A stretch of 64,000 bases of DNA from Bacteroidota bacterium (GTDB lineage Bacteria > Bacteroidota > Bacteroidia > 2-12-FULL-35-15), in the NCBI GenBank assembly GCA_025963725.1, contig JAOQAE010000002.1:943221-1007220 (forward strand). The letters are read 5' to 3'. The position numbers and the translations under genes were made by a program. The notes under the pieces are model-generated. The model ran no database searches. It worked only from the letters and a program-made list of their open reading frames with translations, and had not been told where the DNA came from. Shown in pieces: positions 1 to 64,000 of this stretch (within the stretch, counting starts at the first letter, position 1; each line of letters begins with the position of its first letter).

Positions 1-369
1 GCCAAACCACCAGGTGCCGTTGCTCATTTCAAAGTAGCGCACATTCATGTGAATGATGGGCACCATCGGGTTGGAAGGATGGATGACGATGGAAACACCT
101 GTCGCATAAAAGGTCATCCCGGAGGTGTTACCTACTGCATTTTCCTTCGTTAAAAAATCAGGTACGGGGCCATGCACCGCAGAGAACAGCACACCGCCCT
201 TTTCGATCACGCTGCCATGCTGGATGATCCTGGTACGGCCGCCGCCGCCTTCCGCGCGCTGCCAGTTATCTTCAATGAACCTGCCTTTTCCGTCTTCCGC
301 CTCCAGCGCATTGCAGATATGATCCTGCAGCGACCGGAGCCATTCCGTGATCTCTTCTTTACCGGGCAT
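1..369 (-). CDS. hemF: Coproporphyrinogen III oxidase (aerobic), N-terminal 123 codons, truncated by window edge
   Basis: The reading frame stays open from an ATG at 369 to the window edge and gives the N-terminal part of oxygen-dependent coproporphyrinogen III oxidase. This enzyme decarboxylates coproporphyrinogen III to protoporphyrinogen IX in haem synthesis. Family hallmarks are visible: WQRAEGGGGRTR near residue 37, then VIHPSNPMVPIIHMNVRYF and the terminal GTWWFG. HemF enzymes run to roughly 300 residues, so more than half lies outside the window. The start lies one base past the stop of the upstream LysM gene, so the two are co-transcribed. I am sure of the family; nothing can be said of the missing C-terminus. 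Confidence 0.93.
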   Translation of the reverse strand, partial: MPGKEEITEWLRSLQDHICNALEAEDGKGRFIEDNWQRAEGGGGRTRIIQHGSVIEKGGVLFSAVHGPVPDFLTKENAVGNTSGMTFYATGVSIVIHPSNPMVPIIHMNVRYFEMSNGTWWFG

Positions 370-370
370 A

Positions 371-2065
371 TTAATTTGCTTTCACCAGTTTATAATCTTT
401 GTATTTGAGGATGTAAACGTAGCGGTTCTCAAAGCCGCTGTCGGAAGGGAATTGCGCGAAATTGAAATTGGTTTCGATGCCATTCTGCCGGTTCGCGGGA
501 AGCGTATTTAAAAATGCCTTTCCTTCCTTCTGAAGCGCAGCCAGGAAATAATAGGTAACATCGAATCCCTGGTAAGCATAATTTTCCGGCTCAGCCTTGT
601 ACCTGTCGCGATAGGTTTTGATGAACTGCTTTGCAATTACATTATCGTAATCCACAAAGTTATTGGCGGGCGTATGAAGCGAGAGGTTGTTCAGGTATTC
701 GAGATCGAGGTTATCGTAGCTGTTCCAGTTCTGGAGCCCGAACAGCACAATGTCGTGCTTCTCCTTCATTACATTGAGCTTGCTGATGAATTCGGTAACG
801 TACGACTGGTTGTTGGAAGGCAGCACAATGATATTCCTTTTCGTGGAGCTCAGGGCATTCTGCACCCCTTCTATCCTGGTCACTTCCTTCACTGAATCGG
901 CAGGCGCATGGCCTTTGCCAAGAAGCCCCTTATTGGCAGCCGTTTTAAATGCGCTGTAAAAAGCCAGCTCTTTTACATTGCCGGTATTCACCAGGATGAT
1001 GTTCTGCGTATCGAATGAATCTACAACAAAGCCGGCCATCTGCTCCAGTTGCAGCGTTGTTGATGGCGACACTTTGCATACGTAAGGATTATTGAAAAGG
1101 ATCTTGTTCACCTGTGTGAAGGGAGAAACAATAGGGATCTCATGCTCTTTCGCAAATTTTGAAAACGGAATAAAGCTGGAGCCGTACAGCGGCCCGATCA
1201 TCAGGTCCATCTCAGCCAGCTCTGGCTTTTTAAGGACGTTCAGGAGATTAAGCGAATCGCTGTCGTCAATATCATACACAAACACCTTCGCATTGAAATG
1301 CTGCTTTTTCAGTGAGTCGATCGCGAGCAATGCGCCTTCATAAAACTGCAGCGCGACGGTGGTTTTGGTGGAGAACTGCTGATCTCCCTTCACGAGCTTT
1401 TCAACATCCATGGCACCCGCTTCATTTGCATGAAAAGGGAGAAAGAAGGCGATGTTGTATTCATTCTTTTTCTCTCCTTTGTAAATCATAGCGGGAGGAA
1501 CTACCGTTGCCCTGTCGGCCGCCTCTTCCTTCACCACAGGCGTTCCGGGCAAAACAGGAGGCTTGTCGGTAACGGTTTTCACAGCAGGAGCTTCCTTCGG
1601 CTTATTATTCGGGATCTTCAGCATCTGGCCAGCCTTGAGCCCATCCTTCAGCTCCGGATTGAGCAGCTTGAGCTTTTCCGAATCAACCCCATACTGCTTT
1701 GAGATCGAATACAGGGTTTGTCCCTGTTCCACTTTATGCACGGTGTAATTGCTGGTATCTACAGTGGCTGCGGAAACTTTCTTTTTTTCAAAAGGGATCT
1801 TGAGCACCTGTCCGGGCTTTATACCATCAATGGCATCCGGATTCTCGATCACAAGATCGTTCACATCAATGCTGTAAAATTTAGCGATCGCGAAAAGGGT
1901 CTGTCCTTTTTCAACGGTATGCAGGTAATATCTAACGCCGCCGATTGTTGCCGAGCTCCGGGTTTTGTGAATGTCAGCCGATTCTTTTTCCTGCGCGAAC
2001 GAAGCTGTTCCGCACAGCAAGAGTGTGCAGAAAAAATACAGGGAACGCAGTCGCAAAAATTTCAA
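371..2065 (-). CDS. Exported LysM protein with type 1 periplasmic-binding-protein-like domain
   Basis: This 564-residue protein starts with a signal peptide (FLRLRSLYFFCTLLLCGTASFAQ). Two LysM modules follow at about residues 46-92 and 106-152, each with the GQTL..I...Y core and ending LKIP; LysM binds peptidoglycan. After a Pro/Lys/Val-rich linker, residues about 200-560 resemble the type 1 periplasmic-binding fold of branched-chain amino-acid transporters (NIAFFLPFHANEAG, then MIGPLYGSSFIPFSK). No transporter permease is adjacent, so a cell-wall-associated sensor or scaffold is as likely as a transport role. It lies between guaA (21-base gap) and hemF (1-base gap) in one operon. The architecture is recurrent in Bacteroidota but its function is not known to me. 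Confidence 0.85.
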   Translation of the reverse strand: MKFLRLRSLYFFCTLLLCGTASFAQEKESADIHKTRSSATIGGVRYYLHTVEKGQTLFAIAKFYSIDVNDLVIENPDAIDGIKPGQVLKIPFEKKKVSAATVDTSNYTVHKVEQGQTLYSISKQYGVDSEKLKLLNPELKDGLKAGQMLKIPNNKPKEAPAVKTVTDKPPVLPGTPVVKEEAADRATVVPPAMIYKGEKKNEYNIAFFLPFHANEAGAMDVEKLVKGDQQFSTKTTVALQFYEGALLAIDSLKKQHFNAKVFVYDIDDSDSLNLLNVLKKPELAEMDLMIGPLYGSSFIPFSKFAKEHEIPIVSPFTQVNKILFNNPYVCKVSPSTTLQLEQMAGFVVDSFDTQNIILVNTGNVKELAFYSAFKTAANKGLLGKGHAPADSVKEVTRIEGVQNALSSTKRNIIVLPSNNQSYVTEFISKLNVMKEKHDIVLFGLQNWNSYDNLDLEYLNNLSLHTPANNFVDYDNVIAKQFIKTYRDRYKAEPENYAYQGFDVTYYFLAALQKEGKAFLNTLPANRQNGIETNFNFAQFPSDSGFENRYVYILKYKDYKLVKAN

Positions 2066-2086
2066 GGCTTCAGATTTAAATAATAA

Positions 2087-3616
2087 TTATTCCCATTCGA
2101 TGGTTGCAGGAGGCTTGGAGCTGATATCGTACACCACCCTGTTGATCCCTTTTACCTTATTGATGATCTCATTAGAAACTTTTCCTAAAAACTCATACGG
2201 CAGGTGGCACCAGTCTGCAGTCATACCATCGGTGCTTGTTACCGCCCTTAATGCAACCGCATTTTCGTAAGTGCGCTCATCGCCCATTACGCCAACCGAC
2301 TGCACCGGTAAAAAGATAGCACCGGCCTGCCACACATCCTTATACAGGTCCGCTGATTTCAGGTTATCAATAAAAATGGAATCCACTTCCTGCAAGATCC
2401 GTACCTTTTCTGCGGTAATGTCGCCAAGGATGCGGATGGCAAGGCCGGGGCCCGGGAAAGGATGACGGCCAAGGATGGCATCATCGATCTGCAATGTTTT
2501 TCCAACTCTTCTTACTTCATCCTTAAACAATGTATTGAGGGGCTCAACAATTTTCAGCTTCATAAAATCGGGAAGGCCGCCAACGTTGTGGTGCGACTTG
2601 ATAGTAGCGGACGGCCCTTTTACGGAAACCGACTCGATCACATCGGGATAAATGGTTCCCTGCCCAAGCCATTTCACATCCTCGATGCGCTTTGATTCAT
2701 CATCAAACACATCGATGAACACTTTGCCGATGGCCTTTCTTTTTTTCTCGGGGTCGGAAATACCGGCCAGCTCTGCATAGAAGCGGTCCTTTGCATTCAC
2801 GCCTTTTACATTCAAGCCCATGTGCTTATAGGAATCAAGCACCGATTCAAATTCATTTTTCCTTAACAGCCCGTTATCTACAAAAATGCAATAGAGGTTC
2901 TTGCCGATCGCCTTGTGCAGCAATACTGCCGCTACGCTTGAATCAACACCGCCGCTTAACCCAAGCACCACTTTATCATTACCGATCTTCTGCTGCAATT
3001 CTTTCACGGTTGTTTCCACGAATGAATCGGGGGTCCAATCCTGTTTGCAGCCGCAGATCTTCACCACAAAATTTTTCAGCAATACGGCGCCCTCGGTGGA
3101 ATGATACACTTCGGGATGAAACTGGATCCCGTATGTTTGCTCACCCTTCACCTGGTAGCCTGCGAATTTCACATCCTTGGTGCTGGAAATGATCTCGTAG
3201 TTATCGGGGATCTTTGTAATGGTATCGGCATGGCTCATCCATACTTGTGAATTGTTGCTTACGCCTTTGAACAGCTCATTGTCCGCCTTTACAAAGGAAA
3301 GGTTGGCACGGCCATATTCACGGTGCTCGGATTTCAGCACTTCGCCACCGAACTTATGCGCCATGAGCTGTGCGCCGTAGCACACGCCCAACAGCGGCAG
3401 CTTGTTCTTGAAAGCGGAAAGGTCGGGGTTGGGCGCGTCACTCGCCCTTACTGAGAAAGGCGAGCCCGAGAGGATCACACCTTTTATGCTGCTTGTAATT
3501 TCCGGGATCTTGTTGAAGGGATGGATCTCGCAATATACATTCAGCTCACGCACTCTTCTTGCGATCAGCTGTGTGTACTGGGATCCGAAATCTAAAATTA
3601 ATATTGTTTCCTGCAT
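2087..3616 (-). CDS. guaA: GMP synthase (glutamine-hydrolysing)
   Basis: GuaA converts XMP, ATP and glutamine to GMP, the last step of de novo guanine nucleotide synthesis. The 509 residues match the usual length. The class I glutamine amidotransferase domain has the nucleophile Cys79 in GVCYGAQL and the His167/Glu169 pair in FHPEV. The ATP pyrophosphatase domain has the PP-loop SGGVDSS at 221-227, and the C-terminal dimerisation domain ends KPPATIEWE. It is the first gene of the guaA-LysM-hemF operon. A TAnnTTTG box lies just upstream of the start. Confidence 0.98.
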
Positions 3617-3621
3617 GCGCG

Positions 3622-3629
3622 CAAAGATA
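3622..3629 (-). promoter_or_regulatory. guaA: -7 promoter box of guaA (TATCTTTG)
   Basis: Read on the minus strand this is TATCTTTG, a match to the Bacteroidota -7 consensus TAnnTTTG, ending six bases before the guaA ATG. I see no clear TTTG -33 element. A short leader or nearly leaderless transcript is implied. Confidence 0.6.
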
Positions 3630-3721
3630 CAAAATTGGGGCGTACAGCGTATCGCTTAAGCATACATTTTAAAGCGCCCCGCCTGTTTAAAGAAAACCGT
3701 GATCAATTCAGCGTTTTTAAG

Positions 3722-3729
3722 TAAATTTG
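3722..3729 (+). promoter_or_regulatory. -7 promoter box (TAAATTTG) of the T9SS cargo gene
   Basis: TAAATTTG matches the Bacteroidota TAnnTTTG -7 consensus and ends 13 bases before the ATG at 3743. It is divergent from the guaA promoter about 95 bases away. Confidence 0.6.
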
Positions 3730-3742
3730 CAGGAAGCACAGA

Positions 3743-6700
3743 ATGAGATCCAAACCGCTGCATATACTTTTAACGCTCCTGCTGCTGAACCAGATGTTCA
3801 GCTTCGGGCAGAGCAATCCTGCACCGCAGAACCTCACCTATTCGGAGAACTTCAGCGGCCTTGCATGGGCCGCCACTGCTTATCCTACAGGATTGCAGGG
3901 CTGGCAGCTTGCCGCAACGGGAATTACCGGAGCCTTCCGAACAACCGCTCCAACCGGCGACCTTGCCCTTGTTGCATCGGGCGATGCGAGCGCTGTGGCC
4001 GGCGGCTTTTACAACTACAACGGAAAGATCGGCTTCCTGTCTTCCGGCAGCGTTGATCCCGCCCTTTGCTTTTCAATTAACACCACGGGGCTGAACGGCG
4101 TTACGGTAAGCTTCGATGCGATGACGATCAGGAACCCGCATGACGGCGGCGCAAATACGAGGATCAACGAAATGGGGCTGCAATACCGGCTCGGAACAGC
4201 GGGCGCATTTACCAATGTTACCGGCTTCACGTATCAGAACAATACAACCACTCAAACCGGCGCTGTTACAACGCCGCAAAACCTGCAATCCTTTTCCGTG
4301 CTTCTTCCTACTGCCTGCGACAACCAGGCGGTGGTGCAGGTAAGATGGGTAAGCCGCCAGGTGAGCGGCGGAGGATCCCGCCCGAGCTTTGCACTTGACA
4401 ACATTTTTGTTTCCTCCTGCACCACCAACACCAGCACCTATTATTACAGGTCGAGGCAAACAGGAAGCTGGAACACCTACAGCACCTGGGAAGCTTCCCT
4501 GAACGGCATTACCGGCTGGTCGATGGCCTGCTCCGCACCTACAAGCGCAGCCGCCGCCATCACGATCCTGAGCAGCCACACGGTCACCATCAATACAAAC
4601 GCGACAGCCCCGAACCTTACGGTGGATGGCATTCTCATCTTTGACAATACGGCAAGGACTGTAGCGGTAACGGATTATGTTACGGTTTCCTCTTCAGGCA
4701 TCTTCGTCACACAGGCTGCAGGCACGGCTACGCACAGCATGAGCATTGGCGGCGACCTTACTAACAACGGCACTTTTGATATGTCGCGGGGAGGACTAAC
4801 GCTTGTGTGCAATGTTACCTTCAACAGGAACGGCAACCAAAGCATTATGGGAACAGGCGCAACCACGCGGTTCAACTTTATTTCACTGAACATGGGAACA
4901 TCAAGCAGTAATGTGCTGGATGTATCGCCCAGCTTTTTTGCGGCGGCCACCAGCTTCCTGCACCCGTCAGCTGCGGCTTCGCCAAACGGATTGCTTAACG
5001 GCACACTGAAACTATCGGGAACATTCAGCTTCACGGGCACTTTTTTCAAATCGGGGGTGAATTACAATATTGTGTCCACTGCGGGGATCTGGATCAATAA
5101 CCCGAATGTTACGATCAACGGAACGAATGATTCCTATGATGTTTCGGGGAAATTAAAGATCAGCGCGGGAACCTTCAATGCAGGCACAGCGGTTGGTAAT
5201 GCGATCCGCCTGCTCGACGGCTCATCCATGACGGTGACGGGCGGAGCAGTGAATGTTTCCGGCCGCATCCAGGCGTACGAGTCGACCGGCGCCACTGCGC
5301 AGATCACCACCTATAACCAGAGCGGCGGCGTTGTCACCGTGTCGAAAGCCGGCGTAAACGCCACATCGATGCCTGAATTTACGCTGGATCTTCCGTCGGA
5401 CAGCCTCATCATGTCGGGCGGAACAATTATTTTCCACAGCCAGGCAAGCGTTGCCGACGACCTCCTGAACAGGGCTACCAGCGTGATCACGGGCGGGCTC
5501 ATTCAATTCGGCGAGGCGAGCACCACTACGGCAACAGCGGCAGGGTTTTATGTAGAAAGCTACAGCGCATTGCCCTCCTTATCGATCTATCCCTGCAACA
5601 GCGTAACGCGTCTTGTGCTTGCCACCAACCTTACCGTGAAGGGCAGCATCACCATCGGGAACCTCACCACGCTTAACAACCGCTGGGGAACGCTTGCGCA
5701 AACGTATAACATCACGCTCAGCGGCGACTGGATCAATAACGGAACGTTCATCAATAATGGTGTGCGAACTGTGACGTTCAATGGCAGCAGCGCGCAGAAC
5801 ATTACCGGCACATCCAGCACAACGTTCAACAGCCTTACGATCAATAATTCATCCGGTGGCGTTACCCTGCAGATGCCGGCAACCGTTAACGCCAACCTCA
5901 GCCTGAGCAATGGCTATCTCTATACGAGCGCAACCAACTTACTTTCCATGAGCGCGGGATCAGCTGTGACTGCCGTTAACAACAACAGCTTTGTGTACGG
6001 ACCGATGTCGAAAACGGGAACAACCAACTTTACATTCCCCGTGGGAAAAGACCTTGAATACAGGCCGATCGGGATCAGCTCGCTGACAGGCTCCGAAACA
6101 TTCACCGCAGAGTATTTTCATGCCGATCCTTCTATTCTCTACCCGATCGCGCTGATGGACCCGACGATCACGCATATCGACGGCTGCGAATACTGGACGC
6201 TGGAGAGGGCCGGCAGCGCGGATGCATTCGTGACACTGAGCTGGGACACCTACAGCTGCGGCGTTACTTCCCTGCCCGACCTTAGCGTTGCAAGATTTGA
6301 CGCAGGGCTTACCATGTGGAAAGATGAAGGCAACGGAGGAACCACAGGAACTACCAGCACCGGCACGATCAGCACGGCTGCACTGGTAAGCACATTCGGG
6401 CCTTTCACGCTGGCGTCCACCATTGGCGGCGGCGTAAACCCATTACCTGTTGAGCTGCTGGATTTTTCAGCCGCCTACAACGGAAGCGATGTTGACTTAC
6501 AGTGGTCGACAGCAAGCGAACTGAACAACGATCATTTCACAGTTGAACGCTCGGCAAACGGCAGCACATTTTATGAGCTGAATGAAATACCGGGCGCAGG
6601 CAACAGCACGCAAACGCTTTCTTATGCTACCGTAGATAAAGAGCCATTGAGCGGCACCTCCTATTACCGCCTGAAACAAGTGGATTTCAATGGCAATTCT

Positions 6701-6988
6701 ACTTACAGCTCCATTACAGCAATTGATATTGAAATGAGCAGCTTCGGGATTCTGTTCACCACAGAAATTAACGATGCATTAAGTATCACCTTCAATTGTA
6801 CAGGCGACAACTGTCTTGTATCTGTTGACCTTTTCGAGCTTAGCGGCAAAAAAGTGTTTTCTGCCCGGAAAAATTTATCTGAGGAACATGAAATAATTTT
6901 TCCGGCCGGTTTGCTAGCAAAGGGCATCTACCTGCTGAATGTTTCTAATGGCGAGGAACGCATTTCACGCAAGATCAACTTAAAATAA
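3743..6988 (+). CDS. Large secreted surface protein with T9SS type A sorting domain
   Basis: This 1081-residue protein has an N-terminal signal peptide ending FSFGQ and a long Thr/Ser/Asn/Gly-rich body of beta-strand-like repeats (for example SLNMGTSSSNVLDV and GDWINNGTFINNG), which suggests a filamentous or adhesive surface protein. Around residue 890 comes the segment NPLPVELLDFSA, followed by a fibronectin-like module (VERSANGSTFYEL to SYYRLKQVDFNG) that commonly precedes T9SS sorting domains. The final 80 residues carry the type A sorting signal (GIYLLNVSNGEERISRKINLK at the end). The substrate or ligand cannot be told. The next gene starts 24 bases downstream and is another T9SS cargo, so they are probably co-transcribed. 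Confidence 0.85.
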   Translation: MRSKPLHILLTLLLLNQMFSFGQSNPAPQNLTYSENFSGLAWAATAYPTGLQGWQLAATGITGAFRTTAPTGDLALVASGDASAVAGGFYNYNGKIGFLSSGSVDPALCFSINTTGLNGVTVSFDAMTIRNPHDGGANTRINEMGLQYRLGTAGAFTNVTGFTYQNNTTTQTGAVTTPQNLQSFSVLLPTACDNQAVVQVRWVSRQVSGGGSRPSFALDNIFVSSCTTNTSTYYYRSRQTGSWNTYSTWEASLNGITGWSMACSAPTSAAAAITILSSHTVTINTNATAPNLTVDGILIFDNTARTVAVTDYVTVSSSGIFVTQAAGTATHSMSIGGDLTNNGTFDMSRGGLTLVCNVTFNRNGNQSIMGTGATTRFNFISLNMGTSSSNVLDVSPSFFAAATSFLHPSAAASPNGLLNGTLKLSGTFSFTGTFFKSGVNYNIVSTAGIWINNPNVTINGTNDSYDVSGKLKISAGTFNAGTAVGNAIRLLDGSSMTVTGGAVNVSGRIQAYESTGATAQITTYNQSGGVVTVSKAGVNATSMPEFTLDLPSDSLIMSGGTIIFHSQASVADDLLNRATSVITGGLIQFGEASTTTATAAGFYVESYSALPSLSIYPCNSVTRLVLATNLTVKGSITIGNLTTLNNRWGTLAQTYNITLSGDWINNGTFINNGVRTVTFNGSSAQNITGTSSTTFNSLTINNSSGGVTLQMPATVNANLSLSNGYLYTSATNLLSMSAGSAVTAVNNNSFVYGPMSKTGTTNFTFPVGKDLEYRPIGISSLTGSETFTAEYFHADPSILYPIALMDPTITHIDGCEYWTLERAGSADAFVTLSWDTYSCGVTSLPDLSVARFDAGLTMWKDEGNGGTTGTTSTGTISTAALVSTFGPFTLASTIGGGVNPLPVELLDFSAAYNGSDVDLQWSTASELNNDHFTVERSANGSTFYELNEIPGAGNSTQTLSYATVDKEPLSGTSYYRLKQVDFNGNSTYSSITAIDIEMSSFGILFTTEINDALSITFNCTGDNCLVSVDLFELSGKKVFSARKNLSEEHEIIFPAGLLAKGIYLLNVSNGEERISRKINLK

Positions 6989-7012
6989 ACTCATCCGGGA
7001 CAACTTATCTTC

Positions 7013-8758
7013 ATGAAAAACCTTTTTATTATTTTTAGTTTCCTGCTTAGTCACAGCATTTGTTCCCAGGTTCCCGTTTTTGAATGGACAAAACGCATGG
7101 GAGGCACAGAAATGGAAATGGGGATCACTATGGTCACTGACACATTAAACAACGTATATATTGGAGGTGTATTTTCGGGCACGGTGGATTTTGATCCGGG
7201 GCCAGGCGTTTTTAATATGACGTATGCCAACCCTTCTTCTGTCGGGGGGGACGATATATTTATCACAAAACTGGATTCCACAGGTAATTTTATATGGGCA
7301 AAAAGAATCGGAGGTATTTCAAATGAACAGATCGCAGGAATGACGATTGACCCCGCGGGCAACATTTATGCGACCGGTCTTTTTTTTGATGATACTGTAG
7401 ACTTTGATCCGGGTCCCGGTGTATATAATATGGGAACTGTTCCGGAATGCCAAAACATGTTTATCTTAAAGCTGGACAGCTCAGGCAATTTTTTATGGGC
7501 TAAAAATTTTATAACGAATGGTACCACCTACAGTAATGCAATTGCTTCAGATGCTTTTGGGAATATATATACGACCGGGGAGTTTTTCGGGTCAGTAGAC
7601 TTTGACCCGGGTAGCGGTACATTCTATCTTTCTGCGACAACCAATATTTTTGAAATATTCCTGTTAAAACTTGATTCTTCCGGCAATTTTGGGTGGGCCC
7701 GACGGCTAAAAGCATCAAGCCCCTTTACCGAAAATTCCGGCAATGGCATAGCAGCAGATGCTGCAGGAAACGTTTGCATAACAGGATTTTTCCAGGAAAC
7801 GGTAGATTTTGATCCGGGAGCAGGTACCTATAATCTGACTTCTGCGCCAAGTTCCTATGCGATCTTCGTTGCCAAATACAATGCTACAGGTAACATTATG
7901 TGGGCAAGGAATATGGGAGGCAATTCAACTAACGATATGGGTCGTTCGATCACAACCGACACTGCTAATAATATATACACAACCGGAAGCTTCTATGGGA
8001 ACTGCGATTTCGATCCGGGTGGAGGCACATATATGCTCAATGCTCCTGGCACCCTGGATGTTTTTATCTCAAAGCTGGATGCTTCAGGAAACTTTGTCTG
8101 GGCAAAAAGCATATACGGAACCGGAGGGCAGGACAGGGGATCCGCAATTGCACTTGACAAGCTTGGGAATGTATATACAGCAGGAGGCTTTATATACTCA
8201 ACAGATTTTGATCCGGGCAGCGGGACAATCGAATTGGTGAGTTCAACAGGCGATGCCTTTGTTTCAAAGCTTGATTCTTACGGAAATTATTTGTGGGCGG
8301 GCTGCGCAACAAGTACAATTGGATCCTCCCCAAGCCTTGCAATCTCTATTGCACTGGACAGGTCAGGAAGTATTTACTCTACTGGTTTTTTTTATGATAC
8401 GGATTTCAACCCTTCTTCAGATACATTTCATCTCTCCTCAAATGGTTATGGAGACGTTTTTGTGATGAAGCTGAATCAACAGGGCTTGCCTACCCCTGTT
8501 ACTAATTACACGGGTAATGCGGATGACATTCAAATTTTTCCAAATCCTTTCTTATCAGAAACTGTTATCCGGTACCCAAATAGCGGACAGCCTATAACGA
8601 TGATCATAAGCGATCTTACGGGCAGGGAGATGCAAGTTATATCCTTGAACAAATCCCCTTACCTGTTCGAAAAAGAAACACTCCAGCCAGGAATCTATAT
8701 TTTGAAATTCACTAACGCAGATAAACTATCTATCAGCAAAAGAATCGTTGTGCAGTAA
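7013..8758 (+). CDS. SBBP-type beta-propeller protein with T9SS type A sorting domain
   Basis: The 581-residue product has a signal peptide (LFIIFSFLLSHSICSQ). The body is built of seven repeats of about 65 residues, each with a DFDPG-type motif (VDFDPGPGVFNM, VDFDPGPGVYNM, VDFDPGSGTFYL, VDFDPGAGTYNL, CDFDPGGGTYML, TDFDPGSGTIEL, and the degenerate TDFNPSSDTFHL) and a phrase like KLDSSGNFLWAK. This is the SBBP (beta-propeller) repeat pattern, and seven units suggest one closed seven-bladed propeller. The C-terminal 75 residues form a T9SS type A sorting domain (IFPNPFLSE to GIYILKFTN...SKRIVVQ). Codon use is more AT-rich than in the gene before it. It ends 14 bases from the convergent TPR gene. 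The function is unknown. Confidence 0.85.
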   Translation: MKNLFIIFSFLLSHSICSQVPVFEWTKRMGGTEMEMGITMVTDTLNNVYIGGVFSGTVDFDPGPGVFNMTYANPSSVGGDDIFITKLDSTGNFIWAKRIGGISNEQIAGMTIDPAGNIYATGLFFDDTVDFDPGPGVYNMGTVPECQNMFILKLDSSGNFLWAKNFITNGTTYSNAIASDAFGNIYTTGEFFGSVDFDPGSGTFYLSATTNIFEIFLLKLDSSGNFGWARRLKASSPFTENSGNGIAADAAGNVCITGFFQETVDFDPGAGTYNLTSAPSSYAIFVAKYNATGNIMWARNMGGNSTNDMGRSITTDTANNIYTTGSFYGNCDFDPGGGTYMLNAPGTLDVFISKLDASGNFVWAKSIYGTGGQDRGSAIALDKLGNVYTAGGFIYSTDFDPGSGTIELVSSTGDAFVSKLDSYGNYLWAGCATSTIGSSPSLAISIALDRSGSIYSTGFFYDTDFNPSSDTFHLSSNGYGDVFVMKLNQQGLPTPVTNYTGNADDIQIFPNPFLSETVIRYPNSGQPITMIISDLTGREMQVISLNKSPYLFEKETLQPGIYILKFTNADKLSISKRIVVQ

Positions 8759-8772
8759 TCGGCTGTCTTGAA

Positions 8773-9789
8773 TTATTTTGATCGTTCCATCGAACGCCTT
8801 GCAGGCTCATATTCCGGGTTGATGGAAAGGCAGGTCTCAAATTCAGCCGCTGCTTTTCTCGGATCTTTCATTTGCTGATAGCAAACCCCGCGGCCATAAT
8901 ACGCCTCCACATATTTGGGATCGATGTTGATGGCCCCTGTGAAATATTCCAACGCTTTGTTGTAAGCCTGTAGCTCGAGGAGATTGATCACCCCGAGGTT
9001 GTACATCGCATTTTTGTTGTTATCGAATTTCAGGAGCGTTGTATAAGTTCCGATCGCATTGTTCCAGTCCTGCACATCCTGGTAATACTTGCCCAGCGCA
9101 TACCATGCCTCCACGCTTTTCGGCTGGATGCGCAAGGCATTCCTGTAATAATCCACCGCGAGTGGATCTCTTTTTCCTGCACATAAGATCCCAAGCTGCA
9201 TATACGCATTGTAATACTGCTGGTCCTGCTCTACCGCGGTCTGCATGCTGGAAATAGCCCTGGCGGTATCCTTCAGGTCTTTGTAATTCATGCCCTTCAT
9301 GAAATAGGCCTTTGCATTGTACTGGTCGACCTTCAGCGCCTGGTTGATGTATTCGATGGACTTATCGCTTTTGTTCACGTACAGATACAGCTCTGCCAGC
9401 TTTAAGAGCGCGTCTGTATTCTTCGGGTCGAGGGTAATGGCCTTTTCAAGCGCTGTTTTGGCATTTCCCGACTGGTTCACGGAAAAATAAAGGTCGGAAA
9501 GCGTGAGGAAATAATCCGATTTTGTTGAATCGAGGTTCATCACGCGGCCCATGTCGGCAAGGCCTTCATCGAACGACCTGTTGGCGAGGTAATATTTTGC
9601 ACGCTTGTGATAAAGCCCGGGATCACTGGGATTGGAAAGGATCTCCGCGTTGATGGCCTTTAGTTCCGCAGGTGCCGAAGCTGCTGCAGAGTCGGCGGTT
9701 GCTGCCTCCCCTGATTTACCTGTTTCATTTCCGCAGGAAGCGAAGAAAAGAAGGCTGATGATAAAGGCGCTGCTGATTGTTCTGATCAT
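8773..9789 (-). CDS. TPR lipoprotein
   Basis: The 338-residue protein begins with a lipoprotein signal peptide whose lipobox is FASC at residues 16-19. A low-complexity Ala/Ser/Glu stretch follows, then about seven tetratricopeptide repeats (for example AKTALEKAITLDPKNTDALLKLAELYLY and the last one ending INPEYEPARRSMERSK, only parts quoted). TPR lipoproteins act as periplasmic or outer-membrane scaffolds. It is a monocistron between the convergent SBBP gene and the recA terminator region. A promoter-like TACCTTTA lies just upstream of the ATG on the minus strand. The partner proteins are unknown. Confidence 0.85.
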   Translation of the reverse strand: MIRTISSAFIISLLFFASCGNETGKSGEAATADSAAASAPAELKAINAEILSNPSDPGLYHKRAKYYLANRSFDEGLADMGRVMNLDSTKSDYFLTLSDLYFSVNQSGNAKTALEKAITLDPKNTDALLKLAELYLYVNKSDKSIEYINQALKVDQYNAKAYFMKGMNYKDLKDTARAISSMQTAVEQDQQYYNAYMQLGILCAGKRDPLAVDYYRNALRIQPKSVEAWYALGKYYQDVQDWNNAIGTYTTLLKFDNNKNAMYNLGVINLLELQAYNKALEYFTGAINIDPKYVEAYYGRGVCYQQMKDPRKAAAEFETCLSINPEYEPARRSMERSK

Positions 9790-9887
9790 AATTTTGTAAA
9801 GGTAAAGAAATAGTTTTTATGTGTGGCACTCTCCCGGCTGGCCAGGTCCTTGATTGTTTGCCCCTCCGGGCAAGGGCAGGATTCATA

Positions 9888-9928
9888 ACACACCCCTGCC
9901 CCTCTCAAGAGGGGAATGATCCTGCTCA
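9888..9928. repeat. Dispersed palindromic repeat (CCCCTCT/AGAGGGG type)
   Basis: The sequence ACACCCCTGCCCCTCTCAAG followed by AGGGGAATGATCCTGCT contains a short inverted repeat (CCCCTCT/AGAGGGG). A related copy near 15110-15170 shares both the ACACCCCT start and the GATCCTGCT end. Further relatives occur at 45071-45112 and 54752-54777. It lies in the 286-base gap between the TPR lipoprotein and recA. Confidence 0.6.
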
Positions 9929-9990
9929 ATCAGAGATTCCGTACATAATTTAAAAATTCAGGCGCCTCATGACAGTCAGCAATCTCTAAA

Positions 9991-10044
9991 ACAAACATCC
10001 CCAAACGCAATGCAGGAATGCATTACAGGTTGGGGATGTTTTGT
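9991..10044 (-). terminator. Probable recA terminator, long hairpin
   Basis: The arms ACAAACATCCCCAA (9991-10004) and TTGGGGATGTTTTGT (10030-10044) are complementary apart from one bulged base. The loop itself contains a smaller AATGCA/TGCATT hairpin. It lies 32 bases past the recA stop on the minus strand, and the T-containing end fits termination in that direction. Confidence 0.7.
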
Positions 10045-10075
10045 TCATCTGAAATGAACAGTGTATTTTAACTAA

Positions 10076-11155
10076 TTATTTTACAGCAAGAGCAGGCGCT
10101 GCAACTGCAGCAGGAGCTCCGGCAGCGTTACCGCTCAGCGCTTCCCTGATCTTGTTCTCGATCTCTTCCATCAGGTCGGGATTATCATTGAACAATGCTT
10201 TTACCGAATCGCGGCCCTGGCCTAATTTGGTATCGGCATAGCTGAACCATGATCCGCTTTTCTTGATGATGTTATGCTCAACGCCAAGGTCGATGATCTC
10301 ACCAACTTTGGAGATGCCTTCGCCGTAGAGGATGTCGAATTCCACCTGGCGGAAAGGAGGCGCTACTTTGTTCTTCACGATCTTCACGCGGGTACGGTTA
10401 CCGATCACCTGGTCGCCGTCCTTGATCTGCCCGATGCGGCGGATGTCGATACGCACGGAAGCATAGAATTTAAGGGCATTACCGCCGGTTGTTGTTTCAG
10501 GGTTCCCGAACATCACGCCGATCTTTTCACGCAGCTGGTTGATGAAAATGCAGCAGCAGCCTGTTTTGTTGATCGTTCCGGTAAGCTTACGCAATGCCTG
10601 TGACATTAAGCGTGCCTGCAACCCCATTTTGGAATCGCCCATTTCGCCTTCGATCTCGCTTTTTGGCGTTAATGCAGCCACGGAGTCGATCACGATAATA
10701 TCAATTGCTCCTGAGCGGATCAGGTTCTCGGCGATCTCGAGCGCCTGCTCACCGTTATCCGGCTGGGAGATCAGCAGGTTCTCCGTATCGATGCCCAGCT
10801 TTTCGGCATAAGAGCGGTCGAATGCATGCTCCGCATCAATGAATGCCGCGATGCCGCCGGCTTTCTGAACTTCAGCGATGGCATGAAGGGTGAGTGTTGT
10901 TTTACCGGAAGATTCAGGCCCGTAGATCTCGATCACACGTCCTTTTGGCAAGCCGCCGATACCCAATGCGATATCGATCCCGAGTGAACCGGTTGGGATC
11001 ACTTCAATATTTTCCACAGGAGAGTCGCCCATTCTCATGATCGCGCCTTTTCCATAGGTTTTTTCAAGCTTGTCAAGGGTAAGCTGCAGGGCTTTCAGTT
11101 TTTCTTTGTTCACCGAATCTTTTGCGCCTTTCGCTTCTTTGGTTTCTTTGCTCAT
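10076..11155 (-). CDS. recA: Recombinase RecA
   Basis: RecA forms nucleoprotein filaments on single-stranded DNA for homologous recombination and induction of repair. The 359-residue length is normal. The Walker A motif is GPESSGKTT at residues 79-87. The L1/L2 region ([37 protein letters not shown]) and the C-terminal domain are intact. The N-terminus is Lys/Glu-rich and the C-terminus ends in an unusual Ala/Pro-rich tail ([16 protein letters not shown]). It is monocistronic, with a hairpin terminator downstream. I see no SOS box that I could support. Confidence 0.98.
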
Positions 11156-11247
11156 CTTATATATAGTTATTAGTTACAGGGTTGGTTTACAGTTTTCAGT
11201 TTGTAGTTGAAGCACTGTGTTTATTCGTTGTTATTATTGAATACTTA

Positions 11248-11733
11248 TTAGCTTTTATTACGATCCATTTCCTCTAAGATCTGTTCTGTATGATTCTTCG
11301 AATCCACTTTTGTGATCACCTGCTCAATGATCCCTTTTTCACTGATCACGAATGTGGTGCGCACCAGTCCGTCATAAACCCTTCCCATGAATTTTTTTGT
11401 TCCCCAAACATCGTATGCTTTGATCACTTCCATTTTGGTGTCGGCGATCAGGGGAAAAGGAAGGTTGAATTTATCAATGAACTTTTTGTGCTTTTTTTCA
11501 TTATCCGGGCTTACACCAATTATAGCAAAACCTTTCTTCTTCAGCTCCGAAAAATTATCCCTTAAGTTACATGCTTCGTTGGTGCAGGTCGGTGTGTTGT
11601 CCTGCGGATAAAAATACAGGATCAGCTTTTTTCCTTTAAAATCTTTCAAAGAAACAAGCTTCCCATCCTGGTCTATCCCTTTAAAATCAGGTGCTTTATC
11701 ACCCTTCTGCAAGCTTGTTACGTAATTTGTCAT
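11248..11733 (-). CDS. bcp: Thioredoxin-dependent peroxiredoxin (BCP/PrxQ type)
   Basis: This 161-residue peroxiredoxin reduces hydrogen peroxide and organic hydroperoxides with electrons from thioredoxin. The peroxidatic Cys50 and resolving Cys55 are in TPTCTNEACNLRD, the CX4C pattern of the BCP subgroup. The conserved FYPQDNTP stretch precedes them. The N-terminal residues are short as usual for cytoplasmic BCP. A TAnnTTTG box lies 11-18 bases upstream of the start, so it has its own promoter. Confidence 0.95.
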   Translation of the reverse strand: MTNYVTSLQKGDKAPDFKGIDQDGKLVSLKDFKGKKLILYFYPQDNTPTCTNEACNLRDNFSELKKKGFAIIGVSPDNEKKHKKFIDKFNLPFPLIADTKMEVIKAYDVWGTKKFMGRVYDGLVRTTFVISEKGIIEQVITKVDSKNHTEQILEEMDRNKS

Positions 11734-11744
11734 TTTTCTTATTT

Positions 11745-11752
11745 CAAAATTA
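11745..11752 (-). promoter_or_regulatory. bcp: -7 promoter box of bcp (TAATTTTG)
   Basis: On the minus strand this reads TAATTTTG, matching the TAnnTTTG consensus, 11 bases before the bcp ATG at 11733. Confidence 0.55.
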
Positions 11753-11956
11753 GGAGATAAAATCTTAGTAAAAAAACGTATTGCTATTTTTTATTAACAA
11801 AAGGGGCATAATACTACATAACGTAGCAAAAATTAAAATAATTGGAGAGATTTGATGAGAAAAAGGAAGAAAATTGCTATGAAGAGATACTGCAAACATT
11901 TGAAAAGATCCCGTGTCGTGGCACGGGATGACGTACTCAATCACCCTCCGTGAGGA

Positions 11957-12610
11957 TTATATCTTTCCCTGTTTGCGCAGCGCCTCAAAATATTTGCACC
12001 ATTGCGTAAGCGGACAGATCTCGCATTTAGGGGCACGTGCAACGCAGATGTAGCGGCCATGCAGGATGAGCCAGTGATGCGCGATCGCGACCTTATCCAA
12101 TGGAATGAATTTCATCAGTTGCTTTTCCGTATCGAGCGGCGTTTTTGAATTGGTGGTAAGCCCGAGCCGCGCGGAAACCCTGAACACATGCGTATCCACT
12201 GCCATTGCCGGCTTTTCATACACCACCGAGGCGATCACATTCGCTGTTTTTCTTCCCACGCCGGGAAGCTTCTGCAGCTCCTCCACATCGGAAGGCACCA
12301 CGCCCTTGAACTCATCCATCAGCATCCGCGCCATTCCCACAAGGTGCTTTGCCTTGTTATTCGGATAGCTGATGCTCCGGATGTATTGAAACACCTCATC
12401 GCTGCTGGCGACGGCCATTACCTCCGGAACCGGGAAGGCCTTGAACAATGCCGGCGTTACCATGTTCACGCGCTTGTCGGTACACTGCGCCGATAAGATC
12501 ACTGCAACAAGCAGCTCATAGGGATTGGAATACTGCAGCTCCGTTTCCGCAATGGGCTGATGCGTGCTGAAATATTCTATTATTTTTTCGAAGCGTTCTT
12601 TTTTTGTCAT
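11957..12610 (-). CDS. nth: Endonuclease III (DNA glycosylase/AP lyase)
   Basis: Nth removes oxidised pyrimidines and cuts the abasic site in base excision repair. The 217-residue protein has the helix-hairpin-helix LPGVGRKTAN with catalytic Lys121, the catalytic Asp139 in AVDTHV, and the [4Fe-4S] cluster ligands Cys189, Cys196, Cys199 and Cys205 in the expected CX6CX2CX5C spacing. It starts eight bases after the stop of the TPR/SpoIIE gene, so it is probably the second gene of that transcript. About 220 bases separate its stop from bcp, with no gene visible. Confidence 0.97.
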   Translation of the reverse strand: MTKKERFEKIIEYFSTHQPIAETELQYSNPYELLVAVILSAQCTDKRVNMVTPALFKAFPVPEVMAVASSDEVFQYIRSISYPNNKAKHLVGMARMLMDEFKGVVPSDVEELQKLPGVGRKTANVIASVVYEKPAMAVDTHVFRVSARLGLTTNSKTPLDTEKQLMKFIPLDKVAIAHHWLILHGRYICVARAPKCEICPLTQWCKYFEALRKQGKI

Positions 12611-12618
12611 GCGGCATT

Positions 12619-15036
12619 CTAAATTTTTATTCCTACGATCACAATATCATCCACCTGCTCCATCCCACCCTGCCAGCCGACAAGCGCCTTGTCGAGGTGA
12701 TCACGCTGCTCGTTAAGCGGCAGGTGCGCGATCTTCAGCAGCACTTCCTGGAGCTGCTTGTATTTGAATTTCTTGCCTTGCGGGCCGCCAAACTGATCGG
12801 CATAGCCATCGGAAAATGTATAGATGAGATCGCCTTTCTGTAAAGCAACCTCCGATTGTGAAAAAGGCTTCAGCTTTTCACCGTAAATGCCCACCGGCTG
12901 CTTGTCGCCCTTGTATTGCATCAGCCGGAACACACCCTGCTCATTCTTCCGCAAAATATAAAATGTATGATTTGCGGATGAGTACATGAGGCTCGATTCT
13001 TTTTTATCGATCACCAGCAGGGTAAGGTCCATCCCGTCCTGGTGCTCGCCGCTCACACCTTTCTGGCGGAGCGATCCGATCACTTTTTTCCGCAGCTTGC
13101 TCATCACCAATGCAGGCTCCGTTAATGCATACTCATTGATGATCTCGTTCAGCAGGGAAATGCCGAGCATGCTCATAAAGCCGCCGGGAACGCCATGCCC
13201 CGTACAATCGGCGGTTACGAAAATGATCTTTCCTTCCTTGTCGGAGATCCAGTAAAAATCGCCGCTGATAATATCCTTCGGCTTGAACAGGATGAAGCTC
13301 TCGTCGAAATATTTTTCAAAATCCTGCTTCGTGGGGATCAGCGAGGTTTGGATGTTCTTCGCATAAAAAATGCTGTCGGTGATCTCCTTGTTCTTGGTCT
13401 CGATGAGCTTGTGCTGGTATTCGATCTTCTCGTTCTGCTGCTCGAGCTGCTGCTTTTGCTGAGTAAGCGTACTGTTGATGCTATTGAGCAGTGTGTTCGA
13501 TCTTTTCTTCTGCCTGAATGCGCGGAACACGAGAAAAAGAATGAGCGCCACCAGCGCAAGGCCGATGAAAAGCCCGTTGCGGATGTATTTTTGCTCCTGG
13601 ATCTTTTTTTCCGCCACTGCATCTTTCTTCTCCTGCATGAGCTGCTGCACCTGCTGCTGCCGCGAAAATTCAAAATTGAGCTGCTTCTTCGTGAGCTCCT
13701 TCGAGGTCTCGATGTTGTACACACTGTCGCGAACAGCGATGTACCTGTGATAATGCTCAAAGGCGTTCTTATAATCCTTGAGGCCGAGATAATCGTTGCT
13801 GAGCAGCTGGCAGGCATCCATCACGGCAGAGATGATCCCCGCTTTCCTCGCAACCGACAATGATTTCGTTGCGGCAGTAATGCTTTCAGAATAACTACCG
13901 GATTGATAATACGCATTTCCTTTGGTGAGGTAGCTGTCGGCAATCCCTTCCGGATCATTTAATTTCAGGCGGATGCTGAGGCTGGAATCGATGTAGGAGA
14001 ATGCTTCCTTTTCACGGTGAAGGGCGAGATAAGTGCGGGCGATGTTATTCAGCACCAGCGCTTCGCGGTTCCTGATCCCGATCCGCCTGCTGATAGCGAG
14101 CGCCTTGAAGTGATAACTGAGCGCATCATCGTATTTTCCGAGGCGCATGTACAGTCCGCCGATATTCGTATACCTGCCGGACACACACTGCTCGTCTTTT
14201 ATTTCGCTGCAAAGCGCAAGGCTTTTAAATTCCGATTCAAGTGCGCGCTCCCATTCCTTCATCACATAAAAGATCTTGTACTGGCTCAGGAAGGAATTGG
14301 CCAATCCCCTTTTATCACTGACCTTTTCACGGATCACGATGCTTTTCTGGATGTAGTCGAGCGCTTTGGCATAATCGCCGAGGTAAGAATAGTTCAGCCC
14401 GAGAAAGGAATACGTTGCGCCCAATCCAACGGTATCTTTGATCGCCAGCCGCAGGTCGAGGCTTTTCTGCAGATAGGAACCCGCATCCATATACTGTCCG
14501 CGATCGTTCAAGATAGAGCCTTTCAGGTAATACGTATGCGCCAGCCCTGCTTTATCATCCGCCGCCAGGGCTTTCTGTTCCGCAGCATCCAGCAGCTCCA
14601 GCGCTTCGGGGTATTTATCGAGGGCGCCCAATGCCTTTGCCTTGTGGTTGATCGTTTTTATTTCGCCTTCGGCCTCGGCGGCCGACACGAACATACGGTT
14701 CGCAGAGTCGAGGGAGATAATTGAATTCTCATACCTGCTCTGGTTGTATTCGATGATGCCCTTATAGCAAAGCGCCGAAGCGATGCCATGCGCATTGTTA
14801 AGCTTTCGCGAAAGCTGCAGCGTGCTGTTGATCACAGTGGTTGCGCTGTCGTATTTGCCATAAAGGATGTAGAGGTCGATGATCTTTAAGTTCGTGTTTA
14901 CTTTCGCAGTATCGTCGGGAAGCTGCCTTGAGCGGCTGATGAGCGAATACAGGTTACCGGCCTGCACTGTTTGAATAAACAGCAGGGCAATGAACAGAAG
15001 AACGCATTTAATTTTATTTATCCCCGTAAGCAACAC
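12619..15036 (-). CDS. TPR sensor with SpoIIE-type PP2C phosphatase domain
   Basis: The 805-residue protein starts at a GTG (or the adjacent TTG); no ATG is available near the signal-like segment VLLFIALLFIQTVQA. Residues about 30-430 are TPRs, many of the Asx-Tyr paired type (YLQKSLDLRLAIKDTVGLGAT). One membrane helix (GLFIGLALVALILFLVF) and a Gln-rich coiled coil precede a C-terminal SpoIIE phosphatase domain (about 555-805) with IISGDFYW, ADCTGHGVPGGFMS, FSDGYADQFGG and QVDDIVIVGI. The TPR part is predicted to be periplasmic and the phosphatase cytoplasmic, acting on an unidentified anti-anti-sigma or other phosphoprotein. nth follows eight bases later. The next gene upstream shares the same output domain. 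Confidence 0.88.
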   Translation of the reverse strand: MLLTGINKIKCVLLFIALLFIQTVQAGNLYSLISRSRQLPDDTAKVNTNLKIIDLYILYGKYDSATTVINSTLQLSRKLNNAHGIASALCYKGIIEYNQSRYENSIISLDSANRMFVSAAEAEGEIKTINHKAKALGALDKYPEALELLDAAEQKALAADDKAGLAHTYYLKGSILNDRGQYMDAGSYLQKSLDLRLAIKDTVGLGATYSFLGLNYSYLGDYAKALDYIQKSIVIREKVSDKRGLANSFLSQYKIFYVMKEWERALESEFKSLALCSEIKDEQCVSGRYTNIGGLYMRLGKYDDALSYHFKALAISRRIGIRNREALVLNNIARTYLALHREKEAFSYIDSSLSIRLKLNDPEGIADSYLTKGNAYYQSGSYSESITAATKSLSVARKAGIISAVMDACQLLSNDYLGLKDYKNAFEHYHRYIAVRDSVYNIETSKELTKKQLNFEFSRQQQVQQLMQEKKDAVAEKKIQEQKYIRNGLFIGLALVALILFLVFRAFRQKKRSNTLLNSINSTLTQQKQQLEQQNEKIEYQHKLIETKNKEITDSIFYAKNIQTSLIPTKQDFEKYFDESFILFKPKDIISGDFYWISDKEGKIIFVTADCTGHGVPGGFMSMLGISLLNEIINEYALTEPALVMSKLRKKVIGSLRQKGVSGEHQDGMDLTLLVIDKKESSLMYSSANHTFYILRKNEQGVFRLMQYKGDKQPVGIYGEKLKPFSQSEVALQKGDLIYTFSDGYADQFGGPQGKKFKYKQLQEVLLKIAHLPLNEQRDHLDKALVGWQGGMEQVDDIVIVGIKI

Positions 15037-15109
15037 TGTATAAAAATCCGTAATTAATCTGTATTAAAAAAGGAAAAGGCAGTTTTATATTTTCAATATC
15101 CATTAAAAA

Positions 15110-15170
15110 CACACCCCTAACCCCTCTTCCTTCGGCTGGCTCAGGATAAACCGGGGAACAGATCCTGCTA
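15110..15170. repeat. Dispersed repeat, ACACCCCTAACCCC type
   Basis: This begins ACACCCCTAACCCCTCTTCC and ends GGGGAACAGATCCTGCTAA. The two ends are shared with the copy at 9888-9928. The centre (TTCGGCTGGCTCAGGATAAA) differs and resembles the CTCAGGATGA part of the element near 21742. It fills most of the 165-base gap between the two SpoIIE genes. Confidence 0.5.
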
Positions 15171-15201
15171 ACGAATTTAAGTCATCTGGATTGGGGATTG
15201 C

Positions 15202-18200
15202 TTAGAACCGGACGCCAATGATGCAGATGTCGTCTACCTGCTCGAGCTCGCCGCGCCATTGCTGAAAGGTATGATCCAGCAATTCATGCTGCTTTTGCAT
15301 GGGCTCATTTGCAATGCTGATAAAGGCGGTGTGCATTTGCCTGTACTTGAATTTTTTTCCTTTCGCTCCGCCGAACTGGTCGGCATAGCCATCGGTGAAC
15401 AGGTACAGCACATCATTTTTCTGAACATCGAGGGTATGCAGCGCAAATGATTCCATGCGTTCACCCTTTCCAACCGGCATTTTATCCGCCGGCAGCTCGA
15501 TCACTTCTCCATTCCTTACCAGCACGGGCTTGTTATGTGCAGATGCATAGCTCAGCTTTCCTTTTTCGAAGCAGATCAGCGTGGCATCCATTCCATCCTG
15601 TCCGCCTTCCATGCTGCGGATCAGCTGTTCGCGCACGTGGTTCAGCACCTTGTGGGGCTCTGTAATGTTCTTTTCATTGACAGCCTCATTCAAAAATGAA
15701 ATATTGAGCAGGCTCATAAAAGCGCCCGGAACGCCATGTCCGGTTGAATCGCAGACGGCGAGATAAAAGCGTCCGTCCTTTTTCGTCGCCCAGTAAAAAT
15801 CGCCGCTGACAATATCCTTCGGCCTGAACAGCACAAAATGCTCGGGAAGATTTTCCTGCAGCAGCTGATCATTTGCCAGCAATGAATACTGGATGCGCTG
15901 TGCATAGGTGATGGAATCGAGGATCTCTTTCTGCTTCCTGCCGATGATCTCGTTCTTCTCCGTTACTTTATTTTTTTCCTGCACCACATCGGCCGTGCGC
16001 TCCACAATAGTTTGCTCAAGCTCTCTTTGCCTTGCTACCAAAGCCTTTGTACGCCACTTAAAAAAGAGGAATGCTCCCACAATGAACGCTGCCGCATACA
16101 GCAGGTATGCCCAGATGGTTTGCCACCAGGGCGGATGGATCACAAAGCTGTATTCGATGGGCTCGCTCCAGATGCCGGATGCACCTTTCACTTTCACCTT
16201 AAACACATAGCTGCCGCGGGGAAGATTGGTGTAAACGGCTTTCGCTTCGGCGGTCTCCGGGTTCCATTCATGGTCGGCGCCTTCGAGGATGTATTGAAAA
16301 ATGATTCGGTGCGGTGAGTTCCAGTCGGCCGCAGAAAAATTAAAGGTGATGTTATTGATATCGTATGGAAGCTCCAGCCCGGTCGGATAATTGTAATACG
16401 CAGGCACATCGCTAAAGCTGATCCTGCCAAGGTCCACATCGTTCTTTTCACCCACGTACAGGCTTTTCCCCTGCCGGATGGAATCTTCAAGGCTCCTGAA
16501 ATCTACAAACTGCTGCTGCAGGATTATATTTTCGAGGCTCAGCTTCGGGATCTCGTTGCGGATGCTGGCGGTGCGGGCATCCAGCATGGTAAGATCCTTC
16601 ACGCTTCCCCACCAGAGCCTGCCTTTGCTGTCCTGAAAGCCGCTGTTGCTGCAGAAATCCTCGCCCTTTAACCCGTCTTCGCGCTTATAAATAACGATCT
16701 TCAGCTCCTGCCGGCAGGTATCCGTATCCGAAAAACGGACATTGCCCATCAGCAGGTGGTCGATCCCGCTGTCGGTGCTGAGCCATAAGCCGGTCATATC
16801 CTTCGGAAGATTTTCGGGCTTATCTTCCACGATGCTCCTGATGAAGTTGTTGCTGAGCCCTTCTTTCTGCGTGTATGCCGTCAGGCTTTTTCCATCGTAC
16901 TTATTCAGTCCGCCGCCAAGCGTCCCGATCCAGATATTTCCTTTACTGTCCTTTAAAATATTCCTGACATTGTTATTGCTTAATCCTTCGCGCTCCGTGA
17001 AATTCACTATGGTACTTCCATTCAACCTGCTTACACCTCTGCTTGTGGCGATCCAGATATTTCCGGCATCATCCTGCGTGATCCCCTTCACATCATTCCC
17101 CGCCAGTCCCTGCGCATGCGTATAATGTGTGAACGAGCGTCCGTCGAACTTATCAAGCCCCAAGCCGCCCATGCCGATCCAGATCGCACCGCTCTTATCC
17201 TGGAACAGGTTTGAAATATTATTTCCGGCGAGGCCCTGCTTTTGCGTATAGCGAAAAAATGTGCGTCCGTCGTATTTTACCACGCCGGCGCCATCGCCGC
17301 CAAACCACATGTTCCCATCCTTGTCCCTCAGGCTGCACCAGGGCGCGCCGACCTTCCCTGCCTTATCGATGTAATAGCTGAATGATCTTCCATCGTATTT
17401 GCAGAGCCCGCTTCCGTAGGTGCCCATCCAGATGTTGCCGGAAGCATCTTCCGAAAGGTTGATCACCACATTGTTCAGCCCTTGCTTTTCGGTGAAATGT
17501 GTGAACGAGCGCGCGGAATATTTACAAAGCCCGCCACCGTCGGTTCCCATCCAGATGTTGCCGGATTGGTCTTCCAGCAAGCCCCATACGGTGTTGAGGC
17601 TTAAGCCTTCCTTTTCCGTGAAGTATGTAAATGTTTTTCCATCGAACTTACTTACACCGCCGTGATACGCCGTGAGCCAGATGTTGCCTTCCCTGTCGAC
17701 CAGCACTTTCCTCACCGTATTGTTGATGAGCCCCTGCTTATCGGTATACTGGAGGAAAGCAGCTCCATCGTACACGCAGGCGCCTCCGCCTTCGGTTCCC
17801 ATCCAGATCTTCCCTGAATGATCTTCTGCAATGGAGATCACCCGGTTCGCGTTCAGCCCTTCTGCTTTTGTATAGGAGAAAAAGCATTTTCCGTCAAACC
17901 TGCTTACACCGCCTTCCGTAGCCACCCACAAACTTCCTTTGCTATCCTGAAAAATGGAATTCACACTATTATCGACCAGGCCTTCATTTTCGGAATAACA
18001 GGTAAATGTTTTTTTATCGAACCGGCAAATGCCGGCACCGGTGCCGAACCAGAGGTCACCGTTCTTATCTTCCGTAATACTCCTTACACTTTCATACTCT
18101 TTGCCTTCCTTACCGCGGTAGTGAATAAAGGAATTGCCATCGTATTGAAAAACACCTTTGCCGGTGCCGAACCACATGTCTCCGTTCCTGTCCTGCAGGA

Positions 18201-18792
18201 TGGCCTTTACGGTAGAATTGACAAATCCCTGCTTTTCGCCATAGATGCTGAACGACCTGCCATTGTACTTCACAAGGCCTGTGCTGGAGCTGAGCCAGAG
18301 GTTCCCGAACTTATCCTCGTATACTTTATAGATGTAAGATGAGGGCAATCCCTGGTCAACATCGAGGTATTGAATATTGCAGGTGGCATCGTCCTTAAAG
18401 CGGGGCCGCATAGCGGGCAGCGGCTGAGGCTGGATGCAGGGAAATGTGTCGGCATGCGCTGCAACGGTTTCGGGAGATGAGAAGATAGCAGTTCCCGGCC
18501 TTGCAATGTACGCCTTTCCAGGCGGCACGATCACAGGCTCGCCTGCAGCGCGTGTATTGGTTGTTGTTACAGAAGAATGCGTTTCTATCACAGGCAAAGA
18601 CTCAGGCATCCCCGCGGGTGATACTTCAGGAGGCACAATACTGTCGGCAGGCACAACAAAGCCGTTGGTGCTGATCACAACCGGCCCGCTAACAGCCGGT
18701 GCCGGCGTTTCCGGAACTTGCTGGCGGCATGCGCCCAACAGGAGCACAATAAGGATGCAGAGAACATTTGGCCGCTTGATTATTTCATTCAC
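15202..18792 (-). CDS. Two-component-regulator-type propeller lipoprotein with Y_Y_Y and SpoIIE phosphatase domains
   Basis: I place the start at a GTG at 18792. A longer frame from a TTG at 18837 runs through a terminator stem and a TATATTTG promoter box, so it is unlikely. The product (about 1196 residues) then begins with a lipoprotein signal (CILIVLLLGAC). It has 12-14 Reg_prop repeats of about 40 residues (DxxGNIWIGT...GLxKYDGxSF pattern), enough for two seven-bladed propellers. A Y_Y_Y domain near residue 850, one membrane helix (LLYAAAFIVGAFLFF), a coiled coil and a SpoIIE PP2C domain (DIVSGDFYW, DSTGHGVPGAFMS, QVDDICIIGV) follow. Many Reg_prop proteins end in a histidine kinase; here a phosphatase takes that place. 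A lipidated N-terminus together with a transmembrane helix is odd. Confidence 0.85.
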   Translation of the reverse strand: MNEIIKRPNVLCILIVLLLGACRQQVPETPAPAVSGPVVISTNGFVVPADSIVPPEVSPAGMPESLPVIETHSSVTTTNTRAAGEPVIVPPGKAYIARPGTAIFSSPETVAAHADTFPCIQPQPLPAMRPRFKDDATCNIQYLDVDQGLPSSYIYKVYEDKFGNLWLSSSTGLVKYNGRSFSIYGEKQGFVNSTVKAILQDRNGDMWFGTGKGVFQYDGNSFIHYRGKEGKEYESVRSITEDKNGDLWFGTGAGICRFDKKTFTCYSENEGLVDNSVNSIFQDSKGSLWVATEGGVSRFDGKCFFSYTKAEGLNANRVISIAEDHSGKIWMGTEGGGACVYDGAAFLQYTDKQGLINNTVRKVLVDREGNIWLTAYHGGVSKFDGKTFTYFTEKEGLSLNTVWGLLEDQSGNIWMGTDGGGLCKYSARSFTHFTEKQGLNNVVINLSEDASGNIWMGTYGSGLCKYDGRSFSYYIDKAGKVGAPWCSLRDKDGNMWFGGDGAGVVKYDGRTFFRYTQKQGLAGNNISNLFQDKSGAIWIGMGGLGLDKFDGRSFTHYTHAQGLAGNDVKGITQDDAGNIWIATSRGVSRLNGSTIVNFTEREGLSNNNVRNILKDSKGNIWIGTLGGGLNKYDGKSLTAYTQKEGLSNNFIRSIVEDKPENLPKDMTGLWLSTDSGIDHLLMGNVRFSDTDTCRQELKIVIYKREDGLKGEDFCSNSGFQDSKGRLWWGSVKDLTMLDARTASIRNEIPKLSLENIILQQQFVDFRSLEDSIRQGKSLYVGEKNDVDLGRISFSDVPAYYNYPTGLELPYDINNITFNFSAADWNSPHRIIFQYILEGADHEWNPETAEAKAVYTNLPRGSYVFKVKVKGASGIWSEPIEYSFVIHPPWWQTIWAYLLYAAAFIVGAFLFFKWRTKALVARQRELEQTIVERTADVVQEKNKVTEKNEIIGRKQKEILDSITYAQRIQYSLLANDQLLQENLPEHFVLFRPKDIVSGDFYWATKKDGRFYLAVCDSTGHGVPGAFMSLLNISFLNEAVNEKNITEPHKVLNHVREQLIRSMEGGQDGMDATLICFEKGKLSYASAHNKPVLVRNGEVIELPADKMPVGKGERMESFALHTLDVQKNDVLYLFTDGYADQFGGAKGKKFKYRQMHTAFISIANEPMQKQHELLDHTFQQWRGELEQVDDICIIGVRF

Positions 18793-18810
18793 GCTGTGAT
18801 GGCTTTGAAG

Positions 18811-18818
18811 CAAATATA
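18811..18818 (-). promoter_or_regulatory. -7 promoter box (TATATTTG) of the propeller/SpoIIE gene
   Basis: On the minus strand this reads TATATTTG, matching TAnnTTTG, and ends 18 bases before the GTG start at 18792. It directly abuts the terminator hairpin of the upstream gene and argues against the longer TTG start. Confidence 0.6.
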
Positions 18819-18821
18819 AAA

Positions 18822-18853
18822 CAAAACAGTCCCGCAACTGCAGGACTGTTTTT
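18822..18853 (-). terminator. Rho-independent terminator of the E1 dehydrogenase gene
   Basis: AAAACAGTCC and GGACTGTTTT form a perfect 10-bp stem around a 10-base loop (CGCAACTGCA). It lies about 25 bases past the stop of the 18876-20873 gene on the minus strand, and the U-run follows on that strand. Confidence 0.85.
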
Positions 18854-18875
18854 TAATTATTCATTTTTAAAATTC

Positions 18876-20873
18876 TCAATAGTTTACAAGGGCCAGCAAT
18901 TGTTTTTCGAACCTTGCCTTCGGAAGGAAATTCCATTCGAGGCCGGCATTCATCGGTACCGGCGTATCGAGGCTTGCGGAGCGCTGTACGGGCGCATCGA
19001 GATTTTCAAAGCAATGCTCCGAGATCATGGCTGCGATCTCACCGCCGAAGCCGCCGATGAGGGTATCTTCATGCAGGATGATCGCCCTGCCTGTCTTGTT
19101 CACGGAAGCCATCACGGCATCTTTATCATAAGGCAGGAGCGTTCGCAGGTCCACAAGGTCGGCAGAGATCTCCGGGTGCTTGTCCAGTACTTCCATTGCC
19201 CAATGCACACCAATGCCGTAGGTGATGATGCTTACCGAATCTCCTTCGCGCAGCAGCTTTGCCTTGCCAATGGGAACAGTGAAATAATCATCCGGCACAT
19301 CTTCGGTAATGCTGCGGTACAATGCTTTCTGCTCAAAGAACATCACAGGGTTTGGATCTTCGAATGAAGCGAGGAGCAATCCTTTCGCATCGGAAGGGAA
19401 TGCAGGATACACCACTTTCAGCCCGGGCGTATGCGTGAACCATGCCTCATTGCTTTGCGAGTGAAAAGGCCCGGCAGCAACGGCTGCGCCGGTAGGCATG
19501 CGCACCACCACGTCGGCATTCTGTCCCCAGCGGTAATGGGATTTTGCAAGGTTATTCACGATCTGGTTGAAGCCTTCCGTTACAAAATCGGCGAACTGCA
19601 TCTCAACCATTGCTTTCATTCCATTGATGGACAAGCCGAAGCCGCTTCCTACAATGGCCGATTCGCACAGTGGTGTATTGCGCACACGCTTTTTACCAAA
19701 CTCTTCCACAAAGCCTTCGGTGATCTTGAACACACCGCCATATTCGGCAATGTCCTGCCCCATGAGCACAAGAGTATCGTGTTTTCTCATGGCGAGGCGC
19801 AAAGCGTCGGAGATGGCATCGATCATACGCTTGTTCGTTTTGGTACCGGATGCTGCGGTTTCTTTGAAATCGAAAGGCGCGTACATATCGGCAAGCTCCT
19901 TTTCTGTATCGGGCGGCGGCAATGTTTCGGCGTAGGCCAGCTCCAGGCCCTGCTCTATTTCTTCCTTGATCTCCGCGCGCATGTCCCCGATCATTTTCTC
20001 ATCGAGCACGCCTTCTTCCATCAGGTATCTTTCGTAATTGTTCAGCGGATCTTTTTTGCCCCAGATCTCCAGCAATTCCTTCGGGACGTATTTTGTTCCC
20101 GATGCTTCCTCATGCCCGCGCATGCGGAACGTGATGAGCTCGAGCAGCACAGGGCGCGGATTTTTGCGGATGGATTCGGCAAGGCGCTTTACGGTATCGT
20201 ACACTTCCAGCACATTGTTCCCATCCACCTGCACGGCTTCCATGCCATAGCCGATGCCCTTATCGATGAACTGCTTGCAGCGGAACTGCTCGTTGCTTGG
20301 CGTGGAAAGTCCGTAGCCGTTGTTCTCTATGGTGAAGATCACCGGGAGGTCCCATACGGCGGCCACATTCAGCGCTTCATGGAAGTCGCCTTCACTGGCA
20401 CCGCCATCGCCGCTATACACAAGCGTTACCTTATTGTTTTCCTTGAGGAGGTTTCCCAATGCAATGCCATCGGCCAATCCCATCTGGGGGCCTAAATGCG
20501 AGATCATCCCCACGATCTTATATTCCTGCGTTCCGAAGTGAAATGAGCGGTCGCGGCCTTTTGTAAAGCCGCTGGGCTTTCCCTGGAACTGGCAAAACAG
20601 GCGGTTGAGGGGAATTCCGCGCGATGTGAACACACCGAGATTGCGGTGCATCGGTAAAATGTATTCATCCTTTTCAAGCGCCATTGCAGCGCCAACAGAG
20701 CCTGCCTCCTGCCCGATCCCGCTGAACCATTTGGCAATTCTTCCCTGCCGCAGGAGCACGAGCATTTTCTCTTCGATCATGCGCGGCTTAAGCACGCCTT
20801 TGTACAATGCAATGAGTGTATCGTCCTTGTATTTCTTTCTGTCGTAACGGATGGCAGTTTCTGCAGTGATCAT
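18876..20873 (-). CDS. 2-oxoacid dehydrogenase E1, fused alpha and beta subunits
   Basis: The 665-residue protein is a fused E1 component of a branched-chain 2-oxoacid (or pyruvate-like) dehydrogenase complex, which decarboxylates the 2-oxoacid with thiamine diphosphate and passes the acyl group to E2. The alpha half (about 1-330) holds the ThDP motif from GDGGASEGDFHEA to NNGYGLSTP. The beta half (about 345-665) holds GQDIAEYGGVFKITEGF, MPTGAAVAAGPFHSQS and the C-terminal transketolase domain (IITYGIGVHWA, LIGGFGGEIAA). The alpha/beta fusion is common in Bacteroidota. No E2 or E3 gene is adjacent. It is monocistronic with its own terminator. The exact substrate is not decided by what I can see. 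Confidence 0.92.
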   Translation of the reverse strand: MITAETAIRYDRKKYKDDTLIALYKGVLKPRMIEEKMLVLLRQGRIAKWFSGIGQEAGSVGAAMALEKDEYILPMHRNLGVFTSRGIPLNRLFCQFQGKPSGFTKGRDRSFHFGTQEYKIVGMISHLGPQMGLADGIALGNLLKENNKVTLVYSGDGGASEGDFHEALNVAAVWDLPVIFTIENNGYGLSTPSNEQFRCKQFIDKGIGYGMEAVQVDGNNVLEVYDTVKRLAESIRKNPRPVLLELITFRMRGHEEASGTKYVPKELLEIWGKKDPLNNYERYLMEEGVLDEKMIGDMRAEIKEEIEQGLELAYAETLPPPDTEKELADMYAPFDFKETAASGTKTNKRMIDAISDALRLAMRKHDTLVLMGQDIAEYGGVFKITEGFVEEFGKKRVRNTPLCESAIVGSGFGLSINGMKAMVEMQFADFVTEGFNQIVNNLAKSHYRWGQNADVVVRMPTGAAVAAGPFHSQSNEAWFTHTPGLKVVYPAFPSDAKGLLLASFEDPNPVMFFEQKALYRSITEDVPDDYFTVPIGKAKLLREGDSVSIITYGIGVHWAMEVLDKHPEISADLVDLRTLLPYDKDAVMASVNKTGRAIILHEDTLIGGFGGEIAAMISEHCFENLDAPVQRSASLDTPVPMNAGLEWNFLPKARFEKQLLALVNY

Positions 20874-20955
20874 AAGCGGGGTATTGAAATGAACCGTAAA
20901 ATTATTAAATTTTAAGGACTTTGAGCGGGATATTTTTTCGTAAATTTACAGTATC

Positions 20956-21096
20956 ATGTTTCAGCAATCGGCCGTCTATATTTTGCTCTCGGGAGCGCTT
21001 GGGTATGTTGGATACCGCTTCTATTCCTCCATTAAAAAGAAGCAGGCCTGCGGCAAATGCGAGCTGATGAAAGCCGCGAAGGAAGCTAAAAAATAA
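20956..21096 (+). CDS. Small single-pass membrane protein with CxxC motif (FeoB-associated-like)
   Basis: A 46-residue frame starts at an ATG at 20956. It has one hydrophobic segment (AVYILLSGALGYVGYRFY), then KKKQACGKCELMKAAKEAKK. The N-terminal membrane helix followed by a short Cys-x-x-Cys tail resembles the small FeoB-associated Cys-rich membrane proteins annotated in Bacteroidota, but no feoB is near. The start sits eight bases after TAAATTTA, close to the TAnnTTTG box. It is divergent from the E1 gene. Confidence 0.6.
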   Translation: MFQQSAVYILLSGALGYVGYRFYSSIKKKQACGKCELMKAAKEAKK

Positions 21097-21149
21097 TCGT
21101 ACAATTCAGGGAATGAAGTTTGCTATTCCAGGATCATAAAGCAATAACC

Positions 21150-21710
21150 ATGAAACGCATTCTCTTTTTTCTCTCCGTTCTACTCTTTTCACATTCTGCG
21201 GTCAAAGCCCAGGATAGCACGCGTACCGGACTTTTGTACGGATACAACAATGCCTACTATTTAACTGCGCCCCTCGGCTGGGTGATGGATAACGAGAACG
21301 GAAAGGAAGAAGGCCTCACAGCAGTGTTCTATCCGAAAGGCTCCACCTGGGCGGAAGGCGAAACGGTGATGTACACCACCTTCACCAATTACGATACTAC
21401 AAAAAAAGAAACGGTGATGGATGTGATCAAAGGCGACAGCATCGATTACAAAGCACATTCGCCGCAGCTGCAGGTAAGAAAACAAACGGACATTGCCATC
21501 GGCAAAAAGAAAAAGGCGATGGTATATTCATATTCGGCAACAGATATCTACGAGGAAGTGGCTTATATTCCTGAAAAGAAGGGCGTGGTGATGATCATCA
21601 TGTCGTCGCGCAACAAGAACGGCTGCATCAACAATCACAAGAGCTTTGAGGCGCTGGTGCGCTCGTATAAGTTTTTAACCGACCAGGTGAATATTAAGGT
21701 TGGGGAGTAG
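21150..21710 (+). CDS. Exported protein of unknown function
   Basis: I use the ATG at 21150, which gives a clean signal peptide (RILFFLSVLLFSHSAVKAQ). An in-frame TTG ten codons earlier is less likely. The mature part (about 165 residues) is soluble and contains GYNNAYYLTAPLGWVMDNE and AVFYPKGSTWAEGETVMY, which recall small periplasmic proteins with a PsbP/DcrB-like fold; I cannot confirm that. It lies 53 bases after the small CxxC membrane protein and may be co-transcribed with it. Confidence 0.75.
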   Translation: MKRILFFLSVLLFSHSAVKAQDSTRTGLLYGYNNAYYLTAPLGWVMDNENGKEEGLTAVFYPKGSTWAEGETVMYTTFTNYDTTKKETVMDVIKGDSIDYKAHSPQLQVRKQTDIAIGKKKKAMVYSYSATDIYEEVAYIPEKKGVVMIIMSSRNKNGCINNHKSFEALVRSYKFLTDQVNIKVGE

Positions 21711-21741
21711 TGGGAGGTTGGAGGTTGGAGGTTGGACACAT

Positions 21742-21838
21742 TTGTCATTCTGAACGCAGCACAGCGGAGTGAAGAATCTTCTTAAGATGACCTGAGTGCG
21801 GAATTCGGAGATCCATTCGCTTCGCTCAGGATGACATA
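21742..21838. repeat. Dispersed inverted-repeat element (TGTCATTCTGAACG...CGCTCAGGATGACA)
   Basis: The ends TGTCATTCTGAACG and CGCTCAGGATGACA are imperfect inverted repeats, enclosing about 70 bases that include AAGAATCTTCTTAAG. Such elements are common between genes in Bacteroidota. Just before it is a short tandem of GGTTGGAG (21714-21736), and just after it CTCGTCGTTCCTCCTCGCAA. The 222-base gap 21711-21932 holds no gene that I can see. Confidence 0.6.
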
Positions 21839-21932
21839 CTGCATGATTTGTGTTGGATCGGAAAATTGCTCGTCGTTCCTCCTCGCAATAACACGGAGAT
21901 TCGCAAATTCGTATTGATCTGTTATCTGTACC

Positions 21933-22664
21933 TTACCAGAAGCCGAACATATTCTTGATCATCTGCCGTCCCCATGGGTTTTTACTAAAATCCTTTTCCA
22001 GCTTGGCTTTGATCTCCGCTGTTTTATAGATCTTATTCTTTCCTTTCGCAGGCACCATGGCAATCACATTCTGCTTCGACACCTCCACCGTTTTCGCGAA
22101 ATAGATCACGCCGCCATCTTCGGTAGCAAGCCCGAGGATAGTGCCGGGTAAGCCGCAGAAGCTTTCCGGGCCGGTGCTGGTGATCAGCTCTTCGGCATAC
22201 CATGCATAGATGCGGGTGCTGTCATCGGCCTGCCACACAGCCTTGCGGCAGTTGTATCCTGCAATGTTACGCTTGCTGTCGGTGATCTTCCACTTTCTTT
22301 TCCAGAGGCTGTCCTCCACATAGATCTTTTCGCCCCATACGTCCTTTACGGTGAGGCGCATATTGGCAAGGAGGTCCTGGAACACAATGTTCTTATCCGT
22401 TGCCCAGCTCATGCGCTCTCTCAGCTCGCTTTCCTGCGGCTTGAACAGCGACATGCTGTCGTTGAAATAAAGCTCGAACACATCTACTTTGTTCTTATCC
22501 TCTTCGCGCAGCCACTCCTTCACATCGTCGCCCTTGAATTTTTTATAAAGGTTCGTTTTTCTTTCGTAGGTGATCTTTCCGCTGCTTACCTGCGCGAATG
22601 CAGCTGAAGCGAACAGCAGCACAAGAGCGGAGGCGAAAAGGAATTTAGAAGCCAAAGTCGTCAT
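21933..22664 (-). CDS. GLPGLI family exported protein
   Basis: The 243-residue protein has a signal peptide (FLFASALVLLFASAAFAQ) and the family signature FCGLPGTILGL near residue 175. The GLPGLI family is confined mainly to Bacteroidota and is often encoded next to outer-membrane barrel proteins. Here its start overlaps the end of the upstream barrel gene by 20 bases, so the two are translationally coupled. Residues such as NIAGYNCRKAVW (with a Cys) and IYAWYAEEL are typical of the family. The function is unknown; involvement in processing or exporting a product through the barrel is a guess. Confidence 0.9.
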   Translation of the reverse strand: MTTLASKFLFASALVLLFASAAFAQVSSGKITYERKTNLYKKFKGDDVKEWLREEDKNKVDVFELYFNDSMSLFKPQESELRERMSWATDKNIVFQDLLANMRLTVKDVWGEKIYVEDSLWKRKWKITDSKRNIAGYNCRKAVWQADDSTRIYAWYAEELITSTGPESFCGLPGTILGLATEDGGVIYFAKTVEVSKQNVIAMVPAKGKNKIYKTAEIKAKLEKDFSKNPWGRQMIKNMFGFW

Positions 22665-25383
22665 TGTCTTTTGTTTTTGTACTGTTGAACTTATAGGTGA
22701 GCTTTAAAAGGAAATACCTGCTGATGATATTTGTCTTGTTATCGGTGATCACATTATCCTGTACGGTCCGCTTGGTGCTGATGTTCTGGTTCAGGATATC
22801 GTGCCCGGAAACAGTGAGGATAAGGTTCTCGTTCTTCAGGAAGGACTTGCTCAAACTGGCATTCCATAATACGTAATTGAGATTGTATCCTGCGGCGCGC
22901 TGGCTGGTGATGGTATACTGCGCGCCTGTTTCGAGCAGCATTTTGAACGGCAGGCGCAGGGTAAGGTCGCCGCGAAGCTCCTGTTCCGAATAAGGCTTGT
23001 TGCCGGCGGTGCTCAGTGTAGATTTAGGGATGTTGTAATCATAGCTGTAGGCAAAGCTGAACTGCAGCGTGTCGAGCTGAATGTCAACCGACATGCCCAG
23101 GTTGGTATTGATCGTTTGCGTTACGTTCTTCTGCCCGTTGATGAAGCTGGAATAGCTGTTATAATTCCCGCTTAGGCTCGGGCTCAGCTGGAGCATCTTC
23201 GAAAAGAAAGGAAGCCCGCTGCCGATGTACACATTCCCGTTGTAATTGCCATCGACGTTCACCGTCTGGCTGATGGTACGGCCGAGCGAATCATACGCGA
23301 TGGAATTTGCGAAGGCGTTGTCGGTGATCATAAACGTTGCGTTGCACCAGATGTATTTTCCGCTGATGGGCTTGTACGAGTTGAACGACACATTGAAATT
23401 ATGGCTGTAGGTAGGCAGCAATCCGGGATTCCCGATCACGACCCTGTTGGGATTGCTGTTGTCAGGGATAGGCTGCAGCTGGTTAATGGAAGGCTGGCTC
23501 GAATTGGTGGTGTAGCGAAGGTTAAAGCGGGTGTTATCGCTGAAGCGGTACATATAGCCGAGGTAGGGCAATACGTTGTTGACCGACTGCTTCACATCCC
23601 GCTGCGTAATGAGGTTCGAGTTTACAATAGAAACATTCCGGACCTTCGCCCCAACGTTGAAATTCCATTTCTTTACCTCGTAAATGAACTTAGCACCGAA
23701 ACGGTTGGTAACCTTGGTATTCCTGAAATTGTTGGTAAGCGTGGAGTCGTAAGCCGAATATTCCCCGCCGATGAAGTTCTGGGCTTTCTTATCCTGGATG
23801 CCGATGTTATTGTTGTAATTGTACTCGAACTCCAGCTTCATTTTCTTGGTCAGCGGCTCGGTATAGATCAGCGTTGCGTTGTGCGTTTGCGAGTTGCTGG
23901 CGTTTGTTTTCTTCTGGTCGATGCTGTCGTTCGGCAGCGTGGAATTGTAAAAGGTATTGTACGATTTCAGCAGCCCTTCGGAATGGTCGTCGCTGGTGGT
24001 ATAGTTGTAATTCAGGCGGAGCAGGCGGTCGCGCTTCTTAAAGTGCCTTGTGAGCCTTGCCGTTGCATTGATGTTGTAGCCCTGCGCCTTGTTGGTATTC
24101 GTGATATCGGTCTGGTGCGTGAGCGTATCGCTGGTGGTCAGGAACTTTGTAAGCTGGTAGTTCTTCGTATCGTTGCTGTTGAGCTTGAATTTCGGCTCGA
24201 TGACGAGGTCGGTCAGTGAATCGAGGGTTTGTGTAAGGATGAAGTTCAGGCTGTGCGAAGCGGTTTTTTGAAGATTGTCGTTCACATTATCGGTCACGTA
24301 ACTGGTATCCTGCAGGAAGTACTGCGATTTTGTGGCGCCCGATGCCTTCAGCTGGTTGTCGTTGTACGTGTAGTTAAACCCTAACTTGGTCTTTTTCGCG
24401 ATCTTATCATTGTAATAGATCCCCGCCTTGAGGGTTTGCGGAATGCCTTCCGGGCTGTCATTCCCGTTATTGTACCAATATGTGGTCCCGTCCTCATCGG
24501 AGCTGTAGTTCATCTCGTTATCGAGGCCGTATTTATACATATCGCCCCAGCCGAAGCCCGAACGCGGCGTATTGCTTGCCAGCGCGAACACGGAAACCTT
24601 CTGTGAGCCCTTGAACCTGTTGGCGAGCAGCTCGCCTTCATAAAATTTCTGGAAGTCGCTGGCGCCCGATACTTTTCCGAAATACCCTTTTTTAGAATCC
24701 TCCTTCATCTTGAGGTCCATCACCTGTATGGTCTCTTCCCCTCCTTCGGTGGCATTCTCATTCTTTTTTTCATATACCTGCACCGACTCCACTCCATTCG
24801 CAGCAAGGTTCTTGGTGGCTACGGTAGGGTCGGCCCCGAAGAACTCATCCCCGTCCACCAGCACCTGGCTTACCTCTTTGCCCTGCGACGTGATCTTTCC
24901 CTGGGCATCCACCTTTATCCCCGGCAGCTTCCGCAGCAGGTCCTCCACGGTGGCATTGGGCTTCACCTTGAATGAATCGGCGGTGTATACGAGGGTATCT
25001 CCTTTGTAATACACGGGATCCTTAAAGGCGTAGATCACCACTTCGTTGAGCTGCTGGCTTTTCGGCGGGAGGATGATCTTCCCGAAATCGAACTCCCTGT
25101 TGGCATTGCTGCCGAATACATAATAGGTCTGGTCGCCAAATTTCGGGCTGCTTACCGTAACCTGCAGGGTATCGATGGGCAGGTTCTTGAGCTCGAAGCG
25201 GCCATTGGCATCGGTCCGTGAAAAGGCAATTAAGATGGAATCCTTGATGCGGACGGCTGTAGCAAGCGCATTTTGCACAGGCATTTTGGCAACAGTATCC
25301 TGTACTGTTCCCGAAATTGACATTTGCTGTCCCGATGCCCCGAGTGAAAGCATGCAGATGAGTCCAAGAAAGATTTTGCGCAT
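22645..25383 (-). CDS. Outer-membrane beta-barrel protein (TonB-dependent-receptor-like)
   Basis: The 912-residue protein has a signal peptide (IFLGLICMLSLGASGQQ), a carboxypeptidase-regulatory-like beta-sandwich (about 22-100, ISGTVQDTVAKMPVQNALAT), and a plug-like region (about 120-215: ATVEDLLRKLPGIKVDAQG, VLVDGDEFFGADP). A long barrel of alternating aromatic/polar strands fills about 230-912. It belongs with the outer-membrane beta-barrel family that is distantly related to TonB receptors. I see no clear TonB box. A TACCTTTG promoter box precedes the start and the GLPGLI gene overlaps its 3' end. The substrate is not deducible. Confidence 0.88.
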   Translation of the reverse strand: MRKIFLGLICMLSLGASGQQMSISGTVQDTVAKMPVQNALATAVRIKDSILIAFSRTDANGRFELKNLPIDTLQVTVSSPKFGDQTYYVFGSNANREFDFGKIILPPKSQQLNEVVIYAFKDPVYYKGDTLVYTADSFKVKPNATVEDLLRKLPGIKVDAQGKITSQGKEVSQVLVDGDEFFGADPTVATKNLAANGVESVQVYEKKNENATEGGEETIQVMDLKMKEDSKKGYFGKVSGASDFQKFYEGELLANRFKGSQKVSVFALASNTPRSGFGWGDMYKYGLDNEMNYSSDEDGTTYWYNNGNDSPEGIPQTLKAGIYYNDKIAKKTKLGFNYTYNDNQLKASGATKSQYFLQDTSYVTDNVNDNLQKTASHSLNFILTQTLDSLTDLVIEPKFKLNSNDTKNYQLTKFLTTSDTLTHQTDITNTNKAQGYNINATARLTRHFKKRDRLLRLNYNYTTSDDHSEGLLKSYNTFYNSTLPNDSIDQKKTNASNSQTHNATLIYTEPLTKKMKLEFEYNYNNNIGIQDKKAQNFIGGEYSAYDSTLTNNFRNTKVTNRFGAKFIYEVKKWNFNVGAKVRNVSIVNSNLITQRDVKQSVNNVLPYLGYMYRFSDNTRFNLRYTTNSSQPSINQLQPIPDNSNPNRVVIGNPGLLPTYSHNFNVSFNSYKPISGKYIWCNATFMITDNAFANSIAYDSLGRTISQTVNVDGNYNGNVYIGSGLPFFSKMLQLSPSLSGNYNSYSSFINGQKNVTQTINTNLGMSVDIQLDTLQFSFAYSYDYNIPKSTLSTAGNKPYSEQELRGDLTLRLPFKMLLETGAQYTITSQRAAGYNLNYVLWNASLSKSFLKNENLILTVSGHDILNQNISTKRTVQDNVITDNKTNIISRYFLLKLTYKFNSTKTKDNDDFGF

Positions 25384-25400
25384 AAATTCCTGTTAAAATA

Positions 25401-25408
25401 CAAAGGTA
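25401..25408 (-). promoter_or_regulatory. -7 promoter box (TACCTTTG) of the barrel/GLPGLI operon
   Basis: On the minus strand this is TACCTTTG, matching TAnnTTTG, 17 bases before the ATG at 25383. Confidence 0.6.
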
Positions 25409-25503
25409 TAATTCCAAATGAATAAAAAGACACAGCCTCAGCCTGTTATTTGGGGCGAAAAGGATGAGCGGAGGGAAAAAAGGATGAAAGGAGAGTTTAA
25501 GGC

Positions 25504-25538
25504 AAAAAAAAGAGTATCGCTATCCGATACTCTTTTTT
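25504..25538 (-). terminator. Terminator of the 90-residue lipoprotein gene
   Basis: AAAAGAGTATCG and CGATACTCTTTT form a perfect 12-bp stem with a five-base loop (CTATC), flanked by A and T runs. It lies just past the stop of the minus-strand gene ending at 25557. Confidence 0.9.
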
Positions 25539-25556
25539 AAGTCATGGAAAAAGAAA

Positions 25557-25829
25557 TTATTTCTTTTTGCCACCTTTTTTGTTTGCATCTGCAGCAGCGA
25601 TTGAATCAGCTGTTGCTTTTGCTTTTGCTTCTTCAGCAGCAGCATAAGCAGCAGTAGAGTCAGCAGCTTGCTGAGCTTTAGCAGCGTCTTCAGCAGCTTT
25701 AGCAGCTTCTACAGCAGCAATTGAATCTTGTTTTGCTTTTTCCTGAGCAGCTTTTTCTTCAGCTGAAGGACCGCAAGCTACTAACGCAGAGATAGAAGCT
25801 ACAGCAACTAATGTAAATAATTTTTTCAT
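25557..25829 (-). CDS. Small Ala/Glu/Lys-rich lipoprotein (copy 1)
   Basis: The 90-residue precursor has a lipoprotein signal with lipobox LVAC (Cys19) followed by GPSAEEKAAQEKAKQDSI. The mature part is almost all Ala, Glu, Lys, Asp and Gln and should form one long helix, ending in a basic tail (ANKKGGKKK). It is nearly identical over about 60 residues to the gene at 26010-26357, so it arose by tandem duplication. It has its own TACATTTG promoter box and its own strong terminator. A Braun-lipoprotein-like envelope spacer is a possible role (inference from shape only). Confidence 0.85.
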   Translation of the reverse strand: MKKLFTLVAVASISALVACGPSAEEKAAQEKAKQDSIAAVEAAKAAEDAAKAQQAADSTAAYAAAEEAKAKATADSIAAADANKKGGKKK

Positions 25830-25861
25830 TTTTTTGTTTGTGATTTTAATTAAAATTTGCG

Positions 25862-25869
25862 CAAATGTA
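25862..25869 (-). promoter_or_regulatory. -7 promoter box (TACATTTG) of lipoprotein copy 1
   Basis: On the minus strand this is TACATTTG, matching TAnnTTTG, about 32 bases upstream of the ATG at 25829. Confidence 0.6.
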
Positions 25870-25956
25870 TATTTTATTTTTAATACAATGCAAATTTTTT
25901 ATTAATTATTTTGATAAAGTCGGGCTTATGGAATAATTCTTGTAAAAACCCTAAAA

Positions 25957-25988
25957 AAAAGAACGGGGCAAAAATGCCCCGTTCTTTT
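25957..25988 (-). terminator. Terminator of lipoprotein copy 2
   Basis: AAAAGAACGGGGCA and TGCCCCGTTCTTTT form a perfect 14-bp stem with a four-base A loop. It lies about 20 bases past the stop of the minus-strand gene ending at 26010. This is among the strongest hairpins in the window. Confidence 0.92.
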
Positions 25989-26009
25989 ACTTTTTTCCGT
26001 TACTGCTGA

Positions 26010-26357
26010 TTACTCAGTTTTGCCGGTACGGTTTCTTTTAGGCTGTTCAGCTGGCTTATCAGCAGCTGGCTTGTCAGCTGGCTTTACTGCCGGCTTGGAC
26101 TTAGCGCCTTTTTTTCCGCTTGCCTCGATCGAGTCAGCAGTAGCTTTTGCTTTAGCCTCTTCAGCAGCTGTGTAAGCAGCAGTTGAATCAGCTGCCTGCT
26201 GAGCTTTTGCAGCATCTTCAGCAGCTTTAGCAGCTTCTACGGCAGCAATTGAATCTTGTGTCGCTTTTTCCTTTGCAGCTTTTTCTTCAGCCGAAGGCCC
26301 GCAGGCAACGAATGCAGTTAAAGAAGTAACTGCAAGTAATAAGGATAATTTTTTCAT
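26010..26357 (-). CDS. Small Ala/Glu/Lys-rich lipoprotein (copy 2, Pro/Lys tail)
   Basis: The 115-residue precursor has lipobox FVAC (Cys19) and GPSAEEKAAKEKATQDSI. Residues 20-77 are nearly identical to copy 1 at 25557-25829. Its C-terminus differs: a basic, Pro-rich repeat tail (KPAVKPADKPAADKPAEQPK) ends KRNRTGKTE. A helical, lipid-anchored rod with a basic flexible tail is predicted, perhaps contacting peptidoglycan or nucleic acid or LPS phosphates (inference). It has its own promoter box and terminator. Confidence 0.85.
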   Translation of the reverse strand: MKKLSLLLAVTSLTAFVACGPSAEEKAAKEKATQDSIAAVEAAKAAEDAAKAQQAADSTAAYTAAEEAKAKATADSIEASGKKGAKSKPAVKPADKPAADKPAEQPKRNRTGKTE

Positions 26358-26387
26358 TTGTTTTTATGTTTTTTTGGTTAACCGGTA

Positions 26388-26395
26388 CAAAAGTA
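26388..26395 (-). promoter_or_regulatory. -7 promoter box (TACTTTTG) of lipoprotein copy 2
   Basis: On the minus strand this is TACTTTTG, matching TAnnTTTG, 30 bases before the ATG at 26357. The divergent TACCTTTG of the next gene starts 40 bases away. Confidence 0.6.
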
Positions 26396-26434
26396 ATTTT
26401 TTTTAATTTATACCGTTCATTAAAATCGATTTTC

Positions 26435-26442
26435 TACCTTTG
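26435..26442 (+). promoter_or_regulatory. -7 promoter box (TACCTTTG) of the DUF5011-type lipoprotein
   Basis: TACCTTTG matches TAnnTTTG and lies 49 bases before the ATG at 26492, giving an AT-rich leader of about 42 bases. Confidence 0.6.
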
Positions 26443-26491
26443 TATTAATAAAAAGATTATTAACTAATTAATAAAGCATAACCCAAAAACT

Positions 26492-27160
26492 ATGAAAAAA
26501 CAAATCTTAAACACCTCCGGCCTTTTTATCCTGGCACTTTCTTTAACTTTTACAGGATGTAAAAAAGAAGACAAAGACACAACTAACCCTGTTGTTACAA
26601 TGAATGGCCCTGCCACTATGTACGCACAGCAGAACAAAACGTATTCTGAGCCAAGCGCATCTGCAACTGACGATACTGACGGGTCGATCAACGTTAACAT
26701 CTCCGGTACAGTAAACACTGCTGTTGTGGGCACCTACATTGTTACTTATACTGCGAAAGATGAAGCAGGTAACACAGGAACTGCAACAAGAACTGTGCAT
26801 GTGGTGAACTTTGACGGTAACTACACGCTTGTACAAAGCGGCTGTACTGATCCGGGAGGAAACGGAACAGGAACTGCAATCGTTTCCGCATCAGGAACAA
26901 CGGCTGCTAACCGCATCGACATCCAGAACTTCGGATTGTACTCTGCTGTAGTTGCAAATGCAATATTCAGCGGAAACAATATTTCTGTTGCACGCCAGGC
27001 ATCTGCTACAGGTACTGCTGGTGACATGATCGAAGGTTCGGGAACAATCACCGGTACAGGAACAGCTACTGATCCGTTGAAATTTGTAATGCAGATCAAA
27101 GAAACAGATAATGCAGGAGTAGTATTCAACACAGGAACTGCTACCTTCACACACAACTAA
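26492..27160 (+). CDS. Lipoprotein with immunoglobulin-like DUF5011-type domain
   Basis: The 222-residue protein has a lipoprotein signal with lipobox FTGC (Cys23) followed by KKEDKDTTNP. Residues about 32-105 match the bacterial Ig-like DUF5011 fold (PVVTMNGPATMYAQQNKTY, then VGTYIVTYTAKDEAGNTGT). The remainder (about 110-222) is a Thr/Gly/Ala-rich beta domain with FDGNYTLVQSGC at its start. It is monocistronic, flanked by its own promoter and terminator. Its likely place is the outer membrane or cell surface; the ligand is unknown. Confidence 0.85.
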   Translation: MKKQILNTSGLFILALSLTFTGCKKEDKDTTNPVVTMNGPATMYAQQNKTYSEPSASATDDTDGSINVNISGTVNTAVVGTYIVTYTAKDEAGNTGTATRTVHVVNFDGNYTLVQSGCTDPGGNGTGTAIVSASGTTAANRIDIQNFGLYSAVVANAIFSGNNISVARQASATGTAGDMIEGSGTITGTGTATDPLKFVMQIKETDNAGVVFNTGTATFTHN

Positions 27161-27176
27161 CCAGTTTTTCAATTAA

Positions 27177-27215
27177 AAAGAAGCCCGGCGACCAGGTCAC
27201 CGGGCTTCTTTTTTT
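27177..27215 (+). terminator. Terminator of the DUF5011-type lipoprotein gene
   Basis: AAGAAGCCCGG and CCGGGCTTCTT are complementary, with an inner GACC/GGTC extension across one mismatch, followed by a run of T. It lies about 17 bases past the stop at 27160. Confidence 0.9.
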
Positions 27216-27246
27216 GCCCAAAGCAAGGAGCTGCCTCTTTATTCTG

Positions 27247-27254
27247 TACTTTTG
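27247..27254 (+). promoter_or_regulatory. -7 promoter box (TACTTTTG) of the sulfatase-led operon
   Basis: TACTTTTG matches TAnnTTTG and ends 13 bases before the ATG at 27268. It probably drives the gene run 27268-31624. Confidence 0.6.
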
Positions 27255-27267
27255 AGCACTGGCCCCT

Positions 27268-29157
27268 ATGAACCGCTCTAACCAATTCACCCTTTTAAAA
27301 AAGATAGTTGCACTGCTTGGCCTCTACACCATCTGCAGGCTGCTCTTCTATCTTTTTAACAGCGTGCATTTCTCCGGCTCCTTTTCCGAAAACCTGTTCC
27401 CAGCTTTCTTTTACGGCGTTTACTTCGACGCTTCCACCGTTATCCTTCTCAATTTTTTGTTCATTGCCCTTTTCCTCCTGCCTTTCTCCTTCCGGGAGAA
27501 AAAGGTTTGGCAAAGCCTGCTGAAATGGATCTTTGTGATCATCAACAGCCTGGCGCTCCTGGCCAACTGTGCCGACCTTGTTTATTTCCAGTTTACCCTC
27601 AAGCGCACTACTGCCGATGTGTTCAACTTTTTTAACGGAGGCATCGGCAACGACCTCTTCAGGCTGCTGCCGCAGTTTATGGCCGACTACTGGTATGTAT
27701 TCATCATCTGGGCTGCCTTCACCTGGCTCCTGCTTGTAATTTACAGGCGCACCGGCGAAGTGAAGCCTATTGAATGGAACAGGAGGCAGTACATCCGGCA
27801 ATCGCTGCTCCTGCTGCTGAACCTCGGGCTGGCGGTAATTATGTACCGCGGCGGCTTCCAGCTTCGCCCGATCGGGATCGTGAATGCGGGCGAGTTCGTG
27901 GAAAGCAAATATGTGCCGCTGCTGCTGAACAGCCCCTTTTCCATTTTAAAGACCATAGAGGTGCAGGGCATTGAGCCGAAGATCTATTATACGGATGAAA
28001 AGGAGATGAAAATGCTCATCAACCCGCATCACAAGGCTGAAAGCGGTGGCTTCAAAAAGCTGAACGTATTTGTGATCGCGCTGGAAAGCTTCTCTAAAGA
28101 ATACATCGGCGCCATCAACGGACGCAAAACAGGCGATACGCCTTTCCTCGACTCGCTCATCGGCGAAAGCCTTGTGTTCACCAACGCTTTCGCGAACGGC
28201 AAGCGCTCCATCGAAGGCATCCCCGCCATTGTTGCGGGCATCCCTTCCTGGTCCGATGAAGCCTTTATCACCTCCCGCTACGGCAACAATGAAATTAATT
28301 CGCTGGCCAGCCTGCTGAAGGCGGAAGGCTACAGCACCTCCTTCTTTCACGGCGGCACCAACGGCACCATGGGCTTTGATGCATTTGCGGGGCTTGCAGG
28401 GTATGATCATTATTACGGGCGGACAGAATACAATAACGAAAAGGATTACGACGGCAACTGGGGCATCTGGGATGAGGAATTCCTCCAGTACACCGCAAAA
28501 ATGACCGACAGGCAGCCTCAGCCCTTTTTCAGCACGGTGTTCACGCTCACTTCTCATCATCCCTACCCGATTCCGCCGAAATACAAAGGTAAATTTAAAG
28601 AAGGCGCGCTGGAGATCGACAAGACCATCCGCTACAGCGATTTTGCCCTGCAGCAGTTTTTTGAAACGGCAAAAAAAATGCCCTGGTTCAAAAACACGCT
28701 GTTTGTGCTGGCTGCCGACCATACCGGAATTTCGAATGACCCTTTCTTTGCAGGACGCCTGGGCAATTTCAGCATCCCGATCATTTATTATCTTCCCGGA
28801 TCCGACCTGAAAGGTACCGACAGCACCTTCACGCAGCAGATCGATATTCTGCCCTCGGTGCTGGATTACCTCGATTACCCGAAGCCGTACTTTGCTTACG
28901 GGAACAGCGTATTCGATCCCGTTGCCAGCCATTACGCATTTACCTACAACAGCGGCTGCTATGAGCTGATCGAGAATTATTTTATTTCACAGTATGCCGA
29001 TAACCGGGAAACGGACCTGTATTATTTTAAGAACGACAGCACGCTGAAAACGGATGTTCGCGGATTGCACCAGAACATGGTGATCTACATGGAACGGAAA
29101 TCGCGCGCGATCATCCAGACCTACCAGCAAAGCATCATTAACAACAAAATGCATTAA
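27268..29157 (+). CDS. LTA-synthase-family membrane sulfatase (phosphoglycerol or phosphoethanolamine transferase-like)
   Basis: The 629-residue protein has about five N-terminal membrane helices (to about residue 205), then a periplasmic alkaline-phosphatase/sulfatase-fold domain. Visible elements are VIALESFSKEYIG (metal-binding Glu), ANGKRSIEGIPAIVAG (where the catalytic Thr/Ser region lies), HHPYPIPPKY, and ADHTG near residue 490. Bacteroidota lack lipoteichoic acid, so the acceptor is more likely a lipid or a glycan. It is followed within nine bases by a diacylglycerol-kinase-like gene, which fits glycerophospholipid head-group turnover (inference: such transferases release diacylglycerol). 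Confidence 0.88.
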   Translation: MNRSNQFTLLKKIVALLGLYTICRLLFYLFNSVHFSGSFSENLFPAFFYGVYFDASTVILLNFLFIALFLLPFSFREKKVWQSLLKWIFVIINSLALLANCADLVYFQFTLKRTTADVFNFFNGGIGNDLFRLLPQFMADYWYVFIIWAAFTWLLLVIYRRTGEVKPIEWNRRQYIRQSLLLLLNLGLAVIMYRGGFQLRPIGIVNAGEFVESKYVPLLLNSPFSILKTIEVQGIEPKIYYTDEKEMKMLINPHHKAESGGFKKLNVFVIALESFSKEYIGAINGRKTGDTPFLDSLIGESLVFTNAFANGKRSIEGIPAIVAGIPSWSDEAFITSRYGNNEINSLASLLKAEGYSTSFFHGGTNGTMGFDAFAGLAGYDHYYGRTEYNNEKDYDGNWGIWDEEFLQYTAKMTDRQPQPFFSTVFTLTSHHPYPIPPKYKGKFKEGALEIDKTIRYSDFALQQFFETAKKMPWFKNTLFVLAADHTGISNDPFFAGRLGNFSIPIIYYLPGSDLKGTDSTFTQQIDILPSVLDYLDYPKPYFAYGNSVFDPVASHYAFTYNSGCYELIENYFISQYADNRETDLYYFKNDSTLKTDVRGLHQNMVIYMERKSRAIIQTYQQSIINNKMH

Positions 29158-29165
29158 GCGATACT

Positions 29166-30038
29166 ATGAAAAAAACGATCTGTTTTATCGTAAATCCTAT
29201 TTCAGGGATCGGGCGGCAGAAAGTGATCGAGAAGCTAATCGACGAGCAGCTCGACAGGACACTTTTTGATTACCGGATCGCTTACACGAAAGCGGCGCGG
29301 CATGCCATTGAGCTTGCGCGTGAAGCGGCCGCTGCCAATACCGATATAGTGGTTGCCGTGGGCGGCGACGGCTCCGTGAATGAGACCGCGAAAGGTTTGG
29401 TAGGCACTAACTCGGCCATGGCGATCATTCCAACGGGATCGGGGAACGGACTGGCAAGGCACCTGGGCATCCCGCTCGACCTGAAGAAGGCGATGCAGCT
29501 GATCAATGCAGGGAAAACAACCCGCATCGATTCCATCCGGATGAATGAAGAAACTTTTGTGAATGTAGCAGGTGTGGGATTTGATGCGCATATCGGCTGG
29601 GAATTCGCACGCTTCGGCAAACGAGGCTTCTCCTCTTACATCAAAGTGATCTGCCGTGAATTCCCAAAATACAAGGCGCAGGATTTCGAGCTGACCATCG
29701 ACGGCAAAACACTCAGGAAGAACGCCTATCTGATCAGCTTTGCAAACGGCTCGCAATGGGGGAACAATGCATGGATAGCACCGACAGCCGATATTTCCGA
29801 CGGGCTGATGGACATTGCCATTTTGCGGGATTTCAAATTGCTGGGCGGACTGGGGATCGGTTACCGGCTGTTCAAAAAAACGCTGCATAAATCATCGTAT
29901 CTCGAGATCATCAAAGCAAAGGAAGTGATCGTGAAGCAGGCAGGCATTATCGCGCACATCGACGGGGAGCCGATCGAAACGGGGAATGAATTGAGAATAA
30001 AGGTAAATCCATTATCTTTGAAAGTAGTGATCGGTTAA
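29166..30038 (+). CDS. Diacylglycerol kinase / lipid kinase family protein (DagK/YegS type)
   Basis: The 290-residue protein has the DAGK catalytic domain with VGGDGSVNE (66-73) and PTGSGNGLARHLG (90-102), then a C-terminal beta domain ending IDGEPIETGNELRIKVNP. These kinases phosphorylate diacylglycerol or a related lipid with ATP. It lies nine bases after the LTA-synthase-like gene, and the pair could recycle diacylglycerol produced by head-group transfer. The exact lipid is not shown. Confidence 0.92.
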   Translation: MKKTICFIVNPISGIGRQKVIEKLIDEQLDRTLFDYRIAYTKAARHAIELAREAAAANTDIVVAVGGDGSVNETAKGLVGTNSAMAIIPTGSGNGLARHLGIPLDLKKAMQLINAGKTTRIDSIRMNEETFVNVAGVGFDAHIGWEFARFGKRGFSSYIKVICREFPKYKAQDFELTIDGKTLRKNAYLISFANGSQWGNNAWIAPTADISDGLMDIAILRDFKLLGGLGIGYRLFKKTLHKSSYLEIIKAKEVIVKQAGIIAHIDGEPIETGNELRIKVNPLSLKVVIG

Positions 30039-30050
30039 CTGTGATTCAAC

Positions 30051-30389
30051 ATGAGTAAAAAAAATAACAAGGACGGTTTTGTGTTTTCCACGAACAAGGA
30101 CTTCCAATTCGAAAACAACGAGGAACAGCCTGCTGAGTCATTGCCTCCGCAGCAGCAGAACCTGAAGATCTTCCTCGACCGCATGGGAGGCGGAAAGCTG
30201 GTGACGCGCGTGAATGGCTTTATCGGCAGCGAGGCCGACCTTGAAACGCTGGGCAAGACCCTGAAGCAGAAATGCGGCGTGGGCGGCAGCGTGAAGAATG
30301 AAGAGGTACTGCTGCAGGGCGATCACCGCGACAAAGTATTAAAGCTGCTGACGGACCTGAATTACAAAGCGAAAAAAGCAGGCGGATAA
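30051..30389 (+). CDS. SUI1/eIF1-family translation factor (YciH-like)
   Basis: The 112-residue protein has a disordered Asn/Gln/Glu-rich N-terminus and a C-terminal SUI1 domain (about 40-110) with [38 protein letters not shown] and [10 protein letters not shown]. YciH-type proteins influence start-site fidelity in translation initiation. It starts 12 bases after the lipid kinase and continues the operon. Confidence 0.92.
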
Positions 30390-30399
30390 AAATTACACA

Positions 30400-31008
30400 A
30401 TGAAAAAATTACTACTCACCCTTTTATTAATACAAGCAGTTATCGTTTCCGCACAAACGGATTCCGCTGCGCTGAAAGACATCCAGGCATTCAGGAATGA
30501 GCTGGACCGCGAATACAAAACGCCGGGGGAATCGCCCTTAGCGGAAAAGGAGATCGCCGCATTCAAGGGGCACGACTTCTTCGCCGTGGATCTGAAATTC
30601 CGCGTTGAGGCAAAGCTCATCGTTACCGGGAACGAGAAGGAATTTAAAATGAAAACATCCACCGAAGCAAAGCGAGATTATGTAAAATACGGTGAATTGC
30701 ATTTCAGCATTGATGGCAGGGATTATACATTAAACGTTTACCAGTCGCTCGACCTTCGCAAGCAAGAAAAGTATAAGGATTACCTGTTTGTGCCTTTCAC
30801 CGATCTTACAACAGGCCATACAAGCTACGGAGGAGGCCGCTACATCGATCTGCGCATCCCGGAAGGCAACACGATCACCCTTGATTTTAACAAGGCCTAC
30901 AATCCATACTGCGCGTATGCCACCGGCTACTCCTGCCCGATCCCGCCGAGAGAGAATTTTCTTGACCTGAAAGTGGAAGCCGGGATCCGGTACACGGGCG
31001 ATCATTAA
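30400..31008 (+). CDS. Exported DUF1684 protein
   Basis: The 202-residue protein has a signal peptide (MKKLLLTLLLIQAVIVSAQ). The rest matches the DUF1684 family: FRNELDREYKTPGESPL, VPFTDLTTGHTSYGGGRYID, and the C-terminal DFNKAYNPYCAYATGYSCPIP with conserved Cys and Pro residues. The function is unknown in the family. It starts 10 bases after the SUI1 gene. Confidence 0.9.
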   Translation: MKKLLLTLLLIQAVIVSAQTDSAALKDIQAFRNELDREYKTPGESPLAEKEIAAFKGHDFFAVDLKFRVEAKLIVTGNEKEFKMKTSTEAKRDYVKYGELHFSIDGRDYTLNVYQSLDLRKQEKYKDYLFVPFTDLTTGHTSYGGGRYIDLRIPEGNTITLDFNKAYNPYCAYATGYSCPIPPRENFLDLKVEAGIRYTGDH

Positions 31009-31018
31009 AAAAAGGATC

Positions 31019-31624
31019 ATGAGATTTTTTCAAGCCTGCCTTTTTATCTTCTTCTTTTCAGCTGCTCATGCGCAGCAGGACTCCGCTTACTTTATCAAAG
31101 TGCATTTCCTGTACGGCTCTAAACCGCTGAAGAAATACAAAAGTACCGAAGCGAAATATTTCGGCGGCATCCACGGCGGGCATGTAAGCATCGAGGTGGA
31201 CAGCATGGACTACGGATTTGTCCCCGAAGGAAAATTTCACATCTTCAACCACCGCGGATCATGCCACAGCGCCTTTATCACCCGTGCAACCCACAACCAT
31301 GATCCATATAGCGACAACCAGAAAGTAACCACGTTCATCATTCCCGTTACCGCGGAGCAACACGACCAGCTGCTTCAGCTCGTAAGCGATTACTGCAGCA
31401 AGGTGCCTTATGATTACGCATTTCTCGGGATGCGCTGCGCGGCAGCAAGCCAGGATGTGCTTGGGAAGATCGGGGTGGTAAAGCCGCGGGGAAGGCTCTC
31501 CAACATTTACACCACCTTTTACCCGAAGAAACTCCGCAAGCGGATGTTCAGGCAGGCAAAGGAAAAGCACTACAAAGTGATCTCACGCGAAGGGCGGAAG
31601 ACGAGGAAATGGGAAAGTGATTAA
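31019..31624 (+). CDS. Exported protein, possible permuted-papain (NlpC/P60/LRAT-like) fold
   Basis: The 201-residue protein has a signal peptide (FFQACLFIFFFSAAHAQ). It contains GGIHGGHVSIEVD near residue 50, then YDYAFLGMRCAAASQDVLG near residue 138. The order His in GGHVSIE followed later by a Cys at the start of a helix (MRCAAASQ) is that of circularly permuted papain-like hydrolases. Family membership is inference; I recognise no named domain. The C-terminus is very basic (RKRMFRQAKEKHYKVISREG). It starts 10 bases after the DUF1684 gene and ends the operon. Confidence 0.7.
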   Translation: MRFFQACLFIFFFSAAHAQQDSAYFIKVHFLYGSKPLKKYKSTEAKYFGGIHGGHVSIEVDSMDYGFVPEGKFHIFNHRGSCHSAFITRATHNHDPYSDNQKVTTFIIPVTAEQHDQLLQLVSDYCSKVPYDYAFLGMRCAAASQDVLGKIGVVKPRGRLSNIYTTFYPKKLRKRMFRQAKEKHYKVISREGRKTRKWESD

Positions 31625-31685
31625 CGGAGTACGTCATCCCTTGTATCTTTTAAATCCCCCCTCGTTATAAGAAGCAAATGCTTTC

Positions 31686-33623
31686 ATGAAACGCTTTTTA
31701 CCATTTTTTTTATTTCTGCTAGCATTCAGCTCCCTGGCACAGGATACCTCAAAGATCCTTCGCCCCGAAGCGCGCTACCGGCATTCGCTTGGCGGCCGCA
31801 AATGGGGCATCGGGCTGGGAAATAACCCGCCCATTTACTCGGGGCTGAAATTCAATTTCCGGAATGAGAACTCGATCACCAATGGCATCAACCTTACCTG
31901 CATCTCTTCTTCCGACCACAACTATCCCTGCAGCACAAACGGGATCAACATCAGCCTCCTGTTCCTTGAGCAGAAAGTCCTGAATGGCATCGGCATCACT
32001 CCTTTCTGGATCAGCGTCGACAATAAAATGAACGGCATCTTCGCAACAGGATTTATCAGCGATACCGACACCCTGAACGGGATCGGCCTTACGGGGCTGG
32101 TGCATCTTTCGGGTAATGTGATCAACGGAATTTCGGTTGCAGGGCTGGATGTTACAAGCGACAACATTAACGGGATCGGGATCGGCGGGATTGTTTGTAT
32201 CGCCGACGACACACATAACGGCATTTCAATTGGCGGCATCTTCTCCGGCGCAGAGACCATGAACGGGATCATGGCTGCCTTAGTAACCAAATCGCAATGC
32301 ACACGCGGGATTCAGCTTGGCTTGGTGAACACCTGCACATTTATGCAGGGCATGCAGCTGGGGCTCATCAACGTGATCAGGGAGAATCCCCGCTGGTGCA
32401 GGGTAATGCCTTTCATTAATTTTCATATCCGGAAATTTGTACCAAGGATCGATACCGTTACCGATGGAAATTACCTGGTGGTAACGCGGTACCAGCTCGA
32501 CAATCGCACATTGCGCGCCGTTGAAACATGGGACAAGCAACTGTTTGATTCGATCAAACCCTTCGATACTAAAAAAGCGTTCTACCACAAACAGAAACCG
32601 ACAGAAAAATTTCAGCTTCATCAAACCGGCCCCTGCAATGGAAGAGAAGCCTCGTATGATGAAAGAGGAAGGTTGCTGCAGGAGGTTATGTATGCCGCGG
32701 ATACGCTGCAAAGCAAAAGGAGCATCAGCTACACGCCTTACAACGAGCAGCGGATAAGCTACCTGCATGATTCGGTGACTGAAACCTGGATTACCAAAAA
32801 TGAAGATACGCTTGAATATACGCGTACAGTGGGAGGAATACAGGTGAGCAAAAAAACGAAACAGGAAGATTACATGAATGAGGTGTACGATTACATGGTA
32901 ATTGAGAAGGGAAAAACAAACGATTATCGCGTTTACAACGGAGAGAACATCATCGAAAAGCATAAGGAGCTGGGAGAGCTTCGCCTGTTAAAAGGCGATA
33001 CGCTACAGGACGAACCTGCGTTTTTCTGGAATTTCACAGTCGGGGAAGATCTCTGGACGGAGGATATAGAGCCCTGCTTTAAGGACAATATCGCTTTCTA
33101 TACGAACGGTAAAGGCAGGCTGAAAGGCCTTGGATACATCAGTAAGGATTCTTCTGTTTTCAAAAAGATAATTTACTATAATTACAGGAAAGGTAAAGTC
33201 AGAAGGCGGGCGCTATACACGAAGACTGCGAAAATTGATACGAGCTATTACAGGAGCGGAAAGATATCAGTATTTGAAAACGACTCTACTGTCATCAGGT
33301 TCAACAGGCGTGGAAAGGTGATTCGCCAAGACGTTTACGAGGGCGGCCATTATAAGACCTTTAAAAAAGGAAAATTAACATATAGCAGTAGTGAAGACTG
33401 CTTCAGAAGCTTTTACAGGAACGGAAAGCTCAAGCGGGAACATAACCGCTGGGGTAATAATACTTACTCAAAACAATGCTTCCGCAGGAACGGCAGCCTT
33501 AAAAAAGAAGAATCGGAAGAGTTCCCCGTACGCATTAAAAGATATTACAGGAAAAACGGAAGCTTAAAGAGACAAAAGCGTTATGAGCATAACAAGCTGG
33601 TGCTGATCACTCCGTCGCGATAG
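31686..33623 (+). CDS. Exported protein with N-terminal NGI/GL repeats and C-terminal MORN_2/YwqK-like repeats
   Basis: The 645-residue protein has a signal peptide (RFLPFFLFLLAFSSLAQ). Residues about 50-250 consist of short repeats such as LNGIGLTGLVHLSGN, INGISVAGLDVTSDN and MQGMQLGLIN, like the LA_2272-type surface repeats. The C-terminal half has MORN-variant units (YYRSGKISVFEN, FYRNGKLKREHN, CFRRNGSLKKEES, YYRKNGSLKRQ). Such repeats are beta-rich and often surface exposed. No sorting domain is visible. The gene ends three bases from convergent bshA. The function is unknown. Confidence 0.8.
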   Translation: MKRFLPFFLFLLAFSSLAQDTSKILRPEARYRHSLGGRKWGIGLGNNPPIYSGLKFNFRNENSITNGINLTCISSSDHNYPCSTNGINISLLFLEQKVLNGIGITPFWISVDNKMNGIFATGFISDTDTLNGIGLTGLVHLSGNVINGISVAGLDVTSDNINGIGIGGIVCIADDTHNGISIGGIFSGAETMNGIMAALVTKSQCTRGIQLGLVNTCTFMQGMQLGLINVIRENPRWCRVMPFINFHIRKFVPRIDTVTDGNYLVVTRYQLDNRTLRAVETWDKQLFDSIKPFDTKKAFYHKQKPTEKFQLHQTGPCNGREASYDERGRLLQEVMYAADTLQSKRSISYTPYNEQRISYLHDSVTETWITKNEDTLEYTRTVGGIQVSKKTKQEDYMNEVYDYMVIEKGKTNDYRVYNGENIIEKHKELGELRLLKGDTLQDEPAFFWNFTVGEDLWTEDIEPCFKDNIAFYTNGKGRLKGLGYISKDSSVFKKIIYYNYRKGKVRRRALYTKTAKIDTSYYRSGKISVFENDSTVIRFNRRGKVIRQDVYEGGHYKTFKKGKLTYSSSEDCFRSFYRNGKLKREHNRWGNNTYSKQCFRRNGSLKKEESEEFPVRIKRYYRKNGSLKRQKRYEHNKLVLITPSR

Positions 33624-33626
33624 TTG

Positions 33627-34772
33627 CTACGATAGCACCTTGCTCTTCTCCAGCACCTCCTTATACAATTCCTCGTACATCGGCAGGATCCTCGAGATCT
33701 CGAATTTCTGAGCCTGCTCGTAAGCATTTGCCTTGAAGCGGTTCAATGTTGCATCGTCCTTCAGTATGCTGATCGCATTTTTCGCCATCTCCTCCACATC
33801 GCCTACATTGCTCATGTAACCGGAATAACCATTGGTGTTCACTTCCGGCAATCCGCCCGAATTGGTGGAGATCACAGGCACTTTCGCAGCCATCGCCTCC
33901 AGCGCCGCCAAGCCGAAGCTTTCTGTTTCGGAGGTGAGCAGGAACAGGTCGGCAATGCTCAATACCTGTTCGGGATTTGTGATCTTTCCGAGTGAACGGA
34001 TATCGCTGCAGGTATCCAGCTCGCGGCAAAGCTTTTCAATGCTCGGCCTTTCGGGGCCGTCGCCCACAAGGATCAATTTCGATGGGATCACTTTTCTCAC
34101 CTTGTCGAACACGCGCAGCACATCCTCCACCCGCTTCACTTTCCTGAAATTGGAAACATGGATGAGCAGGCGCTCACCGTTGGGCGCATACATTTTTTTC
34201 TGGCATTTGCTGTTCGCTTCAAACTTATAATCGTCGAGACAGATAAAATTCGGGATCACTTTGATCTCCTTCTTTACATTCGGGAAGTTGATGTAGGTAT
34301 CCTGCTTCAGGCTTTCCGAAACGGATGTAACGGCATCGCTCTGGTTGATCGCAAAGGTAATGGCCGGCTCAAAGGAAGGGTCCTTGCCAACGAGGGTAAT
34401 ATCGGTGCCGTGCAGCGTGGTGATAAACGGTATGTGGATGCCCTGTGAGGCGAGGATCTGCTTCGCCATGTACGCCGCGGAAGCGTGTGGGATCGCATAA
34501 TGCACATGCAGCAGGTCGAGCTTCTCGTATTTCACAACATCCACCAGCTTGCTCGACAGCACCAGCTCGTATGGCTGGTATTCAAACAGCGGGTAATCGG
34601 AAACCGATACCTCGTGATACACCAGGTTCTCAGAAAAATATTCGAGCCTTACCGGCTGGCTGTACGTAATAAAATGAACCTGGTGGCCTTTTTCAACCAG
34701 CGCCTTTCCTAATTCGGTGGCCACCACTCCACTCCCGCCAAAGGTGGGATAGCAAACAATTCCTATTTTCAT
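33627..34772 (-). CDS. bshA: N-acetyl-alpha-D-glucosaminyl L-malate synthase
   Basis: BshA is the GT4 glycosyltransferase that joins GlcNAc from UDP-GlcNAc to L-malate in the first step of bacillithiol synthesis. The 381-residue protein has the N-terminal CYPTFGGSGVVATELG, the HVHYAIPHA segment, VIPNFICLDDY and, in the donor site, ETESFGLAALEAMA with the EX7E pattern. Bacillithiol occurs in many Bacteroidota. No bshB or bshC is within the window. It is convergent with the repeat protein upstream and divergent from the large T9SS gene. Confidence 0.95.
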   Translation of the reverse strand: MKIGIVCYPTFGGSGVVATELGKALVEKGHQVHFITYSQPVRLEYFSENLVYHEVSVSDYPLFEYQPYELVLSSKLVDVVKYEKLDLLHVHYAIPHASAAYMAKQILASQGIHIPFITTLHGTDITLVGKDPSFEPAITFAINQSDAVTSVSESLKQDTYINFPNVKKEIKVIPNFICLDDYKFEANSKCQKKMYAPNGERLLIHVSNFRKVKRVEDVLRVFDKVRKVIPSKLILVGDGPERPSIEKLCRELDTCSDIRSLGKITNPEQVLSIADLFLLTSETESFGLAALEAMAAKVPVISTNSGGLPEVNTNGYSGYMSNVGDVEEMAKNAISILKDDATLNRFKANAYEQAQKFEISRILPMYEELYKEVLEKSKVLS

Positions 34773-34889
34773 ATTACAGAGAATGAGTTTTTACGAAATT
34801 AACTAATAAACCATAAAGTCCTGCAATTGTTCTGCAGGGCATCTGAAATCACGAAATCTGCCGGAATAAAACGATTAAAAAAATAGCCG

Positions 34890-34897
34890 TACCTTTG
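34890..34897 (+). promoter_or_regulatory. -7 promoter box (TACCTTTG) of the T9SS type B gene
   Basis: TACCTTTG matches TAnnTTTG. A possible TTG start inside it (34895) would make the promoter coding, so I place the start downstream at 34922. Confidence 0.6.
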
Positions 34898-34921
34898 CAG
34901 CCGATAAAACGTGAAAATAAC

Positions 34922-37900
34922 ATGACGAATTTACATAATTCATCTATGGCCTTTCCGAAACGCTTTACTCAAATGAAAATTAGTTCGTTTCGCTTTCTGC
35001 TGCTGCTCTGTTTCGCTGTCCTCTGCCAGCCGAAGAGCCTCAGGGCACAGTCGTCGCTCTACATGCCCGCTGCCACCAACTGGGTGGCTGTAGGCGATCT
35101 CGACGTACCGGGAAACCAGCTCACGGTTGAAGCCCTGATCTATTATACCGGCGCCTCCGTCGACATTGTTTCCAAGCATACCAATCCCGGCGATGTGAAT
35201 TACCTGCTGCGCATCGGGAGCTTTGAGATCACCACTACTTCCGGCTTTGCCGCTTTCGGGGGCGTTGCCGCCGCCGGCGTTTCCATTGTTCCCAACAGGA
35301 TGTACCATGTAGCGGCCACATACGATGGCGCGATGCTCAGGTATTATGTGAATGGTTGCCTTACCGGGCAAATGCCATGGACCGGCACCATGGTGCAGAA
35401 CAACCTCATTACCGCCATCGGGAACATGTCGAGCTGCCAGTGCGAGCAGTTCACAGGCTATATCGACGAGGTGCGCATCTGGAATGTAGCGCGCACACAG
35501 GCGCAGATCTCTGCGAATATGCTCAACCTGCCGAGCCCGACCACCCAGCCCGGACTGCTTGGCTACTGGAAATTCGACGGCAGCCTTACCAACCTGCAGG
35601 GTAACACGGCATTCGACGGCGTTGCGATGGGCGCACCGCTATTCCAGCAGGTGCCTTTGCCTTATCCATCCGCCCTGCACGAAAGCGTAACCAGTTCCAA
35701 CCCAGTATGCGCTGGCGATGCCGGCGGCGTGATCAATGTTTCCGCTACCGGTTATTATACGCCGTATGAATATTCACTCGATGGCGTTACCTACGGCTCA
35801 TCTCCGGTTTTCTCCGGCCTCTCCGCCGGAAATTATACCGTTTACACCCGCCCGCAGAACAACAGCGGCTGCGCGGTTTCATCAGCCATTACCATCACCG
35901 ACCCTGCTGTGCTGAACCCTAATCTTACAAGCAGCAATGTTACCTGCAATGGCGCAGCCAACGGCACAGCGGCAGTTGCGCCTTCCGGTGGCGACGGGCC
36001 CACATATCACCAATTGTGGCAGCCCTCTTTAAGCACGGCGACAAGCATTTCCGGGCTTGCAGCGGGAAATTATTCGGTAACGGTGATCGATACCTGTAGG
36101 GCAGCGGGCCCGGAGCTGGTTACCAACGGGCATTTCGAGGACGGCAATACAGGCTTTAGCACCGGGTACAACTGCTGCGCAGGCGGGCCGGGGAATTATG
36201 CGGTGGATGTTGACCCATCGTTTTACAATGCAGGACATTCCGGTTCCGGCTATGGCGGCGGCGGGAATTACCTGATCGGTGATGGCAGCACGGTTGCAGG
36301 AACCAGCATCTGGTGCCAGAGCATCGCGGTAACACCGAACACGTATTATACACTCTCCGCATTTGTAGCATCTAATTATACAACTGCCCTTGCGGTTATT
36401 GAATTCGATATCAACGGAATCCCGGTAGGTACAGTGAATGCGCCGGCAACCACCTTTACCTGGGATCCTTTTCAAACCGTATGGTTCTCAGGCGCCAGCA
36501 CATCGGCCAACATCTGTATCATCGATCAGAATACCATCAGCGGCGGTAACGATTACGGGATCGATAACATCTCGTTTAAATCCTGCACAAGCTGTACCGC
36601 CACCGCGCCTTTCACCATTACAGAACCGCCCGCGTTAACGGCAAACATTACCGCGCAAACAAACGTTTCCTGCAACGGCGGCACAAACGGAAGCGCTACA
36701 GCGGCTGCCAATGGCGGAACACCGGGCTACACGTATTCATGGAACACTTCGCCGGCACAGGCGGGCGCAACGGCGACCAACCTTTCCGCAGGAACTTATA
36801 CGGTAACCGTAACCGACCTGAATTTATGCACGGCTACAGCAACGGTGACCATTACCGAACCGCCTGCATTAACGGTAAGCATCAGCGCGCAGACCAACAT
36901 TTCCTGCAATGGCGGAAGCAACGGAGCGGCCACAGCTGCCGGAAACGGCGGAGCTCCGGGCTACACCTATTCGTGGAACACATCGCCTGTGCAAAACGGG
37001 ATCTCAGCAACGGCTTTATCAGCGGGCACTTACACGGTAACCATCAGCGATCTTAACTCCTGCACATCAACCGCAACGGTAACGATCACAGAACCTACGG
37101 CAGTAAGCGTGAGCATCAGCTCTCAAACCGATGTAAGCTGCAACGGCGGCAACAATGGCAATGCCACCGCTGCCGGCAATGGCGGCACTCCGGCCTATGC
37201 TTACTCATGGAATACAAGTCCGGTACAGCTTACCGCAACGGCAAGCAGCCTGGCCGCAGGAACATACACCGTAACCGTAAGCGACCAGAACTCCTGCACA
37301 TCCACCGCCACGGTTACTATTACCGAGCCGACAGGCATGAGCCTGAACATCAGCTCGCAAAACAATGTATCCTGCAACGGCGGCACTAACGGCGATGCTA
37401 CAGCCCTTGCCAATGGCGGCGCACCGGCATACACGTATTCATGGAACACCAGCCCCGTGCAGGCAACGGCAACAGCGAGCAACCTCGCCGCAGGAACCTA
37501 CACGGTTACTGCAACGGATGCCAATTCCTGCTCTGCAACCACCACCGTTACCATCACGGAGCCAACAGCGCTGACGCTTTCACTTGATACAAAAACAAAC
37601 CCTGCCTGCAACGGCACTTCAACAGGCAGCATTTATACACTTGCTGCCGGAGGAACGGGCGCTTATACATTTGCATGGTCGCCCAACGTTTCCACTGCCG
37701 ATTCAGCCACGGCCATTGCAGCGGGAAGCTACACGATCACGGTAACAGATGCTAACTCCTGCACGGCAAGCTTAACGGAAGCGATCGCCGACCCTCCGCT
37801 GCTTACAGTAAACGCAGGAACGGACGTGAGCATCTGCAGGGGGCTTACCACTAACCTGAATGCATCGGCAGGCGGCGGAACAGCTCCATACAATTATGCA

Positions 37901-39220
37901 TGGAGCAACGGGCCGCTTACCGCTTCGCAAACCGTGCAGCCGCTCACTACAACCACATACACCATCAGCATTTCCGACGCGATGAATTGCAGCGCTTCCG
38001 ACAGTATGATCGTAACCGTGTTCCAGCCTGCTGTGATCGATCTTGGAAATGACACGGCCATTTGCCAGGGCGATGTGCTCACGCTAAATGCAGGCCCGGG
38101 CTTCTCTTCCTATACCTGGCAGAACGGAACAACAGCGCAGACTTTAAATGCCTCTTTCCCCGATATGTACTTCGTTACCGGGATCGATCCGAATGGTTGT
38201 ATCGTGAAGGATACGATCGTGATGAATGTGAACCCGCTCCCGGTGATCGGACTCGCGGATACGTTGCGGATCTGTCCGGGCACCACCGCCACGCTTACTG
38301 CAAATCCCGGCTATACCAACTATGCATGGAACACGGGCGCTGTTACTTCTTCCATTACGGTGAATGCACCCGGACTGGATAAAGTGATCGTGCAGGACGC
38401 GAATGGCTGCATTAATGCAGATTCAACAGTTGTATTGTTTTATCCTATCCCACAGTTACAGTTTTCCGTGTTCCCCGTAAAAGGCTGCGACCCGCTGTAT
38501 GTAAGCACGCAAAACACCTCGATATTGAATGGCTCCACTATTCAGAGCTGGGACTGGCAGATAGGGCCGAACAACCTGAATGATACGGCGCCGGTAACGG
38601 TGCTGAATGGTGCAGGCATATACAATGTCTCGCTGCAGGCTACCACCGACAAAGGCTGCATAGTGGATACGCTGCTCACAAATTACATTGAAGTGTACCC
38701 GACACCGCAGGCGATCATTGTGCCAGAAGCGCTCGAATATGAATTGTACGACGATTACATTAACATCAGCAATCAATCATTACAGTCCGATTTTTACACA
38801 TGGTCGCTTTACGGCGATTCACTCACCAATACGGCTGATTTTGTATACCCGGTCACCGACACAGGCGCCTATTACTTCCAGCTGCTTGCTGTAAACCAAT
38901 ACGGCTGCAAGGATTCCACGCAGGTGACGATCACGGTGAACCCGAGCTACGCGATCTTCTTCCCGGATGCATTCACGCCGAATGATAACGGCAACAATGA
39001 CAAGTACATGCCGAAAGGCTACGGCATCAAGGAATACGAGCTGCTGATCTTCGACCGATGGGGCAACATGATGTTCAAATCAAACGACATCACGGTTGGC
39101 TGGGACGGCACTTACAAGAACAACCTTCCCTTCCGGGATGTGTATGTTTACAAATGCAGGATCAGGGATATCAAAGGCGATCCGCATTATTATTACGGGC
39201 ATATAACGCTGGTGCAGTAA
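34922..39220 (+). CDS. Giant cell-surface protein: LamG-like domain, SprB repeats, T9SS type B (gliding-type) sorting domain
   Basis: From the ATG at 34922 the product is about 1432 residues. An ATG at 34973 would place the signal peptide (FRFLLLLCFAVLCQPKSLRAQ) right at the N-terminus and is an alternative. A LamG/concanavalin-like domain follows (about 45-235: VEALIYYTGASVDIVSK, YIDEVRIWNVARTQAQI). Then come SprB-type repeats, five of which (36668-37837) are spaced exactly 234 bp (78 residues) with SCNGGTNG and SAGTYTVTVTD. The C-terminal 90 residues (FFPDAFTPNDNGNNDKY, FDRWGNMMFKS, GWDGTYKNN) are the gliding-motility-associated T9SS type B domain. A surface adhesin or motility protein is likely. 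Confidence 0.9.
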   Translation: MTNLHNSSMAFPKRFTQMKISSFRFLLLLCFAVLCQPKSLRAQSSLYMPAATNWVAVGDLDVPGNQLTVEALIYYTGASVDIVSKHTNPGDVNYLLRIGSFEITTTSGFAAFGGVAAAGVSIVPNRMYHVAATYDGAMLRYYVNGCLTGQMPWTGTMVQNNLITAIGNMSSCQCEQFTGYIDEVRIWNVARTQAQISANMLNLPSPTTQPGLLGYWKFDGSLTNLQGNTAFDGVAMGAPLFQQVPLPYPSALHESVTSSNPVCAGDAGGVINVSATGYYTPYEYSLDGVTYGSSPVFSGLSAGNYTVYTRPQNNSGCAVSSAITITDPAVLNPNLTSSNVTCNGAANGTAAVAPSGGDGPTYHQLWQPSLSTATSISGLAAGNYSVTVIDTCRAAGPELVTNGHFEDGNTGFSTGYNCCAGGPGNYAVDVDPSFYNAGHSGSGYGGGGNYLIGDGSTVAGTSIWCQSIAVTPNTYYTLSAFVASNYTTALAVIEFDINGIPVGTVNAPATTFTWDPFQTVWFSGASTSANICIIDQNTISGGNDYGIDNISFKSCTSCTATAPFTITEPPALTANITAQTNVSCNGGTNGSATAAANGGTPGYTYSWNTSPAQAGATATNLSAGTYTVTVTDLNLCTATATVTITEPPALTVSISAQTNISCNGGSNGAATAAGNGGAPGYTYSWNTSPVQNGISATALSAGTYTVTISDLNSCTSTATVTITEPTAVSVSISSQTDVSCNGGNNGNATAAGNGGTPAYAYSWNTSPVQLTATASSLAAGTYTVTVSDQNSCTSTATVTITEPTGMSLNISSQNNVSCNGGTNGDATALANGGAPAYTYSWNTSPVQATATASNLAAGTYTVTATDANSCSATTTVTITEPTALTLSLDTKTNPACNGTSTGSIYTLAAGGTGAYTFAWSPNVSTADSATAIAAGSYTITVTDANSCTASLTEAIADPPLLTVNAGTDVSICRGLTTNLNASAGGGTAPYNYAWSNGPLTASQTVQPLTTTTYTISISDAMNCSASDSMIVTVFQPAVIDLGNDTAICQGDVLTLNAGPGFSSYTWQNGTTAQTLNASFPDMYFVTGIDPNGCIVKDTIVMNVNPLPVIGLADTLRICPGTTATLTANPGYTNYAWNTGAVTSSITVNAPGLDKVIVQDANGCINADSTVVLFYPIPQLQFSVFPVKGCDPLYVSTQNTSILNGSTIQSWDWQIGPNNLNDTAPVTVLNGAGIYNVSLQATTDKGCIVDTLLTNYIEVYPTPQAIIVPEALEYELYDDYINISNQSLQSDFYTWSLYGDSLTNTADFVYPVTDTGAYYFQLLAVNQYGCKDSTQVTITVNPSYAIFFPDAFTPNDNGNNDKYMPKGYGIKEYELLIFDRWGNMMFKSNDITVGWDGTYKNNLPFRDVYVYKCRIRDIKGDPHYYYGHITLVQ
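36668..37837 (+). repeat. Five tandem 234-bp SprB-repeat units within the T9SS type B gene
   Basis: The phrase coding for CNG starts at 36668, 36902, 37136, 37370 and 37604, an exact 234-bp spacing. The first four units are near-identical in protein; the fifth has diverged. The end point is approximate. Such arrays change length by recombination. Confidence 0.85.
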
Positions 39221-39242
39221 TAAAAACGAAGAATTTACTACG

Positions 39243-39833
39243 TTGAGTAAAAAGGCCAACATACCAATAAAAAAAGGGACAGTAAAAAGAACTACGGTGC
39301 CCAAGAGATTAACTATAATGATTTCTTCAACCGTTTATGGTGCTGAGGCTGATTTAGATCAAATTGCAGCCATCCTTCGGCAACAGTTTGGTTATAATGT
39401 GCTAATGTCAAAGGAAGGTAGCATTTATGTTCCTGCAGGTTTTACACCGGAGGAGGCATGTTTAAAAGCTGTAAATGATTGTCATTTATTCTTTGGAATC
39501 ATTTTCCCCCGTTATGGCTCAGGAATTACCCATAAAGAGTTTTTAGAAGCAAATCGACTTAATAAACCCCGATGGTTTATTTCTCATGAAAGAATCGAAT
39601 ATCTAAGAAAGTTGTTACAACCAAAGATGTACACGAAGAAGGGTATAAGAAAAAAGTTTTCAATTCCTAAAACAACTGTGTTAGATAGTATTAAAGTTGT
39701 AGATATGTATAATGATGTAAAAGCCAATTGGGTTCAATCATTTACGCAACTCAGTGAAGTCATGATTTTTTTAGAGACTCAATTCGGAGATATGCAAAAA
39801 CGAATTGACGAATTAAAGAATCTAAATAAGTAA
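39243..39833 (+). CDS. DUF4062 domain protein (TIR-like fold family), stand-alone
   Basis: The 196-residue frame uses a TTG start at 39243; the first ATG (39318) would begin inside the first beta-strand (LTIMISSTVYG), so the upstream start is preferred. Residues about 25-125 match DUF4062: ISSTVYGAEADLDQI, CLKAVNDCHLFFGIIFPRYG, ITHKEFLEANRLNKPRW. DUF4062 usually caps NACHT/STAND or TPR proteins as a presumed signalling or effector module; here it stands alone. The C-terminal 70 residues are helical. It is AT-rich and three bases before the AlbA_2 gene, forming a two-gene unit. Confidence 0.8.
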   Translation: MSKKANIPIKKGTVKRTTVPKRLTIMISSTVYGAEADLDQIAAILRQQFGYNVLMSKEGSIYVPAGFTPEEACLKAVNDCHLFFGIIFPRYGSGITHKEFLEANRLNKPRWFISHERIEYLRKLLQPKMYTKKGIRKKFSIPKTTVLDSIKVVDMYNDVKANWVQSFTQLSEVMIFLETQFGDMQKRIDELKNLNK

Positions 39834-39836
39834 AAA

Positions 39837-41327
39837 ATGAAAGAAGAGCAACTTATAAAAGATCTGATCAAAGATGGTGAAAGTGAACAACTGGAATTTC
39901 AGGAATCGCTTCGGAGAAACAAAATAGCGGAAGTGCTTTGTAGTTTTTTAAATGGCAAAGGAGGACGCATTTTAGTCGGTGTAACAGATGCTGGCGAACC
40001 TATTGGAGTTTTAAATGCAAAAACCAATGCAGAACAGTTACAAACATTTTTACTTTCTGCTATAGTACCCGAATCTCCTGTCACTATAAGCATTGAGAAG
40101 GTTAATAAGAAAAATTTACTTTTATTAAAGGTTTATGGTGGTTCCAAACAACCTTATTTGTTCGATGGAAGCATCTATTACAGACTTGCAGATCGGACAG
40201 TAAAAGCTACATCGCAGCAGATTTCCGAATTAATCCACGGACGCCAAAAATCGGAATTACACTGGGAACGACAACCTGCATTGGGTGTGGATTTAAAGGA
40301 TTTAGACCAAAAACTCATTCTTTCGATCATTAAAGAATCACGAGATAATCACAGGGGAAACTTTAAGGGTAATGATATAATTGATTTTCTATCCAATTAT
40401 GGGTTGTATCAAAACGGAGCATTCACAAATGCCTGTATTGTTCTTTTTGCCAAAACTCCTTCTAAATACCTTCCTCAGGTTCGGGTACGATTAACCGAAT
40501 ACGGAGAAGGAAAAACCGGCAATGCGTTACTGAGGGATGAAATACTTGAAGGTAATCTCTTTACGATCCAGGATAAGCTGGAAAGGTATGTTGAAAATTT
40601 AGGAATTCGGAGCGTATTTGATAAAAAACGATGGAAAAGGATTGATTTTAAGTTTCCACCCAAGGCTTTACAGGAAGGGATTATTAATGCTTTAATGCAT
40701 AGGGATTACAGTAGTCATTCCAGCAGTGTTTCAATTGGTATTTACCTTGATAGCGTTGTTATTTCAAATAGTGGCCACTTACCTGATGATTTAAAAGTAA
40801 GTGAATTGAAGAAAAGTCATCGTTCACACCCTGTTAATCCTGATATAGCACACATTGTCTTTCTAAAGGGGCTTATTGATAAATTAGGCAGAGGCACGAT
40901 AAGGGTTATTGAGCTTTGTAAACAAGAGGGATTAAGGGATCCTGACTGGAAAGACACCATTGATGGTGTTACTCTTACATTTAATGGACCTAAAGCATTA
41001 GCAGCTAAAAAGTCTCATAAAAATGATGGTGTAAATGATGGTGTAAATGATGGTGTAAACAGCCTTATTGATGATGGTGTAAATGATGGTGTAATTGATG
41101 GTGTAAGTGATGGTGTAAGAGTAGAGATAATGAAGATCGTAGATCTAATTCTTACTAAAGAAGGAACTAACGCCTTAGATATTACTACTTATGGTGGAAA
41201 GTCTAAGCCAACTATAGAAAGATATCTAAGAATTGCGAAAGAAGTTGGAATAATCGAATTTAAAGGAGCCTCAAAGACAGGTGGGTATTACCTGACAAAG
41301 AAGATGAAAGCTAAAGTGAAACATTAA
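39837..41327 (+). CDS. AlbA_2/Schlafen-like ATP-binding protein with DGVN repeat linker
   Basis: The 496-residue protein begins with an AlbA_2 (Schlafen-type) domain: ESEQLEFQESLRRNK, FLNGKGGRILVGVTDAGE (about 18-60). A central region (about 140-380) holds KALQEGIINALMHRDYSSHS and SGHLPDD, like the ATP-binding helicase-type C-terminal domain of this family. Residues about 398-426 are tandem NDGV units coded by a 12-bp repeat. The C-terminal 70 residues form a winged helix (VDLILTKEGTNALDIT, GKSKPTIERYLRIAKEVG). Family members are often called transcriptional regulators or occur in defence loci. The pairing with DUF4062 and AT-rich codon use suggest acquisition. Confidence 0.85.
   Translation: MKEEQLIKDLIKDGESEQLEFQESLRRNKIAEVLCSFLNGKGGRILVGVTDAGEPIGVLNAKTNAEQLQTFLLSAIVPESPVTISIEKVNKKNLLLLKVYGGSKQPYLFDGSIYYRLADRTVKATSQQISELIHGRQKSELHWERQPALGVDLKDLDQKLILSIIKESRDNHRGNFKGNDIIDFLSNYGLYQNGAFTNACIVLFAKTPSKYLPQVRVRLTEYGEGKTGNALLRDEILEGNLFTIQDKLERYVENLGIRSVFDKKRWKRIDFKFPPKALQEGIINALMHRDYSSHSSSVSIGIYLDSVVISNSGHLPDDLKVSELKKSHRSHPVNPDIAHIVFLKGLIDKLGRGTIRVIELCKQEGLRDPDWKDTIDGVTLTFNGPKALAAKKSHKNDGVNDGVNDGVNSLIDDGVNDGVIDGVSDGVRVEIMKIVDLILTKEGTNALDITTYGGKSKPTIERYLRIAKEVGIIEFKGASKTGGYYLTKKMKAKVKH
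41032..41118 (+). repeat. 12-bp tandem repeat (GATGGTGTAAAT) in coding sequence
   Basis: Seven to eight copies of GATGGTGTAAAT-like units encode NDGV, interrupted by one spacer (NSLIDD). The unit length is a multiple of three, so copy changes keep the frame. Confidence 0.85.
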
Positions 41328-41336
41328 AAGTCTATT

Positions 41337-44276
41337 CTACTTCACCGCATCATAAATCACCTGGTGAATTTTCCCGCGAATCCCCGACTTCGCCAGCTTG
41401 TTATCATCCGCATCGGGGTACACCCTGTTCGAAAGGAAAATATAAACAATGCCGCTCACGGGATCTGCCCATGCCATAGTGCCTGTAAAGCCGGTATGTC
41501 CGAAACTTTCCGGAGATACGCACAGGCAAACCGGACTTTCTTTTCCTGCTGTCATTTCCGGCTTGTCGAAGCCCATTCCCCTGCGATTACCGAAGCAATA
41601 CTGGCATTTTGTAAATTCCCTTACGGTTAACGAATCGATGTAACGCTTTCCGCCGTACGTTCCGTAATTCATGTAGAGCTGCATCAGTACGGCAAGGTCG
41701 TTCGAGTTGGAGAACAATCCGGCGTGGCCGCCCACACCGCCTAACATGGCAGCGCCCTGATCGTGCACATCGCCATGCACCAGCTGCTTGCGGAACTTCG
41801 CATCAAACTCTGTAGGAACAATTCTGTTGAGGTCAAAATATTCCCTCGGCTTGTAGCCCATTGTGCTCAATCCAAGCGGCGCATAAAATGTTTTTCTTAC
41901 AAATTCATCTTCCGGCATTCCCTCCTCCTTCTCGATAATGCGGCGGATGTAATAATAGCCAAGGTCGCTGTACAGGTAATTACCGGCTTCCTTCAGCGGT
42001 GATTCCGCGATCTGCTTATAAATGGAATCCTCGTAATTTTTGCTGATGTACAAATTTTCCGCAACGCGCCTGCTGTAAAAATCATTCGGCGTTTTGTTGT
42101 AGATCCCTTCTTTGTACTCTCCTGTTTTCTGAACTGTTTTTGTCCAGAAAGGGATCCAGTCTTTCAGCCCGGCCTGGTGCGCCATCATTTCGCGGATCAC
42201 GATGTTTTGCTTGTTTGTGCCTTCCAGCTCGGGAAGATACAGGCACAGGCGCTCATCCACATTCACCTTGCCTTCATCCATCATCTTCATGAGGCTCGGC
42301 GTGGAAGCCGCGATCTTCGTAACGGAAGCAAGGTCGTACAGGTCGGTGTTCTTCACTTTTATTTTATTTTCATAGGTATGATACCCGAATGATTTCTGGT
42401 AAAACACTTTTCCGTTCTTCGCCACCAGGATCTGGCAGCCCGGGTACACCTTGTCTTTGATGCCTTTCATGGCAATGCTATCGATCTTATTCAGCAGCGC
42501 CACATTCGCGCCCAGCTCTTCCGGGATGGTGTATTTGAAACGCACGGCTTTGGTCTGGATCCCTATGCCCAGCTTAAAATAATTGCTTGCGGTCACCGGG
42601 AGCTTTCCGCTTGCGCCCACTCCGCCAAAGATCAGCTGTGCCGCATAGCCCTGGCTGAAATCATTATCCTCGTAGCTCATGATCAGCGCATCCGCATACT
42701 GCAGGCTGTCGATCTTTGCAAGGATGTACGGGTTTGCGGAAACATTCACGATCACTTTGTTCTGTTTCATTAAAGCGCTCAGCATTGCCTTTACGCGGGG
42801 CGTCAGCCCGAAATCCTTATCTGGCTTGTTGTTGGTATTGTTTAAATGCACGATCACCAGGTTATAATTCTTCAGCTGTGCCAATGCGCTGTCGAAAGCA
42901 GGTTGCTTTGCATCTTTATCGATCCCGAAATGTGTGATGGCCGAATAATTTTCGAGCGTGCTTTGAAAAACATTCTGCTGCTTGTACCCTAATGAAAGCG
43001 ATGCGATCTTCAAGGTATCAAGACCCTGCAGCGGGATGAGATTATTTTTATTTTGCAGCAGGGTCAATGATGCTTCCGCCAGCTTCCGGTTCAACAGCTC
43101 TGCCTGCGGGGTATTCAGGTCAGCATACAGATTCTTCATCTTCACTTTCTGGTAATGATCAAGGCCTGCCCATTGCTTCACCAGCAATATTTTCATGCAG
43201 CGCTTATCAATTTCCTCCTGCGAAATTTCACCGCGTTCGATCGCAGCTTTGATTTCCTTAATGCTTGTAGGCACATCTTCCGGGAACAGCAGCACATCAT
43301 TCCCTGCGATCAGCGCTTTCACATCCACCTCCCCGGGCTTGTAAAATTTGCTCACGCCTTTCATGTTAAGCGCATCCGTAAAAATAAGGCCTTTGAAGCC
43401 GAGCGTATCTTTCAACAATCCTGTTACAATTTTTTTCGTGAGCGTGGAAGCCTGGTTCCGCGTGGTATCCAGCGCGGGAATGCTCAGGTGCGCTACCATC
43501 ATGCTGCCGAGCCCGTTCTTGATCAGCTCCTTGAAAGGAAATAATTCAAGCGTATCCAGCCGTGCTCGTGATGATTTGATCGTTGGCAATGTTTTATGCG
43601 AATCGCTGTCGGTATCCCCATGCCCCGGAAAATGCTTGCCGCAGGCCAGCACGTGATTGTCCTGCATACCCTTCATGTACATCATCGCTTTGCGCGTCAC
43701 ATTGTATTTGTCTTCACCGAAAGAGCGGTTGCCGATCACGGGATTCAGCGGGTTGTTGTTGATGTCGATGTCGGGCGCGAAATTCACCTGCATGCCCAAA
43801 CGCTTTGTCTGACGAGCGATCTCCACGCCCATCTCATACACGAGGCTGTCGTCCTGGATCGCTCCCAGGGTCATCTGCCTCGGGAACTTTGTGGTGCTGT
43901 CGAGCCGCATCGCCAGTCCCCACTCCGCATCCATCGAGATCAGCAAAGGAACTTTTGCGCCCGACTGGTAGCTGTTTGAAAGCATCGCCTGCCGCAACGG
44001 GCCGCCCTGGAAGAAGATCAGCCCGCCGATCTTGTATTCATTCACGAGCATTTTTATTTCCTTCACATGCGCTTTGTCCTTGTTGGAGTATGCCGCCACC
44101 ATGAACAGCTGCGCAATGCGCTCATCGGGGCTCAGTGTTTTGAATACCGAATCCGCCCAGCGCGTATTGCCGGTATAGAAAGGAGGATCGCCCGGGGTCT
44201 CGGGGCCCTGTTTGGGTATAAAGCTGACAAGCACAATGGTAACGAGGGAAAATATAGCGAAAGAGAGCTTCTTCAT
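41337..44276 (-). CDS. Glycoside hydrolase family 3 fused to a beta-lactamase-like serine hydrolase
   Basis: I use the ATG at 44276, which begins a signal peptide (MKKLSFAIFSLVTIVLVSFI); an ATG at 44315 gives 13 more residues. The N-terminal part (about 45-370) is a GH3 NagZ-like domain with KHFPGHGDTDSDSHKTLP and the nucleophile region GLIFTDALNMKGV. A C-terminal GH3-associated domain (about 390-560) follows. Residues about 590-975 are a class-C-beta-lactamase-like domain with SVTK (SxxK), YSDLGYYY, and HTGFTG near the end. This architecture is recurrent in Bacteroidota and probably acts on peptidoglycan fragments or amino-sugar glycans. The gene converges with the AlbA_2 gene nine bases away. 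Confidence 0.93.
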   Translation of the reverse strand: MKKLSFAIFSLVTIVLVSFIPKQGPETPGDPPFYTGNTRWADSVFKTLSPDERIAQLFMVAAYSNKDKAHVKEIKMLVNEYKIGGLIFFQGGPLRQAMLSNSYQSGAKVPLLISMDAEWGLAMRLDSTTKFPRQMTLGAIQDDSLVYEMGVEIARQTKRLGMQVNFAPDIDINNNPLNPVIGNRSFGEDKYNVTRKAMMYMKGMQDNHVLACGKHFPGHGDTDSDSHKTLPTIKSSRARLDTLELFPFKELIKNGLGSMMVAHLSIPALDTTRNQASTLTKKIVTGLLKDTLGFKGLIFTDALNMKGVSKFYKPGEVDVKALIAGNDVLLFPEDVPTSIKEIKAAIERGEISQEEIDKRCMKILLVKQWAGLDHYQKVKMKNLYADLNTPQAELLNRKLAEASLTLLQNKNNLIPLQGLDTLKIASLSLGYKQQNVFQSTLENYSAITHFGIDKDAKQPAFDSALAQLKNYNLVIVHLNNTNNKPDKDFGLTPRVKAMLSALMKQNKVIVNVSANPYILAKIDSLQYADALIMSYEDNDFSQGYAAQLIFGGVGASGKLPVTASNYFKLGIGIQTKAVRFKYTIPEELGANVALLNKIDSIAMKGIKDKVYPGCQILVAKNGKVFYQKSFGYHTYENKIKVKNTDLYDLASVTKIAASTPSLMKMMDEGKVNVDERLCLYLPELEGTNKQNIVIREMMAHQAGLKDWIPFWTKTVQKTGEYKEGIYNKTPNDFYSRRVAENLYISKNYEDSIYKQIAESPLKEAGNYLYSDLGYYYIRRIIEKEEGMPEDEFVRKTFYAPLGLSTMGYKPREYFDLNRIVPTEFDAKFRKQLVHGDVHDQGAAMLGGVGGHAGLFSNSNDLAVLMQLYMNYGTYGGKRYIDSLTVREFTKCQYCFGNRRGMGFDKPEMTAGKESPVCLCVSPESFGHTGFTGTMAWADPVSGIVYIFLSNRVYPDADDNKLAKSGIRGKIHQVIYDAVK

Positions 44277-44402
44277 CAATGAATTAAAATTACAGGGATC
44301 AACAAAATATTTCATGCTAAAATTACCTGTAATACAACGTTTTCACGCCGCTCATATTTTAACTTTTCAACTTTGGAATGTTAATTTAATATAAAAGCGG
44401 AA

Positions 44403-44685
44403 CACCGCAGATTACAAGGATTTGCAGAGATTTGTGAAGGATGTGAGTTGGTAGTCCGGAGTTGGTAGTCCGGAGACGGTTTTAATAGCGTCAGTTCGAG
44501 TAGCGAGGAACGAGCATATCGAGAACAAGCCCACCCGCTTTCTCGATACTCTCCCTTCGGTCGAACTCGAAATGACACCGCGCAAACTGCACACTACATG
44601 CTAATTCGTACCAATTCGCTATTCGTAAATCCGTACAGATTCGTTATCCGTACAGAACATTCGTATTAATTCGTTATCAGAACAA
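44403..44685. repeat. Gene-free stretch with several dispersed repeats
   Basis: Between the GH3 start and 44686 (about 400 bases) I see no gene. It holds GCAGATTACAAGGATTTGCA (44407 on), two copies of GTTGGTAGTCCGGA (44449-44476), an inverted element from TCAGTTCGAG (44491) to CGAACTCGAAATGACA (near 44577), and a run of TTCGTA/TTCGTTATC words from about 44604 to 44676, which ends directly before the ATG at 44686. Confidence 0.6.
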
Positions 44686-45051
44686 ATGTTCAAAAAGCTT
44701 TTCAGCGTCATGGTGCTCATGATCAGCGTGCTTACGGTGAACCTGCTCACAGGCTTCATCACCGACCGCATCGTGCATTACAAGCTCGGACTGAACCCTT
44801 ACAAGTTCACAGCCCTCGCTATGCTGGTCCTGGTGTTCATCCTGGTGCCCGCCTACAGCTTCATGAGCTCCAAGATCGAGATCATGGTGGCGCGCATCCT
44901 TTTGTCCGGCAGCAATTCCTTCGGCCGCACGCTGGGCCTGCTCCTTTCCTTCGGCATTATTTTCAGCATCCTTTTCGCCATTTATCTCCATGAATGGTTC
45001 GGGATCAGCATCATCGAAAGCCTTTCTTCCAGCCTTTTTCAAGGAAAATGA
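44686..45051 (+). CDS. Small membrane protein of unknown function
   Basis: The 121-residue protein has three hydrophobic segments (SVMVLMISVLTVNLLTGFI, FTALAMLVLVFILVPAYSF, TLGLLLSFGIIFSILFAIYL). The segment between helices 2 and 3 (SSKIEIMVARILLSGSNSFG) is amphipathic. I recognise no family. Its start follows a TTCGTA/TTCGTTATC repeat, and mutL follows after about 95 bases. No cleavable signal is apparent. Confidence 0.65.
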   Translation: MFKKLFSVMVLMISVLTVNLLTGFITDRIVHYKLGLNPYKFTALAMLVLVFILVPAYSFMSSKIEIMVARILLSGSNSFGRTLGLLLSFGIIFSILFAIYLHEWFGISIIESLSSSLFQGK

Positions 45052-45070
45052 TCAGTTCCTGAGTTTGTTA

Positions 45071-45112
45071 CGTCCACGCCCCCTCTCCTTTGGAGAGGGG
45101 ATGAAGGGGTGA
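45071..45112. repeat. Dispersed palindromic repeat (CCCCTCTCC/GGAGAGGGG)
   Basis: CCCCCTCTCC and GGAGAGGGG flank a TTT centre, followed by ATGAAGGGGTGAGG. It belongs to the same loose class as the elements at 9888, 15110 and 54752 and sits just upstream of the mutL promoter. Confidence 0.6.
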
Positions 45113-45124
45113 GGTATTTTTTCG

Positions 45125-45132
45125 TATTTTTG
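45125..45132 (+). promoter_or_regulatory. mutL: -7 promoter box (TATTTTTG) of mutL
   Basis: TATTTTTG matches TAnnTTTG, 14 bases before the mutL ATG. It is preceded by TTTTTTCG, as are three other boxes in this window (near 20935, 55030, 58620). Confidence 0.6.
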
Positions 45133-45146
45133 CAGGAAATCCCGCT

Positions 45147-46997
45147 ATGCCCGACATTATCCAACTATTGCCCGATTCAGTCGCCAACCAGATCGCCGCC
45201 GGCGAGGTGGTGCAGCGCCCTGCATCCGCGGTAAAAGAGCTCATGGAGAATGCCCTCGACTCCAAAGCCACGAAAGTGCAGCTGATCGTGAAGGATGCGG
45301 GAAAAACGCTGATCCAGGTGATCGATAACGGCTGTGGCATGAGCGAGACGGATGCGCGCATGAGCTTTGAGCGTCATGCCACTTCCAAGATCCGGAAGGC
45401 GGAAGACCTCTTTTCAATACGCACTATGGGATTCCGCGGCGAAGCGCTTGCATCCATCGCCGCTATTGCGCAGGTGGAAATGAAGACGAGGCGCGCTGAC
45501 GACGAGATCGGCGTGCGAATAGAGATCGAGGCCAGCGAGGTAAAATTGCAGGAAGCCTGCAGCACACCTGTGGGAACCAGCATCTGCGTAAAAAATCTTT
45601 TTTATAACATCCCGGCCCGGAGGAATTTCCTCAAGACCGATTCGGTGGAGCTGCGCCATATCATTGAAGAATTCCAGCGCGTTGCCATTCCAAACCCCGA
45701 CATTGCATTTACCCTGCATCATAATACCACCGAGATCTTCAACCTGCCTGCGGGAAACCTCAAGCAGCGGCTGATGAGCGTCTTCGGCAGCTCTTACAAC
45801 ACGCGCCTTGTGCCGGTTGAAGAGAACACACCTATCGTGAACATTAAAGGATTTGTGATCAAGCCCGAGTTTGCAAAAAAAACACGGGGTGAGCAATTCT
45901 TCTTCCTCAATAAAAGGTTCATCAAGAACGGCTACCTGCACCATGCCGTGCAGGCTGCGTTTGATCAATTGCTGCCGGCCGACAGCTTTGCCTCGTATTT
46001 CCTGATGATGGATGTGGACCCGAAAAGCATCGACATCAACATCCATCCTACAAAAACGGAAGTGAAGTTCGAGGATGAAAAAGCAGTGTATGCCTTTTTA
46101 CGCTCTACTGTGAAGAAATCGCTCGGGCAGTTCAACATTGCGCCCAGCCTCGATTTCGACCAGGAAGCGCACATGTACAACATGCCGCTGAAGCCTGTGG
46201 ATGGCATCATCAGGGCACCGACCATCAAGGTGAACCTCGATTACAACCCCTTCAAAACGGAAGCGCCCGTTCCGAAGAATAAGAATTATACCGAAAGGGA
46301 GATCTCCAACCGCGCCAACTGGGGCAAGCTCTACGAGCAGCACATTGAAAAAGAGCCGGAGATGGAGGTTCAGAAGAACGAAACACAGCAGTCGGTTCAT
46401 TCCGATTGGGACAACCTTTCGCACGAGAGCAATAAAAAAACAGCTTACCAGCTGCACAACAAATACATCCTGTCGCACATCAAAACAGGGTTTATGGTGA
46501 TCGACCAGCAGGGCGCGCACGAGCGCATCTTGTACGAGCGCATCATGGAAAGCCTTGAAAAGCACCAGTCGGCTACGCAGCAGGAGCTGTTCCCGAAAAC
46601 GCTGGAGCTGAACCCGGCCGACTTTGCATTAGTGAAAGACCTTGAGCCGGAGATCAAAGCAATGGGCTTCGACATCAGTGAATTCGGCAAGAATACATTT
46701 GTGATCCACGGGATCCCGGCAGATACATCCGATCACGATCCGGCGGCATTGCTGGAAGGGCTGATCGAAAATTACAAGCAGAATTTACAGGAGCTGCGGT
46801 CCGACAAGCGCGAGAACCTTGCACGCTCCATGGCATACAACATGGCTGTGAAATCGGGCAAGGAGCTGAAGGCGGAAGAGATGGGCGCGCTGATCGATGA
46901 GCTGTTTGCCTGCAAGATGCCATACAGCACGCCGGGCGGAAAGCCAACGGTGACCACCTTTTCACTGGACGACCTTGACAGGCGGTTTAAAAAGTAG
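45147..46997 (+). CDS. mutL: DNA mismatch repair protein MutL
   Basis: MutL couples MutS mismatch recognition to strand incision and removal. The 616-residue protein has the GHKL ATPase motifs ELMENALDSKA, DNGCGM, RHATSKI and GFRGEALASI in the first 110 residues. The C-terminal endonuclease-type motif appears as DQQGAHERILYER, rather than the textbook DQHAX2EX4E. The distal CPHGRP motif is replaced by STPGGKPTV, so zinc-ligand residues look changed (this may be usual in the phylum). It begins a run of plus-strand genes: mutL, AAA+, TPR membrane protein, two rhomboids, EEP. Confidence 0.97.
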   Translation: MPDIIQLLPDSVANQIAAGEVVQRPASAVKELMENALDSKATKVQLIVKDAGKTLIQVIDNGCGMSETDARMSFERHATSKIRKAEDLFSIRTMGFRGEALASIAAIAQVEMKTRRADDEIGVRIEIEASEVKLQEACSTPVGTSICVKNLFYNIPARRNFLKTDSVELRHIIEEFQRVAIPNPDIAFTLHHNTTEIFNLPAGNLKQRLMSVFGSSYNTRLVPVEENTPIVNIKGFVIKPEFAKKTRGEQFFFLNKRFIKNGYLHHAVQAAFDQLLPADSFASYFLMMDVDPKSIDINIHPTKTEVKFEDEKAVYAFLRSTVKKSLGQFNIAPSLDFDQEAHMYNMPLKPVDGIIRAPTIKVNLDYNPFKTEAPVPKNKNYTEREISNRANWGKLYEQHIEKEPEMEVQKNETQQSVHSDWDNLSHESNKKTAYQLHNKYILSHIKTGFMVIDQQGAHERILYERIMESLEKHQSATQQELFPKTLELNPADFALVKDLEPEIKAMGFDISEFGKNTFVIHGIPADTSDHDPAALLEGLIENYKQNLQELRSDKRENLARSMAYNMAVKSGKELKAEEMGALIDELFACKMPYSTPGGKPTVTTFSLDDLDRRFKK

Positions 46998-47006
46998 AAC
47001 GAATCA

Positions 47007-48329
47007 ATGGACAACAACGCAATAAAGAATTTAAAAGAGGCGCTTGCCTTTTCACCCGACAATGTGCCTCTGCGCCTTCACCTCGCAGAGATGCTGCTGC
47101 ATGCCGAAAATTATGCGGAAGCGGAAGAGCAGTACAAGCTACTCATTGAGCTTTCGCCAAAGAACCAGCAGGCGAAATGCGGGCTGGCAAAAGCCTGCTA
47201 CCTGCAGAATAAATTATCGCTCGCCTATGTGATCCTCGAAGAGCTTTGCCACCGCGATGATACCACAGCCGAATACCACGTGATGTTTGCAAAGGTGCTG
47301 ATCAAGGAAGGCATGAAATCCGAAGCGCAGGAGCAATACAAAATTGCTACCGATAAAGAGCCGATGACCACCGATCCCGAGCTGGATGCGCTGTTCAAAG
47401 TGCCGATGGGCGACTTTGACGACATGGATGATGAAGAGCAGGATTCATTCGGAAACAAATCATACCTCGAAAAGCCGAGCACCACATTCAAGGATGTAGG
47501 CGGCATGAACAAGGTAAAAGAGGAGATCCAGCTGAAGATCATTTACCCGCTTACACACAGCGAGCTGTACAAGGCTTACGGAAAAAAAGCAGGCGGCGGA
47601 ATTTTGCTGTACGGCCCTCCCGGATGCGGAAAAACACACATTGCAAGGGCTACGGCGGGAGAGATTAATGCAAAGTTCATCAACGTGGGCATCAATGATA
47701 TTCTCGACATGTGGATCGGCGGAAGCGAAAGAAAGCTGCACGAAATTTTTGAGCTTGCACGCAAAAGCAAGCCCTGCGTATTGTTCTTCGATGAAGTGGA
47801 TGCGCTTGGCGCGAACAGGTCGGACATGAAGAATTCGGCAGGAAGGCACCTGATCAACCAATTCCTCAGCGAGATGGACGGCATTGAAGCCTCCAACGAC
47901 GGCGTGCTGGTGCTCGCAGCAACCAATGCGCCATGGCACCTCGATCCGGCATTCAGAAGGCCGGGCCGGTTCGACCGGATCATCTTTGTGCAGCCGCCCG
48001 ATGAAAGCGCACGCGAACAGATTTTAAAGATCCAGCTGAAAGACAAGCCGGTGAAGGATATTTCCATCAGCGATATTTCCTCGCGCACAAAAGAATTTTC
48101 TGGCGCCGACCTGAAATCGCTCATTGATGTGGTGGTGGAGAAAAAGCTCATTGAATCATTTAAGAACGGCACCATCGAGCCGATCACCACCAAGGATATT
48201 ACCGGCTCCATCGCACAGGTGAACCCTTCCACCAAGGAGTGGTTCACCATCGCAAAGAACTATGCGCTGTACGCGAATGAATCAGGCTTATACAACGACA
48301 TTCTCGATTACTTAAAGATCAAAAAATAA
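47007..48329 (+). CDS. TPR - AAA+ ATPase (CDC48/FtsH-like ATPase domain)
   Basis: The 440-residue protein has N-terminal TPRs (about 1-125; AEEQYKLLIELSPKNQQAKC), an acidic linker (DFDDMDDEEQD) and one AAA+ module: Walker A GPPGCGKT, Walker B LFFDEVDAL, sensor 1 AATNAPW, Arg finger region RRPGRFDR, then the lid (SGADLKSLIDVVVEKK). It lacks a protease domain, so it is an unfolding or remodelling ATPase with TPR-bound partners. It lies nine bases after mutL and one base before a TPR membrane protein, a probable partner. Confidence 0.92.
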   Translation: MDNNAIKNLKEALAFSPDNVPLRLHLAEMLLHAENYAEAEEQYKLLIELSPKNQQAKCGLAKACYLQNKLSLAYVILEELCHRDDTTAEYHVMFAKVLIKEGMKSEAQEQYKIATDKEPMTTDPELDALFKVPMGDFDDMDDEEQDSFGNKSYLEKPSTTFKDVGGMNKVKEEIQLKIIYPLTHSELYKAYGKKAGGGILLYGPPGCGKTHIARATAGEINAKFINVGINDILDMWIGGSERKLHEIFELARKSKPCVLFFDEVDALGANRSDMKNSAGRHLINQFLSEMDGIEASNDGVLVLAATNAPWHLDPAFRRPGRFDRIIFVQPPDESAREQILKIQLKDKPVKDISISDISSRTKEFSGADLKSLIDVVVEKKLIESFKNGTIEPITTKDITGSIAQVNPSTKEWFTIAKNYALYANESGLYNDILDYLKIKK

Positions 48330-48330
48330 G

Positions 48331-49590
48331 ATGCCCGAAGAACAACAGATCAAAAGGGCGCAGATCCTTTTTTCCCAGAAGAGATTCGCTGATGCTGAAA
48401 AGGAATTCGGGCAGCTGATCTCGGGCAACCCGCATAAAGCCTATTACCACTGCATGCTTGCGCTGTGCTCCCTTTACCAGCTCAAGTTCGATCAGGCAGA
48501 GAAGCATGCGCAGGAAGCCATCGGCATCGAGCCTTCCTCCTCTTTCCCTTTTTACGTTTCATCGCTTGTTTATTTCAACCAGCGGAAGATCGATCAAAGC
48601 AAAACGATGATCGATAAAGCCATTGAGATCGATCCATTCGATGCGAACTATTTCAGCGTGTCCGCTTCCATCTGGCTTGCGAAAAAGGAATGGGCGCTTG
48701 CCCTGCAGAAAGCCAATGAAGGGCTCGCGGTCGACTCCGAGCACATTGATTGCCTCAATGCAAGGGCCAAAGCGCTGATCAAGCTCGACGACAGGAATGC
48801 CGCCTACGAAACGATCAATGAAGCATTGTATTTCGATCCGCAGAACTCGTACACGCATGCCAACCTCGGCTGGGGGCTGATCGAAAAAGGCGATTATAAA
48901 AAAGCGCTGGACCATTTCAAACAATCGCTCTCCATCGACCCTACCAACAAATATGCGAAGGCCGGACTGGTGGAAGCGCTGAAAGCGAAATACTGGTTCT
49001 ACCGGATGTTCCTGCGCTATGCCTTCTGGATCAGCAACATGAAATCGAAGGCGCAATGGGCGATCCTTATCGGCTTTTACGTGGGCTCGCATGTGCTGCG
49101 CGCCATCGGCGAAAGCTTTCCGCAGCTGGAAGTGATCACCACCCCGCTCGTGATCCTGTATGTATTGTTCGCGCTCACCACCTGGCTCATCGGGCCACTG
49201 TCGAACTTATTCCTGCGCCTGAACAAATACGGCAAGCATGCCTTATCGGAGGATGCCATTCAATGCTCGAACTACGTTGGGCTTTCATTCCTCGTGTCGA
49301 TCGTTTCATTCGTGCTTTATTTTATTTTGCTGAAGGAATTTTTAATTCTCCTTGCTGTTATCGGCTTCACCATGGCCATCCCTATCTCCGGTATCTATAA
49401 CGCCGAAGAAGGAAGCAAGCCGCGAAAGCTTTTAATGTATTACGCAGCAGGGCTCGGCTGTGTCGGGCTGATGGCAACGGGGCTCAACATAGCCGGCGGA
49501 GAGCTGATGAATAAAGCCTTTACACTCTATTTCATTGGCATAATATTATATCAGTGGATAGCGAATGCTATCGTTATACGGTCAAATTAA
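48331..49590 (+). CDS. TPR membrane protein
   Basis: The 419-residue protein has about six TPRs in residues 1-225 (AEKEFGQLISGNPHKAYYHC, KALDHFKQSLSIDPTNKYAK) and then about five or six membrane helices (WAILIGFYVGSHVLRAIG, VITTPLVILYVLFALTTWLI, FLVSIVSFVLYFILLKEFLI, LLMYYAAGLGCVGLMATGL). The TPR part should be cytoplasmic as there is no signal peptide. It starts one base after the AAA+ gene, so the two are probably a functional pair. No enzymatic domain is visible. Confidence 0.85.
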   Translation: MPEEQQIKRAQILFSQKRFADAEKEFGQLISGNPHKAYYHCMLALCSLYQLKFDQAEKHAQEAIGIEPSSSFPFYVSSLVYFNQRKIDQSKTMIDKAIEIDPFDANYFSVSASIWLAKKEWALALQKANEGLAVDSEHIDCLNARAKALIKLDDRNAAYETINEALYFDPQNSYTHANLGWGLIEKGDYKKALDHFKQSLSIDPTNKYAKAGLVEALKAKYWFYRMFLRYAFWISNMKSKAQWAILIGFYVGSHVLRAIGESFPQLEVITTPLVILYVLFALTTWLIGPLSNLFLRLNKYGKHALSEDAIQCSNYVGLSFLVSIVSFVLYFILLKEFLILLAVIGFTMAIPISGIYNAEEGSKPRKLLMYYAAGLGCVGLMATGLNIAGGELMNKAFTLYFIGIILYQWIANAIVIRSN

Positions 49591-49599
49591 TCAGGAGCA

Positions 49600-50433
49600 A
49601 TGTCGAATTACAGGCCCACCGGTTTCAGCGTTTTGCCATTGGTAATAAAAAATCTTTTTATTCTCAACGGGCTTTTCCTGCTTGCCACCTTTTTATTCCA
49701 GAACCAGGGGATCGACCTGTATGATTTCCTTGGCCTGCATTTTCCCGCTTCGGAAAAGTTCAGGCCCTACCAGCTTATTACCTACCTGTTCATGCATGCC
49801 GATATCCATCACCTGGTATCGAACATGATCTCGCTCTGGATCTTCGGCGCCATGCTGGAAAATTACTGGGGCCCGAAACGCTTCCTGGTGTATTACCTGC
49901 TTACCGGCATAGGTGCTGCAGTATTGCATTATACCATCCTGTACTACCATTCATTCGCACCGATCCTTGCACAGCTCAATGCTTATCCCGGCTATCATTC
50001 ACCCGCACAGTTCATTGAATTTTTCGATACGCTTCCCAAGATGCCGTTCAGTGATGCCATGCAGGTACTGAGCGATAATTACAATACTATCCTGAAGACC
50101 AACCCGAACCCTACGGCGTTAATGGCCGCTTCCGATGAGATCCTTGTGCGTTACCGCGAAGACCTGCTCAATATCCCGCTGATCGTAGGCGCTTCGGGCT
50201 CCGTGTTCGGGGTGCTGCTCGCTTACGGAATGACGTTCCCGGATTCATATCCTTTCCTGTTCTTCCCGATCAAGGCAAAATGGATCGTGATCCTCTACGG
50301 CGCAAGCGAGCTGTATGCGGAGCTGCACAGCGCACAGGGCGATAACGTGGCGCACTGGGGGCATCTTGGTGGCATGTTATTTGGTTTTATTTTAATCAAA
50401 TACTGGCAAAGAAAAAGCAATCGTTTTAACTAA
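49600..50433 (+). CDS. Rhomboid-family intramembrane serine protease (first of two)
   Basis: Rhomboids cut substrates inside the membrane with a Ser-His dyad. The 277-residue protein has FMHADIHHLVSNMISLW (conserved His/Asn in helix 2), GASGS with catalytic Ser199, and the partner His255 in AHWGHLGGM. A segment of about 70 residues (about 118-190) between helices 3 and 4 is longer than in compact rhomboids. It is followed two bases later by a second rhomboid. Confidence 0.95.
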   Translation: MSNYRPTGFSVLPLVIKNLFILNGLFLLATFLFQNQGIDLYDFLGLHFPASEKFRPYQLITYLFMHADIHHLVSNMISLWIFGAMLENYWGPKRFLVYYLLTGIGAAVLHYTILYYHSFAPILAQLNAYPGYHSPAQFIEFFDTLPKMPFSDAMQVLSDNYNTILKTNPNPTALMAASDEILVRYREDLLNIPLIVGASGSVFGVLLAYGMTFPDSYPFLFFPIKAKWIVILYGASELYAELHSAQGDNVAHWGHLGGMLFGFILIKYWQRKSNRFN

Positions 50434-50435
50434 TT

Positions 50436-51344
50436 ATGGCAAGCACAATCATCAGCGATATTCGCGAAAAGATCAGGAATGGCAACCCGGTAACACGTTT
50501 GATCATTATCAATACCGCAGTGTTCCTGCTTATTAGTATTTTCCGCATCCTCTCATTTCTGAGCGGGGAATCGGCCGTGCTGAACTCCATCGAGAATTTC
50601 CTGCACGAAGCCCTCGCCTTTCCGGTGAGCCTCAGCGGACTGCTCCACAGGCCCTGGACGCTGATCACGTACATGTTCACACACGTTGCGCTGATGCATA
50701 TCTTCTGGAACATGATCACGCTTTACTGGTTCGGACAGATCCTTTCCGAATACACCAGCCAGCGGAAGATCATCCCGCTTTACCTGATGGGCGGCATCCT
50801 CGGCGCGCTTGTAACGGTGCTGCTCATTTCCGTCGTTCCTGTACTGCAGCCATTTATCGGCACCCCGCTGATCGGCGCCTCCGCCGGTGTTACGGCCATC
50901 ATCATTGCGGCTGCCACGCTGGTGCCGGAAGTGCGGATGAACATGATGTTCATCGGGCCGGTAAAGTTGCTGTATGTTGCAATATTTGTTATTTTTATTG
51001 ACGTGCTTAACCTGTCATCTTATGACAACATCGGCGGGAACCTTGCACACCTTGGCGGCGCTTTAATGGGTTATCTTTATATTGTGCAGTACAAAAAAGG
51101 GAAAGACATGGCAAATCCTATTAACCGCTTTTTCGACTGGATCGGCGGGCTGTTCGGCGGATCATCCCGTGGCAGGATGAAGGTTGTTCATAAAAGGACG
51201 GTCAGCGATGAAGAATATAATTACATGCAGAACGTTAACCAGAGACAGGTGGATGCGATCCTCGATAAGATCTCTAAATCGGGTTATGAAAGCCTGAGCA
51301 AAACAGAAAAGGATATTTTATTTAAAGCAAGCAATAAGAAGTAG
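50436..51344 (+). CDS. Rhomboid-family intramembrane serine protease (second of two)
   Basis: The 302-residue protein has TYMFTHVALMHIFWNMITLYW, GASAG with catalytic Ser149 and NLAHLGGALMG with the partner His. After the last helix it carries an 80-residue basic cytoplasmic tail (SRGRMKVVHKRTVSDEEYN, KISKSGYESLSKTEKDILF) that is shared by many Bacteroidota rhomboids. The two rhomboids are co-transcribed and may form a pair with separate substrates. Confidence 0.95.
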   Translation: MASTIISDIREKIRNGNPVTRLIIINTAVFLLISIFRILSFLSGESAVLNSIENFLHEALAFPVSLSGLLHRPWTLITYMFTHVALMHIFWNMITLYWFGQILSEYTSQRKIIPLYLMGGILGALVTVLLISVVPVLQPFIGTPLIGASAGVTAIIIAAATLVPEVRMNMMFIGPVKLLYVAIFVIFIDVLNLSSYDNIGGNLAHLGGALMGYLYIVQYKKGKDMANPINRFFDWIGGLFGGSSRGRMKVVHKRTVSDEEYNYMQNVNQRQVDAILDKISKSGYESLSKTEKDILFKASNKK

Positions 51345-51408
51345 GTGGGAGGTTGGAGTGAGGAGGCTTGAGTGAGGAGGCTGGAGGATCAGCGGCTTCG
51401 TTTACACA

Positions 51409-51466
51409 CAGATTCGTAACATTCGTATAGATTCGTTATCCGTACACAATTCGTTATCCGCACATA
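51409..51466. repeat. TTCGTA/TTCGTTATC repeat run before the EEP gene
   Basis: The words CAGATTCGTAACATTCGTAT, AGATTCGTTATCCGTAC and AATTCGTTATCCGCAC occur in tandem, close in sequence to the runs at 44604-44676 and 54988-55024. All three runs end within about 50 bases of a plus-strand start codon. The preceding 51345-51390 has GAGTGAGGAGGCT direct repeats. Confidence 0.65.
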
Positions 51467-52609
51467 TTGAGCACCGAGCAAAAAGCGATACAGGAAGAAA
51501 AAAAGAAGCGGAAAGGCAAGCGCTATTTCGTGAACAAGCTTGTAATGCTCGGCAACCATGTGGCTGTGATCGCCCTGCTTATCTCTTATCTCGCGCCGCG
51601 TGTAAGCCCCGAAAATTTCTGGTTCATCGCATTCTTCGGCCTTGGCTACCCCATCCTCGTTTTTATCAATATCCTTTTCATTTTGTACTGGGCATTGCAG
51701 CTGAAAAAGCGGGCGCTCTACTCTGCTATCGTTATTTTTTCCGGCTGGGGCATCCTCCACAGGTTTGTTCAGGCAAATGGCAGCCAGCAGGCCGATGCCA
51801 AGCACAGGATCCTGAAAGTGATGTCGTATAACGTAAAGGTGTTCGACCTCTACAACTGGAGCCATAATAAGGAAACCCGCTCAAAGATCTTCGGGCTGAT
51901 CGGCAACGAATCGCCGGAGATCGCCTGTTTCCAGGAATTCTTTCACCGCGACAGCAGCGATTTCTGCAATGTGGATTCGCTGAAAAAGCTGAACGGCTTC
52001 GACTATGCGCAGGTGGAATACACCTCGCATGGCAGGCTGCGCCAGCATTTCGGCATTGCCACCTTCAGCAAATACCCGATCATCGGCACCGGCAAGGTTG
52101 ATTTTGGCTACAAAGGGAACAACGTCTGCATTTATGCCGATATAAAAGTAGGAAAGGACACCTTCCGTGTTTATAATATGCACCTGCAGTCGATCGCGTT
52201 CAGCAAAGGCGATTATAAATACGCCGAGGACCTTCAGAATGATATTCCTACAGAAGACCTTGAACATTCAAAGAATATCCTGAGAAGGCTGAAGCGGGCA
52301 TTTGTAAAGCGCGCCAGGCAGGCTGATATGATCCGTGAGAACATTGCGCATTCACCGTACCCGGTGATCGTTTGCGGCGATTTTAACGATACGCCCTCTT
52401 CCTATACCTACAGCACGATCTCGGCCAACTTAACCGACAGCTTCATTGAAAGCGGGAAAGGACTTGGTAAAAGCTATGTGGGTGCGTTTCCTTCGTTCCG
52501 CATCGACTACATCCTGCACAGCGATAAATTCCGCTCGTATAATTTCAGGACGGTAAGGGAAGAATTGTCGGATCACTTCCCAGTGGTTTGTTATCTTGAA
52601 GTGCAGTAA
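51467..52609 (+). CDS. Membrane-anchored endonuclease/exonuclease/phosphatase family protein
   Basis: The 380-residue frame uses a TTG start at 51467; no upstream ATG exists, and the ATG at 51545 would drop the basic stretch KKKRKGKRYFVNK before the first helix. About three membrane helices (to about residue 105) precede the EEP fold: MSYNVKVFDL, ACFQEFFHRD (metal-binding Glu), CGDFNDTPSSYTYS, IDYILHSDKF, LSDHFPVV. EEP proteins hydrolyse phosphodiesters (nucleic acids or lipids). It follows the rhomboid pair in the same direction after about 120 bases of repeats. Confidence 0.9.
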   Translation: MSTEQKAIQEEKKKRKGKRYFVNKLVMLGNHVAVIALLISYLAPRVSPENFWFIAFFGLGYPILVFINILFILYWALQLKKRALYSAIVIFSGWGILHRFVQANGSQQADAKHRILKVMSYNVKVFDLYNWSHNKETRSKIFGLIGNESPEIACFQEFFHRDSSDFCNVDSLKKLNGFDYAQVEYTSHGRLRQHFGIATFSKYPIIGTGKVDFGYKGNNVCIYADIKVGKDTFRVYNMHLQSIAFSKGDYKYAEDLQNDIPTEDLEHSKNILRRLKRAFVKRARQADMIRENIAHSPYPVIVCGDFNDTPSSYTYSTISANLTDSFIESGKGLGKSYVGAFPSFRIDYILHSDKFRSYNFRTVREELSDHFPVVCYLEVQ

Positions 52610-52630
52610 AGGGCAAACGAATGTAGTTAG

Positions 52631-52748
52631 CGTCAGTTCGAGTGTTTTTCTGACGTAAGGAAGAAAAACGTATCGAGAACAAGCCTTGAAAAGAGCATTC
52701 GGTCAGCACTTCTCGATACGCTTCACTGCGTTTCGCACTCGAAGTGAC
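52631..52748. repeat. Inverted-repeat element CGTCAGTTCGAG...CTCGAAGTGAC
   Basis: The element has outer ends GTCAGTTCGAGTG and CACTCGAAGTGAC and inner arms CGTATCGAGAACAAG and CTTCTCGATACG, so it is an imperfect palindrome of about 118 bp. A diverged copy lies at 44491-44577. Partial copies (TGTCAGTTCGAGCG) start at 52761 and 52926. The gap 52610-52976 contains no gene beyond these elements and an AGATTCGCAGATTTTAAG phrase. Confidence 0.7.
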
Positions 52749-52976
52749 TATTGTGTGTGTTGTCAGTTCGAGCGTTACGCCTAATAGCCGCAGATTCGCA
52801 GATTTTAAGGGATTGATCGTCTTCGACGATTGATTGTTTGTGGACATGCACTAAGAAAGCACTCACACTGTTTATTGCAGAGAACAAAGAGGAAGCTTCG
52901 CTTCTGCTGAGTAATGTGTTCGGCTGTCAGTTCGAGCGAAGTCGAGAACGCGCGTCGGACTAATGAATAAAGGTCA

Positions 52977-54620
52977 TTACTTTCCAGCTCTGCCACTCTT
53001 CTTTACCTTCTTCAGCGAAAGCATGTTCATGGAATTGGAGGTAAGCCCTTCTACATTGTTCTGCACAAGGCGCACCACCTGGTCGTAATACAGCGGCACC
53101 ACCGGCGCATTGTCGATCAGCAGCTGATCCATCTGCTGGTAATAATCGTAGCGGATAGAATCGTTCAGCTCGCTTTGTGATTTCTCATACAGTATATCGA
53201 ACTGCGGGTTCTGGTAATGCGTGTAGTTGAACCCTTTCGGGCTCCAGTTCTTGCTGTAGAACAGCGACAGGAAATTTTCGGCATCCGGGTAATCGGCATT
53301 CCAGGATTTACGGAAGAAATTCACTTTCATGTTCGCGATCGATTCGAAGAGCACGGAAGCCTTCTGCACATCGATCTTCATTTTGATCCCGAACTGTGAA
53401 AGCTGCGACTGGATATACTCTGCCAGCTCGAGGTATTGCTCGGTGGTCGACAATGAAATTTCCGGCAACCCTTTGCCATCCGGGTAACCGGCGAGGAACA
53501 GCAACTCCTTCACCTTATCGGGGTTGTAATCGTAGCCCTTCACCTTGTTGGCATCGAAGGATGGCAATCCCGGCGGAATAAAGCCGGAAGTGGCGGCATA
53601 GCCTAAATTCTTGCGCAGGTACTTCACCATTTTTTTACGGTCGAAGCCATAATTGATCGCCTGGCGGATGGCCTTGATCTTCAGCGGCGAGTTCTTCATA
53701 ACAGGATGCTGGTCGTCAATAAAAAAGCCGAGGTAATCGGTTTTGAGGAAGGGCTGCGTCTGCATCTTGATCTTTTTCTGGTAATTGCTTTTCAGCTTTC
53801 CTTCCGGCGTCAGCACTTCATCGGTATTGATCGCATCCACACCCGACACCATATCGAGATCGCCCTTCATGAAATCAAGGAAGGACGATTCCTTATCGCG
53901 GATGAAGGAAACAGAAACCGCATCGAGGTATGGAAGCCGCTCGCTGCCGGCGAATTCGAAGTAATTGGGATTTTTTATAAACACCAGCGTGGAGCCTTCC
54001 TCCCACATTTTGAACATGAAAGGGCCGGTTCCGCAAGGGTTCCGCCTGAACTCCTCCCCTTCGCCGAGGATCACCTCTTTGGGCACCACCGAAAAATATT
54101 TCATCGTAAGGATGCTGAGAAAGGGTGTAAATGCCTTTTCCATGTGGATCACGAAAGTGGTATCGTTCATGGCCTCGAAAGGGTTGCCATTCTTGGTATC
54201 AACATAGCTGAGCAGCGTGGTTGCATTGGAGACCTTGGCATCGAGAAGACGGTTATAGCTGTACACAAAATCCGAAGCGGTAACTTTCCTTCCTTTGCCT
54301 TCCGGGAAATTTTCATTGTCGTGAAAGAACACATTATCCCGCAGGTGGAATGTGTAGGTAAGTCCGTCCTCCGAGATGTTCCATGCCCTTGCGATGGAAG
54401 GCTCCACCTGCAATGCATCGCTCATCTCCACCAGCCCGTTAAAGATCTGGTTCACCACCCAGATATTCTCAAATGAGCTCGCCTTCGCAGGATCCAGTGA
54501 AGTAACAGCGCCCATCTCATTGTATTTGAAAACGGTTCGCGTGTCGTGCTTCGCCTCATCGCCGGATGTGCAGGCAACGGCAAAACAGGCAAGGAATATA
54601 TAGAGGAACAGGTTCTTCAT
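52977..54620 (-). CDS. ABC-transporter substrate-binding lipoprotein, family 5 (oligopeptide/nickel type)
   Basis: I place the start at the ATG at 54620, giving a 547-residue lipoprotein with signal NLFLYIFLACFAVAC (Cys18). An upstream in-frame extension to 54974 has no supporting feature. The mature protein is a family 5 solute-binding protein: GAVTSLDPAKASSFENIW, YTFHLRDNVFFHD, ASDFVYSYNRLLD, GTGPFMFKMW, AIRQAINYGFDRKKMV. Such proteins bind peptides, nickel or other ligands. No permease or ATPase gene is adjacent, so the transporter partner is elsewhere or absent. A TAAACTTG box lies 22-29 bases upstream of the start. Confidence 0.92.
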   Translation of the reverse strand: MKNLFLYIFLACFAVACTSGDEAKHDTRTVFKYNEMGAVTSLDPAKASSFENIWVVNQIFNGLVEMSDALQVEPSIARAWNISEDGLTYTFHLRDNVFFHDNENFPEGKGRKVTASDFVYSYNRLLDAKVSNATTLLSYVDTKNGNPFEAMNDTTFVIHMEKAFTPFLSILTMKYFSVVPKEVILGEGEEFRRNPCGTGPFMFKMWEEGSTLVFIKNPNYFEFAGSERLPYLDAVSVSFIRDKESSFLDFMKGDLDMVSGVDAINTDEVLTPEGKLKSNYQKKIKMQTQPFLKTDYLGFFIDDQHPVMKNSPLKIKAIRQAINYGFDRKKMVKYLRKNLGYAATSGFIPPGLPSFDANKVKGYDYNPDKVKELLFLAGYPDGKGLPEISLSTTEQYLELAEYIQSQLSQFGIKMKIDVQKASVLFESIANMKVNFFRKSWNADYPDAENFLSLFYSKNWSPKGFNYTHYQNPQFDILYEKSQSELNDSIRYDYYQQMDQLLIDNAPVVPLYYDQVVRLVQNNVEGLTSNSMNMLSLKKVKKSGRAGK

Positions 54621-54751
54621 ATCGGGGGATTTTTCGTCCTTCAAGTTTAAGGAATCATTCCGCAACAAATGGTTGGTGGGGAATACAATTATTAACAGTC
54701 TTTTTAACAATACGGATCGCGAATCTTTTCGAATATACGGAATGCTCTGCT

Positions 54752-54777
54752 CCCTCCTCTTAGGAGGGTCGGGGTGG
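54752..54777. repeat. CCCTCCT/AGGAGGG palindrome and following AT-rich repeat
   Basis: CCCTCCTCTTAGGAGGG is followed by TCGGGGTGG. After it come TTTTCTTTTTTCTTGATAAA and AAAGAAACAAAAAATCAAG (54790-54835), which look like dispersed elements known in this phylum. In the 443-base gap 54621-55063 I see no gene; a TTCGTA/TTCGTTATTC run at 54988-55024 precedes mtaB. Confidence 0.5.
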
Positions 54778-55063
54778 TACATCACAAATGTTTTTCTTTT
54801 TTCTTGATAAAAAAGAAACAAAAAATCAAGAAAGCCTGATCGCTTCCCACGGGCAACACGGCATCGCAGGCTTTCAAGCCTCACGCGCGGCTCCTTAATT
54901 ATGTGAGCTACTAAATGTTGAGACTGCGATAAATGGTGTATGATTAATGCAGGCAGAATGTTGGGGTGGCACACTACGTTTAACTACACCGATTCGTAAA
55001 ATTCGTCAGGATTCGTTATTCGCATCATCTGTAGCGGTATTTTTTCGTAAATTCGCAATCCCA

Positions 55064-56392
55064 ATGAAAAAAGTAGCATTCCATACACTCGGCTGCAAGC
55101 TCAATTTTTCGGAAACAAGCACCATCGCGCGCCTGTTCCAGGAAAACGGCTACCAGAAGGTGGACTTCAGCCAGCCTTCCGATGTGTACGTGATCAATAC
55201 CTGTTCCGTTACCGCCAATGCCGATAAGGAATGCAAGCAGATCGTAAAGTCTGCCCTCAGCGTTTCTCCCGATGCATACGTGGTGGTGGTTGGATGCTAT
55301 GCACAGCTGAAGCCGGAAGAGATCGCGAACATTGAAGGTGTGGACCTTGTGCTGGGCGCTTCCGAAAAATTCAAATTGCTCAATTACCTCGAAGACCTTC
55401 AGAAAAAAACAAAGGCGGAGATCTACAGCTGCGAGATCGAGGAAGCCAATTTCTTTGTGGATGCGTACTCGTTTGGCGACCGCACCCGCGTATTTTTAAA
55501 GGTGCAGGACGGCTGCGATTACAACTGCTCCTTCTGCACCATCCCGCTGGCACGCGGAAGCAGCCGCAGCGACACCATTGAAAATGCACTGAAGAATGCA
55601 AGGAACATTGCAAAGGAAGATGTGAAGGAGATCGTGCTTACGGGCGTTAACCTCGGCGATTTCGGAAATAATGCATCAAAGGAAGGCAACCGAAAGCAGG
55701 AAACATTTTTCAGCCTCGTGCAGGAGCTCGACCAGGTGGAAGGCATCGAACGTTTCCGCATCTCTTCCATAGAGCCCAACCTGCTGAAGAACGAGACCAT
55801 CGAATTTGTTTCAACATCGAAACGCTTCGTTCCCCATTTTCATATTCCCCTGCAATCGGGAAGCAATAAGATATTAAAGGCCATGCGCAGGCGCTATATG
55901 CGCGAGCTATACAGCGACCGCGTGGCTACCATCAAATCGCTCATGCCGCACTGCTGCATTGGCGTGGATGTGATCGTTGGATTTCCCGGCGAAAGCGATG
56001 AGGATTTCCTCGATACCTATAATTTCCTCAACACGCTGGATATTTCGTACCTGCATGTATTCACCTACTCGGAGCGCGACAATACCGACGCAATCACTCA
56101 CAAGGATGTGGTTCCCGTGGCCATCCGCAAAAAGCGCAACAAGATGCTGCGCATCCTCTCTGCAAAAAAGCTGCGCCATTTTTATGAGCAGCACCTCGGT
56201 GAAACACGTACCGTTTTGTTCGAAGGCGACAACAAGGGCGGCTTCATGCATGGCTTTACCGACAATTACATCAAGGTGAAAACGCCTCACAATCCCGCAC
56301 TGGTGAACCAGCTGAAGGAAGTAACATTGCGGGAGCTCGATGCCGACGGCTCTGTGCTCGTGGATGTGATGGTGGAAGAGTTGGCCGGTTAA
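55064..56392 (+). CDS. mtaB: tRNA t6A37 methylthiotransferase MtaB
   Basis: MtaB is a radical SAM enzyme that makes ms2t6A at position 37 of ANN-decoding tRNAs. From the ATG at 55064 it has 442 residues, the family length; a longer frame to 54947 runs through repeats and a promoter-like TAAATTCG. The N-terminal UPF0004 domain has Cys11, Cys47 and Cys78 for the auxiliary cluster; the radical SAM motif CDYNCSFC is at 151-158. Later RISSIEPNLL, FHIPLQSGSNKIL and VGFPGESDEDF are seen. A short C-terminal TRAM-like end follows. Confidence 0.95.
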   Translation: MKKVAFHTLGCKLNFSETSTIARLFQENGYQKVDFSQPSDVYVINTCSVTANADKECKQIVKSALSVSPDAYVVVVGCYAQLKPEEIANIEGVDLVLGASEKFKLLNYLEDLQKKTKAEIYSCEIEEANFFVDAYSFGDRTRVFLKVQDGCDYNCSFCTIPLARGSSRSDTIENALKNARNIAKEDVKEIVLTGVNLGDFGNNASKEGNRKQETFFSLVQELDQVEGIERFRISSIEPNLLKNETIEFVSTSKRFVPHFHIPLQSGSNKILKAMRRRYMRELYSDRVATIKSLMPHCCIGVDVIVGFPGESDEDFLDTYNFLNTLDISYLHVFTYSERDNTDAITHKDVVPVAIRKKRNKMLRILSAKKLRHFYEQHLGETRTVLFEGDNKGGFMHGFTDNYIKVKTPHNPALVNQLKEVTLRELDADGSVLVDVMVEELAG

Positions 56393-56559
56393 ACAAGGAC
56401 AGTTCCATCAAAAACCCTGTTATTTTTATTAAAATGTGCCCCGAATGTTTTATATTCGTTTGGCAATGCCATTGCTTTGAATTGTATCGGCAATAAAATT
56501 TTGGCAGGATAAGCGCTATAATGTAGCGGGGATATTACAACATCCAAACATAGACTGAC

Positions 56560-57027
56560 ATGAAATACATTTTAATTACCGGAACAAAGGATGCCGGAAA
56601 ATCAACGACCATTGATGCTGTCTGTAAAAGATTAAATCCATCGGTTGTACAGAGGTTAACTGCAGACAGGACTTTTGAAAAAGTTGACCCCACTATTGAC
56701 TTTCTTAATGGGACATATATCATCGAGATTAAAGGAAAAATAATCCTTGTAGTTGCAGGAGCTCCGACCGAACAAAATATTCAAATTACTATCTTGATTA
56801 AGATTTGTATAGAATTGAAAATAAAAATAGACTTCGCTTTAGTTTCTAAACGAACATTTGAAAGAATTGAGAATTTTGATACAGTAAATGAACTTAAAAA
56901 CTTTGGAGAGTGCCTTTTAGAAGAACGGATAAATAGAGTTTCTGAAGACAACTTCGAGGAGTCAGAAGAATGGAAGAGCCGTATAGAAAAAATTTGCAAA
57001 CTTGTTAAGACAACATTACAGCTTTAG
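56560..57027 (+). CDS. Small P-loop NTPase-like protein
   Basis: The 155-residue protein opens with a Walker A motif, ILITGTKDAGKSTTID (Lys14). A strand with ILVVAGAPTEQ near residue 65 could hold the second nucleotide-binding motif, but no clear Asp of a Walker B is present. The rest is predicted mixed alpha/beta with charged C-terminal helices. I recognise no named family. The AT-rich codon use differs from mtaB upstream. It ends 35 bases before a proteasome-like gene and probably forms one unit with it. Confidence 0.75.
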   Translation: MKYILITGTKDAGKSTTIDAVCKRLNPSVVQRLTADRTFEKVDPTIDFLNGTYIIEIKGKIILVVAGAPTEQNIQITILIKICIELKIKIDFALVSKRTFERIENFDTVNELKNFGECLLEERINRVSEDNFEESEEWKSRIEKICKLVKTTLQL

Positions 57028-57062
57028 ACGGCTAATTGCTAAATGAACCAAGAATAAGAGAA

Positions 57063-57875
57063 ATGACCTTAGTAGTTTCGTGGATAGGAATTGATTCAAG
57101 AAAAATATCATCGCTTTATATAGCAAGTGATAGTCGCATTTCTTGGGGCAACATTGCAAGGTTTGATAGCGGAAGAAAAGTTTTTGGTTGCAAAAATCAT
57201 CCGATAATTATTGGCTATTGCGGTGATGTGATGTTCCCTTCAATTGTAATTAATCAACTTGTTGACCTTGCAGACCAAGGGGTTCTATTTCCAGAAAATT
57301 CAAATAACGAAGATAAATTTCAACTATTCTATCAAAAATTAAAGACGCAATTCGATAATTATCCATCAGAAATTAATGGAATTACGACCGATACTCTTGA
57401 AATCTTATTTGCAAGCAGAACTGGCGAAACTGATTTCTTATGCCGAAAGGCAATGTGGACAAAGAGTAGTAACAATTGGGCAACAGAAGATTTAGTGTTT
57501 TCGCCTTATTCAGATAAACTCTTTGTAATAGGTTCTGGTAAAGTAGAATTCGAAGAAAAATTTACTCAATTCTTAAAAAGTAATGAGGCAAAAACTAGCC
57601 GTGCAGTTTTTCAATGTTTTTGTGAAACACTTGAGAATATAAATGACGTTTATTGTGGCGGGTCACCACAGTTAGTCGGACTTTATAATCGGTTTAATTC
57701 AAAACAATTTGGTATTATTTACGAAAACAAAAGATATTTACACGGGATTGAATTAAATTCTTCAATTGACTATAATGTAGTTGAATGGCGAAATAAATTG
57801 TTTGAAATTTGTGATGGAGCAACAAAAGAGATTAAGCCGAATGCTCAAAGACAACCACGTTCTTTGACAAGGTAA
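57063..57875 (+). CDS. Proteasome beta/HslV-like Ntn hydrolase (putative)
   Basis: I use the ATG at 57063, since it places Thr directly after Met (MTLVVSWIG), as in HslV. An in-frame TTG at 57036 would add nine residues. Counting from that Thr as 1, Asp22 in YIASDSRISWGN and Lys38 in SGRKVFG are 16 residues apart, the same gap as Asp17 and Lys33 in HslV and the proteasome beta subunit. IIIGYCGD follows as the Gly loop, and VIGSGKVEFEEKF matches the IGSG helix of the fold. The 270-residue length is longer than HslV (about 175). Family assignment rests on these motifs. A peptidase role, and oligomer formation, are inference. It has no adjacent HslU. Confidence 0.7.
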   Translation: MTLVVSWIGIDSRKISSLYIASDSRISWGNIARFDSGRKVFGCKNHPIIIGYCGDVMFPSIVINQLVDLADQGVLFPENSNNEDKFQLFYQKLKTQFDNYPSEINGITTDTLEILFASRTGETDFLCRKAMWTKSSNNWATEDLVFSPYSDKLFVIGSGKVEFEEKFTQFLKSNEAKTSRAVFQCFCETLENINDVYCGGSPQLVGLYNRFNSKQFGIIYENKRYLHGIELNSSIDYNVVEWRNKLFEICDGATKEIKPNAQRQPRSLTR

Positions 57876-57934
57876 AGAGGCGATTCCCTGGGCCTCCACC
57901 AATATTGAATAAAGACTTGGGGGTGCTAGAGCTT

Positions 57935-57965
57935 GGTAACTTGACGGGAAACCGTCAAGTTTACC
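57935..57965. other. Strong hairpin with GAAA loop
   Basis: GGTAACTTGACGG and CCGTCAAGTTTACC pair with one bulged T around a GAAA loop. No T-run follows on either strand, so it is not an obvious terminator. It lies between the Ntn-hydrolase-like stop and the HTH gene's 3' end. Confidence 0.6.
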
Positions 57966-57978
57966 TACCGGGGTTCAA

Positions 57979-58215
57979 TTATTTTTCTGTAGACACCAAC
58001 AACTCCCGAATATCCACTTTCAAAAATTTAGAGATCTCGTATAGCGTTTCAATAGACGGCTGGACTTCATTTGTACACCAACGTGAAACGGTTGATTCAG
58101 TTTTATCCAAATGACTTGCTAAATCCTTACTGCTTTTATTCTTTTCAGCCAGGATAGACTTTATTCTATTTAAGTTTACTTTCGACACGGTGCAAATTTT
58201 TGACTTCTCCTGCAA
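57979..58215 (-). CDS. XRE/Cro-type helix-turn-helix regulator
   Basis: The frame from a TTG at 58215 encodes 78 residues; a GTG at 58188 gives 69 residues and may be the real start. The HTH_3 fold is clear: RIKSILAEKNKSSKDLASHL, DKTESTVSRWCTNEVQPS, IETLYEISKFLKVDIRELL. It is divergent from the SymE-type gene, 120 to 150 bases away, so it is a likely regulator of that gene or of a neighbouring system. Confidence 0.8.
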   Translation of the reverse strand: MQEKSKICTVSKVNLNRIKSILAEKNKSSKDLASHLDKTESTVSRWCTNEVQPSIETLYEISKFLKVDIRELLVSTEK

Positions 58216-58285
58216 ATATCACAAAATTTTAATTACCTGAAAATCATAGCCTAAAGACAATAAATAATATTTTCATGCGCTATTG

Positions 58286-58317
58286 TTTGCACGTAATTAT
58301 TATTAATTGTATTATTG
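58286..58317 (+). promoter_or_regulatory. Promoter of the SymE-type gene (TTTG - 20 nt - TATTATTG)
   Basis: TTTG at 58286-58289 and TATTATTG at 58310-58317 are 20 bases apart, fitting the Bacteroidota -33 TTTG and -7 TAnnTTTG arrangement with one mismatch. The GTG start at 58336 follows by 18 bases. It lies in the divergent gap shared with the HTH gene. Confidence 0.55.
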
Positions 58318-58335
58318 TAGCAAGAAATTATTGTC

Positions 58336-58560
58336 GTGTCGAAAGAAAAAAAATTTCAACAAACCGGAAAAAGACAACTGAAGGTGTACGGAAGGTACAT
58401 TCCACGGTCTTATTACAGGTCAGTTATCTTTCCCGAAATCCGACTTTGTGGAAAATGGTTACGTGATATTGGCTTTACTTGCGGACAAGCTGTTACGGTT
58501 CTACACGAGAAAAATAAAATAATAATAACGGTAGACAACGAAACTGAAACTGCCGACTGA
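58336..58560 (+). CDS. SymE-family toxin-like protein
   Basis: The 74-residue product (GTG start) contains the SymE signature VIFPEIRLCGKWLRDIGFT and a final strand KIIITVD. SymE in E. coli is an endoribonuclease toxin held off by an antisense RNA (symR); other relatives are found as solitary genes. Here no antisense RNA can be shown, and a divergent HTH gene could be the antitoxin or repressor. The stop is nine bases before an attC-like element, as in an integron gene cassette. Confidence 0.75.
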   Translation: MSKEKKFQQTGKRQLKVYGRYIPRSYYRSVIFPEIRLCGKWLRDIGFTCGQAVTVLHEKNKIIITVDNETETAD

Positions 58561-58569
58561 AAATACTGC

Positions 58570-58703
58570 CGCTAACAGCGGCTTGGCAAAAGTGGCGGCT
58601 TCGTGCTTAGTGTGACAGTTTTTTCGTAAATTTGAAAATGCGTGCTTCGTAAGAAAATTTGCGCTAAAAAACGCCACCTTCGCCAAGCCGCAAACCGTTA
58701 GCT
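58570..58703. repeat. attC-like imperfect inverted-repeat element
   Basis: The outer arms GCTAACAGCGGCTTGGC (58571-58587) and GCCAAGCCGCAAACCGTTAGC (58682-58702) are complementary with a short unpaired insert (AAACC vs A), and an inner GTGGCG/CGCCAC pair follows. Ends with CTAAC and GTTAG are like integron attC R'' and R' sites, though the outermost bases do not match GTTRRRY exactly. The centre holds TTTTTTCGTAAATTTG (58619-58634), matching a recurrent promoter motif in this window. Placement directly after one stop and 24 bases before the next ATG fits a cassette junction. A MITE is the alternative. Confidence 0.55.
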
Positions 58704-58726
58704 GTAATGCTTAAATAGAAACCGGA

Positions 58727-59710
58727 ATGCTTAAGCTTTATTTAGACTGGAACGTCATAACTACTTTGCGACAAATTGATGAATTGACGAATCCCCTCGA
58801 CAAAGAAACTTTTAACAAGCTCGCGCATATACTTATAGCAGGACGTGAAAAGTTAATATTGCCATATTCCAATGCACACTTGAAAGATCTTTCAAAGAGT
58901 TATAAAAAAGGAGAAAGAAAACGAGTTACTGAATCCCTAAATTTTATTTCATTATTGACCCAAGACATTTGTTTGACACAGTATTGGAATGAAGAGAAAG
59001 CAAAATGGCATTATCGAAATCCAAAAACATTTTTTGAATCTTTAATCAAAGACGTAGAAACCACAAATTCATTGTATGGTTTAAAGGAATCTTTAGCTGA
59101 ACTCGGACTCTCAAATGTTTTTGATAGTTTTAAATTATTACCTCATAATATTGACTTTCAACAACTGGAGCAGAATAAAGTGTTTTCATTGATTTTTAAG
59201 CGCGCAAAACTAGAGAATAGTTTATATGCTTTAATGGAAGACATCACCGAATTGTTTGGTGAATTAAGAAATAATCCTGTTGTATATAATGAACTCCGTT
59301 CAATGTTTACAACCGTTTTTCCGCTTGATCCAAAAATTCATAATGTTCCAAATGTTGTAGAGAGGCTCAGAGACAAAATTTCAAAGACAATGATTAATGA
59401 ATCCTTTAAAGGATTAAAGGAAAACACTAACAAGACTTCTAAAAATGAAGATTACACTAAAATAATAGGAACTTTTATGCAATTGGACTTTGCTGGTTAT
59501 GGCACTGACAAACTCACAGAAAAGAATCAATATGATAATTTATTCAACGACTCCTTGCATTGCTTCTATGGCGCGCATTGCGACTTTTTTATAACGGCTG
59601 ACAAAAAAACTTATAAAAAGACAAAGGCTGTTTATCAGAGTGAGGGCATTTTAACCCAGGTTATGAAACCTTCAGAATTTGTAGAACTATTGGAAAACAC
59701 TAACAGCTAA
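58727..59710 (+). CDS. PIN-like domain protein (putative RNase)
   Basis: The 327-residue protein begins MLKLYLDWNVI, with an early Asp as in PIN nucleases, and ends with FNDSLHCFYGAHCDFFITADKKTYKKTKAVY (only parts count), where a second acidic cluster and ITADK fit the PIN C-terminal region. The middle (about 60-270) is helical and not recognised. The acidic residues Asp6, the Asp/His pair and the ITADK Asp could form the metal site. It stands alone between an attC-like element and another AT-rich gap. I call it PIN-like only by motif and position of acidic residues. Confidence 0.6.
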   Translation: MLKLYLDWNVITTLRQIDELTNPLDKETFNKLAHILIAGREKLILPYSNAHLKDLSKSYKKGERKRVTESLNFISLLTQDICLTQYWNEEKAKWHYRNPKTFFESLIKDVETTNSLYGLKESLAELGLSNVFDSFKLLPHNIDFQQLEQNKVFSLIFKRAKLENSLYALMEDITELFGELRNNPVVYNELRSMFTTVFPLDPKIHNVPNVVERLRDKISKTMINESFKGLKENTNKTSKNEDYTKIIGTFMQLDFAGYGTDKLTEKNQYDNLFNDSLHCFYGAHCDFFITADKKTYKKTKAVYQSEGILTQVMKPSEFVELLENTNS

Positions 59711-59852
59711 CACAGGTCTGGCGCCATTTGGGCACCTCGCTCCGCAAGACAAATTAATATTAACTTTGAAATCAGGCTTCGCAATTAAAAAAGGCACCTA
59801 TCCACTTTAGCCACGTACAGGGTGTTTAATCTTCCACCTTTAAAGCACGTGC

Positions 59853-60566
59853 TTAAAGTGAATGTTTCTCTTTAATAAAATCCAAGAATGCTTTTCCTGT
59901 CTCCAAAACAATGATTTTAGGCAACTTCCCTTTAGGTACTTCACTCATTAAAAGTGTTTGTAACCCAAAAACCTCTCCTTCAAAATCTTCAACAGTATCA
60001 CTGACACGTATTAGTCCCCTGGAGATAAGTTCCATTAAGTAAATCTTAAATTCGTGGTTGTACCAGTCAATTTCTGCATCCTTACCTTTTAGAAGGGTGA
60101 TAAATTCTAAATAGTTTTCAATTTCGCTTAAGAGTTCTTCGTTTTGTGATATGCTGGTAAGAAGTTTAATGTGATTTACCGAAAGTTCATCTACGAACCG
60201 CAGGAATGTAAGCTTAATATCCGTATTCAACGAGCTCTCAGGTGTATTTAGGATTACATTTTTAAGGTGGTTAAGTTTACTTTCCTGGTGATTTCGTGAG
60301 GCAACTTGAACAGCTTGAATAAGGATTGAAGTGAACTCTTCATTCTCCCGTAGTCTTTCAAAGGCAAATTCATCTTGAAATTTTGATAACTCCAGTAGAG
60401 CTTTATATATATTTTCTCGCCAAGCTTCTAAACGTTTTTGATGAAATGATGGAAATATTAAATCAAGAAGGGGGCTTGCAGGGCCCATAAACGACTTAAT
60501 AGACTCTTTCGTGCCTCCGCTAACTTTACTGATAATCGTTTCTTGGGGTGGTTTAATTGAGTCCAT
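59853..60566 (-). CDS. Unknown protein paired with Abi-alpha
   Basis: The 237-residue protein is mostly alpha-helical with a Pro/Gly-rich short N-terminus (ESIKSFMGPASPLLDLIFPSF) and a C-terminal winged-helix-like end (IYLMELISRGLIRVSD, TLLMSEVPKGKLPKIIVLE). I recognise no domain. The segment just after the N-terminus and the HQKRLEAWRENIYKAL helix echo the layout of the next gene (KKLVGPSVEEMG, VKKWRFNNQVKNLKKI), so the two may be distant homologues. It starts two bases after the Abi-alpha gene ends. Confidence 0.65.
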   Translation of the reverse strand: MDSIKPPQETIISKVSGGTKESIKSFMGPASPLLDLIFPSFHQKRLEAWRENIYKALLELSKFQDEFAFERLRENEEFTSILIQAVQVASRNHQESKLNHLKNVILNTPESSLNTDIKLTFLRFVDELSVNHIKLLTSISQNEELLSEIENYLEFITLLKGKDAEIDWYNHEFKIYLMELISRGLIRVSDTVEDFEGEVFGLQTLLMSEVPKGKLPKIIVLETGKAFLDFIKEKHSL

Positions 60567-60568
60567 AT

Positions 60569-61219
60569 TTATTGAGTTTTATCATTGCTCGTAACGCCAT
60601 TTGTTATTGGGTTTCTATGGCATGCTTGATAGAACGCATGACCAAAATGTGTCACCCTTACACTGCTATGCGTTTCTATGTTTTTTACAAATGCAAAGTC
60701 TACATTAACCATTGTTTTAACAAGTCCAAGTCGAACTAAGTTCGCGCACTCAAAGGCTGTATATTTTGGCTCGGAATAAGTTGCAGGCGTGGGCAACCCG
60801 TCCCACTCAATCAATTCACCACTATAAAAATCATCTATGATTTTTACTTCTTTGGAGGATAACTGCCTAAGGATTTCTGGATAAACAATGGTTTCGAGGT
60901 TCTTTGCGGGGTCGATATAATTAGTAATAAGATTGGCCCACAATTCATGAAGATCATTGTCTTCCTCAAGCGATATTGCTTCCAAATATGGGAAAAGCAC
61001 TTTAGGGTTAATTACCCTGGCAGGAATATTATCTTTTTCAAGTTTCTCCTTAATTTTTTTCAAGTTTTTAACTTGATTATTAAACCTCCATTTTTTAACG
61101 TTGTCGGCAAACAACAGTCCCATTTCTTCAACAGAAGGGCCTACAAGCTTTTTAAGGAAGCCCGTTGCAGTTTCCAAAGATTTATCAATTGTAGACGATT
61201 TAATATTTAGTTGGGCCAT
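60569..61219 (-). CDS. Abi-alpha (DUF4393) family protein
   Basis: The 216-residue protein matches the Abi-alpha/DUF4393 pattern: TGFLKKLVGPSVEEMGLLFA, then VKKWRFNNQVKNLKKI and, near residue 80, YLEAISLEEDNDLHELWANL. DUF4393 proteins are linked in the literature to abortive infection-type phage resistance. A C-terminal winged-helix-like part (FECANLVRLGLVKTM, THFGHAFYQACH) is also seen. It has a partner gene directly downstream. The DNA-binding or effector role is not shown. Confidence 0.75.
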   Translation of the reverse strand: MAQLNIKSSTIDKSLETATGFLKKLVGPSVEEMGLLFADNVKKWRFNNQVKNLKKIKEKLEKDNIPARVINPKVLFPYLEAISLEEDNDLHELWANLITNYIDPAKNLETIVYPEILRQLSSKEVKIIDDFYSGELIEWDGLPTPATYSEPKYTAFECANLVRLGLVKTMVNVDFAFVKNIETHSSVRVTHFGHAFYQACHRNPITNGVTSNDKTQ

Positions 61220-61379
61220 AGAATTAGCTTATTCAGGAATTAGAGTAATGATTTATAGAGTGTCCCCATAATGCGGGGGATCTGATGACTTGAGGTTTGA
61301 TCGTGTAAGGTTATTTATTGTTTAGCTAAAATACCACTTTTGAAATAATTTCTCGAAGGAATTTTGTTAAAAAACTATT

Positions 61380-61387
61380 TACTTTTG
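61380..61387 (+). promoter_or_regulatory. -7 promoter box (TACTTTTG) of the 61415 gene
   Basis: TACTTTTG matches TAnnTTTG, 27 bases before the ATG at 61415. The gap 61220-61414 also holds a CCCC/GGGG inverted repeat near 61263-61280, with no gene. Confidence 0.5.
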
Positions 61388-61414
61388 AGTAAGGTTGGTT
61401 TAAATTAAAGGTTA

Positions 61415-61744
61415 ATGATTAATTATATGACAGGAAATACAAAGACAGAAGAAGTAGATCAAGCTTTCGTTGATGCAGCGATTGAAAGATTAATGGGTCA
61501 ATTATACATAAATTCTAAAAAGGGAATAGACTTCAGTTACAGAGATCGAAATCGGATTATGAGGATTTACAATGCCTTTAAGAAGAAGCATAAATCTTCT
61601 AAACATCTCTTAAATGAGATAAAAGATATAGTTAACGAATCTCGTTTGGATTTCCTCATTTCAATGAAAGAGATAAATCCAAATTTGATAACCGAAGGTT
61701 CAATATACTTCACTCACTTTATCACACCCTTGGGGCTAAAATAA
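61415..61744 (+). CDS. Small hypothetical protein
   Basis: The 109-residue protein is helical and basic in its middle (YRDRNRIMRIYNAFKKKHKS), with no known motif. A promoter-like box precedes it. The 3' end overlaps the convergent gene at 61722 by 23 bases, which is odd and may mean that only one is translated or that the two regulate each other. Confidence 0.5.
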   Translation: MINYMTGNTKTEEVDQAFVDAAIERLMGQLYINSKKGIDFSYRDRNRIMRIYNAFKKKHKSSKHLLNEIKDIVNESRLDFLISMKEINPNLITEGSIYFTHFITPLGLK

Positions 61745-62036
61745 ATATATTTATACAATCATTTTTTGTTGCACCAGGAAGCGGATCATCTCCTAAACTT
61801 TGAAAGGGGTGAATAGCAAGTATTTTTTGACTAATAGCTAACGCTGTGGGCCTGTTTGGCAGTTCCAGAAGGGAACGAACCAAATTTACTGAAAAGTTAA
61901 ATTTCCAATCAAGAACTTCTTTAGAAGCATTGGTTATGCCAAATGAATATGTTTCTGAATTATTAAGATCAATATCTTCAAGAAGCTTTTGAATATATTT
62001 ATCATTATCATTTGGTGGGGCAGGGAATATAGTCAT
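61722..62036 (-). CDS. Small hypothetical protein
   Basis: The 104-residue protein has an ATG start and a TATATTTG promoter box 17 bases upstream. The segments DNDKYIQKLLEDIDLNNSET and VLDWKFNFSVNLVRSLLELP suggest a helical, soluble protein. No family is recognised. It overlaps the convergent 61415 gene at its 3' end. Confidence 0.55.
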   Translation of the reverse strand: MTIFPAPPNDNDKYIQKLLEDIDLNNSETYSFGITNASKEVLDWKFNFSVNLVRSLLELPNRPTALAISQKILAIHPFQSLGDDPLPGATKNDCINIFILAPRV

Positions 62037-62052
62037 TGTTATATTTTTTAAT

Positions 62053-62060
62053 CAAATATA
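62053..62060 (-). promoter_or_regulatory. -7 promoter box (TATATTTG) of the 61722-62036 gene
   Basis: On the minus strand this is TATATTTG, matching TAnnTTTG, 17 bases before the ATG at 62036. It supports that short frame as a real gene. Confidence 0.5.
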
Positions 62061-62127
62061 AAATATATTGAGATATAAATGATGGTGTTGGGAAATTACT
62101 ATTTAACTCAATTAAAAAAATAATTAA

Positions 62128-62694
62128 ATGAAATTCAAGCACATTACAGGCTGGACCACCTATAGTTTGGGACAGATTTATAATAGCCCTCCCATAGAAT
62201 CCGATTATTGGAAAGGTAAACTTATTAATGATAAACAAGCCAGTGCAGAAATTGAAGGAATGTTTAACATAATTCAACAGCTTATTGCCCATTCCAAAAT
62301 AGACATATCTTTTATACCTGTAGAACTCCAAAAAGCGAAATACTATTCGGAATTACTTAAAGAATTCATTTTTGAAGACATTAGAGCGAGCGAATTCCCG
62401 AACCTGCCTTCTCGTAAGAAATGCATGTTTTTGATTCCTTTTGAAGTTAATGCTATGGCCTATGCGGAGAATATGAAATATCCCCTGGATAATAAAACTC
62501 TTTTAGAACTGGAACTCCAAGACCCTTATTCACTACATTATGCTGATTTGACACTCCTAAATTGTAATAGTATGCCGCATCCTCAAAAAGTGGAGGCGGC
62601 GAGACGATATTGGCAAGGGACTGAAGAAAGAGGTTTAAATACGGAAGTTCTCTTTGAAGGGAGATTTAAAATAGCTAAAGTTATCGAGAAATGA
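62128..62694 (+). CDS. Hypothetical protein, possible DUF2441-like
   Basis: The 188-residue protein begins MKFKHITGWTTYSLGQIY and ends with ARRYWQGTEERGLNTEVLFE, a phrase that recalls DUF2441 (an ADP-ribosyltransferase-related family), but I cannot confirm this. The middle is helical (AEIEGMFNIIQQLIAHSK, YYSELLKEFIFEDIRASEFP). It lies divergent from the small minus gene at 62036. The function is unknown. Confidence 0.6.
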   Translation: MKFKHITGWTTYSLGQIYNSPPIESDYWKGKLINDKQASAEIEGMFNIIQQLIAHSKIDISFIPVELQKAKYYSELLKEFIFEDIRASEFPNLPSRKKCMFLIPFEVNAMAYAENMKYPLDNKTLLELELQDPYSLHYADLTLLNCNSMPHPQKVEAARRYWQGTEERGLNTEVLFEGRFKIAKVIEK

Positions 62695-62763
62695 CTTGTA
62701 GCGTAAGGTTGGATGACTCAATTTTCTGGTTTTGAGTTGATAAAATTGATATTTTTGTAATAT

Positions 62764-62837
62764 TGAGGAATGAAAAGATATAGCTGAATTAAAAGAGGAA
62801 TTAAAAGCTCGGACGCGCATTAAGCAAAAAAAATAAG
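62764..62837 (+). pseudogene. Possible remnant of a coiled-coil gene
   Basis: A TATTTTTG promoter-like box (62750-62757) is followed by a frame reading KDIAELKEELKARTRIKQKK and a stop, with no start codon in that frame. This looks like the last residues of a lost gene or a short decayed one. It lies in the 196-base gap before the HNH gene. Confidence 0.3.
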
Positions 62838-62890
62838 GCTTCTCGGTTTTTACAACCCCTTTATTGTAAAAGAATTTTAACCTTACTTCC

Positions 62891-63631
62891 ATGAAAAAAA
62901 GCTTTCAAAATGTTAAAGTTGACTTTTCTGAAGCTGAACTCTCTGAAATAAATACTCAGATTGCGAAGTTTGATATATTCTTTACGAAAGAGGATTTTGC
63001 GTTACTTAAAAAGTATGCGCTTGACGAAGTAGTAGGGATATTAAAGCACATCACTGAAATTAGATTTACGAAGGATGGGACGCTTGAGATAGATTTAATA
63101 TATCAAGTTATAAAGTTAATGGGAAACCGTTTGAAGACAAAACGGGTCAAAAACCCTTTCCTTTTACTTTCACTTATGGATAGGCTTGTTGTAGTACTAC
63201 TACTTAAGCTAAATGATGCAGATAACTTAACCGATACGGAGAAATATCAATTGTTTAATACTATCCTTGGTTCAATAACTAAAACTTTATTGGTTGAAGG
63301 GATTAAAATGGACGAGTTTCTTCCTAAAACAGCAAAGACCAAAAAGTTCCTTCGAGCTAAATTAAATCAAAATCCTCCTGAACAGGTTAAAAAGAAAAGG
63401 ATTACAGTTCCTCAGAAACTTGTATATGAATTACAAAAGCAAATAGGCTCAAAATGTCCTTTTTGCGATAATGATGACGTTGCCCATTTTGATACTCATC
63501 ATATAGACGAGAATCCCTCTAATAACAACTTGGAGAATCTGCTGCGCCTTTGTAAGATATGCCATTCGAAAATTACTAAAGGAGATATTTCCCGGCAGGA
63601 AGTTATACGTATTAAAAACAGTTTGAATTAA
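62891..63631 (+). CDS. HNH endonuclease domain protein
   Basis: The 246-residue protein carries a C-terminal HNH nuclease domain: two Cys in CPFCDNDDVAHFDTHHIDE, then NNNLENLLRLCKICHSKI with the Asn and the second CxxC. The first 180 residues are helical and unrecognised (SEAELSEINTQIAKFDIFF, VDLIYQ-like strands) and may sense or recognise a target. The basic linker KKKRITVPQKLVYELQKQ precedes the nuclease. A role as a defence or restriction effector is plausible from the setting, but unproven. Confidence 0.85.
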   Translation: MKKSFQNVKVDFSEAELSEINTQIAKFDIFFTKEDFALLKKYALDEVVGILKHITEIRFTKDGTLEIDLIYQVIKLMGNRLKTKRVKNPFLLLSLMDRLVVVLLLKLNDADNLTDTEKYQLFNTILGSITKTLLVEGIKMDEFLPKTAKTKKFLRAKLNQNPPEQVKKKRITVPQKLVYELQKQIGSKCPFCDNDDVAHFDTHHIDENPSNNNLENLLRLCKICHSKITKGDISRQEVIRIKNSLN

Positions 63632-63708
63632 TGAAACTAATCGACAGCAAGAATAATAAATGAAATCTTGTCGGTCAATTTTTGTTTTGGAGGGATGCAA
63701 TCAGTTAA

Positions 63709-63969
63709 TCAATTTGCCAGGCAGTAACATACAAAATCCCAAAGAAAGGTCGCTCTCCCGTTTAGATATTCTTCCTTGCTTGGATGCTCTTTCGTCTTTT
63801 TAAATTGCTTAAATCGTTCTTCATAAGCATCTACCAGATACCTCGCATCTTCAATATCCGTTATATCAAAAAGATATATTCCAGTAAGCTTATTCATCTC
63901 CGATACCTCTTGTAAAGTTACAAGTATCCCCGCAGATGAAAAATTGCCAATGTCGTTTGTGTCCGTCAA
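63709..63969 (-). CDS. Small hypothetical protein
   Basis: The 86-residue frame starts at a TTG at 63969, preceded by AGGAGG five bases upstream, one of the few Shine-Dalgarno-like sites seen here. An in-frame stop is a few codons further up. The product (AYEERFKQFKKTKEHPSKEE, FLWDFVCYCLAN at the end) has no recognised domain. An ATG at 63897 would shorten it by 24 residues. Confidence 0.5.
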   Translation of the reverse strand: MTDTNDIGNFSSAGILVTLQEVSEMNKLTGIYLFDITDIEDARYLVDAYEERFKQFKKTKEHPSKEEYLNGRATFLWDFVCYCLAN

Positions 63970-64000
63970 ACCTGCCTCCTTTTGGATTTAGTTAACTTTA

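Follow-up and report, generated by a model that had tools for sequence, protein, structure and literature searches.

The peptidase gene, its RNA and the surrounding island

The window, a stretch of 64,000 nucleotides from the genome of a Bacteroidota bacterium, carries at 57063–57875 (+) a gene for a 270-residue predicted proteasome-like Ntn hydrolase, hereafter the peptidase, which we characterized through its open reading frame, an AlphaFold2 model, Foldseek and VIA-align comparisons and residue conservation in 67 homologues. Directly after its stop codon begins a structured RNA element (57876–57976, +). Upstream on the same strand, across a gap of 35 bases, lies the open reading frame of a 155-residue P-loop protein with the motif GTKDAGKST (P0002, 56560–57027). 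An initial annotation had recorded both frames and their spacing, and had placed them in an AT-rich accessory region with Abi-alpha, SymE and HNH genes; all of this is found in the DNA. GC content falls from about 0.49 to 0.33–0.38 on entering the island, which holds past the peptidase gene an Abi_alpha gene (family match 3e-24), a SymE-like gene (58336–58560, +; 3.9e-9) and an HNH-like gene (a weak match, 0.008).

Several other features of the island were observed. An XRE/HTH_3 regulator gene (57979–58215, −; 3.5e-12) lies directly past the RNA element on the opposite strand and adjoins the SymE-like gene. An orphan gene for 327 residues (58727–59710, +), whose product starts MLKLYLDWNV, is PIN-like by eye, and PIN-like genes also adjoin the peptidase gene in two related loci, L008 (10938–11441, −) and L056 (2148–3392, +). 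On the reverse strand, 59853–61219 holds an adjacent gene pair, the upstream member being the Abi_alpha gene (3e-24; PADLOC PDC-S47, 2.5e-9) and the other encoding 237 residues with no family match; this is possibly an Abi-alpha pair. A DUF2441 protein (62128–62694, +; 1.8e-9) with weak similarity to the CRISPR-associated Csm6/Cas_APE2256 (0.0015–0.009) is possibly a CARF-like relative, and an HNH protein at 62891–63631 (+) weakly matches ZorE models (7e-6). Beyond the window, positions 1–14000 of L139 (from the window end to about 8 kb past it) show the AT-rich island running to about 14 kb into L139, after which GC is about 0.47; this part includes an ISXO2-like transposase gene and, by eye, a gene for a TM0106/RecB-like nuclease-like protein. 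A tRNA integration site was considered and rejected, as there is no tRNA gene in the window or the following 40 kb.

Predicted fold and active site of the peptidase

The AlphaFold2 model of the 57063–57875 product, built from a 64-sequence input, reached a pLDDT of 93.2 and a pTM of 0.92, with its elements in the expected order. At E≤0.001 Foldseek gave 507 PDB matches; the listed ones are chains of the proteasome, of Anbu or of BPH, with E-values down to 1.6e-8. Using VIA-align, the model superposed on Anbu with a Z-score of 17.6 (202 residues, r.m.s.d. 2.9) and on the β subunits of M. tuberculosis, Rhodococcus and Methanocaldococcus with a Z-score of 17.4. The structural alignments start with model residue 2 (Thr2) placed on chain residue 1, the catalytic Thr1. 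Modelling and structural search, the checks that the initial annotation had proposed, thus returned the proteasome/HslV-type hydrolase that it had predicted, and an α-β-β-α Ntn fold for the modelled product is well supported.

Counting methionine as the first residue, position 2 is threonine in 64 and serine in 3 of the 67 full-length homologues and position 23 is aspartate in 66 and glutamate in one, and Lys39, Ser24, Trp28, Gly54, Gly157 and Gly159 are invariant (67/67). The predicted nucleophile is Thr2, which becomes Thr1 once the methionine is removed, accompanied by Asp23, Lys39, Gly54 and the G-S-G at 157–159; downstream of Gly157 and Gly159 the homologues carry a D-x-x-[SCT/V]-G-G segment. 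We take these positions to be those of Thr1, Asp17, Lys33, the oxyanion glycine, Ser129 and the Asp166/Ser169 region of the proteasome, in which a glutamate at position 17 is known also from Thermoplasma. The Met-Thr start, the Asp22 and Lys38 lying 16 apart when counted from that threonine, the GYCGD loop and the IGSG had all been read correctly from the single sequence, and the near-invariance of the Ntn residues across the 67 homologues argues that this pattern is not due to chance. The family has no propeptide, so the nucleophile should be exposed by ordinary methionine aminopeptidase. Catalysis by the predicted hydrolase is likely.

A divergent, rare and widely scattered family

No model in Pfam, NCBIfam or PADLOC recognises the window protein, and Pfam and NCBIfam likewise gave no match for the 63 relatives scanned alongside it; PF00227 was among the families listed at E≤1 for none of these 64 members. 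Because newly described proteasome-like subfamilies have very low sequence similarity (Fuchs, Alva and Lupas, PMC8665760), this lowers the case for a classical proteasome subunit, not that for the fold. The PHROG 1040 family ('peptidase HslV family') matched the window protein at 6e-5 over 50 residues and matched 13 of the 64 members weakly, a viral fold library returned remote HslV-like phage proteins and nothing else, and single-sequence phmmer gave proteasome β matches below threshold. Profile comparison of the family with 17 HslV sequences in hhalign was not significant (probability 0.6%, 21 columns), so that homology rests on structure and on the active-site pattern; a PDB profile search with the family alignment returned chance matches alone. 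A scan of the host genome found no PF00227/HslV member.

The initial annotation had limited the bacterial members of the fold to HslV, the actinobacterial proteasome and Anbu, a view outdated by work of 2021 that revealed abundant proteasome homologues in bacteria and described BPH and 22 further proteasome-like subfamilies, for which neither a genomic context hinting at function nor RNA is mentioned (PMC8665760). The window family shares with these 22, for example the widespread PMI-4, the Thr/Ser1, a broad and patchy bacterial distribution and the lack of a known AAA+ partner; judged by their descriptions, the window protein may belong to one of them, and its broad distribution fits PMI-4 best. 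With the 20S proteasome β subunit and Anbu it has in common the fold (Z-scores of 17.4–17.6 over about 200 residues), the N-terminal threonine, the Asp/Lys pair 16 apart like Asp17/Lys33, the G-S-G before H3 and a D-x-x-[SCT]-G-G that resembles the Asp166/Ser169 region of the proteasome. Unlike them, it is only about 12–14% identical, falls below PF00227 detection in 64/64 proteins scanned, has no propeptide, is paired with an RNA and has no alpha subunit or AAA+ partner that we could see. HslV (ClpQ) likewise combines the Ntn fold with an IGSG motif and no α subunits, whereas the window family is longer (about 272 against about 174 residues), does not align significantly at the profile level and has no conserved neighbour cluster suggesting HslU.

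Relatives of the peptidase were found on 4 plasmid types and at 69 genomic loci, in Bacteroidota, Balneolota, Pseudomonadota, Actinomycetota, Cyanobacteriota, Verrucomicrobiota, Chloroflexota, Gemmatimonadota, Acidobacteriota, Myxococcota, Omnitrophota and one Bacillota metagenome-assembled genome, where the copy barely differs from one in Bacteroidota; the 67 full-length relatives span about a dozen phyla. The gene is rare, occurring in 3/395, 2/321 and 1/297 genomes, counts that include the query or seed genome of each sample and, for 3/395, a weak, stop-broken match. Phage records and IMG/VR contain no relative, which argues that this is not a phage gene in those collections. One further locus, L148, resembled an independent test but was not counted, having the same RNA score as L063 and a similarly truncated gene; the two are probably the same genome.

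Gene and RNA form the shared block, without the P-loop gene

The nearest relative of the window peptidase, in L008, is 89% identical at the protein level. Comparing window positions 54000–64000 with this locus by blastn gave a single match, at 57056–57978 (+) with 87% DNA identity, which runs from seven bases before the ATG through 103 bases past the stop codon and so contains the gene and the RNA and nothing else. This match indicates that the two are a unit inherited or transferred together.

P0002, which the initial annotation had taken for the partner of the peptidase, lies outside the block. It has no relative in any other locus of the peptidase family or in 72,556 plasmids; among 296 genomes of the phylum a convincing relative is likewise absent, the one partial match (E 6e-4) lying inside a larger frame; nor does it match an AAA+ family above a curated cut-off. 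The genes upstream of the peptidase in its relatives are unrelated to each other. The initial annotation had itself named a lack of conserved co-occurrence as grounds for refutation. With no such co-occurrence of the two genes, and with P0002 outside the shared block, the partnership was rejected: of the earlier interpretation, the Ntn hydrolase in a defence-rich accessory region stands and the small NTPase as its partner does not.

A conserved structured RNA beside the gene

Across the flanks of all loci a motif starting GCAACTCCC recurs, in some directly past the stop codon and in others, as its reverse complement, shortly before the start. The corresponding RNA, of about 90–110 nucleotides, starts with a conserved single-stranded GCAACUCCC; its other parts are a closing stem, two hairpins and a junction, which is likewise conserved. 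The initial annotation had made no mention of it. In the window, fold and consensus pairs place the 5′ strand of the closing stem P1 (CCCTGG) at 57886–57891 (+), pairing with 57968–57973 (CCGGGG), and that of P2 at 57892–57898 (+), pairing with 57918–57924, with a P2 loop that begins in a conserved CCACC. The long hairpin P4 (57935–57965, +) varies in sequence and keeps its pairing, 14/14 of its pairs having changed on both sides across the family. The window RNA has a fold z-score of −3.3, and our second-round covariance model R2, built from 35 sequences without that of the window, scores it at 30.1 bits (E 1e-4).

Covariation was seen in two alignments. RNAalifold, applied to an 11-sequence MAFFT alignment that was not fitted to any structure, predicted 26 pairs, 17 of them with compensatory double changes. 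The A11 pair-count alignment, which unlike the former leans towards its own structure, gave 95.1% standard pairs and 235 cells with double changes, where shuffles gave 65 and slid controls 33–58. G·U cells far outnumber A·C cells (74 versus 3, and 28 versus 3 in the unfitted alignment), so it is the modelled strand that pairs as RNA. By these substitution patterns the element past the peptidase gene is a conserved structured RNA. Rfam holds no match for the window element at E≤10, and none at E≤5 for its counterparts in those element-bearing loci that were scanned.

In the window and 73 relatives, some of them partial, which together make 74 sources, R2 found 50 elements at E≤0.06, the E-values of the covariance model being rough; 15 of the 50, including that of the window, were outside the training set. 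Each lies within about 160 nucleotides of the peptidase gene. No convincing second element occurred in any of the 74 sources, in about 1.25 Mb of flanks, and none in 20 random control stretches of 20 kb, drawn from only 8 genomes. Among 247 genomes of the phylum the RNA was found at the window locus alone, and 240 genomes of the class to which the host of L035 belongs yielded the known copy and one match, in G465, that we rejected as a chance G+C-rich inverted repeat with no peptidase gene nearby. There was thus no convincing copy away from the peptidase gene in 487 genomes, at filters stricter than for the loci, under which weak copies can be missed.

This cloverleaf RNA adjoins the peptidase gene in 54/67 loci (47 assigned by the covariance model, 7 by the first model, R1, or by eye) and does so in three arrangements: downstream on the same strand in 22/67, mostly starting directly after the stop codon; upstream and pointing away from the gene in 28/67, 34–159 nucleotides before the start; and upstream on the same strand in 4/67. 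A tRNA-like RNA takes its place in 5/67, and 8/67 have no recognised partner RNA, six of them forming one clade (L049, L055, L056, L057, L068 and L069); within this clade, blastn found no flanking element shared by L049, L055–L057 and L068, and Rfam scans found none. At L036 a different, third cloverleaf-like set of hairpins, matched by neither RNA model, was seen by eye directly past the stop codon (4109–4200). A maximum-likelihood tree requires at least 11 changes of RNA state, with the RNA still adjacent to the gene. Peptidase gene and structured RNA are in tight and specific genetic pairing, and we regard it as very likely that they constitute a genuine protein–RNA unit. Where the RNA is transcribed in the direction away from the gene, it must lie outside the peptidase mRNA, which argues for action in trans.

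tRNA-like RNAs in place of, or beside, the cloverleaf

ARAGORN predicts a tRNA gene within about 30 nucleotides of the peptidase stop codon in L004, L030 and L035; with 13 ARAGORN tRNAs in about 1.25 Mb, we estimate that about 0.07 would lie so close by chance. Rfam tRNA matches beside the stop codon of L030, L041, L048 and L051 score 38–45 bits, compared with 72 bits for an ordinary tRNA in L049, and a further tRNA-like RNA by the stop codon of L005 was recognised by eye. L030 and L035 have both a cloverleaf and a tRNA-like RNA, and between L048 and L051 the tRNA-like flank alone is common to both. Replacement of the cloverleaf by a tRNA-like RNA has occurred in at least three places of the tree, a hint that the tRNA-like shape is of importance. 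Inspection by eye gives them acceptor stems of 4–5 base pairs and no encoded CCA, which argues against their being charged.

Mobile, defence-rich neighbourhoods

The module usually sits among anti-phage genes, in mobile defence-rich regions. At E≤1e-10, 150 PADLOC models were matched by 133 proteins in the neighbourhoods, compared with 3 models and 134 proteins for the controls, a contrast rather than a calibrated test, the models being redundant and the controls coming from few genomes. This enrichment shows location, not function. No protein neighbour is conserved across the loci, the largest cluster being an AAA_13-type one at 4 loci; the neighbours include AAA_13 (PrrC/RloC-like) proteins, a HEPN/Toprim protein and a type III methyltransferase. 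At L013 (7210–12331) the bacterial RNA-repair pair, Pnkp (PNKP_ligase, 1e-176) and Hen1 (Hen1_L, 6e-104), directly encloses the peptidase gene and its RNA, with one member on each side. Read by eye, gene and RNA of L018, and probably those of L016, are bounded by integron-type GTTRRRY cores, with attC-like sites apart from the RNA; the window copy showed no such cores or sites. L008 and L057 each have a flanking integrase.

Two further observations concern single loci. Three evenly spaced, sub-threshold matches to the CRISPR-DR29 repeat lie by the peptidase gene of L053 (4973–5154; best 31.6 bits, cut-off 39), and a Phage C4 antisense RNA (57.8 bits) at 7644–7730 (−) of L051 puts that peptidase copy near prophage sequence.

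Discussion

Placed in this setting, peptidase and RNA probably work together as one previously undescribed defence unit, and a role of the module in conflict or defence, judged from its sequence context, seems to us the better bet. The best explanation that we can offer, held at somewhat less than an even chance, is that of a mobile peptidase–RNA module of defence islands in which an RNA acting in trans restrains the peptidase until infection. Its first component would be a hydrolase of about 270 residues with an N-terminal threonine, sometimes serine, whose nucleophile is exposed by methionine aminopeptidase; its second, a trans-acting structured RNA, for which some lineages have substituted a tRNA-like RNA whose acceptor stem looks short. 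The RNA would bind the peptidase and hold it inactive or correctly assembled. Damage to the RNA or its titration upon infection, for example by tRNA-cleaving nucleases of phage or host, would release the peptidase, which would then cut proteins of the cell or the phage and so bring about abortive infection; the scheme would resemble that of a type III-like RNA antitoxin, with a peptidase as the effector. That the RNA restrains the peptidase at all is, taken by itself, possible rather than probable. As a mere suggestion, the tRNA-like RNAs, the PrrC/RloC-like neighbours and Pnkp/Hen1 hint at a link to tRNA cleavage or repair; an anti-phage ribonucleoprotein in which a tRNA-mimicking RNA controls a threonine peptidase, converting damage to tRNA-like RNA into proteolysis, would be a speculative and rather unlikely extension.

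Known systems offer partial parallels. Type III toxins are endoRNases, and AbiF is an Abi_2/Cas13-like protein. Type III toxin–antitoxin loci resemble the module (54/67 rows) in having a dedicated structured RNA beside the gene, but carry tandem RNA repeats upstream, where the module has a single copy, often downstream, and a predicted proteasome fold. The closest functional precedent is AbiF with its adjacent neutralising non-coding RNA RCd22: there, as in type III systems, a single conflict protein is accompanied by an adjacent, separately folded RNA acting in trans (PMC12373285). The window protein differs in being a predicted peptidase, with an RNA unlike any Rfam family. DRT9 is likewise a two-part unit of one enzyme and one non-coding RNA, which drives the assembly and activity of a reverse transcriptase rather than an Ntn hydrolase (PMC12489045).

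This last case lends itself to a second reading, fairly unlikely in our judgement, in which the RNA is an activator, scaffold or substrate that nucleates an active oligomer, as the DRT9 RNA drives oligomerisation (PMC12489045), or serves as an acyl carrier for an Ntn enzyme working as a ligase or transferase. It draws on the same pairing of RNA and peptidase as the restraint model and on the at least three tRNA-like replacements, which suggest that a tRNA-like shape matters; the ligase version has a counterpart in connectase, a monomeric proteasome homologue that is a ligase (PMC8665760), but the short acceptor stems and the lack of an encoded CCA in the tRNA-like RNAs speak against an acyl carrier. 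It is improbable that the peptidase is an ordinary accessory enzyme for quality control or detoxification within the island, its RNA merely aiding expression: the patchy and rare distribution (at most 3/395 genomes in a sample) and the existence of other proteasome homologues with no known function (PMC8665760) would suit such an enzyme, but not the tight RNA linkage and the strong defence-gene neighbourhood.

We give little credence to a cis-regulator or terminator of the peptidase mRNA. A strong hairpin can end transcription, and in 22/67 rows the RNA lies on the same strand at or very near the stop codon, but in 28 it is upstream and oriented away from the gene, outside the peptidase mRNA, and a terminator would not be expected to have conserved single-stranded segments and a junction. 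Similarly slim is the prospect that the element is an attC-like recombination site of folded single-stranded DNA, serving the mobility of a cassette and functionally unrelated to the peptidase: gene and element are the block shared with L008, which an integrase flanks, and copies occur in integron-type arrays (L018, probably L016), but each locus has a single copy, about 1.25 Mb of flanks hold none next to any other gene, the attC-like site of L018 with its GTTRRRY cores lies outside the element, the 74 G·U against 3 A·C cells are those of RNA pairing on one strand, and a cassette end would not be expected to occur in three relative arrangements. The ATP-dependent self-compartmentalised protease of P-loop NTPase and Ntn protein proposed initially has next to no chance, as its 35-base gap on one strand is outweighed by a 155-residue P0002 that lacks relatives in the other family loci and the plasmids, convincing ones in 296 genomes and any AAA+ match above a curated cut-off, and that lies outside the L008 block; in relatives, moreover, the upstream genes are unrelated to each other.

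Our searches of open-access literature turned up no account of a proteasome-like protein paired with an RNA, and the survey of the 22 subfamilies does not mention RNA (PMC8665760); we therefore rate the protein–RNA pairing as new in kind. The protein by itself belongs to a known superfamily, either as a new member or as one already described. With the pairing and the defence-gene surroundings, an orphan proteasome-like enzyme gains a partner RNA that can be tested directly, and its function becomes experimentally accessible. If the RNA controls the enzyme, this would amount to a new mode of protease switching and to a protein–RNA immune system of a new kind, and if a tRNA mimic does control the threonine peptidase, the proteasome superfamily would gain its first member under RNA control.
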